DNA of 64,000 nt, taken from Stereum hirsutum FP-91666 SS1. Its lineage: Eukaryota > Basidiomycota > Agaricomycetes > Russulales > Stereaceae. Below the pieces are notes generated by a model. The model made no database searches. It was not told the origin of the DNA and saw only the letters and a program-made list of their open reading frames with translations. The stretch lies in assembly GCF_000264905.1 (NCBI RefSeq), contig NW_006763146.1:439587-503586 (forward strand), written 5' to 3'. Each line of letters opens with the position of its first letter. The first letter of the stretch is position 1. Positions 1 to 64,000 of the stretch are shown here, piece by piece. Made by a program: the position numbers and the translations under genes.

Positions 1-40
1 GCTCTTGCTTTCTTCTTTTCGCTCTTGCTTTCTTCTTTTC
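1..40. repeat. 20-bp direct tandem repeat at window edge
   Basis: Two adjacent copies of a pyrimidine-rich 20-mer beginning GCTCTTGC and ending CTTCTTTTC occupy the first 40 bases, followed by a third degenerate copy. It borders the structured repeat locus. No gene is visible in it. Confidence 0.8.
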
Positions 41-146
41 ACTTTCGCTTTCATCATTACTATCACTACGGTGACACTCTTGGGCCGTCTCCATCTTCGT
101 CTCTGTATGCTTGTCTCAAGTCTTCAGCTTGAGTCCCTCCCCTGGT

Positions 147-212
147 AGGGCGTCGACCTTGCCGTGGTCCAGGGGCTCAGTACCTCCTCGGAGGGAAGCC
201 AACAGACGCTCG
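147..212 (+). ncRNA. Structured module copy 1
   Basis: The outer arms GGCGTC and GACGCTC pair imperfectly. The GACC/GGTC hairpin has a 7-nt loop. The terminal CCTC/GAGG stem has a CTCG loop, flanked by GGCT/AGCC. A GGTGCGT donor-like site follows directly. Confidence 0.5.
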
Positions 213-500
213 AAAGGTGCGTTTCCTTCTACTCAGTATGTCGCTGATTTCTTCTGGATTCTCCTGCAGGAATCACGGGTGATGTCCGACACGAAACTCA
301 TAGATGCCCACAAGTATTGATCTGTGAGTATTCCCTTTCGATTCGCGCATGCCAGTAACTACGCTGACTTCCTCCTCAGTTCTCCTGCAGCTGTGTGATT
401 GCGTGAACGTGAGAGACTGGCGTTGACCTGCCTTCAACAGCAGCGCCCTCGGCACAACCTCGACACCGGGCCCCAAGAGCTTCAAGACCGGTCCCCTGGT

Positions 501-567
501 AGAGCGTCGACCTTGTCGTGGTCCAGGGGCTCTAGTACCTCTTCGGAGGGAAGCCAACAGACGCTCG
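501..567 (+). ncRNA. Structured module copy 2
   Basis: The outer stem GAGCGTC/GACGCTC is perfect. The terminal hairpin CCTC-TTCG-GAGG has a cUUCGg tetraloop, one of the most stable RNA loops. GGCTCTAG replaces GGCTCAG of copies 1 and 3-6. A GGTAGGT donor-like site follows. Confidence 0.55.
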
Positions 568-1003
568 TGTGGTAGGTATGCTAACCTGTGAGTTCCTCCC
601 CAATCTCGTTCCCCTATAGCTTTGACTGACGTTCTGTGTAGTTTTATTTCAGGGCGGTGCGTGGCAGTAAGCTCAAGACGATCGACGCCCTGACCCTCAA
701 CACTCGGGAATGATGACGAGTCTGGTCGACGACTCCAATCAAGCACGACACATCAACACCGGCGGTGATCTCTGGGGCGCCTTGGGCTGGGTCTTGGCTG
801 GTCTCTGGGTCTCAGGTGTGTTGGGTCTCTTCATTTACTGGGTCTTTTCGTCTGCTGGGTATCTTCGTCTGATTGGCCTCCTCATTCGCTAGGTCTTGTG
901 GGCTTGCTGTCTAGGCTGCTGGGTCTCGTGGGCTTTCTCTCTAGGTCTCTGGGCTGAGGCTGGGCTGGCTAGGGCTAGGCGACATCGACCTCGACCTTAC
1001 GAC

Positions 1004-1140
1004 CGAGCTCAAGCACGACATCGACATCGCTCACGACCGGGCTCAAGCACGACTTCGACCTCGCTCACGACCGAGCTCAAGCACGATATCGACATCGCTC
1101 ACGACCGAGATCAAGCACGACATCGACACCGAGCTCCAAC
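1004..1140 (+). repeat. 34-bp minisatellite
   Basis: About 3.5 copies of a 34-bp unit begin GCTCAAGCACGAC and end CTCACGACCG, at 1007, 1041, 1075 and 1109. The unit length is not a multiple of three, so it would shift any reading frame. A shorter cognate lies near 3000-3090 in the second block. Confidence 0.75.
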
Positions 1141-1164
1141 GAGCTTCAAGACCGGTCCCCTGGG

Positions 1165-1230
1165 ATAGCGTCGACCTTGTCGTGGTCCAGGGGCTCAGTA
1201 CCTCTTCGGAGGGAAGCCAACAGACGCTCG
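1165..1230 (+). ncRNA. Structured module copy 3
   Basis: The outer AGCGTC/GACGCT pairing is retained, and the terminal CCTC/GAGG stem has a TTCG loop. The frame that is open in copy 2 has a TAG here. It is followed by GGTACGT. Confidence 0.55.
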
Positions 1231-1478
1231 GAAGGTACGTTTCTCTCCTTATGCTATGTCACTGATTTGGTTTAGATTCTCTTCCAGGCGTTTCGGGCTG
1301 TGGTGAGTTTTCTACTCTCGTTCACTCATATAGTTTATTGATATATCGCGCTTAGGTTTCTATATAGGTGTGTGAGTGTGAGTAAGTAAGACCGACGCTC
1401 TGCAACAGCAACGTCCTCGCCAGCCTCAACATCATCTCAAGATACGATTCACCTCAACAGCCTCAAGATCCCCTTGAC

Positions 1479-1544
1479 AGAGCGTTGACCTTGTCGCGGT
1501 CAGGGGGCTTAGTACCTCCTCGGAGGGAAGCCAACAGACGCTCG
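1479..1544 (+). ncRNA. Structured module copy 4
   Basis: The 5' arm AGAGCGTT pairs with GACGCTC through a G-U pair. The hairpin loop is CTCG. An upstream GACGCTCTG at 1394-1402 could compete for the 5' arm. Followed by GGTGCGT. Confidence 0.5.
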
Positions 1545-1838
1545 TAAGGTGCGTCTCTCTCCTTGTATTATTCCACTTATTTCCTGTAGATTCTCTTACA
1601 GGCGTGCGGTTGTGGTGAGTCTTCTACTCTCGGTCTTCTATACATTTCACTGACGTTCCGAACTTAGTTTTCTTCATAGGTGAGTGCGTATGAGTGTGAT
1701 TTAAGGTAGGCCTGAGTCAAGGTAGGTGCGTGAGTGAGTCTGAATGTAAGTAACGGTAGGTCTGAGTATTGAACGGTAGGTCTTTTTCTAGGCGTGAGTG
1801 TGAGTGAGTCAAGGTAGGTCTGTGTTCCTTCCGACGCT

Positions 1839-1854
1839 CTGCTTGCGAAAGCAG
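1839..1854 (+). ncRNA. GNRA-loop hairpin upstream of module copy 5
   Basis: CTGCTT and AAGCAG flank a GCGA tetraloop, giving a perfect 6-bp stem with a GNRA-class loop. The same hairpin occurs at 2165-2180, before copy 6, at the same spacing. Confidence 0.55.
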
Positions 1855-1873
1855 CATCGTCCTTCCCCTTGGA

Positions 1874-1939
1874 AGAGCGTCGACCTTGCCGTGGTCAGGG
1901 GGCTCAGTACCTCCTCGGAGGGAAGCTAACAGACGCTCG
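1874..1939 (+). ncRNA. Structured module copy 5
   Basis: AGAGCGTC/GACGCTC outer stem and CTCG terminal loop. GCTAAC replaces GCCAAC, so the inner GGCT/AGCC stem keeps only a G-U-containing version. Preceded by the GNRA hairpin and by GACGCTCTG at 1833-1841. Followed by GGTGCGT. Confidence 0.55.
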
Positions 1940-2199
1940 CAAGGTGCGTCTTTTTTCCTTATATTATGTCGCTGATTTGTTTTAGATCATGTTACAGGAT
2001 TCGAGTGTGGTTCTGGTGAGTCTCCTAATTCCGTTTAACTATATCTTTTATTGATGTTCCGTGTCTAGTTTTCTTTAAAGGTGCGTGAGTGTGAGTGTGA
2101 GTGTGAGTGTGAGTATAGGTAGGTGCGTGAGTGAGTGTGAGTGAGTAAAGGTGGGTGCGGTGCTCTGCTTGCGAAAGCAGCATCGTCCTTCCCCTTGGC

Positions 2200-2265
2200 A
2201 GAGCGTCGACCTTGTCGTGGTCAAGGGGCTTAGTACCTCTTCGGAGGGAAGCTAACAGACGCTCA
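2200..2265 (+). ncRNA. Structured module copy 6
   Basis: AGAGCGTC/GACGCTC outer stem and TTCG terminal loop. The GNRA hairpin lies at 2165-2180. Followed by GGTACGT. Nearly the same as copy 5 in layout. Confidence 0.55.
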
Positions 2266-2544
2266 TAAGGTACGTCTCCTGATCCTACTTCTGTCACTAT
2301 TTTTCTCTTACAGGAGTGGTTTCCAGCACGAAACTCATAGATGCCCGCGAGGAACACGATCGATCTGTGAGTATTCCCTTTCGATTCGCCCATGCCAGTG
2401 ACCACGCTGACACCATCCTCAGTTTTTCTACAGCTGTGTGACTGTGTGAACGTAAGAGACCGGCGTCGACCTGCCTTCAACAGCAGCGCCCTCGACAAAA
2501 CCTCGACACCGGGCCCCAAGAGCTTCAAGACCGGTCCCCTGGGA

Positions 2545-2610
2545 TAGCTTCGACCTTGTCGTGGTCCAGTGGCTCTAGTACCTCCTCTGAGGGAAGCCAA
2601 CTGACGCAGG
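2545..2610 (+). ncRNA. Structured module copy 7 (degenerate)
   Basis: The outer arms (AGCTTC and TGACGCAG) no longer pair well. The inner hairpin keeps CCTC/GAGG with a CTCT loop. This is the second-block counterpart of copy 2. Confidence 0.4.
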
Positions 2611-3101
2611 GGTGGTAGGTATACCAACCGGTCAGTTCTTCTTCTATTCTCGTTCATCCATACCTTCAACCGACGTTCTGTGCTTAATTTTCTTCATAGG
2701 CCGTGTGTGGGTGTTCGTCAGCTCAAGACGATCGACGCCCTGATATTCAACACTCGGGCACGACGACGAGTCCGGTCGATGACTCCATTCAAGCACGACA
2801 TCAACGGACGGTGGTCTCTGGGGTATCTTGGGCTGGGTATCCTGGATCTCTTGGTCACTGGGTCTGCTCTCTCTCTGGGTCTCTTCTTCTGCTAGCCCTC
2901 GCCGTCTTGTTTTCTAGGTTTCTGGGTCTCGAGAGCTGGGTCTCTAGGTTACTGGGCTGTGGCTGGGGTGGCTAGGGCTAGGCGACATCGACGTCGACCT
3001 CACGAACGAGCTCAAGCACCACATCGACATCGAACTCACGAACGAGATCAAGCACGACTTCGACACCGGGCTCCAAGTGCTTCAAGACCGGTCCCCTGGG
3101 G

Positions 3102-3177
3102 AAGCGTCGACCTTGTCGTGGTATAGGGGCTCTAGTACCTCAGGGTCTGATCCTCTGAGGGAAGCCAACAGACGCTA
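3102..3177 (+). ncRNA. Structured module copy 8, lengthened terminal hairpin
   Basis: An insertion in the terminal hairpin preserves pairing: CCTCAG now pairs with CTGAGG, and the inserted GGGTC can pair with GATCC. The outer AGCGTC/GACGCT stem is retained. GGTGAGT follows at about 3190. Keeping the stem through an insertion supports selection on structure. Confidence 0.5.
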
Positions 3178-3199
3178 CTAAGTAACAGGTGAGTGGCCT

Positions 3200-3865
3200 C
3201 GCGTTTGGGTTCCGCATATTTGTATTTCTGACCAACTCGAAAAATCTAGCCTATTATTCAAGGTCACAAAGCATGTTGCAACGTTTACTTGCCCAGATCC
3301 AGATGTAGTTCCGGCGAAGCGAACGGATGAGCAGTTGTTTGAGTTGTTAATGTTTCCTGAGGGGCAGCAGTATCTAGGTCATATACTTATGTCCGCCCTT
3401 GTAATCGAGCGTATGCGTTCGGCTTAGAGTAATAAAATTACTTCAGTTCCTTTGTAACCGATTGCTGTACTCCAACCGTTGAGGTCAACTGCAGGTATAC
3501 TTATCATCCTCGGCCGCAATGTGGCGCTGCCACCAACATGTCGCCACACCTCCAGAGTGAATTTCAATTTAGGTAAACTCGTCTTGGCGCATTGTTCTTG
3601 GGTTGATGGAGTTCACGCTCATAGCCTCAAAGCAGATTTAAGTGTCTCAGCCGACAAGCAAAAACCACACGGTCTCATCACACAGTTGACTCATAATGCA
3701 CAGCATACATCATTGTTACTGCTTTAATCAGCCTCAATATCGTCGCCATCACCACAACCAACGGGTCATTTAATACATAGATTTGCTCGCATTCGGACGA
3801 CCAAACCTCTGCTCTTGCTTTTTCCCGCTCTGGATATCTTTCTACTTTCTGACGGAACTAGGAGG
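3200..3865. other. Intergenic stretch, no supported gene
   Basis: Short open frames only, with no family motif and no splice-consistent continuation. It probably holds the promoter and 5' leader of the following DUF6593 gene. Confidence 0.5.
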
Positions 3866-5792
3866 ATGCGCCGCCTTCTAGCCTCGCGCAACTCAGGTGC
3901 AGTACTTCCGGGCACGAGCCAGGCTTCAAGTTCCACTGCCAACGACGCGAACGACAGCAGTGACTCAAGGGAAGGTGCTGCTAGGCCGTTCTCTGCATGG
4001 CCTACAGCAGATCATATCATAGGAGCTAGCGATGACTCGGACAATGTGACTCTTGCATCGTTTTCGACCGCCCCACCCAGGTACGTTCAGTTCACAAGAT
4101 TCAGACTGGAATAACATGCTGACATGCGGAACAATGGGGATACTACAACGTCCAGCTATACGTCTGTTCAATGGACTCCTGACGATCCACATGAGAACGA
4201 TGACTTGACCCAATTGTCGGCCTCACCACGACCACTCAACCTTCCACCACCCCGTACCACCACTCCTTCTCCTCGTCCCACTCTCCGTCAACAAGGCTCC
4301 GGATCCACCAGCTCAAGCAATGACAGCCGAACTACCACAAGGAACGATATTGGAACGTTGTCTTCGACCTACGCCATTATGGAAAGTGATCTTCAAGTCC
4401 CGAACGGATCCACGTCCGGCTCAGCATCACGAGCCCCGAGCTATCGCCCGTCCGCTACTGAGAACAGTCAATCGGGTCTATACTCTAGGAGTAGAGGCGG
4501 TAGTAGTGTGGATTTGAACGGTGGTGGTGCAAATACTGGTGGTGCGAGTTCAACGAGTTTGGCTGTTCCGGGACCAACAAGTCACGGCAGAAGTCGGAGC
4601 AGTAGTCATGTCGAGTCTTTGAGAAGCGAGGCTGGCGAAGGTTCGAGTCCGAGGGAGAGCGGGAACCGAAGTACGGGTGGAGTGGTGGGGTTGAGGGCCC
4701 TGGTCCCTTCGACCTCGGAGGTCGTATTGGCTTGGACGCCTCCCAGGAGCAGCAGTGATCCTCCGGAGAACCGTGGCGAGACGAGTACTCTTCATGGAGG
4801 AGGAACGGCGGACGCATTGCCGGATTATTCGATAACAGGCGCCAGGCTACCTACGTACGTCCCTTTCGCCCTCACGCACCACTCCACCGCAACCATACTA
4901 ATATTCAGATCTAACATCACAGATACAGGCCCCCGATTCCAACCTCCCCCAGAACCTTCACATTTTCACCCTTCTCAGCCTCTCCTTCCTCTCCAACACC
5001 AAACGCGATGCTAGTATTGCCGTCTGCTGACTCGCAGGAAACAAGACCGCTGTATCATATCTCGGTGAGCCAGAACTGTTGGGCCCCGATGTCGTTTATC
5101 ACGACCGTAAGGAGGGGAGGAAGGGTAGATGGGGATTTCGTCGGGGACTTCGAGTACGTTTATCCTTTATATTGCCCAATCGTGCAAGGGGGGTTGAGGA
5201 GTGATGTGCTGAGCGTATGATGTTGTGCAGGATGGGCGTCACGGCGCGGATGAGCACGGTTTGCATAGGGGAAACGCAGACTTTTGTATCGAAAGCGCTT
5301 AAAGGCCGCAGTGTGCGTTCCACCTTTACTTGCCTTTTACTAGGCGGACTGACAGTGTTCGCCTTTGAAGTCTCCGTGGAAGTGGGAGTTCGAAGACACA
5401 AAACTCCAATGGATATTACTTCCAAAGAATCAAAACCGAGAGTCCCGCAAAAAAGACGAGGTACTCATCTTCGTTCCTCTCGCATCATCTCTTTCTCTCG
5501 AGTATACACCGCTCATCCACATCCAAATCCATATGCTATTTAAATGCAGCACCTCAAATGTTTTCTCGTCGACTCCGCCCGCACCCCATCCATCCACCTC
5601 GCAAACTTCACCCGTCATGAACTCAATTCTCTACGAAACCGTCGGAAGGACGAACAAGCCAGCGAGCTACATGTACTTCCGGATGCGATGCGGGATTGGC
5701 AGGTCTCTGAGACTGGAGAGGAGTTCAGTAAGACGGTGGATCATATTGTGATGAGTGTGTTGATTATGGAGAGGATAAGATTTACCGCGTAG
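3866..5792 (+). CDS. DUF6593-domain protein with long disordered N-terminus
   Basis: Six exons (3866-4080, 4156-4854, 4923-5153, 5231-5312, 5371-5460, 5550-5792) join in phase to 519 residues. The first ~370 residues are Ser/Thr/Gly/Pro-rich and look disordered. The C-terminal ~150 have the pattern of DUF6593, a domain of unknown function common in Agaricomycetes: RPLYHISV, then FITTVRRG...GDFE, then WKWEF..KLQW, LKCFLVD, AELHVLP-like and a closing IVMSVLIMER. I chose the ATG at 3866 because the frame upstream has no other ATG; the true start could lie in an unseen 5' exon. Domain assignment is from memory of the family pattern; function is unknown. Confidence 0.75.
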
Positions 5793-7481
5793 GTAGCGGG
5801 TTCGATGTGAGTGTCTATCTCATCGTTGAGTCGTTGATCATGTGGTAATTTTTTTTTCAGTAGTATTTATTCTTAGTGTCGTACTCCTATGAAAAAACCA
5901 AGATCGCGGACGACTTGGTGTGCCAATATGCGAGCTATACAGGCCACCATACAGAGAGCGTCAAGTCATCACACTGCACGGACTTTCGCACTTGTAGAAC
6001 CATATCACGTTGATTTCCGCTCTTTTAGGGAAGACTGGCCATGGCTCATTTCTGTTACGGACGACATCACGATACAATCGACGACTTTCTCCGACGCCAC
6101 ATAGACGCCTTATCTCATTCCTCTACACACAGAAGACACAGCGCATGACTCACTCAGCCCCGTCACGAGTTCTTCGACCTCTATAGCAGCACCCATACTA
6201 TCGCGAGTTTGCACAGCATCCTGACCCCGGAATTGAAGAGACGAAACTGACGTGCAGCTTCTAAATCGTCTCAGGCCTAATTCGCTCGGTATGTAGGTCT
6301 TGGGATGCAAGCAGCCTAGGAGACGGCCTCACTAACTCCCTTGTATGACAAGGATATCAGAGACTAGCAATTCCCTGTCTGTTTCCACGACTAGCCCGTC
6401 AGCGGTGCACAGATAGTGACCTTGTTTCAGCGTTTGTTCCGAGGCTTACTATATTTAGTGTTCTCAAACTCGAGGAATGATGCGTCGATGCGTCGATGGA
6501 ATGGAAGGGAAGTTCAAGCGCGGAAGCTTCAAAGATCCAAGTCCAGACAGGTCCAGATATCCCGAGTTCATTCTAGGTGGCGGACCGAACAGTTTGGAAG
6601 TGGACCACGCATGGATGCAGCAAGCAGATGTACATACAGTACATGTTGCGCACATCTCATACTGCAAAAGACAACAAAGTTGAAAACATGTGTTGTGCCT
6701 CCTTACTCGTCCATGATGTTGGCGGCGCCATGCGGCCATACAAATGGATCGACAAAGTACATGAAGAAGCGTGTGGCGAAGCGGCGCCACCCATCGCTCG
6801 CAGGTATTGAAGGTCCTTCCGGGCGTAGGGAGTGATATATTTCTGTCTCGATGGAGAAACTGATCGAGAAAGATGAATCCCTGCACTCTAGCTGTAGTAA
6901 CAAGCCATGCAGTCGGACAGTAGTAGCGGCGTGAGGGCGGAACAGAGAACGAAACTGCAGACCCGCTATAGGTGTGTTTGCCGTTACTTCTCTCCACAAT
7001 GTTGAGCCACGCAAAAAGTAGAGGATCACACCTGTTCAGATGACATCGCGGTCCTCATTGCTTTTGTTTGGGGCGTAGGACCGTGGCGGAGGCAAACAAT
7101 AGTCGGGTGGCGGCGGATGCCGCGTGGGAAAACACAGCCGACGCGCCATCCGAAAAAGGCAGGCGTTGTGGTCGGCTATTGTGTGCTGTCCATTGTTCCC
7201 TCTTTTGTTCGTGGCGAACAATGTTCTGGGCGCACAATAATTGTGGACAGGCGCGGGCCATAATAAAGGTAGGTGCGCCGGGTATGTCCTTCTTTCGCTT
7301 TTCCATCTTCTCTTCCTTCTGTCTGCACTTACACTGGATCGTCTCTTTCTGACCGCCTCTTTCACGAGCATCCACACGAATTCGAACATATATAGCATAG
7401 AACTTACGAACGCATACCCAATGTCCTCTCGTGCGTTTTTTTCCTCTATCTATCATGTACTGATTGTTGAATCCATCTTCG
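5793..7481. other. 1.7-kb intergenic stretch
   Basis: Overlapping short frames on both strands (for example 6416-6835 plus, 6464-6997 minus) lack motifs and conserved splice structure. GGCGCC-rich patches occur near 6720-6795. The right end is the promoter of the next gene. Confidence 0.45.
7389..7394 (+). promoter_or_regulatory. TATA-like element
   Basis: TATATA lies about 88 nt before the ATG at 7482, a plausible distance for a core promoter with a short leader. Confidence 0.4.
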
Positions 7482-9848
7482 ATGTTTTCAGTATTCTCAT
7501 CGCTCAAACGCCAGCCCGTTTTGCGCTCTCGCACACCCAACACTGTATCACCACCCAAACCAACTGTATCTTCACGCTCTATCTTCTCTTCGAAGTCAAG
7601 AAGACATACGCCGACTCTCCCAGATCTGACCGAAGAAGATGAAGATACACGCTCACCTCTCCCATCTCCATCTATCGCATCCTCTTCGACGATCCACTTA
7701 TCGCCGACCAGCACACCACGCACCTCGAGGAGTATGAAGCGATTGAGCAAGTACGGCAAGGCCGACTTCCAAATCCCAGAAGGCGACGATGGCGTATTCA
7801 CTGCTCCGCGCCCTGCACCCAGTCCACCCAAGCCCAAACAGGAGGAAGGAGGCATCATCTATGTCTCGCCTCTACTTTCACCTGTCTCCCTCAGCGACTT
7901 CGAGTTCGACGAGACCGCGCCCTCGACTACTTCTCCCGTTCTCCCATCGTCACCCTACGCGTCTCCCCCACGCACGCCCACAACCTCCGAACGTCCTCGT
8001 CCTGCGATCGTTGCGCGTTCGCCAACGGAGTCGGTGTCGAGTGTTGGTCTGAATGGTTCGAGTTCTTCGGAGGGTGAATGGGGTTACATGCCGAGGACAC
8101 CGACCAGCTCGGATGATGAGAGGTTTCCGATGGAGTTCTATGTTGGAACAGATAGCCCTGTGATCGTTCCCAGGAGGGCCTCCATTCATCCTCTAGTCAT
8201 CAACAAGTCATCTCCCCCACTTCCTGTCGCACTTGCCTCGGTGCCCGAATATTCGCAGGAGTCGGAAGCAGACGATGAAATGGATGATATCCTTGACGCT
8301 TATGAGTTCACGATTCCCGAGTCTTCTATGCCTTCACCCCCTCTCCAACCAGAATCTGTGGAAGAAGATGAGGCTGAGGACTCCGACTCCGACGACGAAT
8401 CCTACATCTCCGACGATGGCCTCTTCTACGCCCTTGCTCACTCCGGTTATGACCTCACCACGTCTGCGACCTCATCTTCGATCTTCACTCGCCCAGACTC
8501 CCTCCCTCCGACTCCCCGTCGGACGTCACTTGGACCTGCTCGCCGCTCATCCATCCCCTCCCTCCGCCGTCGCCGTTCCTCCCTCCAATCCATCCGCGCC
8601 ACTTGCAAACCCGTTCCCAGCTCACAATTGGACCCTACCTTCCCTCGACGCCGGTCCTCCCTCCGCTCAAGTTTGCCCCCGAAACCAACTCGCGTCCCGC
8701 CTCCTGTCCCTTCTTTCCCTTCCACCCTTCCATCACCAGCGCTCGTTCGTCGCGATTCTCCCAACTCGCTCAGGAACAAGAAGAGTTTGAGTATCATCGT
8801 TCCTCGTCGCGGGTCGCATGATTCTACTGCCTCGGATGTTACGTGTACGGAGGGTTCGAGGCCACCGCCTAAGGAGAGCTTACCGGACGATGTCTTCGAG
8901 CTCCTCGACGATGCCTCTGGGTGGGTGTGCGACCGTTCTCCGTCTTCTCCATCGCCTTCGCAGACCACCGACGCATCCATGACTGAAGAGTCTGAGGTCC
9001 CGAAGACCCCGACATCCAGTTCCGACGAAGGCCATAGCGGTGGTGGAAGAAGGGAGCGCCAGGGATCTTTTGGACTCCCTGTACCTAGCAGCTCGCCCCT
9101 GGCTCTCAATTTTCTGCAGGTCGATGCCGCCTTATCGCACCCGTTTACGCCCGCAATCACCCTCGCGCCCGCCCCTTCTCCCACTTCTTCAGCCTCACCT
9201 CCGTCCTCGCCGATCACACATTCACCCCTCAACCTCCCGTACTTCCTCCGCGATTCCTACCTCGATCGTTCACCCTCCAACACTTCCGACTCTTTCGACC
9301 ACGACGACGAGGAAGACACGAACTGGGATATCACTAACGATCGGGTCCTCCGTTCGCGTTGGTCGTCGTCCACGCTGTCCACCGTGGTGGGACGGAAAGA
9401 AGAGGGATCGATGTCAGCGTTGTTGAAGTCTCATTTCACGTTCGGAAAGCGTGGAAGGTCGTCCGCGTCGGCTAATAAGGTGCAGGTGAGGGAGAAAGCC
9501 TCGCCGGAGAAGAAGGTCCCCATCCCGACCATCCAGTCGCCGAAGAAGAGCGCTACACCGGATGTGTCGTTCAACACCTCATCTTCGCCTTCGCCTTCGC
9601 CTTCACCGACTTCAGCGTTCTTCGCGCCGTTCTTGTCGCCTTCGTCGCATGTTGCGAAGAGGAGTAGCGATATTCCGGGAAGAGCGCAGAAGAGGATGGG
9701 AATGGCGGGGATGGGGATGGGACTGGGTATGGGGAGGAAGAGTATGGATAGTGTGCTTTCAAAAGCGAGCAGTGAATCATCTGCGAGCGAGGAGGAGAGT
9801 AGGTTGAGGAGGAAGCCGATCCCGTTTGAAATGCTTACGAGGCAGTAG
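7482..9848 (+). CDS. Large Ser/Pro-rich intrinsically disordered protein
   Basis: One uninterrupted exon of 788 residues from the first ATG. Composition is dominated by Ser, Pro, Thr and Arg. Many SP/TP sites and Arg-rich RRxS-type patches (RRRRSSL, RRRSSLRSS) resemble proline-directed and basophilic kinase sites. Acidic segments lie near residues 265-320 (ESEADDEMDDILDAYEF and an EEDEAEDSDSDDES run), and a Gly/Met-rich stretch near the end (GMAGMGMGLGMG) precedes a basic tail RRKPIPFEML. No folded domain is recognisable. The lack of introns contrasts with its neighbours. A scaffold or cell-cycle/polarity regulator is conceivable, but I cannot name a function. Confidence 0.8.
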   Translation: MFSVFSSLKRQPVLRSRTPNTVSPPKPTVSSRSIFSSKSRRHTPTLPDLTEEDEDTRSPLPSPSIASSSTIHLSPTSTPRTSRSMKRLSKYGKADFQIPEGDDGVFTAPRPAPSPPKPKQEEGGIIYVSPLLSPVSLSDFEFDETAPSTTSPVLPSSPYASPPRTPTTSERPRPAIVARSPTESVSSVGLNGSSSSEGEWGYMPRTPTSSDDERFPMEFYVGTDSPVIVPRRASIHPLVINKSSPPLPVALASVPEYSQESEADDEMDDILDAYEFTIPESSMPSPPLQPESVEEDEAEDSDSDDESYISDDGLFYALAHSGYDLTTSATSSSIFTRPDSLPPTPRRTSLGPARRSSIPSLRRRRSSLQSIRATCKPVPSSQLDPTFPRRRSSLRSSLPPKPTRVPPPVPSFPSTLPSPALVRRDSPNSLRNKKSLSIIVPRRGSHDSTASDVTCTEGSRPPPKESLPDDVFELLDDASGWVCDRSPSSPSPSQTTDASMTEESEVPKTPTSSSDEGHSGGGRRERQGSFGLPVPSSSPLALNFLQVDAALSHPFTPAITLAPAPSPTSSASPPSSPITHSPLNLPYFLRDSYLDRSPSNTSDSFDHDDEEDTNWDITNDRVLRSRWSSSTLSTVVGRKEEGSMSALLKSHFTFGKRGRSSASANKVQVREKASPEKKVPIPTIQSPKKSATPDVSFNTSSSPSPSPSPTSAFFAPFLSPSSHVAKRSSDIPGRAQKRMGMAGMGMGLGMGRKSMDSVLSKASSESSASEEESRLRRKPIPFEMLTRQ

Positions 9849-11191
9849 GTTTGTGGTTCAGGTGAGTTAGGTACGAGCACTGGATGGCTCCATACTCTCA
9901 CTAGTATGCCGGTATTAGTAAATGTCTTTGTTCACTTCGGCAGCTTGCTGCGTTTTCTTGCTTTTTGGTTTGACGATAATCGCATTATATCACACATATC
10001 CAGGACACGTTTTCTCGTTTATAGCCTATCCCCCTCGTCTTCTCAGTTTCTGTCTCCATCATGACCTCACAATCGAAACGACCCACTGTAGCTCTATCCT
10101 GCTCCCTCTTTGTTGTTTCTCTCCCCACCTTGCATATGCTCGAATATAACACTCCTTACATACCACTTTAATCGCTCCCTTGCTGTATACTCTTCACGCT
10201 CATTTCTCTCTAGTATGGCTGGTACCTTCACACAATCCCATCTCACCCCCCACTCATGTTGCATCTGCTTTGTATCTAGAAACTGCTTTATTTACCTCAC
10301 ACTCTGTGTCTACTGTCCTGTGGTTCGATCGATTCGGATCGTCCCCTCTTTTATCCTGTAGCCTAGCGTTTTATCGTAGCTGTTCTTGTTTATACCTGGT
10401 GACAAGAATCGATGTTTTTTACAGTAACGTTGTCGGATCATGGTCAAACTTGAACCTACACTCGAAGTTGGGCTTTGTGAGCTCAACGCAACTCGACATG
10501 AACTTGGGGATTGTGGCGCGCCTCATCTCGTGTGGCGTTCCGAGATATCGGACAATGCCGGGTTTGTCAGCATTCAATTTTACGCCGCTTTTTTGTCTCC
10601 GACTTCGTGTCAACCTCGAGCGACGAGGAGTCGCAGCCTTTCTTTCCTTGGACATGCTTGCCTATGCCTGCACTTTTCGTGAGGATCGTCTAGTCTAACT
10701 ACTGAAATAGTGCGTGTTCTTTATCTCTTCGGTCTTCGATGTGTGAACCACGAGTTACACTGCGGCCACTTGCACCTTGTGTTCCGAGCCTGTGGTGGGG
10801 CCAACCTGAGGCTCATCATGGATGCAAAGGCATAACAGTAAATCCACCGCCAAGAACAGAATACATCGTGGAATGCATTGGACGATCCGTCTCTTGCAAT
10901 ACCCTGTGAGGTGTTCTCTGAGTTCATCCCGACGCAGAGCCACGTCAGTCTATTGAGTGCCAGGCTATGCGTCAGGCCAGTCCTGAACTTCGGTTTAGCT
11001 CCTAGTGTACACTTGTTATACAAGGCGAAGTTCTCGAAAAGTTCTCTTCTATGGCCGCAGGCGGATTTTTCGACGCTAGAACGTATCACCTTGATCCGCA
11101 ATGAGAACAGTCGTCCGTAATCGCGTTCCCTATTCGTATGCAAGCTCATCATCATAATCGTACAACGCTCGTAAATCTATACCATGGGGTA
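9849..11191. other. 1.3-kb intergenic stretch between convergent genes
   Basis: It should hold the 3' ends of the disordered-protein gene and of the reductase gene on the other strand. Short pyrimidine-rich frames (about 9920-10360) show no coding pattern. I see nothing further. Confidence 0.5.
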
Positions 11192-12591
11192 TCAAGCCCC
11201 AAGCTCCTTCTCCAGCTCCAGCAGCTTTGCAATCGTATCCTTGATCACGACCTCGAAAGGCGTGGACTGTACGCCCAAATCCTCATCCGTCTTCTTCACA
11301 TCCGTCTTGAAATGATCTCCTGTCTTCAAAGTGGAGATGTCGACCTCGGGGAGTTTGTCCTTCAGCTGAGGGAAGTGCTTGGCCGCGATATCGACTATCT
11401 GTTCATTTTTCTGTGCGGATGATTGAGTAACGTCATTCCACATCTGAACGAACCGATGCATCCGGAAAGGAGGAAGAGACATACATAGTAGCCCTCGATG
11501 AAGAGATACCTTTGCCCCTTCGCCACGTCCAGCTCCGCGGCCTTCACGTGCGCAATCCCCAGTTTCCTGACGTCGGTGTAGACGGGAAAGATCGTCGGTG
11601 GAATGCCATCCGCTTTCCAGGTGCCACCGATAGCTTGGTAGATTATTGCCATGGAGGTGTTGATTGTCGATATAGACGAGACCTTCTGCGAAGGCGGACC
11701 AAACACCATGCTGACGGTGACAAAATAAGGAATTTTAGATCGTTTGTTTTGCTGATGCGGTCGAGCAGAAAAAGGCATACGCAGGGCAAAGACTCGTCCC
11801 GGACCAGGAAGGCTTCTCGGTCTTGATGAAGTCCCAGAATATGTGCTCCGCAAGACTCTTCGATGCTGAGTAGACATAGCCTGCCACAATTCAACGACGC
11901 GCAAGCATGAGCGACCATGTATAACGCTGTTATCACCGCTGAGCGAGATTCGTACCTGTGATGGGCGATTGTTTGGCATCCTCGTAGCTGGCGGGATTCC
12001 AGTCATCCGCAGTGAACGTCTTCCCAATTGCGGGGAGAGTCAACGGGTCGTTGGCAGCAGCAAATGATGATGTAAGAACAAAGCGTTTGATCCTGGGCTC
12101 TAGTTTGGTCGCCGCAAGGATGTTCTTAGTGCCGTTGATGGCAGGAATAAGCATTTCCTTCTCATTATCCTATGCCACAGGCGAATGCCAAATAAAATTA
12201 TTCAACATAACCCTCCATACCCCTTGATGATCCAAAGATATAGTCGAGATACTCACCTTGAATGTAAACGTGTAGGGCGAGGCTACATGTGCGATGGCAT
12301 CGCATCCCTTCACAGCTTCGTCGAAAGCGCCGTCGACCACGATGTCCTCGACGATAACGTATTCACATTGGTCTATGTATTGGGGGTACAAGGCAATCCA
12401 TGCATCTGCCTTAGCCTTGGAACGGACGGTTCCTTTGACCCTCCATCCGGCCCGGAGGAAAGCAAGAGCGACATCGGTACCAATGTATCTGCGAAGTTCT
12501 CCAAAGTCAGAATGTGGAGCGCAGTCAAGAAGGAATACTATGTTCACCCAGTGACACCAGTGACGAGAACGGTTCCTTTACTGTTTGACAT
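11192..12591 (-). CDS. Extended short-chain dehydrogenase/reductase, GRE2/dihydroflavonol-reductase-like
   Basis: Six exons on the minus strand (12548-12591, 12257-12488, 11956-12169, 11781-11880, 11485-11710, 11192-11410) give 344 residues. The N-terminus has the Rossmann motif TGVTGYIG (residues 11-18). The catalytic pair is YSASK (Tyr167, Lys171), followed by LAEH as in extended SDRs that act as NADPH-dependent ketone, aldehyde or flavonol reductases. Every junction keeps phase. Such fungal enzymes reduce small carbonyl compounds in the cytosol; the substrate cannot be told from sequence. The next gene to the right, a glutathione transferase, has the same orientation about 1.2 kb away. Confidence 0.88.
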
Positions 12592-13835
12592 GCTGGCTAT
12601 TGGGAAGACGAGAAGGTTGAAAAATCTGGATAGTGCGGTTGTGCATCTGCTGCTAACGCGTTGTCTTATAACTTACCTGATGGATGGTTAGCGCCATGCT
12701 TGACAAGACAGAGCTACTTGGGTGATCCCTGGTGATGTGGTCTCCAAATCCGTCGGTCTGACTCATAGGTAGCTCATAAGATGTGAAATCACTGAGATGA
12801 GGCTAAGTGTCGAACGGAGCCCGGGTATCCCCTTCAGCTATTACAGCAGAACAAGCATTGTTCTACAAGGAGCATAGCTCGTCCCTCGGAAGGACAGTGA
12901 TCAGACCGGACGAAGTCGAGTCAGGAAAGATATCTGAACCAGAGCGGGGAACAACTGAGCAACACGACTCGGCTCAAGAACATGACTGCGAAGAAATAGT
13001 CATGACGAACTACTTTTGCCCTGGCCCAGCGGTGTCCGTGTTTGTCTTTTGTCTTCTGTTTTGTAGTGATTATATGAGCGTGAAAATGCACATATTTTTT
13101 CCAGAATCAGCGAGGACCACCGCAACGGCGATACGACGGATATACATACTAGTGGGGTTGCGCCAGCATAGAACGGCGCAGCGCTGGTGTTGTTGATTCT
13201 TGATCCATGACGAACGCCGGCGCATACTTATTTAAAGTATTGATAATTTGAGTTAGTGTTGAGCCCATGAGGAGGCCTTTGAAGATGTGAGGTGGCGCCC
13301 TTGAGACTTAGATATAGGCTGAGTAGAGTCATGCAGAGGTTTCAAAGTAATGTTTGTCCGTAGTGCGACTGGTCAGCGGTCAAGTCGCGGTTGCTTGCCA
13401 AGATGCGTTAGTGACGTCACCAAAAATCCATTTAGGAAGGCGACGCCTTCCGATCCTAACAGGAGCAAACATCTTCCGCGGGTGGCCCTAGCCGTCCAAG
13501 GACGCTGTGGCACCTCCGCATGTTCGAATCGAACCAGCAAGATAACACACCAGAGTATGATGTAGAGCATGCTTTACCGCTCCGCCAGAACTATCGTAGA
13601 TGTGGCGCCTGCATAGACGTAGGACCCTCCAGATGCTCCAGAGCGAAGCATGATAATTGACACGGGTAGCCTGTATGCTTATGCTCGCTTTCAGCGATGA
13701 TGAGGCGAGGCTGTGCATCAGAATAAGGACGATTTGGAGATCCCAACGCGACAATGCAAGACAAAGCAGTTACTTATTCATACAGGAAACTCGACAACGT
13801 CCTAAGGAGTGCACTGAGGCTGAGAGTGAGCGCGA
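12592..13835. other. Intergenic stretch with SINE-like element
   Basis: No supported protein gene; short frames (12807-13196, 13350-13565) lack motifs. A tRNA-like A-box/B-box pair on the minus strand near 13510-13590 is listed separately. Confidence 0.45.
13430..13600 (-). mobile_element. Candidate tRNA-derived SINE
   Basis: Reading the minus strand, TGGCGGAGCGG fits the Pol III A box. About 45 nt later GGTTCGATTCG fits the B box except at its last base. The T-arm and acceptor arms do not pair, so this is not a working tRNA. An internal Pol III promoter with a decayed cloverleaf is the hallmark of tRNA-derived SINEs. The element's ends are not defined; the coordinates are approximate. Confidence 0.35.
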
Positions 13836-14820
13836 TTACAAGTCAGACTTCGCCCTTCCGATCCTAGCTAACATGGTCTCGCTGATATCGTTCTACAGGG
13901 ACATCGAATATGCATCAGTACCACCGCATCACAGCGAACAAATAACGAAGGAGCCCACTCACGGTATAGAAGGTCTTCCAGCTCTCCCTCTGGGTCGCAT
14001 CCTTGAAATACTTCTGCAATCTCGCAAACTTCGCGTCCTCAAACAACTGCGAATACACCTTCTTTCCCTCCGCGGCTTGATATTTCCCAACCCCGGTCCT
14101 CAACAACAACTCCGTCCTGCCCAAGAATGGCAAAAAGGCCGCATCCGCGATCGTGAACTGATTCCCACCAAGCGCGAGACCTTCCTTCGGCAACAAGTCC
14201 TGTACGGCTTGGAAACCTGCGAGGAGACCCTCGGGAGAGTCACCGCGCATGACGAAGGCTGCGAAGCCGGGGACATATTTGTTCGAGACGGTGTCGACGA
14301 AGAAACGAGCCTGGGCACGTTGGACGGGGTCGGAGGGGAGAAGACCGGACTTGGGGGCGAGATCCGCGACGAACTCGACGAGGATGAGGGACTCGGCGAG
14401 TTTGACGGATTCTGGGGAAGGGTTCTCAGGAGATGTGGGCGGGCCTCCGTAGGCGACGGCTGGGACCTGATCAGACCGATATAGCGTGGGGTGCGGCACG
14501 AGCAGAGAATTGTGAGCGAGACGCAGTAAATGATACAATACAAGTGAAGGGACAGGGGTAGAGAGGCGTACCTTGGATGCGGGGTTGATCTTAGGGGCAA
14601 ACCACTCGGGCTTGTTTTGCAAATCAATGAAGTACTTGGTCACATCGATGCCAGCCTCCGCAAACGCGAGCTCGACCTATATTCCACACGTCCCGCAACC
14701 ACCCCGTTGGGATCATCCATTAATTAGTTTTCTGCCCATAAGGCGAAAACGAAACACTGTACGTACACGTTGCGCATATGGGCAGACCTTTGCGGTATAG
14801 AGGGTGATGGGAACAGCCAT
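13836..14820 (-). CDS. Omega-like glutathione S-transferase
   Basis: Four exons (14767-14820, 14572-14676, 13963-14466, 13836-13892) give 239 residues, typical for a GST. The thioredoxin-like N-terminus reads LYTAKVCPYAQRVELAFAEAG. Cys13 in CPYAQR sits where omega-class enzymes carry the catalytic cysteine, pointing to thiol transfer or reduction rather than classical conjugation. NKPEWFAPKINPASKVPAV contains the cis-Pro glutathione-site pattern. FTIADAAFLPFL is the usual N-capping motif of the all-helical C-terminal domain. Fungal omega GSTs act in the cytosol on oxidised or aromatic compounds; the substrate is unknown. A TATA box lies 86 nt upstream. Confidence 0.9.
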
Positions 14821-15602
14821 TGTCGTAGTTTTTGAGTCGTGCTATGTAGTAGAGACTGTGAATGGGGATGTGTGTCTGAGTAAGAGCTCTGGGAATCGCA
14901 AGGCCTTTATATACACTGTAGCACGCCATGGGACATTCTGATTTGTCCTCCATCCTAGGTGCTTTATCAGCTGTACTTTTCTCACGTAAACCTCCGTTCA
15001 CACATCGGAGGTTTACTGAGCAAGTTGAGCTAGACCCTGAGTCGAAGGCTTCTGAGCACGAAGGTAAGTAGGTCGAAGGAAACACGGATTTCTGACCAGG
15101 ACTGTGACAAGTGATGGTGCTGGAAGGATACGGAGCGCGCAAGGCGATGGGGGGAAACATTAGCTTGTTTGTGGCGCAAACCCTAACCTAGGCGTTTTCG
15201 GACTTTTCCGGATAATATACGAATTCCCAGTGGCGTGGCATCGCACTTCAGGCTGCGCCGTCTCAAATATCTAGTGGCAACGATTACCTGCACCTTGTAA
15301 TACTTGGGTGACCCCATACCGGAGTCTTTCATCCGACATTACACTGGATCACTTCAAGAGCAGTATTGAACTGCTTATAAGGATGCTAAAAGACGCTAAA
15401 GGTGGTCGAATTTACATCGATGCTCAGGACTTGAACGATGAACCTATGTAGCATGAAACGACCTGCTTTCGCTTCTTTTGCTCACGTGCTGTACTCTTTT
15501 TGTTCTCGATCGGGTCTCACGGCAGGATAGACCAGTATAATGACCAGACAATAATCGCCACCCGCCGCAGGCTCTCTTGACCTGTACCACCATCACTCCA
15601 AC
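14821..15602. other. Intergenic region between divergent GST and hydrolase genes
   Basis: About 780 bp serve as the shared upstream region of the two divergently read genes. Apart from the TATA box, I see no clear element. Confidence 0.45.
14906..14913 (-). promoter_or_regulatory. TATA box of the glutathione transferase gene
   Basis: TATATAAA on the minus strand lies 86 nt before the ATG at 14820. TATA-containing promoters are often inducible, which would suit a detoxification gene (inference). Confidence 0.55.
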
Positions 15603-17007
15603 ATGAGACGAGAGACGTACCGTCTCGCCCTACCTGATAGCCTAGGAGGTCATCTCTGCGCTGCTAACAGGTATACAGACGGAAGCGAGAACTCCCCTGA
15701 TACGTTCACGCTGATTTTTGCACACTGTTCGAGTGCTCGTAAGTGATGACAACTTCATGCTTGCTTGGTCTTGAAAAGTCGGCACATCGCTAACTTCTTG
15801 TGTTCGCCATATTCAGACAAGGAACAGTTTGAACCGACCATCGAGAAGCTTTTCGACCTCAAATCCTCCGCTTTTATTATTCGTGAAGCCTGGGCATTGG
15901 ATTGTCAAAGCCATGGAGAGTCCTCGTTACTAAACGAAGAGAAGTTGCGCGATGGGTCAGCTATCAGTAAGCCCTCGAGTATTCCCCCAAGCGAGTCGGA
16001 TGTGCTGAATGAGATTCTATGCACGCTTTAGCCCTACAGGACTATGGAAACCTGCTTCACTTTTTCTCGCAGTCCCAACATGTGTCTGGTCACCGCTTGA
16101 TCGCTGTCGGTCATTCCGCCAGTACTTCTGCTTGGTGCGCCCCCATTATTCTCCCCTTCCATTTTTCTCGCGAAGTTGTCAGTTCTAATATACTCAGTAT
16201 AGGTGTCTTGCCTCTACGCGCTTTACAGGACACTTACCCTTTGTAGCTTTCGTCTTCATTGAACCGGTCATGCTTCCGCCACCCATTTCACCCAACGATC
16301 CCCGTATCAGAATGGGCATAAACAACGTCAAGGGAGTGTTATCGCGTAAAAACAGATGGGACGATATGAACGATCTGGAGAAGTGGCTAGGGAATCGATA
16401 TCCGTGGAAGATTTGGGATAGACGTGTCCTCGAGATTTATCTAGTATGTTTCATCGTCCACATCTTCCGCATGTCCCCGTGTTGACGGGTTACCAAATGA
16501 CAGAAACACGGATTCAAGCTCATAAACGATGAAGACGGCTCACAATATGTGACTTCGCGCATCACGAAGAAAAACGAGGCGAAGTTCTACGAACACGAGG
16601 AGCATTTCATCGCTGGTGCAGAGGTACACAAAACCTGTGCTCTAGTGCCTGTCCATTGTGTGTTCGGCGAACGACCGGAGATGGTGTAAGTCTCGACTCT
16701 ACCTCAGTACATCGCTGACTCTGTTTTCTGGTGACGCCGATCACTAAAATCCGCCTGGTATCAAGGTCGCTAGATTCAAGGGCTTCACTGTGCGACATAT
16801 CGAAAGGAAGAACGATGGCCTCCGTGTCAATCATACCGAAGGCTGGGCATCTGGTGCGTTCCCTCGTAAACGTTGACGTGTTGTCCGCCATCTTATGCCT
16901 TACTGTTTTTGTTCCTGCAGGCTGTCCAGGAGAACCCGGAAGGCGTCGCTGCAGCGATCTTCAATGTTCTTGATAAATGTAAGCCTGCCGAAAAGGCTAG
17001 ACTCTGA
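15603..17007 (+). CDS. Alpha/beta hydrolase (AB_hydrolase-1 type)
   Basis: Seven exons (15603-15738, 15817-15966, 16032-16134, 16203-16443, 16504-16685, 16766-16853, 16921-17007) join in phase to 328 residues. LIFAHCSSAHKEQFEPTIE matches the oxyanion-hole region (usually HGNGFHKE) of a fungal hydrolase family. The nucleophile elbow is VGHSAS with Ser124, where Gly-to-Ser replaces the last residue of the usual GxSxG. FVFIEPVM follows as the next strand. SKGRTMASVSIIPKAGHLAVQENPEG supplies the catalytic His299. Exon 3 is taken from the acceptor at 16031 and exon 4 from 16202 because only these keep the family motif in frame. Substrate unknown; esterase, lipase or epoxide-type activity is possible. 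Confidence 0.87.
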
Positions 17008-17862
17008 ACTGCCTATGATGGAAACAAGGCTTCTGGATACTGTACGTTCATTGCAATCTTGTGACCAGAGACTGTTTTGCATTGTGTTATTCATTCCTGC
17101 GAGCGAATCCAGCAACTTGCGCAAGGAAGGAAGCACAGCGCCGGATCCAGTTTTCTGTACGGGCAGAAATGAAAACAATCTTGTTCTGCACGCTCAGAAC
17201 TCGTGCGGACAAAGGCGGTATGTGTTCTGTGACAGCAGAATGTAATCGTGATTCATTTCTGCGTTGGCAGAAAAGAGGATCCTTCGCTGTGAAGGAAGGA
17301 AGTAGTATAAGTATTCGGGACTCGGATACAATAGGTGCCCACTGTGTGCGAGAAGGGCTGGTTATAGGAAAAAAAGAGATAATTTGTGCTATACGCTCCA
17401 ATAAACTTTTATTCGATGAGTTGACGTTCTGCTCTCTGTGCCCATATCATATGCTTGTGATTTCACTTCAGGCCCCGTGGAGCCGACGCATGGGAAACGG
17501 GCGGTGCCGGTTTGCGAGCGTGAATTGTATGCAGACATCGGAGTCATTACTCACATCGACCCTCGCCTCCTCTTACCTCTCATATCGTGTTCGTGCGCTA
17601 CTTCAACCCGACCTTCTGACTTACCCTAGAGTTTAACTTCGAGAATATCCGACACGAAACATCGGAAACCTTCCAAGATTTGTCTACGATCTATAGAACC
17701 CCCAGCGCGTTCGTAACTACATTGCGATCTACAAAATGACAACTTCATCTAAATAGCTTCTCGAATGGTCTCTGACGGTCAATACCGGACAACTAGCCTG
17801 AGGAATATGTCTTCTGGTAAGCAATCTTCGCGCAATCGTGCTTGGATTGAACAGAATTGACT
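17008..17862. other. Intergenic stretch, no supported gene
   Basis: An open frame at 17061-17636 has no motif and no splice context. It probably holds the 3' end of the hydrolase gene and the promoter of the F-box gene. Confidence 0.45.
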
Positions 17863-19612
17863 ATGATCTCTCTGAAAGGTCCCGATACGACTGTGAATAT
17901 CCCGATCGAAGTATGGGAACATATCTTCACCCTAGCCAACAAGACCGAGATCAACGTCGCCTACAGCTGGGGCCCGTTGTCCAACTGGCGAAACGCGCAA
18001 GGAACCGCGCGAGCTTTGACTGCTGTCTGCCGCGAGTGGCACAAGATCACCCTGCGATTCCTCTACGCCGATGTCGTATTCGGCTCTCTCACGCAACTAC
18101 CCGCATTTTATGCGACTCTAGTCTCCAACCCGCCGAGTTTCTGCCCCATAGTGCGTAACATATCTGCCCAAGCCCTTATTCCACAGGGAAGTGGCCGCAT
18201 TTTCCAGCGGTATCTCGATGAAATCATCGCTTGCTGTGTTTCGCTGAAAAGAGTGAGGATCACTATCGATTACCTCGACTACTGCGATATGCCTGGGTTG
18301 GAGAGATGGGTATCCCGCGCGTCGTCCCGTCTATCCGACCTACATCTCAGTGTTGATCGCACAGTCACCTTCAATGACCATTCTAGACTTATCACGGCGA
18401 TGGCGAACGCTAACAGCCTCACACGCCTTACCTTATCCTTCCCCTGGTTGACGACCACGTCTACTGACAGGCCCTCTATTGTCAATCAAGTACCACTTGA
18501 CCTTCCTTCCCTACGCGAGTTGTCTCTCATAGTATGGTCTCCCGAAAACCTCGAAACCCTGACTACCATCGTGAGGGGCCTCGTCAATCCCCAAATTCAC
18601 TCCCTCACTATCTGCTTGGTGAGACCACGATTCGCTGGTCTAAATAACAGCTATGAACAATTATCCATATTCATTCCCCACATTCTGTCACGACCTGGTG
18701 AACATCTATGTTATCTTCATCTCGCAGATCAAACAAACGTAGCTATAGGTTATCAGGACGACGGCGAGTGGTCTAACATCTGGGACTGGTGGACCACATG
18801 GGAGAGCGACGAATTTCAGGCAATGATAGATCTCTGTCCAGTACTTGAGCATTTCATCGCACCGCTTTCTCCCTATCATTCCTCCCTTGCGCTCCGTGAC
18901 CATCATAACCTCAAATGGGTCGATATCTGGCTATAGCCGGACGATGTCCAGGACGAATGCGACAATGAGAGCGTTAGGCGTCTTGTTACGCACGAGAGCT
19001 CTTCGCTACCTGCTCTTCAGAGTTGTAGACGTCTGGATCTGTCGCTGAACGTATTTCTCGATCTTCCTATGATGTTTCCTCCCCGCATTTCCTCCGGACT
19101 CGACCATTCTCCTATTCTTTGGACACTTGGTGGCTCGGTCAGGATCATCGAGACATTGAATACCATCAAGCTGAACCCTGAACGTGTCCGTTCTCCTTCT
19201 ATGCATGATCTAAATGATGATGCTGGCGACGAAAAATGCGACGAGTCGATTGACCGATCCGACATCGACAGTGTCGAATACAAAGGCCCACAGAGTAGCA
19301 CGAACTCCCCCGTCCTAGTCGACGAGTCTCTCGATCCGTTCTACGACGAGAGCGACGACGAATTTGAACCATCAGAATCTTCTGTTGGGGGGTCATCCGA
19401 GTATTGGTCTGACGAGGACTTCCAGACGCTCGAGCAGCACACAATATCAATGGCACGGGAATTATCAAGATATGAATGGTCTTTGGACACGTATATGGGC
19501 AGTGAGGATGTCTGGAATGAGTATTTTGCCGCGGATTTGGAGGTGAGGATTAGACAAGTATGCGTCTAGCTGCTCCATTGACTGACTTCCTCGACAGGAC
19601 TTTGGTATCTAG
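17863..19612 (+). pseudogene. F-box-like protein, interrupted by one in-frame TAG
   Basis: From ATG 17863 a reading frame runs to a TAG at 18934-18936 (357 residues). It then continues in the same frame, without another stop, to a donor at 19543 and a last exon 19598-19612 ending DFGI-stop. Both halves align with the convergent paralogue at 19789-21574, so the TAG breaks one ancestral protein of about 565 residues. The N-terminus VNIPIEVWEHIF is an F-box-like motif that would bind Skp1. Leu-rich segments follow, and the tail is acidic (DESDDEFEPSES, SSEYWSDE). The TAG is followed by CCG, not a known readthrough context. It may be a recent pseudogene, an assembly error, or a truncated 357-residue product. 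Confidence 0.75.
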
Positions 19613-19788
19613 AAAACCGTTACTCCGATTAAATTACCTCGCTGGGAGGCCAGTGTTGTTTTGTGTTCACATCGTCGAGGGGATAAAGAAGTACAGGAAG
19701 GATTGTAGTTGTGAATAATAGTTCGACCTGACAGAAACCACCATTATATCGGACGCATCCAGCCAATAGAGTCGCACGTAGCCATGGT

Positions 19789-21574
19789 CTAATCCAAGCC
19801 AAGATCCTATAGACAACGATTCAGAGAAGGCGTCAGTCCACGAAGACAATAGCAAACTCAAACATGCGAGACACTCACAGCCAATACCTGCCCGAAATAC
19901 CCTGGGATTATAGTGGTGCTCGCCATGATTGTGTCCGCTTCTGTAGCTGGGCGCACATCTGTATCCAACACTGTCCCCTCAGCTCCGATGCCATCCAGTC
20001 CCCCTTCGTCCGACCAATATTCTGAAGAACCGGAATAGTTTGACTCATCATCCGGGATATACCGGTCGTCGTCACTTTCGTCAGAGTCAATCGCAGACAG
20101 CTGCTCTGAATCCACCTGCATTGGCTCGTCCGACGCAATATCCCCTCCGCTTTCACTGTCACTACTGACATCACCCTCGTCGATCTCTCTATCGCTCCGG
20201 GTTCGATAAGCATCAAGGGCTGGTCGATTTGAGTGAAGATTATAGACGCGTGCTGCAGGCGGTGCAATGTAGCAATCTGATTCGAGGACCTTGACGGAGC
20301 CAGCAGTGGTCCACTGCACGAGGCGATCGTCGGCGGTCGTAGGATCACGGGGAGGGAATATCGTCGGAAGGTCCATAAAGACGTTGAGCGACGCGTCGAG
20401 GTGCCTGCACCTTCGAAGGAAAGGAAACGCATTCACGTCCGGAACAAGACAGACAGGCGTCTGAAGAGAGTTGTCGATGTCAAATGGTGGGACCCATGCG
20501 TCTATGTATCGCAGAGTCGGATGATGACGAATGCCGATGAGCGCCGAGTCTGGTGGGAGCGGGGCAACGAAGTGTTCAAGGTAGGGGCAGAGATTGACGA
20601 GAGCTTGAAAACGGTCGTTCGACCAGAGAGACGTCCAGTCCCAAATTTGTCGCCATTCTTGGTCGTCTTCAAGAGTGATCGTTCGGCCGGACTGATGGGC
20701 GAGGTGCAGATAGCGAAGGGAGTCGCCCAAGAAAGATAGTGTGACGAGGATAGAGCTCGAAATTTCTTTGTATTCGATGTCGATCCTGCCCCTCTGAACG
20801 AGACAGAGAGTGAGAGCCTCCAGCTTTGGGGCAGAGATGGACTGTGCGAAGATCTCCAGCGCCTCAGCGTATTGTCGAGTCCAGAGGAAGTACTGTAACT
20901 CGCGTAGCTGGGGAAAGTCTAGGGTGTAGGGCTCTTCATTGGTAGGTTCCCAGGGCGTACCCGATCCATAATTTGGTGGGAATGATAAGGAGAGCGAGAC
21001 GAGATTTTTGGACAGCTTTAAAGCTTTCAACGTAGAGCTGTCCGTGAGGACTGCTGCGCGGCGTAGGTCGAGGCGTAGGCTGGAGATTTGTGCTGCTACA
21101 CGGGCCACCCAATTTTCCCACGAAGGAATTTCGCAGCGTGGAAAATCATCGATGACAATGGTCAATTCTTGAAGCCATAGACAACGGCTCATGATTTCGC
21201 CAAGGCATTGACGAACAACGTTGGAGGCGCCTATGGGAATGGAAAAGTGAGTGGAGATACTGGTGATGATGGGGCAGATCGTCTTCGGGTTCGATCGGAG
21301 CGTTTCGAGAAATCGCGGGAGCTGGCTCAGAGAGCCAAAGACTACTTACACTGGAGTAGGCGTATCGAAGAGAGACAGTACGCCACCCACGGCATACAAG
21401 ATTAAGTGTTTGGGCCATGCATAGAGCTTCGCGATAAGGAGGAGAGAAGCCCCACCCGTAGGCTGGGTTGAGCTGGATCTTGCAAGGAGACGCGATGAGT
21501 CCGAATATTTGCTCCCATATTTCGATGGGGACCCTTGTCAACGCAGGTGCAGCAATAGCGACAGACGTCTCCAT
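19789..21574 (-). pseudogene. F-box-like protein paralogue with frameshift or 28-nt mini-intron
   Basis: METSVAIAAPALTRVPIEIWEQIF starts an F-box-like protein parallel to the plus-strand copy. After ...LRYAYSS the homologous sequence (VVFGSLSQLPRFLETLRSN) continues in another frame. Near 21345 the copy carries what looks like a 4-nt AGTA insertion. Alternatively a 28-nt GT-AG segment (21322-21349) could be spliced out, restoring the frame but deleting conserved residues. Downstream, frame 19879-21322 stays open through Leu-rich repeats and an acidic tail. A last exon 19789-19806 ends DLGLD-stop, matching DFGI-stop of the other copy. An intron that short would be unusual for a basidiomycete, so I lean to a frameshift. 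Role if functional: substrate receptor of an SCF ubiquitin ligase. Confidence 0.7.
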
Positions 21575-22064
21575 ACTATGTTCTTCACGATTAAAGAAAA
21601 CCCTAGATACTGGTTGAGACGCATATTAGTGAATAAGGAAGGGCAACAAAGTAACGCAATATGATTAGGGGATTTTGTGCACACCTTGCAGCGGCAAGGG
21701 GTCGATTGAAGACCCCGAACGAAGGTTCATAGTGCAAACTGTACTGAAAAACGAAGAAATTGAGCGGTGCGGTAGAAATAACTGGCTATGCTGTCGATGA
21801 GGCCTGTCGCTCTTATGCAAACCGCAGAACTTGAAGGAGTCGCTCAACAAAGGGTCCCCGCCGTCGATATTTCCCACTGAGACCTGGTTCAAGCTCCGCC
21901 CGGATGGTGCCACCCGGATGGACGCGCTCTCTTGTGATAACGGCCCTCACATCGTCACTGAGGTCACTTCTCTGGCTGACATCGAAAACTATGTTAGGTT
22001 TCTTCGGCCACGATTCTACACCCGGATATCTTTGCGCTGGTCTCTCACCTGAACTTGTTTCATC
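21575..22064. promoter_or_regulatory. Shared divergent promoter region
   Basis: This 490-bp gap separates the minus-strand F-box gene from the plus-strand oxygenase gene and must hold both promoters. I see no clear TATA box. Open frames on each strand lack motifs. Confidence 0.4.
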
Positions 22065-23854
22065 ATGACCGTCAAAATTGGCTCCTTTTCTGGCCCTATC
22101 GAGCGCAGGAAAATCAACCTCGTTCAACATGGGAATCAAACCGACTCGCTTGTTATTGGAGACATAGTTCAGAGCTGGGGTCATATATGGGAATGGAGCG
22201 AGAATTGCGTGTCGCAGAACCAGGCCAGAGCGTATGCTTCTTTATTTTTCTTGCTCAAAACGCACATGAGATTGAGGCGATATCGTACTCTAGGTGGCGT
22301 CAGCACGCTGACCCTCTTTGCGATGAGGCGTTAGGTATACTATTCCCTGGCACTTCCTCAAGCACTGGAATCGACCTCTTCACTGCGCTTAAACAACACA
22401 CTGAGAGTACACGCTCTGAAGATGCCGCGTGGTTGTTCTACGATACCTTCTCACAGATACCCCCACCAGACCTTTGCGTCACGGAGGAAGAGTACAAAGT
22501 AGCCGTCGCTTTTTTCTTGGATCATGCTGTTCAAATTTCGCAAGCGTTGAGCTATTATAGTCTTGCGGGCGGGTTTGCGAGGTGCAATCTTCTAAGTTCT
22601 GCATTACCCGCTTCGTCGTTATGCTGATCCTCTACTCGCAGTCCACGAATTGTTCGCACGCTTCATGCTGTTTCTTATCTCGTCCCCCATGGTCAGTCGA
22701 AAGGGGTGGCGCTCGCCGATATCAGTAGTGACGAAAAGAGATCGTCGGATGACCGAACGTATATACGCCTGAACGAGACATTCCAGTTTGTCTTGGAGGT
22801 AATGGGTTGTATGACGCCGGAGGTGTCGAGGGAGAACGTTCTTCCTGGCGGTGATGGATGGAAGGCCACGCTCAGAGTTCGTATGTTACATGGAATTGCT
22901 CGTCGTAGAGCTCGGGCTCGTCTCGACAAGAATGATGCGGGTGGTATAGACTTCGAACCGATCAACCAGGAAGATATGAGCGCTACGTACGTTGCACCTT
23001 GCACTGTTCCACGCTCTTGCTAATGTACAAACAGTCTAGCGGCATTCTCGACAATCCCTCCATGGTGTCTCTCTCGTTTTCATCTCACACCAACTCCCGA
23101 ACAATCCAACGCCTACCTCGCTCTCTGGCGCCATATCGGTTTCTACCTCGGAATTTCACCGTCCATTCTTCGACGGTATTTCCGTTCACCAGCCACATCT
23201 GACAAGTTCCTCGCCTCCATCGCCATCCACCTCTTCACCCCTCCATCAGACTCTCCCACATACGAACTCCTCCCCACGCCGACGATGCCCATACTTCGCG
23301 CCATGTCCAACCGTCCTGGAGCGTTTCGCACCAGTCTCGAATATAACTGCGCGCTGTCCAGATACCTGCTAGGCGACGTATTGGCCGACCACCTAAATAT
23401 CCCGCCAACGAGTTTGTGGACGAATATTAAGTTACATCTTTCCCTATTCTCCCATCGTGTCCCGGTGTATTTCTCGTGGTATTATCCGCGAAGAGGATGG
23501 GCAGAAGAACGGAGGGAGATGATCAGGGAGGCTCTCATCCGAGTTACGCGATGGAACCTCGGGATGAGAAAGACCACGTTTCGGCCGCGGCAGCCTTACG
23601 GCCTCTCGTCTCCCGAAGGCGCAGACTTTATTCGGGGAGGAGTAAAGGGTGAGAACGGAAGTGAAGCGGGTGGCGAGATAGCTGAAGGTGTTGTGGAGAA
23701 AGAGAAGATCGAGCCGGATTACGAGGGTGGACGGAAGTTGGTGAAGTCGTTTAGGAATGTATGGCTTGAGATGGTCGGTGTGCTTGGGTTGGGTGTCATG
23801 ATGTGTGGAGTAGCCGGCTGGGCGGGCGTACAGTGGTGTTTACAGAGGTGGTAG
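22065..23854 (+). CDS. MPAB/Lcp-type ER-bound oxygenase
   Basis: Four exons (22065-22231, 22294-22581, 22642-22986, 23035-23854) yield 539 residues. The sequence carries the order of motifs I know from the mpaB/mpaB'/rubber-oxygenase catalytic family: WRQHADPLCDEAL; LAGGFASPRIVRTLHAVSYLV; RLNETFQFVLEVMG; PGGDGWKATLRVRMLHGIARRR; PINQEDMSATLAAFSTIP; and ALWRHIGFYLGIS. Conserved His residues (HAVSYL, LHG, WRHIG) would bind heme in Lcp-like members. A hydrophobic stretch near the C-terminus (EMVGVLGLGVMMCGVAGWAGV) is a likely membrane anchor, matching the ER location of the fungal enzymes. MpaB-type enzymes cleave prenyl side chains oxidatively; the substrate here is unknown. No biosynthetic cluster surrounds it. 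Confidence 0.87.
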
Positions 23855-24091
23855 TCAGCTCACTTATGCGATATGTGTTAGCTGATTGCACTCGTGTTCA
23901 GTTACATAGTTCCTGCACAGAGCTGAATCGCGAACCGAATGTGTGATTTACCAGTGACCATTGTAACACCAGAAGCACGTCGCGTTCTCGCCATGTTCGT
24001 TTTTATGACATTCACAAAATAACCTCGAGACTGTCCCTAAATTCTGACCTAAATCGACAATTCACCTTCCAGGCACTGTGCACCATCTGAG

Positions 24092-24564
24092 TCACCTGTA
24101 AGCCGCGACCTTCCCGCTGAACGTTCCGAGGTACCATCCCAGAATCAACCCTCCTAGTCCATCGTACAGGAAAAGACCTAATAGAGCATTTCGGTTTTTG
24201 TACAGCTTCGCATCCTCCTTGCCCATAGTGATCCACTTAAGACCCGCCAGACTTGCAAGCAGTACTCGGACGGGGGCGCTCGCATGAAGAAATTGATTTT
24301 CTTCCATGGGCATGTATGATGTTGCAATATCTATTTTGAAGGAATACGGCGCGATTTTTTTTATCAGGTAAGCATCGCGGAAAATAGGATATGTCTCATT
24401 TACGTACATGCCATTCCAAGCGCAATCGTCGTGATACCGAGTGTGGAAGTGTCTTCTGGGGCTTTCGGGGTGGGTTTGGCGAGAAACATGCCACACCCGA
24501 GAGCGGAGAGGCCAATGGCGTGCAGAAGGATTGGCCACGGGAGAAGTATTGGATAAAATAACAT
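24092..24564 (-). CDS. Small multi-pass membrane protein of unknown function
   Basis: Two exons (24408-24564, 24092-24330) encode 131 residues. Segments PILLPWPILLHAIGLSALGCGMFLA, TLGITTIALGMAYIATSYM, VRVLLASLAGLKWI and NALLGLFLYDGLGGLILGWYLG look like four membrane helices. It resembles small fungal membrane proteins of unknown role that I have seen annotated only as hypothetical. It is convergent with the oxygenase gene; only ~240 bp separ the two stop codons. Confidence 0.72.
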
Positions 24565-25602
24565 AGCTGATTCCTGTAAGAGGACGAAGAAGAACGGTTA
24601 GAACGGTTCGTTCGTCGAGAGACCGGGAAATTCAATCGAGGTATAGAGACATTGCGCGGGCCCCATCCGCGGTGTGACTATTCAAGGGTTTCCGTGTATA
24701 AAAACAACCTGGCGATGTACACTAGGCTCGTAAACGCCTGAGTCGCACATCGCATCCCTTGATGCATCATTCGGCGCCACAATCTGGTGGATTCTAGCCA
24801 TGGGATAGCCGGCGAACGATGTTGACCCCTACCATATCGAATAGGGACTAGTACTGTATACGTACTCTTAGCCTGTATAGTATTTGGCCGGATTTTGTCG
24901 GCCTACGTGGGACGATGAATCTTGGAGGCGAGTACCACTGGGGGATGAAGCAGAGCACAGTTTAGGTGGCGCCCAAGAAGGGTGATTCTTTAAGTAGGTC
25001 TACCGGCAATTTCCATTGCGGCGCCTGTGTTCTTCCGATCATACAGTCTTTTTTGATGAATGCTCGCAGCCACCTTAACACCAGGAAAATTGTTTAGTTC
25101 TTGGGAGTGCATGGTCGCCTCCTATCCTTCTCCGCTACTCGTTCTATTCTACAGGAGACAGGCTTCCCAGGATCGCGGCACACCCTCTTCGGTGTGTAGA
25201 GATCACAGGCCTGAGTACGGGTTTCGTAAGCACGACGATCCGAGGCGAGCTTTTCGAGGCCTAGTTTGTGCGATGAAACACGTTAGACCGCAATCATCTT
25301 GGGAAAGGGTCTCGAAAAATGTTTTACTTCCTCAGTTAGGTCTGCTCTCGTGACACGAGTTGCCGAAGCACATTGATCTACTCATGGTACGGGTTCCTCT
25401 CAATGATCTATCATACCAAGAGCATCCGTGCCGCCTGACATCTTTCCATCTGTCATTCTCAATGATTGATACCCGTCGTACTATCTGATAGCGCCTCGAG
25501 ATCTCTGACTGGAGTATTTAGTCAAGCAGATGGAGGTACGTGTTGTGTTGTGAACTCGAACCCCTGGAGCATCCACATCACTTCGTACAGATAACTGACT
25601 TC
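24565..25602. other. 1-kb intergenic stretch
   Basis: GGTGGCGCC and TGCGGCGCC patches occur at about 24966 and 25018. A TATAAAAA at about 24697 on the plus strand has no gene downstream that I can support; the frame 25060-25353 has no motif. The right end holds the promoter of the DUF6534 gene. Confidence 0.4.
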
Positions 25603-27816
25603 ATGTCGATCAATTCGGTTCTTGCTTCCAAATTGAATGAATCCCTGAACGGCTTGTACGCAGGTAGCTATCTTGCCGGTGTGTGAGTACGCGGGCTCCT
25701 TGGTGTTTTCTGCGTGCAATGGCATATTGACAAGACATTGTATGGTGGCAGATTTTACGGTCTAACTACACATCAAACATATGTGTACTTCAGAAGATCT
25801 AGTCAAGATCGTTGGTCTACACGTCTTCTGGTGCGTACCCACTGTTGTTGTTCTGAATGTACTCCTTTATTAAACGTCGACCATCGGCCTCATGTGGCAG
25901 GTCTTGGTTCTCTGGTAGGATTCATCGTATTGTATCTTGATAAGAGTATGACACACATTCTAATTATAGGATCTTGGATACGCTTCACGCTGCCCTCGCA
26001 GCAGTTGCACTACGCCAGCTTGTAGTGGAGTCGATTGAGCAACCTTTGAGTATTTTGCTTGATAAAGTGCCGTGGTGAGTATGGGTTCCCTCTGGTACGT
26101 GAAATATTCCGACAACTAGGTTTGCTCTTCCTAGGACACTCTCGGTAGGTCATCTACAGTTGCTCAAGAACGTGGTCTACAATTACTCAATCGCGCTGGA
26201 ACGGCCTTGACCAGTTCTCACTTCTCATGATGGTTGGTTTTACCACGCACTTCCCCGTGCCTTTTGCTTTCGTTCTGATTTATGCTATCTGCACAGTCAC
26301 TGAGTGACAGTGGTGTGAGAGGGTGATTACCATGATCTCTATACGTTGAGTTCAGGCAAAGAAACTAAGTTAATCTCTATAGATATTATTGTTATCGAAT
26401 CTGGCGACGTGAGTGTATATTTTATCTCCACGAAACCTTTTATCGCTGAATTGCATATCTTTTGAAGTCAGTAACCAGAACGGGATCTTCACGATAATGG
26501 CGGTAAGGCTTGTTTTCTCACCACAAAGATGCAATCCTTATTTATTGTACATGCATCAAGTCAGGCAGTTCCCGTTCTCTGTGCGCTTAGTAAGAGAACA
26601 ATTTTCCCTGTTTGTGCAAGTCGACTGACGTCTCTATGATCGTTTCTAGTTGCCGGTTTGTGTGAGTACACCCATTTCGTCTTGTATGCGAAAGATAAGT
26701 GCGCCGATTAATTGACTCCCTTTCCAACGGTATACAGATTGTACATCCAAGACGTGAGCATCATGCACAGTCCTTGGATTTCATTTTTTCTCGGCCAACT
26801 TATAGTGTCTGATCCATTGATATGCAAAATCTTGGTACGCTAGCATGGGAACCACTGGTCTACAGGCTCTCAATCTCGTCGTGAGTAATTGTATTTTGGG
26901 CATGCATTTATGAATTCTGAATCCGATACTCAGGTCGAAATGGACGCTACTTTGATCTCCATCTGTGTTGCTGACCTCACAATCGCTGGATTTCTGTGCA
27001 TCTTATTATGGAAGAGTCGGTTAGGGGTAGGGAGGTGAGCGTATGATTTCAACAAAAATTCGCTAACAGTTGATATCGAGACTCGTGGCGAATGATGGAT
27101 AGGACGAACTCCGTCATCAGCACGTTGATCCTTTACACCGTCACCACGGGACTTTTGACCAGCCTGGTGGCAATCGCCACCCTCATAATCGTGTGTCTCA
27201 GCAATGTCTTCGCATTGATTTTTAGCGCTCATACATGTCCGTGGTTGCCACATACATACGCGTACGTAGATGCTAACCATGGCTGAAACCTTCGCATATG
27301 CAGGAGCATTTTATATGCTCAGTAAACGTATGTTGACAGTTAGTGCTTACGAGATACGATGTTGATCCCATTGTTTATTCCTATCGGCAGTCTACTTCAG
27401 TTCTTTGCTCGCCACATTGAACCGCAGAGAAAAGATCAGGACGCAGATGAATGGAACCAATGGCATGGCGACTCTCTCCATTTCCGGGATTGTTTGGCGC
27501 GGCCAGTCAAGCTGTACACAATCCAAGGATGATCATCCCGGTCTAGATATCTTTCAAGTAAGAACACTCTCAAATATTACGCAGCAGTATTGTTACTCAT
27601 ACTTGTAATGGTTTGGTGGTTTAGAACTCCGGATCTGTGAGGCTTGGGGTGAAGCCTGAGGTCACTATTGACGAGGACTCGGGTCAGATACATTTTCCAG
27701 GGACGACTGACGATGTTGTGAGTACACATCTGCTCAAAATAGGTGAAGTATCATCGCAATTGATGACTGTGGTTTTTCTTATTGAACAGGAACGTGGAAA
27801 TGCTTGTGATCATTGA
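25603..27816 (+). CDS. DUF6534 seven-helix membrane protein, micro-exon rich (copy A)
   Basis: Nineteen exons join without a single phase error to 338 residues: 25603-25682, 25752-25830, 25901-25914, 25970-26074, 26135-26144, 26215-26232, 26297-26322, 26383-26408, 26468-26502, 26565-26589, 26650-26661, 26738-26753, 26844-26880, 26934-27034, 27103-27190, 27270-27327, 27391-27557, 27625-27717, 27790-27816. Landmarks of the Agaricomycete DUF6534 family are present: LAGVFYGLTTHQTYVYF, ILDTLHAALAAVALR, SDSGVRGYYCYRIWRLS, MDATLISICVADLTIAGFLCILLWKSR, TNSVISTLILYTVTTGLLTSL and KLYFSSLLATLNRR, then a hydrophilic tail. Membrane topology resembles a seven-helix receptor, but no ligand is known for the family. 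Exon limits are supported by the inverted paralogue at 35168-37406, which uses the same sizes. Confidence 0.88.
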
Positions 27817-29043
27817 ATTTACATCTCAAAGCGATGACTCCGCTAAGGTCAAGCCTAGCGTCCTCAGGAGTAATTTTCCTGTCTGCATTGTTTCTCCTAC
27901 GGGCTTCATTTCTTAAGACGATCAGCTTCTTTGTTTCTACTTTTTGATGCCAATCATTGCCTACTATAAGTATACGAACCCGCAGTGTGTAATGTCATCG
28001 ATGCTCTAGATGTAATTTGACCCCACTTTCGATCCTTACTCGTGAGGACGACCTAGTCACAGGTGATTCAAAGGTAATCAATAAGTAGACGAGACCATCA
28101 TTCCAACTGCCGATATATTCTGATACCGGTATTTTTGCGCTGGTGTATAGAGCCTCACAGCTACAGAACCCATCGCATGTGCAGCAGTGTTTGATGTAGC
28201 AGTCAGAATCGGTTGAGTGGCCGGAAACGATTAGGATTAGTGGACTTGGTTGCTAAAGGCCGAGGCCAGATGTGTATAGATGCCATTGAGTTGTGTATAT
28301 ATACTATTGAGTTAGCTGGCACCGTATGCCCTTGTGGGGTAGTGGTCCCAGGCTCGTACCATCGGCTCCTCCGTGTCTTAAGGCTTGAGGGGCCGCTGTT
28401 TCGATCCTCCGCTACGCCGCTTTGGCAGGTATTCTCTTTTTACTCTTTTCCACCTCCCCCACTCTCTTGTCCGCTCGGACGCTGACCTGTGGTTCGATCA
28501 TACTACTTGTTCATTGTATTCGCTTTTGTTGCGTGCTAAAACACAGTTATATTCATATTCATTCCACTAAAATTGACACTTCAAAGGAAAAACACCATAA
28601 AATGTCTCAAAAATATATCTACAACCAAGGTATTCTCACAGGGCCCTCAGCATCCTTTCACGATTGCGCGGCTACGACATATTTTTTTCGCCGAACTTAG
28701 AGTATATATATTTCTCCGCTGACTGATTTCTTATTGGGGTCTGTGATATCTTTAGCTTTACCCAGTACGCGCATACAATTACCATGCTACTCATATACGG
28801 GCCACAAACACTCCCTCTGAGCTGTGGCGAGACGCGCCAACTCGCGCGCCGCCACGTGTTTCTGTGGAAATTGAACAAGCGCCCGTCCTCGGTTTGTTCC
28901 CGCCAACGTCACTTGCTCTCGAACGCTACCTGATTGTCTCCAGTACGGGCTGCTTGCTCACTGTACTGTACGTTGTTGGTGCGCATATCCTAATTTCCGC
29001 CGACATTCAGCATTAGTGAACTTGACGACGCTCTAGCCGAAGT
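27817..29043. other. 1.2-kb intergenic stretch before SIN3
   Basis: No supported protein gene. A SINE-like element lies near 28330-28480. AT-rich stretches (28550-28700) and the SIN3 promoter follow; no clear TATA box. Confidence 0.45.
28330..28480 (+). mobile_element. Candidate tRNA-derived SINE (plus strand)
   Basis: TGGGGTAGTGG at 28334-28344 resembles an A box and GTTTCGATCCT at 28398-28408 a B box, followed by CGCTACGCC and a T-rich run at about 28432-28450. The arms do not close into a tRNA. Limits are approximate and no target duplication was found. Confidence 0.3.
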
Positions 29044-32000
29044 ATGGAAACAGCAGCAGAACATGGTCCTGGCATGAATGGCCAGGGCGTCATAGACGAA
29101 GGCCTAGCAGATACTCCAGTTACCTCGACACCTCCTCCCAACGAAAACAGCGAGCCCAATAACCCCATACACCACGACGCATCTTTAGCTTCAGCACCAT
29201 CACGCCCAGCGACGCCGAGTACCGCGCCACAGTCCGCCACTACTCCCATACCACCACCACCGTCCAACCAGGACGCCCAACCAAGCGGTGGCGAACGCGT
29301 GCTCAACGTATCCGATGCGCTCAGCTACCTTGATGCGGTCAAGATCCAGTTCCATGATAAACCGGAGGTGTATAATATATTCTTGGATATCATGAAGGAG
29401 TTCAAGAGTCAACAGTGAGTTTTTCCGTCTTTTGCGTATGGGTGCTGGACGGAATGGGGCGGAAAGTAGACACCTCAATGCAGAATGAGGGAAGGTGGGT
29501 GATACACAACTTGCGCCCGCATATATGCGCGTACATCGGTCGAGCTCTTGAGATAGGGCTTCTTTCAGGGTCGTGCCTTCGCGCGATAGTTGTACAGTGA
29601 CGAGTGCTTCTCATGCCCCATCCCAAGGGCAATTGAACCACTCCATACAATAAAGAGCAGTTTCCTTTACGCTTTGGCGGCACACATCAACGTTGGTCGG
29701 ATCGTGTGGCGACGCCACACGATTGTGCGGCCTTGAACTTCATTCCATATGTTGGTTTGTCCTATTCGTCCAAATCCGCTATTTAAGCGCATGTGTGCGC
29801 TTTGCAGACCGAGTATGTGAAACTGAGGCTCTAACTGAACAGCGTATATCCACATCGTTGTTCGCTGGTACTGGGGCGCACAAATAGAGCGCCGCGCAGT
29901 TTTCGATGAATAGGACGGCTGCCTACATCGGTACAATACTGTACTGCCATACCATGTCATCGCCGAAATGGCCACACTGCTCGAAGGTGGTGACGCCAAA
30001 TTTTTACCCAATATCTCTTGATATCGCTTGGAATGCATCGAGGCTCATTTTACTGTCCACGCATGCCACCATGCATTGCCGCACCACTTTCCCATCTGCT
30101 CTGCGTCCTCTGTTCTGTGCTTGTCTTCTTTTTCATTTTTGTGCAAAGCGGTCAGAGCCCCTTCTTGACGCGGATGGACTAAGTCTGTACTGTCTTTCCC
30201 CAGCACTCAGATTCATCCTGAGATTTTTGTCCCCCAATATTCGCGTTCTGATCATGATTACTATTCCAGCATCGACACACCAGGTGTCATCGCCCGTGTC
30301 TCTGAGCTTTTTCACGGCCACCCTGCCCTCATCCAGGGTTTCAACACCTTCCTTCCGGCAGGCTACCGCATCAATGTTGGCCTCGAAGACTTTATCACCG
30401 TAACCATGCCCGACGGTCAGATCATGCACCAGGCGCCCACAAACGGCCATCACCCTTCTACTGCACCCTCCGCCCACCCTCCTCTATCCTCCGAAGAAAT
30501 GCCTCCCCCGTCTTTACCTCTCACTTCGGCGGACATCGAGATGGGCTCACCGTCATTACCGCCTGCCCCGGCGCCGTATATAGGCTCTGGCTCTGGCTCC
30601 GGGACAGGATCGGCCCGCGTCGCAATTGGAATGGGCGTGGGCGTCGGTATGGAGCATGGGATGCCACACTCTGAGGTGGAGAAACAGGGATTGGGCCCCG
30701 CGATGGATTATGTGCAGAGGATTAAGACGCGGTTCAGTCATGATCCAGATACTTATAAGCAGTTCTTGGAGATCTTGTCGAATCATAAATCGAATTCGAA
30801 CGATGTATGTCTCGTTTTCTTTCATCCTTCACATCCCTCGTCTTTTCCTATTCCTCTCCCCTCACCGTCTTTTTTTTCATCTCACTCGCGTCGTTGTGTC
30901 ACTGGTCCTAACGCGCTCAGTTCCAGTTCCGCGACCAGACGGAAGTGTACAGAGAGATCGAACGCTTATTCAAAGATGCTCCCGACCTCGCCGCCGCCTT
31001 TCGCGAGTTTATGCCTCTGACGACCGGAGGTGCACCCGGGGGGTCCGGCATACAAGATGGAGATGGAGGCGAAGACGGTGGATTGCAGGGAATGCTGGTC
31101 GAGAGGGAGCGGGAGAGACATTCGCGGACGAGGAATGGGACTCCGGCCGAGCGTGGTCCTGGTTCGCATGGTCCTGGTGGGAGGGCGGGAAGTAAGAGGA
31201 AGCAGCCGGAGAGTGTGGCTGGGACAAGTGTGCCAGCAAAGAGGAGAAGGAAGACTGCGGCGGATAAGGAGAAAGAAAGGGAGAAGGAGAGGGAGAAGGA
31301 GCTTGCTAAGGCGAAGGTAGCTCGAATGATCCCCTTTTTCTTTTTCCTCCCTTTTGTGATACATAGCTGAGTATGTTGTGGTTCAAAGGTGAAGAAGTCG
31401 AAAGAAAAAGCGAGCGTGGCCGCCGACACGGCTTCGTTCTCCCAATACGCACCTTCACCTCGACAAGCATCTCGCGGCCACCCCCCCAGCCACGTCCACA
31501 ACCACCTCCATCCCCAATCCCAAATTCAGTCCCAATTTCTGCCCCCCTCCACGCCACCCCACTCTCACACAATGTATGCCCCCGACATGCCCCTCTCTGC
31601 CCTTTCCGGCTCACCGGCAATATACCTCTCTGCGCCCGACGAATCACAATTCTTCGACAGCGTCAAACGCGCGCTGAACTCTCGCGAGACGTACAACGAG
31701 TTCTTGAAGACCATCAATTTGTTCACGCAGGGATTTATCGACAGGGCGAGGTTGGCGAAAAGTGTTAGGAGTTTTATTGGGGAGAGTGGGGAGCTGTGGG
31801 GACAGTTTAGGGAGATTGTGGGGTGGGATGAGGGGGCGGAGAGAAGGGAGATGGAGAGGGAGGTAGGGGCGATGGAGGCGGCGATGGGGGGAGGAGGGAT
31901 AGGGGGTGGTGGAAGAATGTTTATGGTGGGATTGGATAGGCCGAGTAAGGAGGAGTTGAACGTGAGATATGGGAGCTATAGGCGGTTGCCTGCGGATGTA

Positions 32001-34541
32001 AGCTCTTTCTATCTACGACACAAAGCTCGATATTGACGAAACACTATATCGTATCACAGGAGATCAACCAGCAATGCTCCGGCAGGGACGAGATGTGCAG
32101 GCAAGTCCTTAACGACGAGTGGGTCTCCCATCCGACTTTCGCGAGCGAAGACTCGGGTTTCTTCACTCAGAAGAAGAACATCTACGAAGAGGCTCTCCAT
32201 CGCTCCGAAGAAGAACGCCACGAATACGACTTCCACCTCGATGCCATCGCACGTACGATCGGCGTCCTTGACCCCCTCGACCGCAAGAGCGCTCAAATGT
32301 CCCCCGAAGAGCGCGCCGCCTGGAAGCTCAAACCCAACTTTGGGGGATCGGGAAAAGCCATCCATCAGCGGATCATCAAGAAGATCTACGGGCGCGAGGC
32401 AGGCCTCGAAGTCATCGATGCGATCCAGCACTCCCCAGGCTCCGCTATCCCTGTCGTTGTCCCTCGATTGAAACAAAAGGAAGAAGAATGGAAACGCGCA
32501 CAGAGGGAATGGAATAAAGTCTGGCGAGAGGTCGACGCGCATAATTATTACAAAGCGCTCGACCACCAGTCGATCACGTTCAAAGCCGCAGACAAGAAGG
32601 CGCTCACGTCCAAGGCTTTCGTCAGCCAGATCGAGGCGGTGATGGAGGAACAGATGGCGAAACGGGCGATGCTCGTCGATCCGTTATTCGCGAGGGCGAG
32701 GCCGAGACATCAATTGGAGTTTGAGCTGGCAGATGAGGGGGTGTTGATGGACTGCTTGAAGTTGACGAGCTCGTTCGTGGCGAGAATGGGGTCGGGCGGG
32801 AGCGGGGGGAGCGGGAGTGGCAGCTCGGCAGGGCAGATGAGAATGGACGCGGAGAGGAAGAAGTCAGTGGAACTCAGGTTGTTGAACGTTGTGAAGACGT
32901 TCTTCATGTTGTCAGATGACTGGGTCAAATCTGGGTCTGGGACGAGTGGGCAGTCAGTGTTCCAGAGGGGGGCTGAGCATAAGGAGATTGTACATGACAA
33001 GACTACGGAGGGAGAGGCAGGTGATGCATCGGATGCGAGTGGCAGTAATCCTGCGTCGAGTGGGTCGAGAGTACTTTCCGGAAAGCCAGCGGATTTGAGG
33101 AAGAATCTATTGAAGAACGAGCAGGCGAAGAGGTCGAGAGGGCAGGCTGGGCAAGGCCAGTCGCCTTCGATGTCAAGATTACCTTCTCCGACGTTACTTG
33201 GTACTTCGGTCGAGAGAGAACTGCCGCAATTGCTGAGACCACTGGGAGAGGACGATTCCAGTCAGGCCATGCAGCTTGCGGATCTGCCAACTTTGCCTTC
33301 AGGTGGGGAAGAGAGAAGGCCCAACAGACGTCGGTCATTCTTCACGAATACCTGGTTCTATACTTTGTTACGGCTGATCGAGGTACGTTCGCCGTGGTTC
33401 CTCCTTATTGTCACTATAGTGTATCTTACATTGAATAGGTCCTGTACTCTCGCCTTGATACATTCAAAACTCTCTCCGCCGAACTGTGCGACTTCCAAAC
33501 GTCCAAAGAGGCCGCTAACACCCTCGGCCTCGCCATGCCTCCGCCTGGTTCTGATCAGGTCACGCCTACACAGTATTACGTGCTTTTCCTCGAGACGTGC
33601 GAGAAACTGTTCGACAATCAGCTCGATGTACCCGCTTTCGAGGATCAGATGCGGGGGACGTTCGGTTTGCAGGTTAGTTTTCCCTCATTTCCCTAAATGC
33701 GTTGGGTGGTGTACTGATAAATGATTTGGTTGGTTGTAGTCGTACAAGGCTTTCACGCTGGATAAGGTTATTGCGGCACTCATCAAGCAGGTCCAAGGCT
33801 GGGAGCAGGATTCAAAACTTGACAAGATATCGAAACTCCTTTTAGATGAACGTCAGATCGAGAACCCGACGGCCGAGGATCGCAAGATCTTCCGAAGGAA
33901 GGCTGAGGAGATCATAGGTCCTGAGGAAAATTTGTTCAGTGTAGACTGGGTAGGTAGCCTCAACTTTGCCTGAAAACTATACATTTGTCCGAGCTAACGT
34001 TTCACTTGCAGCATCCCGAGTCGAAGATGATGACTTTCCAGCTGCTTAGCAAAGATGGGTCTAGTTTAGACGACGCTGAAGTCTTGACGGGTCGATGGCA
34101 GTCATACGTCGCTTCTTTTGTCTCGGTACGTTTCTAAACTTGTCCTCGGGTGTGCACTACTGGCTAACATCGTTTGTAGGAAACGGCCACGAAGGACTTG
34201 CCCGTCTCGAAACTCCGTCGTCCTTTCCTCCGCCGGTACGTATCACCCTGTATTGTAATTCACATGTATGCGTCTCATCGTGATTTTTCACCAGGAATCT
34301 TCCTGTAAAGCCGAAAACCCCAGACCTCGTCGCTCGAGGTGCCCTTGAGATCAAAGTCTGCGTCCGAACCTATCGCCTCTTCTTCGTCTCGAATACGGAG
34401 GACGTTCTGTGGCGGAGATCGGAACCTGGAGAGTATGATAAGGGGAAGAAGCGATTGGAGGCCAGGAATGAGGTACGGAGGCAATGGTTGAAGAAGATGG
34501 ACGAGGAAGGTAATGGGGAACCCACGAGTGCGTCTGGGTGA
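29044..34541 (+). CDS. SIN3: SIN3 transcriptional co-repressor scaffold
   Basis: Ten exons (29044-29414, 30270-30804, 30921-31316, 31389-31997, 32060-33382, 33439-33672, 33740-33949, 34012-34125, 34180-34235, 34295-34541) give 1,364 residues, the usual size of fungal Sin3. PAH1 lies at about 86-165 ([33 protein letters not shown]...[19 protein letters not shown]). PAH2 is at about 266-336 and PAH3 at about 519-582. The histone-deacetylase interaction domain starts at ~638 ([22 protein letters not shown]). The Sin3 C-terminal domain covers ~1079-1340 ([27 protein letters not shown]). The PAHs bind repressor peptides and the middle recruits an Rpd3-type deacetylase in the nucleus. Intron 1, 855 nt long, splits PAH1 and is far longer than the others (50-120 nt). 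Confidence 0.96.
29415..30269 (+). other. Unusually long SIN3 intron 1
   Basis: 855 nt between GTGAGT and TTCCAG, inside the PAH1 coding region. It contains a 23-bp near-perfect palindrome at 29701-29723 (arms ATCGTGTGGCG and CGCCACACGAT around a single A). No open frame with motifs. It may hold an old insertion or a regulatory site. Confidence 0.6.
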
Positions 34542-35167
34542 GGGTGATGGACGGATGTTGACGTGGCGATTCATGATTAAGCGTCTATGGACGATCTCCA
34601 GTGTGGCGTAGGGGCATGTGCGTCTGATAGACTATTATTTTCGAGTTCCTATGTTTTGTGTCTTTGTTCTTTAGTTGTTTTAGTTATTTGGATACCTGTC
34701 CTGCTGTTGTTCTCTTGAATACAATGCTGTCTGTTATTCTCGCGGTGTCTTTGAATTTGAGCAAGCGCCCATGTTATCTAGCGCGTCCGTCTTTCTCGCT
34801 CAGCACACCGCTATTCCTCGTGCATGCATGGTCGAGAGTGTACTCTCATAGCTCAGCCTCGTATCTACAGACTGCTAGACATATGGTCCTGTCAATTCAC
34901 ACGTCGGGCTGAATCCTGCTCAATCCTTGACAATTGTGGCTGCATATCAGTTAGTCTTTACCCCGGAGTTTCTAGGTATACGGATCATATGTTCCAGAGG
35001 TACCTGCAATCTGATACTGAAGAAAAGAAAACCAAGAACCTTATCATCTACAAGACGAGAGCAGCAATGAAAATGGTGCCGTCTCAAGAATATTCCAAGC
35101 ATTCATACAGTTGCCTCTGATAAATAATCGCATAAGTGCGAATCGTACTTCGAGCAACTCACTGGCA
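34542..35167. other. Intergenic, 3' side of SIN3
   Basis: The 3' regions of SIN3 (+) and of the convergent DUF6534 copy (-). No gene visible. Confidence 0.5.
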
Positions 35168-37406
35168 TTACCAGTAAGTCACTTCTCGATCCGCAGTTTC
35201 GATGTACGATTCATGTAGAATTCTCCTATGCCCCTACGTCAAGAGGAGGTCGATACATAAATGGTCACCGACTGCCATGACGGTGGACTCACATTATATT
35301 CATTGACATCTGTCCTTGGATCAGAGACATGATCTGAGCCCTCCTTGATCATGGCGTGGTTCTTTATGTCAAGTACAGATCCCAGGCTCTAAAACACTTC
35401 GTGTGACAAGAGATATCGCACCGGGATAAAGCGCAAGGCTTACCTGAGAGACCTCTGGTCTGTGCTGTTCACACCTAGGTTGCACACCACCTCTTGACTG
35501 ACCGTGACCATTCCGAACAGTTCCTGACACAGGAAGAATAGCCACTTCATCATCACCCTTAAGCTGTGTGCTGATTTCGTCCCGACGATTGAGAGTAGCT
35601 AGGAGAGAGCTGAAGTAGACTGCAAAATGTGACGCCAGCTCCAAGTACAGTCCAAAACACGGCTAGGGGCGAATATAGACGTACGTTTGCTGAGCACGAA
35701 AAATGGTCCTGTATACACATAGGTCTCCCTCACGGCGAAAATCTATCAGTAGTTGTGTTATATTTAGCAAATGATACGTTCAGGCTATGGACAGTAAAGA
35801 TTACCAGTATTAGAGATGCGATAGCCACCACGCTTGTCAAGAAACCCGTGGTAACAGTATAGAGAATCAGCGTGCTTATGATTGAGTTTGTGCTAACGAT
35901 GCACCGGAAGAACGTTTAGTGTTTCTTTTTCTTATGCAGTCGAGAGGAAAGTAAAGATAAGGAACATACCGATGACCACCAGCCCTGCTCTTCATCAGTA
36001 AGATGCATAGAAAGCCAGCAAGCGTGATGTCAGCGACGCTGATGGAAATCAGAGTGGCGTCCATCGCTGCCTGGAATGAAATGATCAGAACCGAATCAAG
36101 ATACGAGGGATTAAACACTAGGATGGGTCCTCACGCTCGCGGCTGTATTGAGAGCTTGAAGGCCGGTAGCACCCGCGCTAAAAAGGAAGAGGTTCGAGTG
36201 TCAGGCACTACAGCCGTGTGAGACTGTTCAGCCTTACATCTTGCATATAACATCTGAAGAGAGAGGGTGAGAAGCAGTCAGTGTATTGACCTCCGTACTC
36301 GACTTATAAACTTCGTATCGTCAAACTTACACAAACCAGCGACTATGGACCAGGACTCAACCTATTAGTATATTTTTCTGAGCACGTCACAAACAGAGGT
36401 CATTCTCACTCAGCGCACAGACTACTGGAACAGCCTTTCTGACACGCAAATATACCCTTGTTAGCATCCACGATTATTTCCGTGGAAGAATCGAGCCTAC
36501 CGCTACAGAGGTCAGAATCCAGTTCTTCTCGCTGACTGAGACAAAGAGGCAAGTCAGATAAAGGTCTCTAATCGAGAGTAAGCTCACGTTTCCAAATTCG
36601 ATAACAATAAAACCTATATGAATCATTAAGCCGACACCAGTGACTTTTACCGAAGGAGACCTGTACATACCCTCGCACTCCACTGTCACTGACCGACTAT
36701 GTGGATATGATAGTAAGCATTTGACCACGAAATGGGAGAAAGAGGCTCGCCATTATGAACATAGAGGCCTGTAATCCGCCAAACACGGTCGATCATCGAT
36801 TGCACAACTGAGTGAAAACCACATTCTAAATAATGAGATCAACTTACGGAAAGTGTCCTGAGAAACGATCAGTCAAATGATGGCTATCATAACGACCACT
36901 CAGTTGATAATTATCTTACCATGGTATTTTGTCGGTGAGTAATGCCACAGGCTGGTAAGTAGCCTCCTCTATAAGGTGACGAAGTCCGACTGCCAGAAAC
37001 ACAGCATGCAGGGTGTCCAAGATCCTTCCAGGGTAAATATAGATTGAATTCATACACAGAATGTCTGCGACGAGATGAAGACCAACCAGAGTGCTAGTAC
37101 CTGGCGTGGTCAAGAGTCAGCGTCCCACATCGATATGTATATCTATTGATTTTAAATGTGCCCTCCAATACGACGAGTACTCACTAATAGTCGTGTACTC
37201 CAGCGATCCTTATTGGAGCGAAAGTAAACGTAGGTCTGGTGTGTTGTGAGACCATAGAGCCTGTGGCAATGGATGATCCGTCAGATCAGTATCGAATGGG
37301 TCAGATATACGAAACACTGTACTCACACACCCGCCAGGTAATTTCCAGCGTATAATCCATTGAACGAAGCGATCGACTTAGAGGCCATGTTTGAAAGGTC
37401 CGACAT
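35168..37406 (-). CDS. DUF6534 seven-helix membrane protein, micro-exon rich (copy B)
   Basis: Inverted paralogue of the gene at 25603-27816. Exons, in order: 37327-37406, 37185-37260, 37087-37100, 36920-37024, 36848-36857, 36751-36768, 36671-36696, 36588-36613, 36501-36535, 36410-36434, 36331-36342, 36238-36253, 36135-36177, 35970-36070, 35805-35892, 35685-35742, 35444-35619, 35293-35388. Fourteen of these match copy A in length to the base; the other four differ by multiples of three. The fragments include LAGVLYGLTTHQTYVYF, ILDTLHAVFLAVGLRHLIEEATYQPVALLTDKIPW, SDSGVRGFYCYRIWKLSEKNWIL, MDATLISISVADITLAGFLCILLMKSR and KLYFSSLLATLNRR. Intron 6 begins with GC instead of GT. The last exon is uncertain; the stop at 35168 assumes an acceptor near 35233. 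Function unknown. Confidence 0.85.
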
Positions 37407-39132
37407 AATTTTTTATCCGTCTACAGTCAACCTACAGTTAGTGTCAGGATAGAGGGAGGCGCGAGAACACGATTCCAAGATTTGCGAGGAGTCCTTTTAA
37501 CCAGAATGATCAAGCGTCTTTCTCTCTGATGTTTCAACCACCATCATTGAAGAAATCAATCATCGTGACAGGACGCCAGCTGGGGCAACAGCGGACCTTG
37601 AGTGAATTTCATTATTCACAAACGGTGACGTGGGGACGATGAATGTAAGATGCCAGCTAAAGGAACAACGAATAACTGATTGTAAGTATACAAAGACCGT
37701 AGTGACATCCCATTCACAAGGACGATCATCATCTAGAATATGAAGCGCACCACGAGCCCTGTGGACGGGCCCACACAATAAATGCTGGATATGTGGTCGA
37801 GGGCCTCGAGCTGGGTAGGTACTAGTAGTGATCGATTATTATCAGGTTAAAGCTCAGTCTACGTTCTAAAGAAGAGCCTCGAACAGGAGCAACAAAAGTT
37901 GAACGACACCAAAGATTGCGGCCCGGTTGATTGCGGGTGGGAGATGATTTCATTTCAAGCACCGAACCTGAAAATGCTCTCTTATGGAAAGACTTCTCGT
38001 GCCACTTCCGAGTCTGGCTTGCTTCTTACATTGCTCACTGGACGGAGTCCAGCCAGTTCAGCTGCCTTATTCTGTGGTGCATTGGGTATGATACCACGGA
38101 AGGTACTGAAGTAATATTTCTAGAAGGGGCGCACTTGCTCAAGTTTACGTCTCAGCTCAGTCGCCACAGGACCCTGGATGGTGGCCGTCTTTGATCTGAC
38201 TTATTCGGCGGCGGGCATCTGAGCCATCCATCATCCTCAGTTTCACAATTCTATGCACGGGACCCAGAGGACTATCCCATTTTAGAGGAATTATCTGTGT
38301 AACCAGGGCACTCAAAGCCTCAGAGGCGGATTCATCATACCTTGGGCAGAATCTACTCTCCACGCTCTTCGGAGATCTGTTTCTCGACAATCGGGTCTAA
38401 AATATTGATGCCGTTCATCGTTCAAATGTATACATGCACAAACATGGAATAACCAACTCCTCATGCAAGGGCTACTGTCCAAGTCCCGCTTTCATGTCTG
38501 AGTCTTCAAGTGACTAAGGGTGGCAGTTGCTATTTGTCTCAGAGACGAAACATGCTATCAAGTGTTCCGATCTGCGATTCATTCTGGGGACGCGGTACGC
38601 ATTTCGGAACGTTCAGCGTGAAAGGAGTGTGTCACAGGTGAGCAAGATGATCCATGCAAACTGCTGAGTGGAGATATGGTTGACACAGATTAGTATTTGT
38701 TGCAGAGAACGCACTGATCCCCTTGGCTTCAACAGCCGGGCAGTCCGTGCTGGTGAACCAGAGCATAGTGCATTTTTCTTTATTGCTCTCTATCATACGT
38801 GTATATTTTCCCACCATAGACCTGTGCAAACGCACTTCATCAGCTCTGTAAAATGGTGAATCAGAGTGATTTAGTGGGTCGCACCATTATAGGCAAGACC
38901 GTGGCCCCTTCTCATGATCTTCGTGTTGGCGTGGCACAATTATCGTACCGGGAAATCTTGCTCTCGACGATGTAGCCCTCAAGGCGTACAATAGTGGCCG
39001 TCTTTCTGCTCTGCGCACGGTCAAGTATGCACCGGGGCTCGCCACACCAACAACTATAAACATCCACGAACAAAGGATCATCATATGCATACCCAACACG
39101 AGTCGTTGGAGGGCGACCCATACGTGCAGGAT
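37407..39132. other. 1.7-kb intergenic stretch
   Basis: Between the start of DUF6534 copy B and the end of the PAH gene. Short frames (for example 37899-38194 plus, 38157-38390 minus) have no motif or splice-consistent extension. I see nothing else. Confidence 0.4.
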
Positions 39133-39750
39133 TCAGAACAATCGCACACACCCCAACAACTTCGCCGAAATTTCATCCACGGATTGCACTGCTCCGGCGG
39201 TGGTATCGGCCTCCTGCCCCTGCGTCTGCACGGAGCTGGCCTGCGCGCCTTGGGACATAAAGCCAGTGAAGCCATCCATGAGGTCGTCATGCCCTTCGAA
39301 GAGCTCCGCAACGCGGGAGCTGACATCCTGGACGGTGATTCTAGATATCCCTTGACGAAGGGAGTCAGAAAGGATATAAGTATGGTGGGACCAGAGTGGG
39401 CCACATGCCACACACAACAACGATGGGCCACAAAGAAGATTGAAGCGAGAGGGACTCACTGTTTCAACCTGTACTCCTTCATAACATTCAAAAAATCGCC
39501 GTAGATATTTCCATCGCCAACTTCGGCCTTGATGGCGTCGAGGTATTTGAGCGCGTCTCGAAGGCCGAGTCGAGGGGGGCGATGGTCGTCTTTGTGGGAC
39601 TCGGGGGATGAGATTTGGGGATCTGTGGGCATTGGTACGTGTTGTTGAGGACGGTAATGGGGAAGAAGGGGAAGAGACGGGAGGGATGAGAAAAGAGTTG
39701 GGCGAACCTTGGGCAAGAGTGGCGGCGATGGAGGGCATTGGACGGACCAT
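39133..39750 (-). CDS. Stand-alone PAH-domain protein (mini-SIN3-like)
   Basis: Three exons (39708-39750, 39460-39622, 39133-39340) give 137 residues. The core GLRDALKYLDAIKAEVGDGNIYGDFLNVMKEYRLKQITVQDVSSRVAELFEGHDDLMDGFTGFM has the four-helix pattern of a paired amphipathic helix and is closest in the window to SIN3 PAH1. The second intron splits the CA-G codon right after KEYRLK. SIN3 intron 1 splits the equivalent codon after KEFKSQ, so both genes descend from one PAH exon pair. No HDAC-interaction domain follows, only a ~35-residue Gln/Thr/Ala-rich tail. Such a protein could bind PAH partners without recruiting a deacetylase, and so compete with Sin3 (inference). It lies 4.6 kb beyond SIN3, on the other strand. 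Confidence 0.78.
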   Translation of the reverse strand: MVRPMPSIAATLAQGSPNSFLIPPVSSPSSPLPSSTTRTNAHRSPNLIPRVPQRRPSPPSTRPSRRAQIPRRHQGRSWRWKYLRRFFECYEGVQVETVSPSRFNLLCGPSLLCVACGPLWSHHTYILSDSLRQGISRITVQDVSSRVAELFEGHDDLMDGFTGFMSQGAQASSVQTQGQEADTTAGAVQSVDEISAKLLGCVRLF

Positions 39751-40368
39751 GTTGTGCTGTACGACCTGGTAAAGCGGTCTACAGAGTAGACAGGCCAGCT
39801 GGCGCGAACGCCACAGGAATAGCAGGCTGAACGTACTCGCTGGTCTTGGCGGTAGAGAGTAAGTCAGGAGCAGACCAAGGACTGGAGAAGGTAATGGAAG
39901 AGATGAAAGGGCTGAAGGGAGCGCGTCTTGCGGTGTGACGCGCTATTTTATTTCTCTCGCGTCCTGTAACATGAGGTCTTCTGACTCAACGACAGGGGGT
40001 TCAATTTCCGCGGATCCGGTCCCCGAACCAACCCCGAACATCAGCGCTGCAATTTACAAGTGTGGGGAAGAGACCAAAAGTGGTGATGGGCGTAGTGTCG
40101 ATCCCGAAATCCACCAGACTCAAGAAAAAGTCCGACCATAGTCGAGAGCGTGTAATAGCGACCTTGCATATTTGGGGGGAGCTGGCGAGGGCTGAAGAGC
40201 AAGATTGGTATAGAGGCCTCGTGGCGAAGGATATGATAGTGTGATGCAGAATAAATATACAGGATAAAGAAAGCAATGCGAAAGTGTGCCAACAACGACA
40301 GCTATGGTACCCCCACCACAGTCAAAGATGATTAACGAAAAGCGGTACACGAACGGACCTGACATTAT
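39751..40368. other. Intergenic region, upstream of the PAH gene
   Basis: Promoter side of the minus-strand PAH gene and 3' side of the coiled-coil gene, also minus. No supported gene. Confidence 0.4.
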
Positions 40369-41101
40369 TCAATGTTCTGGCGTGCAGACGGTCACGCCAA
40401 GATATTTTCCCAGTTCGAAGGTAGCACTATCCCATGTCTCCTGTTCTTCGAGCTCGTACCATGCAAGCAGTGCGTTCAGCTGTGTTACTGCAAGTATTTG
40501 GGCGCAGACTGATTAGACTATGAGATTGGACAAGAGTGAACGTGACGCACGCGACCAACTCAACAGCTCGTCTCGAGTCTTTGGACGAAGCTCTGCTGGA
40601 GGAAGGCGACCATCCGTATGCGGAACAGGGGTGAGCTGATCGTGTCCCCGCTTCCTATAGTTCTGAGATCGGTATGGCATAAGGAACCGTCTACAATAGG
40701 TGAGAACAATCAACGTTTAGACTCATCAGTAATAGTATCAAGGTAAATATTCAGTAGTGGAAGGTCACTCACGAGGAATCAATCTCTGCTTTCAGCTCAT
40801 CAAAAGCTGCTGCGAAAATGCCCACTATCCCGGTCTTGAACACCATCCCGCTCGACGTGTTCATGTTCACACTTTCCACTTCATCCTTCAAGTCATCTAC
40901 CTCCTCCTTCATATCGTCTACCTCCTCCTTCAGCTGTCTGACTTCGCTGGTGAGACTGCTGAGTCTTCGAATCGTATCATGTTGGTTCTGCTCTATGTCG
41001 CGTTGCTTGTGTTCGATTCGACGGAGTTGGAGGAGTATTTCTGTTAGGGTGTCTTGTGGGACGGACACGGTCGCGGACGCGTCGTTTTGCGAAGAGTTCA
41101 T
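40369..41101 (-). CDS. Coiled-coil protein, Mug135-C-like tail
   Basis: Three exons (40773-41101, 40551-40690, 40369-40508) give 202 residues. Residues ~18-80 form heptads with LTEILLQLRRIEHKQRDIEQ and an EVRQLKEEVDDMKEEVDDLKDEVESV coiled coil. After NYRKRGHDQLTPVPHTDGRLPPAELRPKTRDELLSWSL comes LNALLAWYELEE. That layout (basic-polar, VPxxDG-LPP, then a small helical end) reminds me of the Mug135-like C-terminal domain seen in many Agaricomycete proteins, but I cannot confirm it. The third exon was chosen because it keeps a long, clean frame to TGA. Function unknown. Confidence 0.65.
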
Positions 41102-41252
41102 GATACCAAAATACTATATTCAAAACCAAGCGATAGTGTGAAACAATAATGTGGTAGAGGATAGAAATGCCCCGAACAATTCCGTCGAGGTCTGATGCGG
41201 TCGTGAGAATATGTGGCACCTTCCAATCATCCGGATCACTTCGTCCCCCAAC

Positions 41253-41666
41253 TTATCGCTTGACCACCACAAGCTCACTTGAGCGAAGTATCTTCTTGCC
41301 TCCCATTTCGATGTCTGGATCGAAGAAATTGTTCATCTTCCACTGAATATATTGCCAGGCTTCAAGCTTCAACACAGCCAACCGCCGGTGGCAACCCTCC
41401 GTATCTTCCCCATCAAAATCCCAGTTCAAAAACTTCTCGTGCATACCCCTCTCCGATGGGTACACTCGCAGTCGCTTCGAGCAAACCGAGTTTTTCCTCC
41501 TCTCGATGGTGTCGCTGAGGCTTTCTGCGTCCACGCTCTGCAATGCGTTTGCCATGGGTACAGATGGGTACAATAACGGAATTTCCTTACGCCACGGCGG
41601 TCCGCCGTTGCGCTTATTACATGTGTCCGAAGTCGCTCGCCCTCTGTCCTTCGATCTCGATTTCAA
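41253..41666 (-). CDS. Small hypothetical protein
   Basis: An uninterrupted frame of 137 codons, with a second ATG at residue 38 (MANALQSVDAES). The part ERGMHEKFLNWDFDGEDTEGCHRRLAVLKLEAWQYIQWKMNNFFDPDIEMGG is charged and Trp-rich and has codon use like neighbouring genes, which makes it look coding. No known family. It could be the last exon of a longer gene whose upstream exons I cannot place. Confidence 0.35.
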   Translation of the reverse strand: MKSRSKDRGRATSDTCNKRNGGPPWRKEIPLLYPSVPMANALQSVDAESLSDTIERRKNSVCSKRLRVYPSERGMHEKFLNWDFDGEDTEGCHRRLAVLKLEAWQYIQWKMNNFFDPDIEMGGKKILRSSELVVVKR

Positions 41667-41828
41667 AGCTCAGCAGGGTTCGGGCTCGAATATCAATCCT
41701 CATGAAACGAAGCTCGCGCTGTTTGTCTGACACTCCCACCTCCTTCTACTGGGTGACATACGGTTGTACTCCGGCTCTTGTCAACGCTAGCGGTCTGAGC
41801 TACTTCGTCTCTTTGGCAAGCCTTGGTC

Positions 41829-43858
41829 ATGTCTTTGACTCCGGGAAACGAGATCAAACCAGAGAAAAGTGATGCATTTGCATCAGTACAGGGGAAAGAC
41901 TTCGGAGTCCTCCCCATCCCCCGGCGACTACGCCACAGTGCGGAGGATGGACGTCCGCCATTCAGTCTCTTGCTCAACGCGACCTTCGGGTTTGCGTGTT
42001 GCTGTAGTATGTGGCTCTCCTTTTTCCCGGTGCTGTTGCGGGGCTGATGACGGGCCCCCTTGGGACAGTTGTCGCAAATTTGTACTACTGCCAGCCGCTG
42101 TTAAGTAAGTTCCGAGCGCTCGCACCTGGAAAAGAAGATACATACTGACTACTTCTCCGATCCTTAGTCCAGATATCTGCGTCTTTCGGCGTGTCGTACA
42201 GCGAAGTTTCGAGGTCAGTAGTGCCACACCGCAGCTGACCCTACGCCACCTAGTCGAGGTCCTCGTTGCTAATGAAACACTGTCTTTAACAGGGTGCCAA
42301 CGCTTCTTCAAGCCGGGTATGTACCTGCACAACCGCACGATAAAGGCATCCGATTCTAATTCTCATTCTCTCCATCTCAGCTACGCATCCGGCGTCCTCC
42401 TCATATCGCCACTTGGCGATCTCGTCCGTCGCCGCCCCCTGATCCTTCTCCTCATCTTCATCTGCTCAACCCTTTCCGTCTCTCTCGCCGTGACCAAATC
42501 CTTCCTTGCCTTTCAAATTCTATCATTTCTGGTAGGCTTCACCACCGTCACACCGCAAGTCCTCATCCCGCTCGCTGCGGACATCGCTCCTCCTAAAAGG
42601 CGCGCAAGTGCGATTTCAATCGTGCTCTGCGGGTCGTTCTTGGGGAATTTGTTGGGGAGGTTGATTGCGGGGATCGTGGCTGAATTTGCGAGCTGGAGGA
42701 TTATCTATTATGTTGCTGCTGGGGAGCAGTATTTTGTTTTGTTCGTGCTTTACTGGATGGTTGGTCCCCTCTTTCACCATGGCTATCATACATGATGGGC
42801 CGACATTCATTTCAGAAGCGATATATACTGATATGCTGCACAGATACCTGACTATCCGGCCAAATCCAACGGACTGTCGTACTTCGGGATTTTGTGGTCC
42901 ATGGCAAAACTCATCGTCACTGAGCCGATACTCGTCCAAGCGTGTCTCATTATCTTCGCCTCAAACGCTTGCTACGTCAGCTACTGGGTCACTCTGACCT
43001 TCATCCTCGGCAACTCGCCATACCACTACTCCACGTACGTCTACATACCCTCCCCCAACATATCCCTACCCTTCTGCCCATTCATCTTCATCCCTTTACT
43101 CATATCACACAACACAGGCTCGTAATAGGTCTCTTCTCCCTCATCGGTCTCCTCGGCGTCTCCCTCACCCCACTCATCGGCCACTTCATCGACCGTCTCC
43201 ACGCCTGGCACGCCGTTCTTCTCTCCACGCTCGGTCTCACCGTGTTCTGGGCGATCGAGACGGGCGCAGCGGGGTTGAATGTGGCGGCGGTCGTGATTAC
43301 GTGCCTAGGCTTAGATATTTTCGACTTGATGCAGCAGACTTCTTTGGCTGCGACTGCGTTGAGGTGCGTTCTTGCTTGTTGTTACCAGACACTCTGGGTC
43401 ATGATCTGACTAGGCTGATCGTGTTTTGCGTATAGTATATCGGAGGGCTCAACGGCGAGGATGAACGCCCTATTAATTCTATCCGTGTGTATCATCTTCT
43501 ATGACACCTTCTCATTTCCCCATTTATTTGTCTTTGACACGACTTGTTTCGTCATCGACAGAACTACATAGGCCAAGTAATGGGAACCTCCGTCAGCACG
43601 CGCGTCTACGTCGAACACGGATGGCAAGCCGCTTCTGCGGTTTCGCTCGGATGGATGGGATTCCAGGTGTTGGTGCTGTTGGCGAGGGGGCCGCATTGTG
43701 GGAGGTATGTCTGGATTGGGTATGAGGGTGGGATCGGGTGGAGGAAGCAGGGAGTAGAGTTGGAGGAGAAGGGGAGCGATGACGCTGATTGCGACGAGAT
43801 TACGGAGACGAAGCAGAAAGAGACCAGGGAAAAAGAGCGAGGGTGTGAGACGGCCTAG
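41829..43858 (+). CDS. MFS transporter
   Basis: Nine exons (41829-42006, 42069-42104, 42168-42213, 42293-42316, 42381-42759, 42844-43034, 43118-43363, 43436-43484, 43562-43858) join in phase to 481 residues. NLYYCQPLLIQISASFGVSYSEVSRVPTLLQAGYASGVLLISPLGDLVRRRPLILLLIF contains the first helices and the GxLxDxxxRR-type loop 2-3 signature of the major facilitator superfamily. Helices continue through QVLIPLAADIAPPKRRASAISIVLCGSFLGNLLGRLIAG, and a second half starts at LVIGLFSLIGLLGVSLTPLIG. The tail is charged and cytosolic. The NLYYCQP start is typical of an MFS branch widespread in bacteria and fungi with poorly known substrates; export or uptake of a small molecule is likely. Confidence 0.9.
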
Positions 43859-46551
43859 GAGGGCGTTTGATGTCGTGCAATGCCGTCCACGCAATGAAGT
43901 GGACGTATGAGAATCGTGGTGTTTACTGCTTTTCAGTGTATACCAACTGATATATGTGCCGCACCCGAAGGCTGCAATGCGGATCGGTGATGATCGTCAG
44001 TAATCGAACTCTCGACAGATGACCTTTTGGACCGTAAAAGAAAGGGAGTTTTCAGAAACTTCTTCATGTCGAGAGACGAAATTCCAGTATGGCGGCGAGA
44101 TATAGGTCGGATCCTGAGGTGTAGAGGACAAGGAGTCGGCTATGTAACTGCCATGCAGCTCGTGCGAAGCGCCTTACAAGCGCCCATGATTATTCTCATG
44201 GAAATAATAACAGAGAGGGCCACTATTGAGGAGAACACAGAGTGACTCTGAGAAGCTGGGAGTTTCGAAACTTATTTGGAGTATCGAATACGAACTCTGC
44301 TGAGGACTTGGAGAACAAGAATACTAGTAATCACTGCAAAATAAAACGCTCGATGAGATTCCGGGTAATGATGCCAAGAAGACAGTATAAATCCATGGAG
44401 CTCCGGATTAGTCCTCGTCGAAAGGACCGAGGAGTGGTTGAACATAGCGCAATACATAGTGTGAAGACTGCAGGTGTATCATCCTCATGACAGCCGTATG
44501 CAAAGAATGTGGCCACCCACAAGAGTGTGGCGCCCTGTGGCGCCCCCAGCGCCCAACGATGTTTGCGTGTGTTTGGTTTTGTTCCTTCACTGTGGCAACT
44601 CGAATTCGTGCCCTCATCTTGGCCCGGGCCCCATCCACCGTCCCGAACGAATACACTTGCCTTCATGGCACATCGATTCCTGCATACAAACTCTGGGTAC
44701 TTCTATGGCGCGTACATACATACCTCAGGACCTCTGAACCGGGGTCAGTGTCGTTTGCACTCGATCATGTAAGTGTCACACCACCTCAGGCTGCTCGGCG
44801 AAGTGTTGTATATGTAGGGTCTTCCATTTGAACGTTCAATGGATGCTTGGTCAAGTGAACCCGTTCTTGACGCCACACATCTTACCCTAGACTCATCTCC
44901 ATACATGCTTGGGTAACTTTGATTGACGGAACCGTTTAAATCAACCGCGTACGCGTCCTCATCGGGACGATCGTCGACTCCGATGACCTGCCACCTGTTC
45001 TTTCTTCCGAAGATAACTTACGGTGCTATGGCGCATTCCGTGAGGGGAAATGGTCTCAAGGGCTGCAACAAACTCGTACATGTTGTTCCTGCATTGTCTT
45101 CCGTCTCGTATTCACTCTCCTGGCGTTCCAATCTGTGGGCGACGGAAGACCGGCGGCGGGAGCTGTAATCATGCCCGCATCGTTTTCTCCGTGCGTATTC
45201 TCGTACTGCGTATTCTAACTACCATTGACAGTAGACCTTTCAAGTTTGGCTCAGAAGGCTGCGGCAACTATTACTTGTCGTGGAGTACATGATACCGACG
45301 CCCATCCCACCCTATCATGAGTCAAAAGTCTTTACGACCTCGCTGACATTTTCAGGCAAAGGCACAACCCGCAGCAACCGCAACATAGACCGTCACGCAC
45401 ACATCGGCAATTTTGACAGAGACCATCGCCTTGGAAGTCCGTGGGTATTAGCTCTCAGCATCAATCGTCGTCCGTAAGTACCGGCCTACAATCGAAGTTG
45501 CATCCTAGAGTATTAGCATCAGTTCGACCCGGGTTTCCCAGTTCCCAGGTAAGTTCACATTTACCGGGATCTTTGAGCATGAAGATTCCTCCATTTACTC
45601 GGACCATCCTCTCTACCTTCCTCTGCCACGCGATATGACAGGTTTCCCGTGGAAAAATTTCTGACTTCGAAGTGCACCAGCCGACTACGGTATACATAGG
45701 AAGCTTTGTTTCTCGACCTCCCCCTGGCCGTACGTTCTTCTGTACGAAAATTCATACAACTGGTGAAAGGACCCAGGTATGACGGGTTGAAAACTACCGT
45801 TTGAAGCCATGCGGTCTCGGTGAACAGACTCGTGCAACATCAGTATGGGTCATCTACACATTCCGATTTCATGCTCACGTTAGTTGATGGAACGCTCTCA
45901 ATAGTTTCCCGCTTTGTCCGAACTCCAATCTGAGGCATCCCGGAACTTTCGGTTGACCGGATGGCTTCCCCCTCCGTATGTGCGTCCGTCTCCCCATATT
46001 TGTTCCTCTTGTCCTTATTTGATTTGAGAGAGGATCAGAGTAACGGTTCAGTCGTGCTGTTGGACATTTGTTCTACTCTAATATGTCACAATTTACGAGG
46101 CGCAGGCTTTGGCATAGATGCCGACTTCAGATTACCGCAGCCGCCGCCGTGTCCTGTGGTATATGCATGCTCCCTGACTGACAACAACACGAACAGCCTT
46201 GATCTCTCACGTTTGACTTATGAGCGACAAACCTCTTAGCCATAAAAACGAAGTCAGGTACAGACCCCGATACAATAGTCATATATGTCTTTCGAGCTGA
46301 CCACTTGTGAAATCTAGTGGTGTACACACGTACGCTGGACAATCTATATGACGGGTAACCATTATTTGTAGCGCTGGCCACGCATCGTTGGAAGCGAGTA
46401 CGATGATAGTTTTCGTGTAAGGTGAGTCCCTTAGCCATATACGAGGATGCCGAGAGATTTATATGTCGATTTTATAGGCAGAAATACATATATTGAAAGA
46501 TGGATCGTTTGAGGAACGCTATTACTCATTCGTCATGTATGCACCACCATC
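43859..46551. other. 2.7-kb gene-poor stretch
   Basis: Many short frames on both strands, none with a motif or phase-consistent splice partners. A GTGGCGCC pair lies near 44526-44542. I see no repeat with defined ends. Confidence 0.4.
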
Positions 46552-47817
46552 TCATGGGGTATCTGCGATCCTTGCCACCAACTTCACCCCACTGACCTTC
46601 CCAGCTCCCATTCTCTCCAGCCCTCCCTGAATACCGCTCAGGCCACCCTCCAATAGGTCGACCTTATTCGGCTTTATGTCTCCGTCCTTCATCATCCTTT
46701 CCAACGATGCAAACAAACTCCTTGCGAGACGCGCATCTCCCATCTCCGGCTCGGCTGAACTCCCGAATACCCATACGGTGCGTTTTCCGTCTTTATCTTC
46801 TTCTCCCGGCTTTCCGATGCTGTCGGAGGGAGTGAGTGTCACGACCACTTTCCCACCTGGACTAAGAATAGACCAAGAGGCGATCTGCGAGTCTGGGATG
46901 GAGATGGAGTCGTAGATCATCTTAATGGGCTTTGTGGTGATGGAGGCCACTGCGTCTTTCAGGACGGAGTAGGGAGTCTTGTTATAGTCAATGACATGCG
47001 TCGCGCCAGCTGCTTTGCAGTATTCTTCGTTGTGGGACGACGCGGTGGTGATGATGGGATTGAATCCCGACATCTTCGCTAGCTGAATGGCTGTGGTCGA
47101 TAGAAGTTCTCAGTTAGACCCTGACAGAAAACAGGACGATGGTGATTCTAAGAATAAGCTAATCACTATACGTACCAAATTGTCCCACGGAACTGGAACC
47201 ACCTATTATCAGGACCGGTTCATCCTGATATTTTCCCCTGCCGTCCTCTTCCCAGGGTGCAAGGAGCCCCGCTCCGCCGCGAGATTTGAGCTCTGCGTAG
47301 TATCCCATGGCAGCAGTGACGAGGCCAAGAGGGATCGTAGAAGCTTCCTCGAATGTCAGGTTCGGGGGAATCTGTGAATGCTGAGGTCAACGGCGGAGAC
47401 TTCTTGACAATGCGCTGCGACAGACTTTGGCTGTAATAATCGCATCAGTTAGCCCATACTCTTGGAATGCATCTCTATCTATCGTGAAATTGCTTTGATA
47501 TATCCTTTACCCAAGCGGTCAGCCTCGAATTGCGGGGTGAAAGTGTTGAATTTGCCTTACACTCGCTCACCCTTCGCGAAACCCTGAACGTCAGCGCCGA
47601 CTTCCTCCACGACACCCGCGGCGTCAGACCCACAAACTATTGGGTAACTCGGGACTAGGAAACCCATGGCTTGCATGTAACGGTCGACGGGATTGAGGGC
47701 GGCCGCGATGATTCTCACCAGGAGTTGACCTTGTCCTGGCTTGGGAATAGGACGCGTACCAAGGGTGAAGGGACTGCCCTTGGATTCCAAGAGAAGTGCT
47801 TTCTGCGAAGCTGACAT
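46552..47817 (-). CDS. Medium-chain reductase, zinc-free quinone/enoyl reductase type
   Basis: Four exons (47561-47817, 47426-47474, 47176-47371, 46552-47090) encode 346 residues. The GroES-like half reads QKALLLESKGSPFTLGTRPIPKPGQGQLLVRIIAAALNPVDRYMQ...YPIVCGSDAAGVVEEVGADVQGF. It lacks the cysteine cluster of zinc alcohol dehydrogenases. The Rossmann half has VLIIGGSSSVGQFAIQLAKMSGF, the NADPH-binding glycine motif, then AAGATHVIDY. Fungal members include trans-acting enoyl reductases (ToxD/LovC kin) and general quinone or zinc-free oxidoreductases. With no polyketide synthase near, a stand-alone detoxifying reductase seems more likely. The second exon (49 nt) uses a weak GTCTGT donor but restores the AFQEYGLTDAIITAKIPPN motif. 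Confidence 0.88.
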
Positions 47818-47900
47818 GTCGATGTCTCTAGGAAACTGCTACTGAAGGAGGAGTTGATGGGTGCTGGTGGTCGTGGAACAGAGTGAGAGCATCTGTGGGA

Positions 47901-47906
47901 TATATA
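47901..47906 (-). promoter_or_regulatory. TATA box of the medium-chain reductase gene
   Basis: CCTATATATC on the minus strand puts TATATA about 85 nt before the ATG at 47817, the same spacing as in the glutathione transferase promoter. Confidence 0.5.
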
Positions 47907-50900
47907 GGCGGAGGCGGGATCCACGTCTGCTTCCGTGTCGACCTCTCTCAAAATAAGATGTAAGTGCTCGCACAGTTATTGAATGGGGGAAGTCTGAAAG
48001 TAAACGATGTCTTGTAAGTGTGGATAGTTGAGAGGTGGGATTGTGGCAAAATACAAGGTGGCGTGCTCGTCCAATGTGGGTCAACGTGGGTCAACATGAC
48101 TGATCACGTTGCTCTCTAATCTCACATCGTGTTCGCATACTTATCATAGCATAAACTTGAAAAATATCCTCACGAGTACCAAGGCCAACAAAGCAGAACG
48201 ACGATTACTGTTCTGCGCCGCCCGGGGCTAAGCTTTGAAGACTAGTGGAGACGGGCCTGGGCATCAATATTTTCATCAGATATACTTAGTAGCTCTGACA
48301 ATCCAACGTCGTGTTGTGGCCAATGGTGGCTCACTGACGATTAGAGTATCAGTCCCATGGAACAATAACACCCGATCATTTGCTCAGTGGAGCTTGAAAC
48401 AAGTAAGTGACACTGTGCCATTCAATGCAACTTTCGTCGATGTACTTACAGACTCTTACAGGCCATGTGCAACTTTTGCATCGCTTACAGATAAGGCTTA
48501 TACAATGGCAGATGGCCCTCCCGCCCATGCCTACCCCCACCAGCCCGACTCACCACCCTATACGAAACCATGAAATACCAGACCCTTTGACGATTCTCAT
48601 CCCATTCGTGAGCGTTGTATCTACACATTTACGATGGGAATACTGACGCGACTGGTTCTACTACATCTATGCAGGGCTTGGGCCAAAAAAACCGAGATGG
48701 CGCTTATGCAGCGAGGGTCCACAGCGGTTGCTCGTCTATCCCGCGTACCGGAGGCGACTGGCACCAGACCGGAAATGCTTCCTCGTAAGTAGATCATGAC
48801 ATCCACTCTCATTCGCTAGACCATAATTTTCTAATGGTCTTGGATGTATCTGATTGACCCACATGCTATGTTACTTGCAGGGGCCCCTCTCCCTTGACTG
48901 GCGTATGATATTTTCTTGCTGTGCCTCGATTACTTGTAGGCACGAGTGTGGACCCCTTCCCGAATTGCTTACTGACTCACCACTTCTGCGTATAGAGTTT
49001 GTACGGTATGTCTCAGGCCTTAGCATTACTCCTATCCCACCACAAGTTCGAACTCTCGCTTTTGACAAACTGCGTCAAGGATTTGCCGACACCCTCCAAT
49101 CTATCACCAATAAGAGGCTCGAATCCCCTTTCTCGGCCAGTCGACATCCCGCACTGCACCAACCCTCCATACTACTTGCCGGGTATTCCATCGCAATGAA
49201 GCACGGTGCCGACCCGATTCCCGAGTCCTGACAGTGACACGGACAACCCGACGCTCCGAGCTTTGACGGTGCCTATGGCTATGCTCCATCCCACCGCCAA
49301 ATACGAGCTTCGGTGTGGCAAGTCGACGCCACAGAGGTACGTAGCCATGACGCCACAACTACTTCGGACACTGATCATCCTGGATCGTCAATAAGCTCGA
49401 GCCTCCCGTGCTCCCACCGGGGCTTGTAGCAGTGCTTTTGTACGGCGTTAGCGCTGTCATGGTCCGAACTCATCTCTCTCTCTTCACCTCAAGGAGCGGA
49501 TACTGACAAGTTACGGCCTTCCTGTCCGTGTAATATGTTGTGGTCCACAACATCGCAGCGAGAGACCTTTCTTCGGTATTGGCTTTCTTTTCTAGCGGAC
49601 CCGAAATGACACTGACCTATCCCACGACAGTACACCACTTCGATCTCGATTGTCGTCAAAGCTCCAGAGACCGCAACCAAGACTTTATTCGCCCCATCGC
49701 CACCGAAAGTCTTGGACCTACCTACTCACGCCCATGCGCCCTCAGTCTCGAGTCCGACCGCGCATCACCTCGAGTTGATTGTGGCCCTCAAGCTTCGAGC
49801 TTCAAGGCCGACTCAGCCCTCAGCCCTCAACTTCCATTTCAGCGACCAGATTCAGGTTCCATCAGAAGAAGAGTCGTGAGGAAAGTTAAGCACAAAGACA
49901 GACGGACGGGGTATAAAACCGCGATGAAATTGATGCCGTCGTCGTCGTACGTCTCGTCGTAATGCACTCCTCGCCCGCCCTGTCAATATTTTCCATTGCC
50001 CCACCCATTCCTGTCATCGCAAGTGACTCTGACTATGACACGGAAAAGACTCTGAGCTCAGAACCTTCCTCAAACACCTCGTTCTCACGTCCGCGCCACA
50101 CCAGTGATCTCACTCAGCCTTCACGATTCATCCCCAAACGCCGCGCACCCACGGTATATCGGTATACTGTATCGGTACCATCATCCAGCACGCTGCACCA
50201 TCATGACTGCGTCATCGTTCTTGCTTCGCCCGTTCCATTTCTATGACACTGACTCGAATGAACTTTACGCCTCTGCGGCTCGATGGCCCGTACTCCGTAC
50301 TGTATATACTCACCCTCCATCGAATCCCCACAGGCCACAGCCATGCATCGATGACGAGGATGATATACTGCACAGCAAGGCATGAGTAGTGACTCTTACT
50401 TCGCCGGCTGCAATATACATATCTGGATTCTGCACACTGGAGAAAATCAACTACGAAAAGACATTTCCCCTCGTTTTCTTCTCTGAAATTTGGCGCTGGA
50501 CACGTACCCCTCATCCAAGGCTTCTTTCAGGTCGCATCGTTCCCCGTACGGAGAGAACCTGAAAGTACAGAGGAAGGTGATGCAGCCCAGTCAACAACAC
50601 CATCTTTTTGCATTCCCTTATAAGTGCACAAAAGGAAAGATATAAAGACAAAACGACCGCTTTTTTAAATCCGTATCAAACCGTGTCCATTATTAATGAG
50701 TCGACCGTACCCTACGTAGAGTACAAGCTATATCACCCTGCCAATGAAGACTCCTGATTCCGACTCCTGTGTACACTTTGAACTTGAGCTGCCGACCATA
50801 TACCGACTGTTATAGAACGACACGCTATACCAGGTCCACAAATCAAAGTTCAACCACAACCGACACCGACACCCATAACACCGGTATCTATACCACAACC

Positions 50901-51873
50901 TCCCCTAGTCCTACTACATTCCCTTACAGAAAAGAAAGAAAGAAAAGAACCACACCCAGAATAAAAATCCAAAATTCCTAATTCCTAAAGACACATCCAA
51001 AGTTCAAACTCATAGAGACATTACATTACACAACATTGACATTGACAGAGCAGAGAAAGGTTAGAGAAAGGGCAAGGCATAGCATGGGGGCATAACATCA
51101 TATCATATCATATCATAGTATCGTATCATAGTATCGTATCATGTACATCTCGCGGTCGATACGGGTGTGATCGAGGCGAGTAAAATCGAGCGGAGGGGGT
51201 AGGTAGGTAGGTAAGTCGGTGAGTGGGTGAGTAAGTGAGTAGGTGAGTAGACCACGGAGTGGGTAAGTGAGTAGATAGGTAGGATCGCCGACAGTAACGG
51301 CGAAGCAGTCGAGCAGTCGTAGTCGGTGAGTAGTAGCAAGTATGAAGCAGGGAGCAAGGCAGCACGAATCGAAAACAACGGCCACAATCACCGGTCACCG
51401 GTCACTAATCAAAAAGAAAAGAAACAAAAGGGAGAAACAAAAAAATCGTAGTCAGCCTAACCGACCACACACCAACTAATAACACACAGACGAGCGACCA
51501 AATGCGAAATGTGCATGAGGAGTAGGGTCGATAGAGATGAAATGAACGAGAACGTGAATGGTATGATATACACAGACGGCCAAGCAAACCGTCATCGAGT
51601 CGTAACGAAATGAAATGAAACGAACAAACCAAAGTCGGATAAGGAGGAAGAGTCGAATGGAAATACTAATGCACATTTTGGGACATGGGACAACGATAAC
51701 ACGCGTCATCGGCATCGTCGTTGTCGGCGTCGGCGGCGGTGGCGTCATCATCGTCGTCGAAGGGAGGAGTAAATAGTGGTGAGATGAGCAGATGGGGACG
51801 AATGATACAGCGGTGTTCAGAGTGGATATGTGAAATAGAAAAGAGAAGAATGAACGAGCAAGAGAAAGAAAGA

Positions 51874-51950
51874 GCACGGCGACTGGATAGGAATAGGACA
51901 CGGGCACGGTGACTGGATAGGAATAGGACATGGGCACGGTGACTGGATAG
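51874..51950. repeat. 30-bp tandem repeat, 2.6 copies
   Basis: Unit begins GGCACGGTGACTGGATAG and continues with GAATAGGACATG. The copies differ by one or two bases. Confidence 0.75.
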
Positions 51951-52266
51951 TAGATCGGACAATGAACAAAAGCACGTCAACTAGATCAAACAAGACAGAA
52001 GAAAAAGGTGAGAAGAAGACTGAGGACTAGAGACAGTAGACGGGACACGTTAGAAAGGAGACGAAGACAGGAACACATCCCGGCGGGGAAAGCACCATCC
52101 GGAACAATCAGTACAGGATTCTGTGGGCAACGGGCGACGGTAGACAGCGTTCGGGACCATGACCATGCAATATTCGTTTCTTTCGAGACGGGTATCGGAC
52201 TATTAGCGGGGTGGGAGCGGGGCGGCCAAAGGTATGACCTTTTACTGAGTCATCGTCGTGCGCGAC

Positions 52267-55077
52267 TCATGAAGTCTCCATCCCGCTCGGCTCCTCCTTC
52301 ACCTGCACGCCCTGTCCCTGCCTCCTCAAACTCCTCGTCGCAGGTCTTCCCCTCTCCCCACTGCTCTCCTTCCCAATACCCTCACTGCCCGGCGAATCCG
52401 CCACATCCATCCCATTCTCTCCCTCCTCTCCCTCCTGACCATCACCATCCCCGTCAGCTCCAGTCCCCATCCCCATCTCACTCCCCTCCATCCCGTCCTC
52501 TCCCAGATCCATCTCATCTCCCTCCGCCACATCATGCAACCTCCCATTCCCATTCCCATTCCCATTGCCCATCTTCCCCGCCTTCCCGTTGCTATTGTTA
52601 TACGACGCAGGAATAAGCCCCGACAAATCCGGGACTTCAGAATGCAGCATCAGTCCGCCCATATCGTCCGTCTCTCCCGTCTCCGATTTGTTTGCCCCGT
52701 TGGCATTGCCGTTGAGCATTCCAGAAGAGGTGATGAGGGAAGACGGAGAGAGGATTTTTCCGCCGGTTTGGAGTTGCGCTTCCAGTTCGCGGTTGCGGCT
52801 CGCTTGGGCGGAGACGAGCTGTTGGAGGTACCTATATGATGTCGATCGAGTCAGCTTTTGGTTCGTCTGGAAGTGGCGAGAGAACGAAGGGAAGGTGGGG
52901 ATGAAGGAGCAGAACGCACCGGATATACTCCACACTCTTCCTCAAAATCATCCCCTTATTCGCCTTGACCACGCCATCCCCGCCCGCCTCGCCCTTCTCG
53001 TCCTCCTTCGGCGAGCCCGTCGAAGCCGGCTGGGCGAGTGGAGGCGCGAGGTTGCCGTAGAGGATGTCTTCGGTGGTTGGGGAGAGTGGTGGCTGGGATG
53101 CGGCTGCAAAGGGAAGAGGTGGTCAGTCTGATGTTCGTGGGAAGAAAGAAGGGGGGTGGGTGGAAGGGCGATGTATGCGTAGAGGACGATGCATGCGATA
53201 AAATATGAATATACGCGTTATGAGCCATATTTGCGTTCAGAAGCCAGCACACGATACATGCGTTACAAGTGTGCATATAACCATATATGTGTTCAAAATG
53301 CAGCGCACGATATATGCGTAGATGTCGTTGTATGCGGTTAAAGATAGATATACGCGTTGTAAATGTGCATACACGCCATATATACGCTCAGAAACCCGAC
53401 ATATGCGCCCAAACCACGCATATATACGCTCAAAATTGCGAATATGAGCTAGAAGACGGCCATATGCGTCACGGCCGTTCATACCGCATTTCCAAACACG
53501 GGTCGCGCCGAGCGTCCCTCACAGCAGCACATTTAAAACCAGGGACTCGTCCCTCACAGCGGCACAAGAAAGGACCTCGTCCCTCACAACACGTCGAAGG
53601 ACTCAAGAGACTCGCAACACGTCGAAGGACTGAAGAGACTCACCACTAGGATCGAGCATACACTCCGGAATGAGCGTCGCAAGCTCGCTGATCTTCTCAT
53701 TGATATTATCCCTCCGCCTCCTCTCGACCGCATTATGCGACTCGCGCCTCCTGCGCCTCTTCTCGTTCGCGAGCATCGCCCTGGACCTAAGGTCAGTCTA
53801 TACATTTTCACCACTCACATTTCCCTTGCGAAAGAGAACACGCACTGTTTCGCCGCCGCGTCCATAACGCCGCCATTCTGCGCCGGACTCTGGTCCCGCA
53901 TACCCCCCAGGCCGTTCACGTCCTTCGGACTGACGCCCAGCCCTCCCTGGGGCGTCCCAAAGGGCCCATAACCGCCCCCGCCGAGACTCTCGGGCGTAGG
54001 CAGGCTGAATTCTTGACCGTGTCCGCCACCGTGTCCGCCTGCGCTTCCGGGGGGCATGAACCACCCGCTCGTCGTACTGCTGCTGAGCGAGTGCAACGAC
54101 ATGGGCGAGACGGGCATCGTCGGCGTGCCCCGATGAGTCGAGCCCGAGTGCGACGGGATAAGGATCGCATGTGGATGCGGGGGTTGTTGTTGCTGTTGTT
54201 GTTGTCCCTGTGAGGAGAGATGGGAGGAGAGCGAGGAGTGCCGGGGGGGCGATGTGGAGGAGATGCTGCCCCGTTTGGCGCGTGTGTTTCGGGCCGGACC
54301 GCCGTGGGTGGAGGGGGGCTCACCGAGACTGGCGAGGGCGGATCCTGTGTGGTCTCGCGAACGAGAGCGCGAGCGGCCAGGGGCGGAGGCGGGGCTGGGG
54401 GAGTGGTGCGACCGGCTGAAGGAGTCGATCTGGTGCTGGTAGGACGAGGGCGGGGGCTCGTGGGGGTCGTAGCGGAGGGAGGATGACAATGCGGGGAGGG
54501 TGGAATTAAAGTGCGGGGGTGGGCCGGAGGTGTGGGGTGATGTGGGGTTGTTGCCCCCGTTGGAGGTGGGCGAGTACGGGTCGTGGAAGGAGGACGGGTG
54601 GGCGAGCGAGGGCAGGTCAGGGCGGTGGTGTGTCTGCGAGGGCAGCGAGAAGCCGTTGTTGTGGTGTCCGCCGGTGTTGTGGTGGTGTGAGCTCGGGGCG
54701 GAGATGTCGAAGATGTTGTGTCGGTAGCCTTGGCTGTCGTACGCCCCGCTGCCGTTGACGTGGTGCTCAGGCGCGTCCGGCGAGTGCGTTGACCGCTCGT
54801 GCGACTGGTGGTGGCCGTGGTTTGGCGCGGGCGAGTGTGCCATCAGGCTTGCGAGCTCGTCGCCAAAGTCCATGTTGGGGTCGTTCGCGGACTTGCGGAA
54901 AGGGTCGTTGATGAAGTGGGTGCCGATGCTGAACATGCTGTTGGGGTCGAACGCGTGGCCGTTGGGGGACGTCGCGGACGGTGGCGGGGAGGGGTTCGAG
55001 GGCGGGGGAGACGGCAAGTGGAAACCCTCCTGGCGGACCTGGGGCTTGTAGGTGTTGTTGGAGGGAAAGAAAGACAT
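52267..55077 (-). CDS. bHLH transcription factor with polyQ and long HLH loop
   Basis: Four exons (53846-55077, 53644-53786, 52920-53103, 52267-52831) give 707 residues. The first ~410 are disordered, rich in His, Ser, Pro and Gly, with a QQQQQQQ tract (54181-54207) and many HH pairs. The basic region and helix 1, at about 417-455, read KRRRRESHNAVERRRRDNINEKISELATLIPE. His, Glu and Arg at the usual contact positions predict CACGTG E-box binding (inference). A ~55-residue Pro/Gly loop, itself cut by a 540-nt intron, precedes helix 2, ANKGMILRKSVEYIRYLQQLVSAQASRNRELEAQL, which runs on into a leucine-zipper-like stretch. The tail has an NGNGNGNG run, an acidic region and an SUMO-like VKEE. It acts in the nucleus; target genes unknown. 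Confidence 0.92.
53104..53643 (-). repeat. Repeat-filled intron 2 of the bHLH gene
   Basis: The 540-nt intron contains many copies of ATATGCGT-like or ACGCATAT-like octamers (about 53180-53470). Near 53515-53600 there are four CGTCCCTCACA repeats. At its donor end lies a 26-bp tandem pair (ACACGTCGAAGGACT...AGAGACTC, 53590-53645). The tandem pair duplicates the splice donor itself: one copy gives GTGAGTCTC, the other GCGAGTCTC. Confidence 0.6.
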
Positions 55078-56505
55078 GATGGGGGGACGACTGGGGCGGC
55101 CGAGAGTGCGTCTTTGTGGGGCGATCAACAAATGAAAACAAGATGCGTGAGTACGTAGGAAGTCGTAGGCGTCCAATGGCGGCGGTCGTAGCGCGGTACG
55201 TCGAGCAGAAGGACTATGTATCGCTCCCCTCCTTTCGGGGTCTCCGGTCCCTCGCCCCCAAGTCCGTCCCTCGCCCCGCCACAACGGCTCGGCCCCCCCG
55301 CAATCCATCCTCCAAGGCACACTCCCAAGTCTTCCTTTTCCCCACACCGCTTCCCCCTTTCCCCCTTCCTCGCCCCTCCTCTCCCTGCCCTCCCTCTGTC
55401 CCCAGCCACACGCGGTCCCCCACAGACAGACGCTGAACAAAGCGACCGGCCCTGGTGTCAACGTTCTCCCCGCCAGACAGCCCCGTAAGTGTATGTCCGA
55501 AAGCCCGCAGGGCCCGGCTCGGCTCTTTCAATGATCTCGTTTACCACCACATCCCATTCCAGGCCTCCTCGCCAATAGTGAAACACCATGACAAATCGAC
55601 GGAACTTCCGTTCACGCGAAAAACAAACTCAAAAAACACAGACAAGAGATCGTAAAGCGTCATAGAGCGCTGTCAAACCCTCGCGAGTGAACGCTCGAAC
55701 CTGCGCGGGCGGCAAGTTTCCCCCGTCGACGCCAGACGCAGACCTACCCCAGACCATAAATGGTAATACGTCCGAGTGCGGAGCCCCAGATTCAAAGCAC
55801 GATGGTTCATAAATAAGTTCTACAGTACCTAGTATTTCCCCGCACCCCGCACCCCACAACTGCTCGGTAACTTATTATTGTACTCCCCGTCGGGTTCGGA
55901 TGGTGACGAGACGGATATGGATATGGATAACCTCTGGATTACTGAGTGGACGATAAAAAAATGAGAGAGCAGTGTGATTCAGAGTTACACATTGACAATC
56001 GCCGACATTTATTCTCTCTCTCCTCCCCCTAGATCTCTTGCACTCTCCTCGCCTCTCCTCTCCGAACTAACCATCTCCTCTCCGAACTCACCACATCCCC
56101 CGCTCATACCCAATAACACCACGCGCTCGCAGCTCGTATCACATCCCTCCCTACATAACTTACCTACGTACCTATCATACCTCCCTCAAATCGGATTCAT
56201 CCCTCGTATTATGGTCTCCCGCCGGCGTCGCGCGGGCCCGAAGCATCTTTCTGCCTCCTTCCTGCCTCCCTATGTAAAGGTTCCCCCTGTCGACGCTTCC
56301 ACTTCCTTCCATGTGTAAGCACTTACTTACTTATCCTCGATCCTCGCTCGTCACCATCCCCATCCAAGAAGGAGGAGAAAGAGAAAGAGAAGGAGGAGAA
56401 GGAGGAGAAGAACTGCGCAACGCACCAATCGGCATCTTTCGATCTGGTTCTGATCAGCATCGGCCAATTGCAGTCGTGCGTGCTTCAATGCTTGGTTTAA
56501 GTACT
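55078..56505. other. Promoter region of bHLH gene and gene-poor spacer
   Basis: C/T-rich on the plus strand (55240-55440), thus purine-rich when read with the bHLH gene. No TATA box and no supported gene. A purine tract (GAGAAAGAGAAAGAGAAGG) lies at about 56370-56410. Confidence 0.4.
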
Positions 56506-57599
56506 TACAGCCGTTTGCATATGAGATCGGAGTGATGCGCGGTGAAAAAAATGGGCGCGCCTCAACCAAACAAAGCCATAAATGGGACTTCTTCTCGGCA
56601 CACTTCGGCAGTGGCACCGAGGGCGTTTGGCTCCTTGGGTATCTTCCGACAGCCTCTAGGCACAATTCTCTGTGTATTCTATCTTATTATAAGAAAAGTA
56701 TATGTATCATGTCGATCAACCGAGCATGCAAAACTAAGAGACACGGAGCAGCTACCCCAGGATATCAGAATGTCAATGAAACGATGGACGGTCAACTCGA
56801 CAAATGTGCGGACTTCGACTCCACAACAAAGCACCGAACTCATTGAAAGAGCCGAGCCGTGATGCTCAAGAGGGGGTGCAACTGTAGACAAATCAACTAC
56901 ATATAGGGATGATGTTGGGAATGTAATGAATGAAGGGAATTCGACAGAAGTACATTCAAGCGAGGACAGTTTGGGAACAGTAGGATTCGTCGTACAGGGA
57001 TGTGTCCAGATGTTGTATGCGTGATTTGAATCTTCGTCGGGGAAACAATTACGAAGTTGATACCAAGAGTGAGAGGAAATCAACCGCGACGGCGGCTGCA
57101 GGAGCATGAGTGCTCGCTGCGAACATACACTCGGATAGGCAAGAAACCAAAGCATATAGGATGGAAACACGACTCACATATGTTTCTATATCAGCCATCT
57201 GACAAAGTTCTGACCATCTGAACTCCTGCGATTCCTTCCATCCGTCATCACAAAATCCCGTACCTACACCAGTGCCTACGAGTGTTCGAAAACCATGGAA
57301 GTTGCGAAAGGATTTGAAGATGTATGGAGTTGGCGACGGACAATGAGGGCCCAGGCAGCCTGAGTAGTCCAGTCTTGGTCCATTCAGCGTATGTTGGATA
57401 AGCCTGTTGAGCAATGAGCGCAAGCAATGGCAGAACGAAACAGAGCTTGCAGAGCTGAACGCTGAACTTATCAGACTCATTCGCCACACAAGCCTGCCGA
57501 AGTCGCGCCGAAGTGAACTGCCGTTTATGGCGTTGTTTGGCTGAGGCACGCCATTTTTTTCTCCGCGCGTCACTCCGATCTCATATGCAAACGGCTGTA
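56506..57599. mobile_element. 1.1-kb element with ~110-bp inverted repeats
   Basis: 56506-56612 and the reverse complement of 57487-57599 are about 85-90% identical. Both start TACAGCCGTTTGCATATG and contain a run of A's, a CCTCA-CCAAACAA segment and CTTCGGCAG. The 870-bp middle has no transposase-like frame, so it looks like a non-autonomous DNA element (large MITE) or an inverted duplication. No clear target-site duplication flanks it. Confidence 0.55.
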
Positions 57600-58075
57600 T
57601 TCGTGCCTCTCGGATTTAAATTGAGGATGACGATGATACAAGCAAGTGCTGATTATACTTATGATTATGATTATGATACGTGACCGTATGTTTGCTTGGT
57701 TGATTGCTTGTGGTATGTTACCCTGTACGACCGTCTACTGATACTCGTCATGCAATGGATGTAAGTACTTATGGTATATTACGCCTACGTATAGGAGTCG
57801 ACCGTCGACGTCGCAGTCCAATATTCATCATTCGTTATTCGTTATTACTTATTCGTTATTGGAGGGAAGACTGTCACTGTCACCCTCATACAGCCTTCAG
57901 GCTTCAGGTCGCCGATTATTAGTAAGTAGCCGGCCCCTCGTCATCCTCATCCTCACCCTCACCTATCACCCTCTATCACCCTTCTCCATTCCATCCCATC
58001 ATCCTCCTCGCCTCTGAATCCGAGTCCCAACGACACTTCAAGTTCAAACCAACACGGTACACCCAGCCCAAAATT

Positions 58076-58114
<39 letters not shown>

Positions 58115-58676
58115 CGTCGGCTTTCAAACCCCCACAGCCTCCCATCCTCTTGCAGCCTCTTGCTCCACATATCAAATATCAAATATCAGACCGAGTACGT
58201 ATACATAAGGTTACAATTGCGATTCAAATGTGGGGCGCAGATTTCAGATTTCAAAGACGATCCAGATTTGTTGATTCTTGAGAGCCGACGTTTGATGTCA
58301 GCTCGAGCAGGGTTGCCAAGCCTGAGACGGACGGGTCTCCTACTAATTGCTATGCTATTACGATTTGGTTTCGACGCTGGGGATCCGGAGGTAGGGGGAA
58401 TAAATAGGTAGATTCCACCTCTCTGCTGATGAACAGTTCACCTCTTCCGTAGGATGTGACGCGAAGGTACGTTCTTCAGAATCAAAGGAGTTTGCCAGTG
58501 GTAACCTAGCGCGACGGTCGACCTAACACTTTCGTCCAACATTAATAGTAAGCATTCCCAATTGCAAGCACGCCGCACGACACCTCCCAAAAGAAATCGC
58601 CGCGACGCGACGGACATGTGCATGTGATGGATAGGGGAGGATAGGGGCTGAGGGCTCCACCGACAGCGACATCGAC
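57600..58676. other. Spacer with simple repeats
   Basis: TTATGATTATGATTATG at about 57658-57675, a TTCGTTATT direct repeat near 57835-57860, and a (CA)n microsatellite follow. No gene is supported. Confidence 0.5.
58082..58113. repeat. (CA)n microsatellite
   Basis: About fifteen CA dinucleotides in an uninterrupted run. Confidence 0.9.
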
Positions 58677-61600
58677 ATGTTCGAGGTTGATTCTCGACTT
58701 AGAGTGCCGGCGGGCCAACTTAAAGTTGGACCTACTAGCACCTCTCTGAATCCTCTCCCTCTCGACCTAATCTTCCATCCGCAAACGCACAGTAATCCTA
58801 GCATTGACGACCTCCTTTCTTTCAGAACAGCACCAACACCAACACCGACGAGCCTACACCGACAAGCCAATACTTTAACCCACCTACCCACGGCTCCTCG
58901 GCCTCCAATTACGAGCGGAAATACACTCATCACCCTTCTGTCAAAGCCGCCAAGACACCGTCGATCAATTGCTTCCTTCCCTCCTCCTTCATGTTCCGCA
59001 CTACGTGGCAGAAAGTACTGCGCCGCCGTCCGTGTCTCGGAGGCGCGTCTTGACTTGTCTCTCCGTGCTTCCCCTGTCTCTGTTCTGTCTCTGTTTCTTT
59101 TCTGGAGGGAGGGAGGTTTGATTCCGTCGACGATCGACAGTTAGATCCGGAAGGAGAGATAGAGGTTATTCGGAGCTGATGGGGCCGTGAGGGGCGAGGA
59201 GCGATGAGTGGAGAGTGGAGAGTACTTGGATGCGACTCCTTTGCTCATGATCAGAGGCTGCATAGTTCACCGAGTTGAGCAGGACAAGCAGTCCGTTCTG
59301 TGGAGAATTGGTAGGAAGACATCCGTAAGCGGCCCTTATAGACTTATCAATCACGCATACATCGAGGGTATTGACTACTACGTATCCGTAACCGCTGTGA
59401 GCCATTGACAGCCATCCGTTCGTTATGTTAGCATTCACGCTGATTGTATGTTATATTCGCCAGACTCCCGAGCCGCATTTCGAAGCCTTGAGCCTCATTT
59501 CACTACCATTCTCATGGACTGGCCTGAGCGCATATATCGAGGTTTGAGATCAATAAACTACACGCAGTCACGCCTCACTCGGCGCTCCTTTATGTAGGTC
59601 AAAGAAAATGTGGCCACGGACCCACACTCGACCACGCATAAATTACTCACATTCACCTCAGGCTCGATCTGACGGTCATGAGACTATCGATCTTGGTGCT
59701 CACTCAAAGGTCAGCCGCCGGCCGGTTTAGACTTCAGGGACATTTGCGGTAAGTACTACGCGCGGGACTCTGTGGACGTTGACTTTGTTTTGTGTATTAC
59801 TTGACCGACTCGGATGGAGTCGACATACGGTTGGACAGTAAGTACGTTCGGGGACCTAATAGTAACGTTCCCGTCCTCAAAATGTTTATCCCTCCATGCC
59901 TGCCGCGGGTCTTTCTTGAAAATAGCAACATCCGCCACTCAACCCACAGCGGCCCCGAGCCTCTTTATTTTCTTCAGCCTCGCAGTATAGAATTCACCGC
60001 ATGTAAGTTCATTTAGGGAGCCATCATTGAGCATCACCATCCTGTTGAAACGTTGCCGCCTTCAGTATGCTTTTTGGGATAGGAGAGCGGCGCCGCTGAG
60101 TTACTTACTTACTTCCCGTTCTGAGTTATTCCCGTTCGGGTTCCGTGGTTCATTCATCTTCGAATTATCCCGCGCCGCAATGATCTTCGCCACGGTGATC
60201 ACGAGTATCTGGACGTCCAAAGGTCTCCAGGTCTCTCCTCGATTTATAGAGTGATGACTCGGAGTGGTGTTGGTGTTGAGAGAAGGGGTAGGTGAAGTGC
60301 CGTCGATGTCCAGTCCCCGATCGTAGGTTTTTGTCTGCGTATCTTCACACGTCTTGTTTTAACGTCTAAACCGATCTGGCAGTAAGTAACACCTTCAAAC
60401 GCCTCCCGCTTACAAGACCAGCGTCTGGATTTCTACTTCCTCTACCCCATCCAGCCACTTTCTTTTCCCCAGTCTTTCTACGCAGCTTCGAGGCCCGATA
60501 CTAGCCCGCCCTTGTACGTACGTTCTTGCGTCGCATGCGTGTACGCGTGGGAGCCACTGGCGCTGAACTAGAAGGAATGTTTCAATGGCGCCGGCATGGC
60601 TTAGAGTATACACGACGCGTCCACGGTGGAGAGGAGATGTGGGACTTCGGCCTTCTTTCGATGCTGTATGTAGATCGGATGTCCAGAAGGCAAACGTCGC
60701 CACATTATTTCTCTGTGCACTATATACAGATGCAAGAACTCACATTCCTTCCCTGGGTTTTCTTCATCTTCATCTTCAGACTCCAGCGAACAGCAACCAA
60801 TCCCCTCCCCCCCAAGACTGCATCACTTTCCCGAGTTCATCTCCATAGATCTCCATGCGATGGAAAGCCCAAACGAAAGGTCCATGGCCAGCCATTGGCG
60901 GGACACTCCATCATACGTAAACGGCATTCCCGGCGAGCAACGTACATGCATAGTCTTTTCCTGTCTCTCTCCTCTCCACGGAATATCAGCGCAATGAAAA
61001 TCGCCACCCAAAGGCCCTCAGAGTCTCGACGGTGAGGTGAACTGACGTACGGGCAACACCAATTCTGGAATATTCATGGCCTTGTTCAAGTCGTGAGCGT
61101 AGGAAAATTCATGCGCTGAACCGTTTACGCTTTGACATTCGCGATGTCCGAGTCGAACGGCGCTTCGAACGCCTTCCTACCTTCGCCCCACCCGAGCGTG
61201 CATAAGTTACCCAGGCTGAGTACCCACACACGCCACACAACCCCTGTCCACAAATCGCAACCGCAAACGTGAAAGAGATTGTATCACAGGACGAGAATAG
61301 GCCGGCTACTCAATCCGATCCGAGGGATAACCGTAATTGAGATTTGTCTGGGAGTCTGGGGACGCTCTAAGTCCGCAATACGCACTGGCCACGATGTGCG
61401 GGGAAGGAGGTCAGCTGGACGATGACGATGCTCGGTCCGGATGAGTGGGTAGATCTTACTGAGTGTTTGGGCCACGTTTTGGTTGAACGATGAGTGGCTT
61501 ACAAAAAAGAAAAATATAAGAGGATGACGGAGGGATAGAGTAGAAACGACTTTTCACCGTTGCGCCCATTGGACGAGATCAAGCGCTAGATTTTAATTTC

Positions 61601-63093
61601 AGAGGCGCTCCGCATTGCAATCGGACTCGGGGGATGGTGTGGCCCATGTGGCGTAACATACTTATTAAGAGACCTCTCGCTCTCGGGTTCCACAGTTCCT
61701 ATTCCTGGGCCGAGTGGGTCCAAGGTCCGTACGGTGCGCAGATCTGAACCCTCATCGCGAATCACAAAAGCCATACTTATAGAGCCCAATTGCAGAAGAC
61801 GAAGTTCGATGATTGCATTGCCGTCGCGTTCGAAGTGGTTCTACAGTCTTGCCGAACCATTCCTGTACGCCTCAGGCTCCCAATAGCTGCAACTCCGACC
61901 CAAGAGTTTCGCAGGCACAAGAACAGGCCGCGGTGCACGCCTCCGAGTCGTGCGTTATCCCCGCTGGAGCAGGGCGTAATATGCCAAATGCCATAGACTC
62001 GGAGTAGCACATATGCACCCGACCCATGAATTAACGAAGGCGCCGGAGATTTATTCGGAAAATCCTCGTATTTCATGGAGCACATCCAGGTGCCGCCACT
62101 GAGACAAGGCGACAATATCGAAGCCAAGGAGCGAGCGGAGTCGTATGGTATCACCTTGATAATGAGAGGATTGATGTATGCCGCTCCGGTGGGAGCCCGC
62201 GCTACGCATACGGCGAGCTTAAGCACATCTATCCTTCTGCTACACCAGGCTGCATGAAGCAGAAGCGTTCGAACGCCCGAGTCTCCACGCGAGGATTGTC
62301 TCTTAAAGTTAGAAAAGACCCGGTAGAAAGAGTTAACAGAAGATAAGTTGATGGACCCATAGGCTTGGAACGGTGCAGCTCGTTGAAGCGCGGAGACCCC
62401 TCCCCGGAGTTCCGAGGTACGTACTTCGGAGCGGGATGAAGTCCTTTATCTCGACAATAGTGTCAAGGACGCAAGTAGCAATAGGACGGCGGGGACAGAC
62501 AATCCCGTCGAATGGAACTCTGCCTTGTGAAGCAAAGACTACTACCCAAAGTTAGAGCGAAACCAGAGCAGTTAAGAGTCGCGAAGGACTTCTAGACCTG
62601 CCAGGAACAGGCAACAGGACGTTCATTGTATGCATGGAAGACAGGCCCATGTCTAACAGGTCCGTGAGTAGCGTGGTCGCAATTCTGCGAGCGGTGCCGC
62701 TGGACGTATAGGCTGTCGTCGCCATAGCTCGTACGAAAAATGGCCCCGAGCCCAACTCCGCCAGTATCGAAAAACGGCCGATAGAGGATGTGAGACACGT
62801 GGTTGGAGGGGAGGAGTACTGCAGTGTGTGAGAGCCCAGAGGAGAACTAGGAGTTATTCAGGGCCGAGAGAAGATATCGGACGCGAGGTACTGTGTCCGA
62901 TGAAACCTAAACCAGTTCTGAGGGCGAAAATCCCGAGGACATTGGGTTTAATGAGTGGAGCCAACAGGTTGAGGAACTAGAACATAACTTACAAGAAGAG
63001 GGTAGAAGAGAAGGTTCTTCATAATTCAAAGTGTGCATCACGGAAAAACAACTGAGTCGTTAGCCGAAGATAAGTCGAGACACAGAAAAATCT
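58677..63093. other. 4.4-kb gene-poor stretch
   Basis: The longest frame (58677-59144) is Pro/Thr-rich without a motif. TTACTTACTT runs occur near 60100. Frames at 60410-61035 and 61777-62226 overlap on opposite strands and show no family features. I support no gene here. Confidence 0.4.
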
Positions 63094-63248
63094 CAGTGGG
63101 TGACTTTCCGTAGCAGTCTAGGAGTGTTCCTTGACGCACAGAAGCACAAATACGAGGCTCTCAGCCAATCAGAAATCGATCTGAGCCTCTTTTCTGTGTT
63201 CTAGGTCTCTAGAACGTGCACAATCCCCCTACGGAAAGTCACCCAGTG
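63094..63248. mobile_element. 155-bp MITE-like element
   Basis: Terminal inverted repeats of 20 bp, 63094-63113 and 63229-63248, are identical except one base (CAGTGGGTGAC versus CACTGGGTGAC, then TTTCCGTAG). The interior has nested inverted pairs: GAGGCTC/GAGCCTC and CACAGAA/TTCTGTG. It would form one long hairpin. No open frame. Target duplication not evident. Confidence 0.6.
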
Positions 63249-64000
63249 ATGTTGCAACATAAACGCACATTTTGAACGGGACTTCTGATGAGACTCAGTG
63301 GTGATGCGCGCTGGAATATCACGGTATCTGTATACGCGTCGGAGGCAGAGCTATCCTGACGTCGCGGAGCCGTTTTTATAAATGCCATGTCTGAGTGAAT
63401 GCCACGGTAAAAATGTTACGAAAGTGTGGATACACACATAAGAGAAGACATACCTTCTAGAGCCGCACAAGAGCCTTTCCAGTGCAACACCCTCATATTA
63501 TATCGGCGCCTCCGCCACCCATTAGCTCACAATGTGCCACTGAGAGCGACGCTATTGCATAGAACATCAGAAGGATCGCTGGTGCGTGCACTCGCAAGAA
63601 CATCCGACGCACAAATAGGCCTAAGGATGCATCGTGTCGCAAAACAAAAGCTTGGAATTACATTATAACGTCATCAGAAGTAGTCCACCATATGCGCATC
63701 AAAGGTATCGCGAAAGTCTGCCTATAACTCAGAGCTAGGAAGTATGTCGGGGGTAAAAGGCGGACATACGGATTCTTGGTGCAGGCGTATCATCGCTGCG
63801 ATATCTTAACGGCCCAACGAATGAAAGTCTCTGCAGTACGCAGACGAAGTAGCCGCCGTGGAACCTGCGCCACGCCGCCGAAGCTTCAGGCTAGCCACAT
63901 TGAGCTACACTTGCCAGCACTTACCGAGTGGCACCGGCAAGATGTCTGTGAGACGACAGCCAAGATTGGTGGGGCGCAGCACAGATGCAGCCATTCAAAA
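63249..64000. other. Right-edge stretch, no supported gene
   Basis: Only a short frame (63426-63668) without motif. Any gene here would extend past the window. Confidence 0.4.

Follow-up and report, generated by a model that had tools for sequence, protein, structure and literature searches.

Eight repeat modules in the window

The window, by which we mean the whole 64-kb stretch of DNA analysed, carries eight modules of one repeat. An earlier note on this DNA had counted the same number, and a cmsearch model of the genome copies, built from 85 sequences with the window's eight among them, found exactly eight matches in the 64 kb, all on the + strand (E 2.3e-24 to 6.9e-18). A 17-nt core pattern with at most three mismatches allowed matched 11 times, namely at the eight copies (0 mismatches) and at three places elsewhere (3 mismatches), against a mean of 1.00 and a maximum of 4 matches in shuffled sequence. 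Viral carriers of this core were also considered; six exact matches in viral contigs came without the rest of the module and were put down to chance. A conserved TATA-type leader, which stands ahead of five arrays in the genome, precedes that of the window at C16:435798, 3.9 kb upstream. The features are as follows, with the cuts predicted.

139..211, +, ribozyme-like copy 1 (lineage A); predicted cut 138/139
217..269, +, intron-like stretch after copy 1, AAG/GTGCGT ... CTGAT ... CAG; from sequence and pattern statistics
493..566, +, copy 2; predicted cut 492/493
493..499, +, 5' strand of P1 in copy 2, CCCCTGG; pairs with CCAGGGG at 523-529, the seventh pair using C523, which P3 could also use
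502..508, +, 5' strand of P2 in copy 2, GAGCGTC; pairs with GACGCTC at 560-566
509..523, +, P3 hairpin of copy 2, GACC-TTGTCGT-GGTC; L3 carries the HDV-signature U and G
530..554, +, J1/4, loop E (AGTA...GAA) and P4 arm of copy 2; the last letter is the catalytic-type C of J4/2
1157..1229, +, copy 3; predicted cut 1156/1157
1235..1287, +, intron-like stretch after copy 3, AAG/GTACGT ... CTGAT ... CAG; from sequence and pattern statistics
1470..1543, +, copy 4, with P1 of the CCCCTTGA/TCAGGGGG form; predicted cut 1469/1470
1865..1938, +, copy 5; predicted cut 1864/1865
2191..2264, +, copy 6, with compensated P1 CCCCTTG/CAAGGGG; predicted cut 2190/2191
2536..2609, +, copy 7, partly degenerate, with one P1 and two P2 mismatches
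3093..3177, +, copy 8, with a long P4 and a P3 of only 3 bp; predicted cut 3092/3093

The GAGCGTC/GACGCTC stem, the GACC/GGTC hairpin with its 7-nt loop and the CCTC-NTCG-GAGG tip that the earlier note had described are all present, varying between copies, and the enlargement in copy 8 is as it was first given. These elements correspond to P2, to P3 and to the end of the P4 arm; the P1 pseudoknot had been missed and HDV set aside. The first module had been placed at 147, and its true start is 139: the 8 nt before 147 belong to P1, whose 5' strand reaches over the hairpin to pair with CCAGGGG. The proposed GGCT/AGCC arm is not supported. In 17 of the 85 aligned copies its C-G pair is lost, and its covariation score is reached by 183 of 500 shuffles; the letters concerned are better placed in P1, P1.1, J4/2 and the base pair of loop E.

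Fold, covariation and core letters

With the P1 pseudoknot (CCCCUGG/CCAGGGG) drawn in, the modules show the HDV topology, a nested double pseudoknot of P1, P2, P3 and P4 together with P1.1. Pairs were counted over 122 distinct copies, after identical rows had been merged and the weak rows L051, L027:1167, L012:2798 and L016:1735 dropped. Each of the seven positions of P1 is paired in 118-122 of the 122, pair 6 being G-C in 101 and U-A in 17, and pair 2 C-G in 101 and U-A in 16, while the cleavage-site pair is C-G in 118, U-G in one and unpaired in three. P1.1 consists of one Watson-Crick pair (G-C in 95/122, U-A in 24/122, a standard pair in 120/122), its second position being paired in a single copy. 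The second pair of P3 is A-U in 95 copies and G-C in 25, and the loop-E base pair is C-G in 86, U-G in 19 and U-A in 17. Pair 7 of P1 and pair 1 of P3 share one C. Beside the CCTC arm, AGTA stands opposite GAA, which we take to be a loop E motif, and each of its seven letters is kept in 81-85 of 85 aligned copies.

In the 85-copy alignment, 96.3% of the cells of the whole structure are paired, compared with at most 49.5% when partners are slid, and changes on both sides of a pair were found in all six helices counted. Doubly changed cells number 62 against 17.7 +/- 3.3 in shuffles, none of 500 reaching this value; these many double changes stand for few events, because the copies compared are paralogues from one genome, and rough trees give about 1-7 events per variable pair, with one each for P1.1 and P3. 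The test understates P1, because this MAFFT alignment (A2) sets the 5' strand of P1 one column off in CCCCTTGG copies. A2 holds 85 of 98 scan matches. The other 13 comprise five duplicates of aligned sequences, five that are incomplete or have an insertion or deletion, and three with a single additional full-length sequence in common; all but L012 near 5,100 entered the later 133-copy set.

The letters of the core are kept equally well. The L3 signature, a U and a G five apart, has its U in 122/122 distinct copies and its G in 121/122. In J4/2 the C and the third-letter A are found in 122/122 and the fourth-letter A in 120/122. The HDV pattern at this place is the catalytic C followed by N-R-A; C-N-R-A is common to HDV and CPEB3, and the modules are alike in this. 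CPEB3 also has one Watson-Crick pair in P1.1 beside a pyrimidine mismatch, as the modules do. An HDV-type core descriptor, which was composed after the copies had been inspected, is passed by 119/133 copies and by 1/2,660 shuffles, whereas topology alone, with core letters not required, is found in 103/2,660 shuffles. Among the window copies, 1-6 pass it and 7 and 8 fail. The 5' end of P1 (position +1) is a C, which speaks against an HDV identity, as canonical HDV ribozymes are not known to begin P1 with this letter.

Same-strand arrays and splice-like signals

At least 133 copies occur in the genome of the agaricomycete Stereum hirsutum, a count that covers the part of the genome retrieved; 122 of them lie in 16 clusters and 11 are solitary, and the copies of any one cluster share a strand. 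Compensatory changes in P1.1, P3 and P1 separate two lineages, A and B, and lineage A occupies 11 clusters, which hold between 5 and 15 modules each. The copies arose by duplication, in part as multi-module blocks. Modules diverge by 10.3% versus 22% for spacers, and the spacing is irregular, with medians of 329-483 nt in arrays of at least 8 modules and ranges of, for example, 239-1,439. There are 29 RVT_1 matches, and even the closest is some 60 kb away from a cluster. A Pfam scan of 10 of the 29 ORFs in the window found no reverse-transcriptase domain.

In the clusters of lineage A, an intron-like 5' splice site usually lies 5-8 nt behind the ribozyme. A splice-like signal was found within 30 nt of 78/101 lineage-A copies and 3/26 lineage-B copies, compared with 1.2% of random places. 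In the window, such a signal stands just behind six of the eight copies, and copies 4 and 6 fail the pattern.

Identity of the modules and reading of the arrays

Judged from sequence, the repeats of the window are very probably HDV-like self-cleaving ribozymes of the fungal variant (Li and Breaker 2017). Of these fungal HDV variants 230 representatives have been described, spread over 26 species and associated with widely differing genes (PMC5640933). Three marks distinguish them, namely a C-G pair at the cut site, which is typical, partial replacement of P4 by loop E, and one extra nucleotide, most often C, that separates P2 from P3; two tested examples cleave rapidly (PMC5640933). The modules share with them the nested pseudoknot and two of the three marks, the cut-site C-G and loop E in part of P4. 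The third mark is ambiguous, as the letter at the place of the extra nucleotide may be such a C or may belong to a seventh P2 pair: it is C in 107/122 copies, facing G in 105 of those, and the place is U-A in three. The earlier statement that the repeat does not match the HDV core is not supported, since with P1 drawn it has HDV topology and at least two of the three fungal features, and neither is the suggestion of an undescribed RNA. Topology is also alike in the HDV and CPEB3 ribozymes, as are the U and G of L3, an HDV signature (PMC3386971). Hammerhead and twister were set aside on account of their cores.

Rfam gave no match on the window at gathering scores, and one unrelated weak match (E 2.9) in its first 4 kb. 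For one lineage-B copy HDV_ribozyme was the first-listed family, full length and in register, at 21.1 bits and E 0.17, followed by a snoRNA at E 0.21; a longer search containing the same copy did not list it. This is the best score of any copy against the RF00094 gathering cut-off of 50 bits, and the HDV model had no match in six other stretches, a lineage-A copy or the whole genome. Below the cut-off RF00094 lacks discriminating power, because genome searches also gave such matches in 4 of 14 control genomes. The modules depart from that family in three ways: position +1 is C where the family has a purine, P4 contains a loop E, and the scores stay below the cut-off. The fungal variant is easily missed, because in these searches no copy scored as high as the cut-off of the Rfam HDV model.

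As the covariation shows, P1 and P2 cross to give the nested double pseudoknot, and L3 pairs with J1/4 (P1.1), which would form the active site. By analogy with the HDV class and its fungal variants in the literature, the C of the J4/2 C-Y-A-A stretch would act as general acid-base. The cut would fall immediately 5' of the CCCC of P1 and leave a 2',3'-cyclic phosphate and a 5'-OH. In the window eight such modules lie on one strand of an apparently non-coding unit with a TATA-type leader and intron-like signals, so that its transcription would give self-cutting RNA. The likely products are short RNAs open to splicing, all of them headed by a folded ribozyme, which may protect the 5' end. We tentatively read the arrays, with a little less than even confidence, as a new type of non-coding gene, in which a promoter-driven precursor carries 5-15 HDV-type ribozymes, each forming a cassette together with a 5' splice site, and self-cutting and splicing would yield many short ribozyme-headed RNAs, or circles; such a transcript would be a polycistronic non-coding RNA processed by ribozymes. 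The ribozyme class is already known; the apparently spliced tandem-array setting did not turn up in the literature searched. The main text of PMC5640933 has no word starting with tandem, repeat or copies, and compared with its variants the present genome holds its 133 or more copies mostly in same-strand arrays adjoining splice signals.

A repeat that is plain or protein-coding, with fortuitous hairpins, could also have a common structure by descent, given the duplications; it is already contradicted, and hardly credible, in view of the both-side changes in six helices, the slid-partner control and the conservation of modules above spacers. Comparison of two homologous arrays found 3 of 19 indels to be multiples of three, which speaks against a protein-coding repeat and confirms the frame-shifting indels of the earlier note; together with the covariation this backs its structured, ribozyme-like, non-coding repeat. 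An HDV fold domesticated as a non-cutting, protein-binding or stabilising domain of a non-coding RNA appears quite unlikely. The C at +1, some degenerate copies, the cost of fast cutting by many ribozymes per transcript and the adjoining 5' splice site, beside which the fold could be structural or regulatory, speak for it; however, catalytic letters are kept as well as helices, the J4/2 C without exception, and the published fungal variants, in which a C-G cut site is likewise typical, cleave rapidly in the two examples tested (PMC5640933).

Mobile elements offer another comparison. In R2 and L1Tc/SIDER retrotransposons an HDV-like ribozyme frees the 5' end of one element, and SIDER2 elements carry two HDV-like signatures in tandem (PMC3774820, PMC4035085); the ribozyme class is alike, but the arrays here have no RVT_1 domain within about 60 kb of the clusters. 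Retrozymes likewise place tandem self-cleaving ribozymes in non-coding units, scattered over the genome (PMC7761336), although theirs are hammerheads and those here are of HDV type. A retrozyme-like element, whose tandem ribozymes would give unit-length RNAs and ligated circles that spread by a borrowed reverse transcriptase, is an unlikely explanation; this pattern and predicted cut ends suitable for an RNA ligase agree with it, whereas the irregular, intron-bearing spacers, the promoter-like leader common to five arrays and the distance to RVT_1 matches argue against it.

To our knowledge, few roles in the host have been established for HDV-like ribozymes other than those of viruses and retroelements. 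More than 100 copies, kept by compensatory change in apparent spliced non-coding units, make a directly testable case for whether self-cleavage competes or cooperates with splicing and for the role of the products.

Fold of the module in the window

The eight structured RNA modules described in the earlier note are present in the window (copies 1-8, 139-3177, + strand), but that note had set aside the HDV core, overlooking the P1 pseudoknot. When crossing pairs are allowed, two helices that cross each other emerge: P1 joins the 5'-terminal CCCCTGG to CCAGGGG on the 3' side of the P3 hairpin, and P2 joins GAGCGTC to the 3'-terminal GACGCTC of the module. P3, the GACC/GGTC hairpin, lies between the strands of these two helices, and the CCTC-NTCG-GAGG arm behind it is P4. 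The resulting helix order, P1-P2-P3-P1'-P4-P2', is the HDV topology. One C is common to the seventh pair of P1 and the first pair of P3; thus, these two pairs are mutually exclusive. Copy 7 (window 2536-2609) is losing pairs in both P1 and P2, and may be a dying ribozyme among intact ones.

Genome copies, core descriptor and covariation

The host genome (46 Mb in 38 contigs) contains many copies of the module. Among named entries, the best matches to its RPB2 fragment come from agaricomycetes, with Marasmius sp. AFHP31 at 93% over 73% of the query and Mycoleptodonoides aitchisonii at 96% over 79%. When ten fetched stretches and the window were scanned with nhmmer, 98 matches lay outside the duplicate stretch L017; 85 of these were aligned with MAFFT (alignment A2) and 13 were left out. 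A covariance-model search found 133 copies in the fetched part of the genome, which is a lower bound because further pattern matches exist in unfetched sequence, such as two close to 91 kb on contig 19. Removing four weak rows and merging identical rows left 122 distinct copies, which the second letter of L3 separates into lineage A (97 copies) and lineage B (25 copies). One lineage-B copy on contig 7 (L026:2221-2292) is followed, some 330 nt downstream, by an open reading frame at about 2615 that on visual inspection looks like SAICAR synthetase (ADE1).

An HDV core descriptor (7-nt P1, P3, U and G in L3, C-N-R-A, and P2), written once the copies had been seen, matched 119 of the 133 copies compared with 1 of 2,660 shuffles; with the core letters dropped, 103 of 2,660 shuffles passed. 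Within the window, six of the eight copies matched it, as did four + strand positions outside the array (24442, 37811, 59077 and 62690); there was no match on the - strand. These four positions are isolated and were taken as chance.

On A2, a 27-pair structure left 96.3% of cells paired, compared with at most 49.5% when the partners were slid. The earlier note had proposed a covariation check; run on the genome copies, it gave more doubly changed cells than expected from shuffling (62 vs 17.7 +/- 3.3 in 500 shuffles). Compensated pairs were also counted in both lineages together.

Compensated pairs among the 122 distinct copies
P1 pair 2: C-G 101, U-A 16
P1 pair 6: G-C 101, U-A 17
P1.1: G-C 95, U-A 24
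P3 second pair: A-U 95, G-C 25
P2 second pair: A-U 91, G-C 19, U-A 1
Loop-E base pair: C-G 86, U-G 19, U-A 17

On rough trees built without the tested columns, the variable pairs required about 1 to 7 changes each between Watson-Crick types, which were repeated for several pairs and a single event each for P1.1 and P3. The catalytic-type letters are near-invariant: the L3 U and the J4/2 C occur in 122/122 copies and the L3 G in 121/122, the sole exception among the distinct copies being L048. The J4/2 C is followed by A in 122/122 copies and then by A in 120/122.

Arrays, splice signals and leaders

Most copies (122/133) fall in 16 clusters of at least two and 11 stand alone, and the strand is uniform inside every cluster (16/16). 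Lineage A forms eleven clusters of 5-15 modules each, on contigs 2 (two), 3, 10 (two), 12, 15 (two), 16 and 19 (two). Lineage B is also present in two of these, on contigs 2 and 15, and otherwise occurs singly or in twos and threes. The two related arrays on contig 10, C10:1254231-1258860 (+) with 12 modules and 1293996-1299724 (-) with 15, lie about 35 kb apart in opposite orientation, like the arms of a large inverted duplication. Across 151 long alignments with overlapping content, the modules diverge by 10.3% compared with 22% for the spacers. The spacer between window copies 2 and 3 contains a 34-nt tandem repeat (996-1131).

We defined an intron-like signal as a 5' splice site, branch point and 3' splice site starting at most 30 nt behind the ribozyme. 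It was found in 78 of the 101 lineage-A copies with enough sequence, compared with 3 of 26 in lineage B and 241 of 20,000 random window positions. With the weak rows included and a looser lineage split, the counts were 79/104 and 3/27, with 72 signals at 5, 7 or 8 nt. Of the eight window copies, six carry the signal, which starts at 5 nt in five of them and at 11 nt in copy 8. In copies 4 and 6, a GT site is present at 5 nt, but the full pattern is not.

In four arrays, the first module is preceded at about 1.5 to 1.6 kb by a leader with TATATAAG; the same leader occurs 3,927 nt upstream of the window's first module, beyond the window edge. A further copy (stretch L057, contig 15, about 1103 kb) adjoins a run of N, so any array behind it cannot be seen. 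The arrays in L011, L012 and L018 showed only different TATA-like matches and no TATATAAG leader, and the L015 array had no TATA-like match in the 482 nt examined; this tally leaves out two arrays, on contig 2 near 836 kb and contig 19 near 204 kb. The frame-shifting indels reported earlier were borne out in a comparison of two homologous arrays, where only 3 of 19 indels had a length divisible by three. The closest of 29 RVT_1 matches lies about 60 kb from a cluster. Elsewhere in the window are a Sin3-type co-repressor gene with PAH and Sin3_corepress domains (30169-33721) and a G+C-rich region (54001-56000, 0.62 vs about 0.51 in most other bins), which lies partly under a 570-aa open frame with no Pfam match.

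Relation to known HDV ribozymes and proposed mechanism

In PMC3386971, the L3 U and G are given as a signature of HDV-like ribozymes. The Rfam family HDV_ribozyme was top-listed for one lineage-B copy, with the whole model aligned in register and a score of 21.1 bits, below the cut-off of 50 (E 0.17; a snoRNA family came next at 0.21). It was not listed for one lineage-A copy, six short stretches or the genome search, nor for six longer stretches, though these include the 21.1-bit copy. Because Rfam matches were absent or below the cut-off, HDV-type membership rests on anatomy and covariation and not on the Rfam score. Li and Breaker (PMC5640933) describe three marks of fungal HDV variants, namely C-G pairing at the cut site, a loop E in part of P4 and an additional nucleotide separating P2 from P3, and report self-cleavage for two examples in bimolecular constructs. 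Compared with the variants as described there, our modules share the cut-site C-G pair and loop E, and the extra nucleotide is ambiguous.

A search of the open-access literature, with subscription papers and supplements outside its scope, turned up no description of HDV-like ribozymes arranged in tandem at spliced non-coding loci of fungi, and we limit the claim of novelty for putatively spliced tandem HDV-like arrays to that literature. Beside the observed fold, conserved catalytic-type letters, arrays, splice-signal adjacency and common leader, we propose a mechanism in which, judging from the ribozyme class, the RNA would be cut 5' of P1 to give a 5'-OH and a 2',3'-cyclic phosphate. The released fragments might then be trimmed, stable or circular. 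The layout suggests that the ribozymes would occupy the exon, immediately before the 5' splice site. Cuts there would be exonic and would not divide any intron between two fragments, so that cutting and splicing could both finish.
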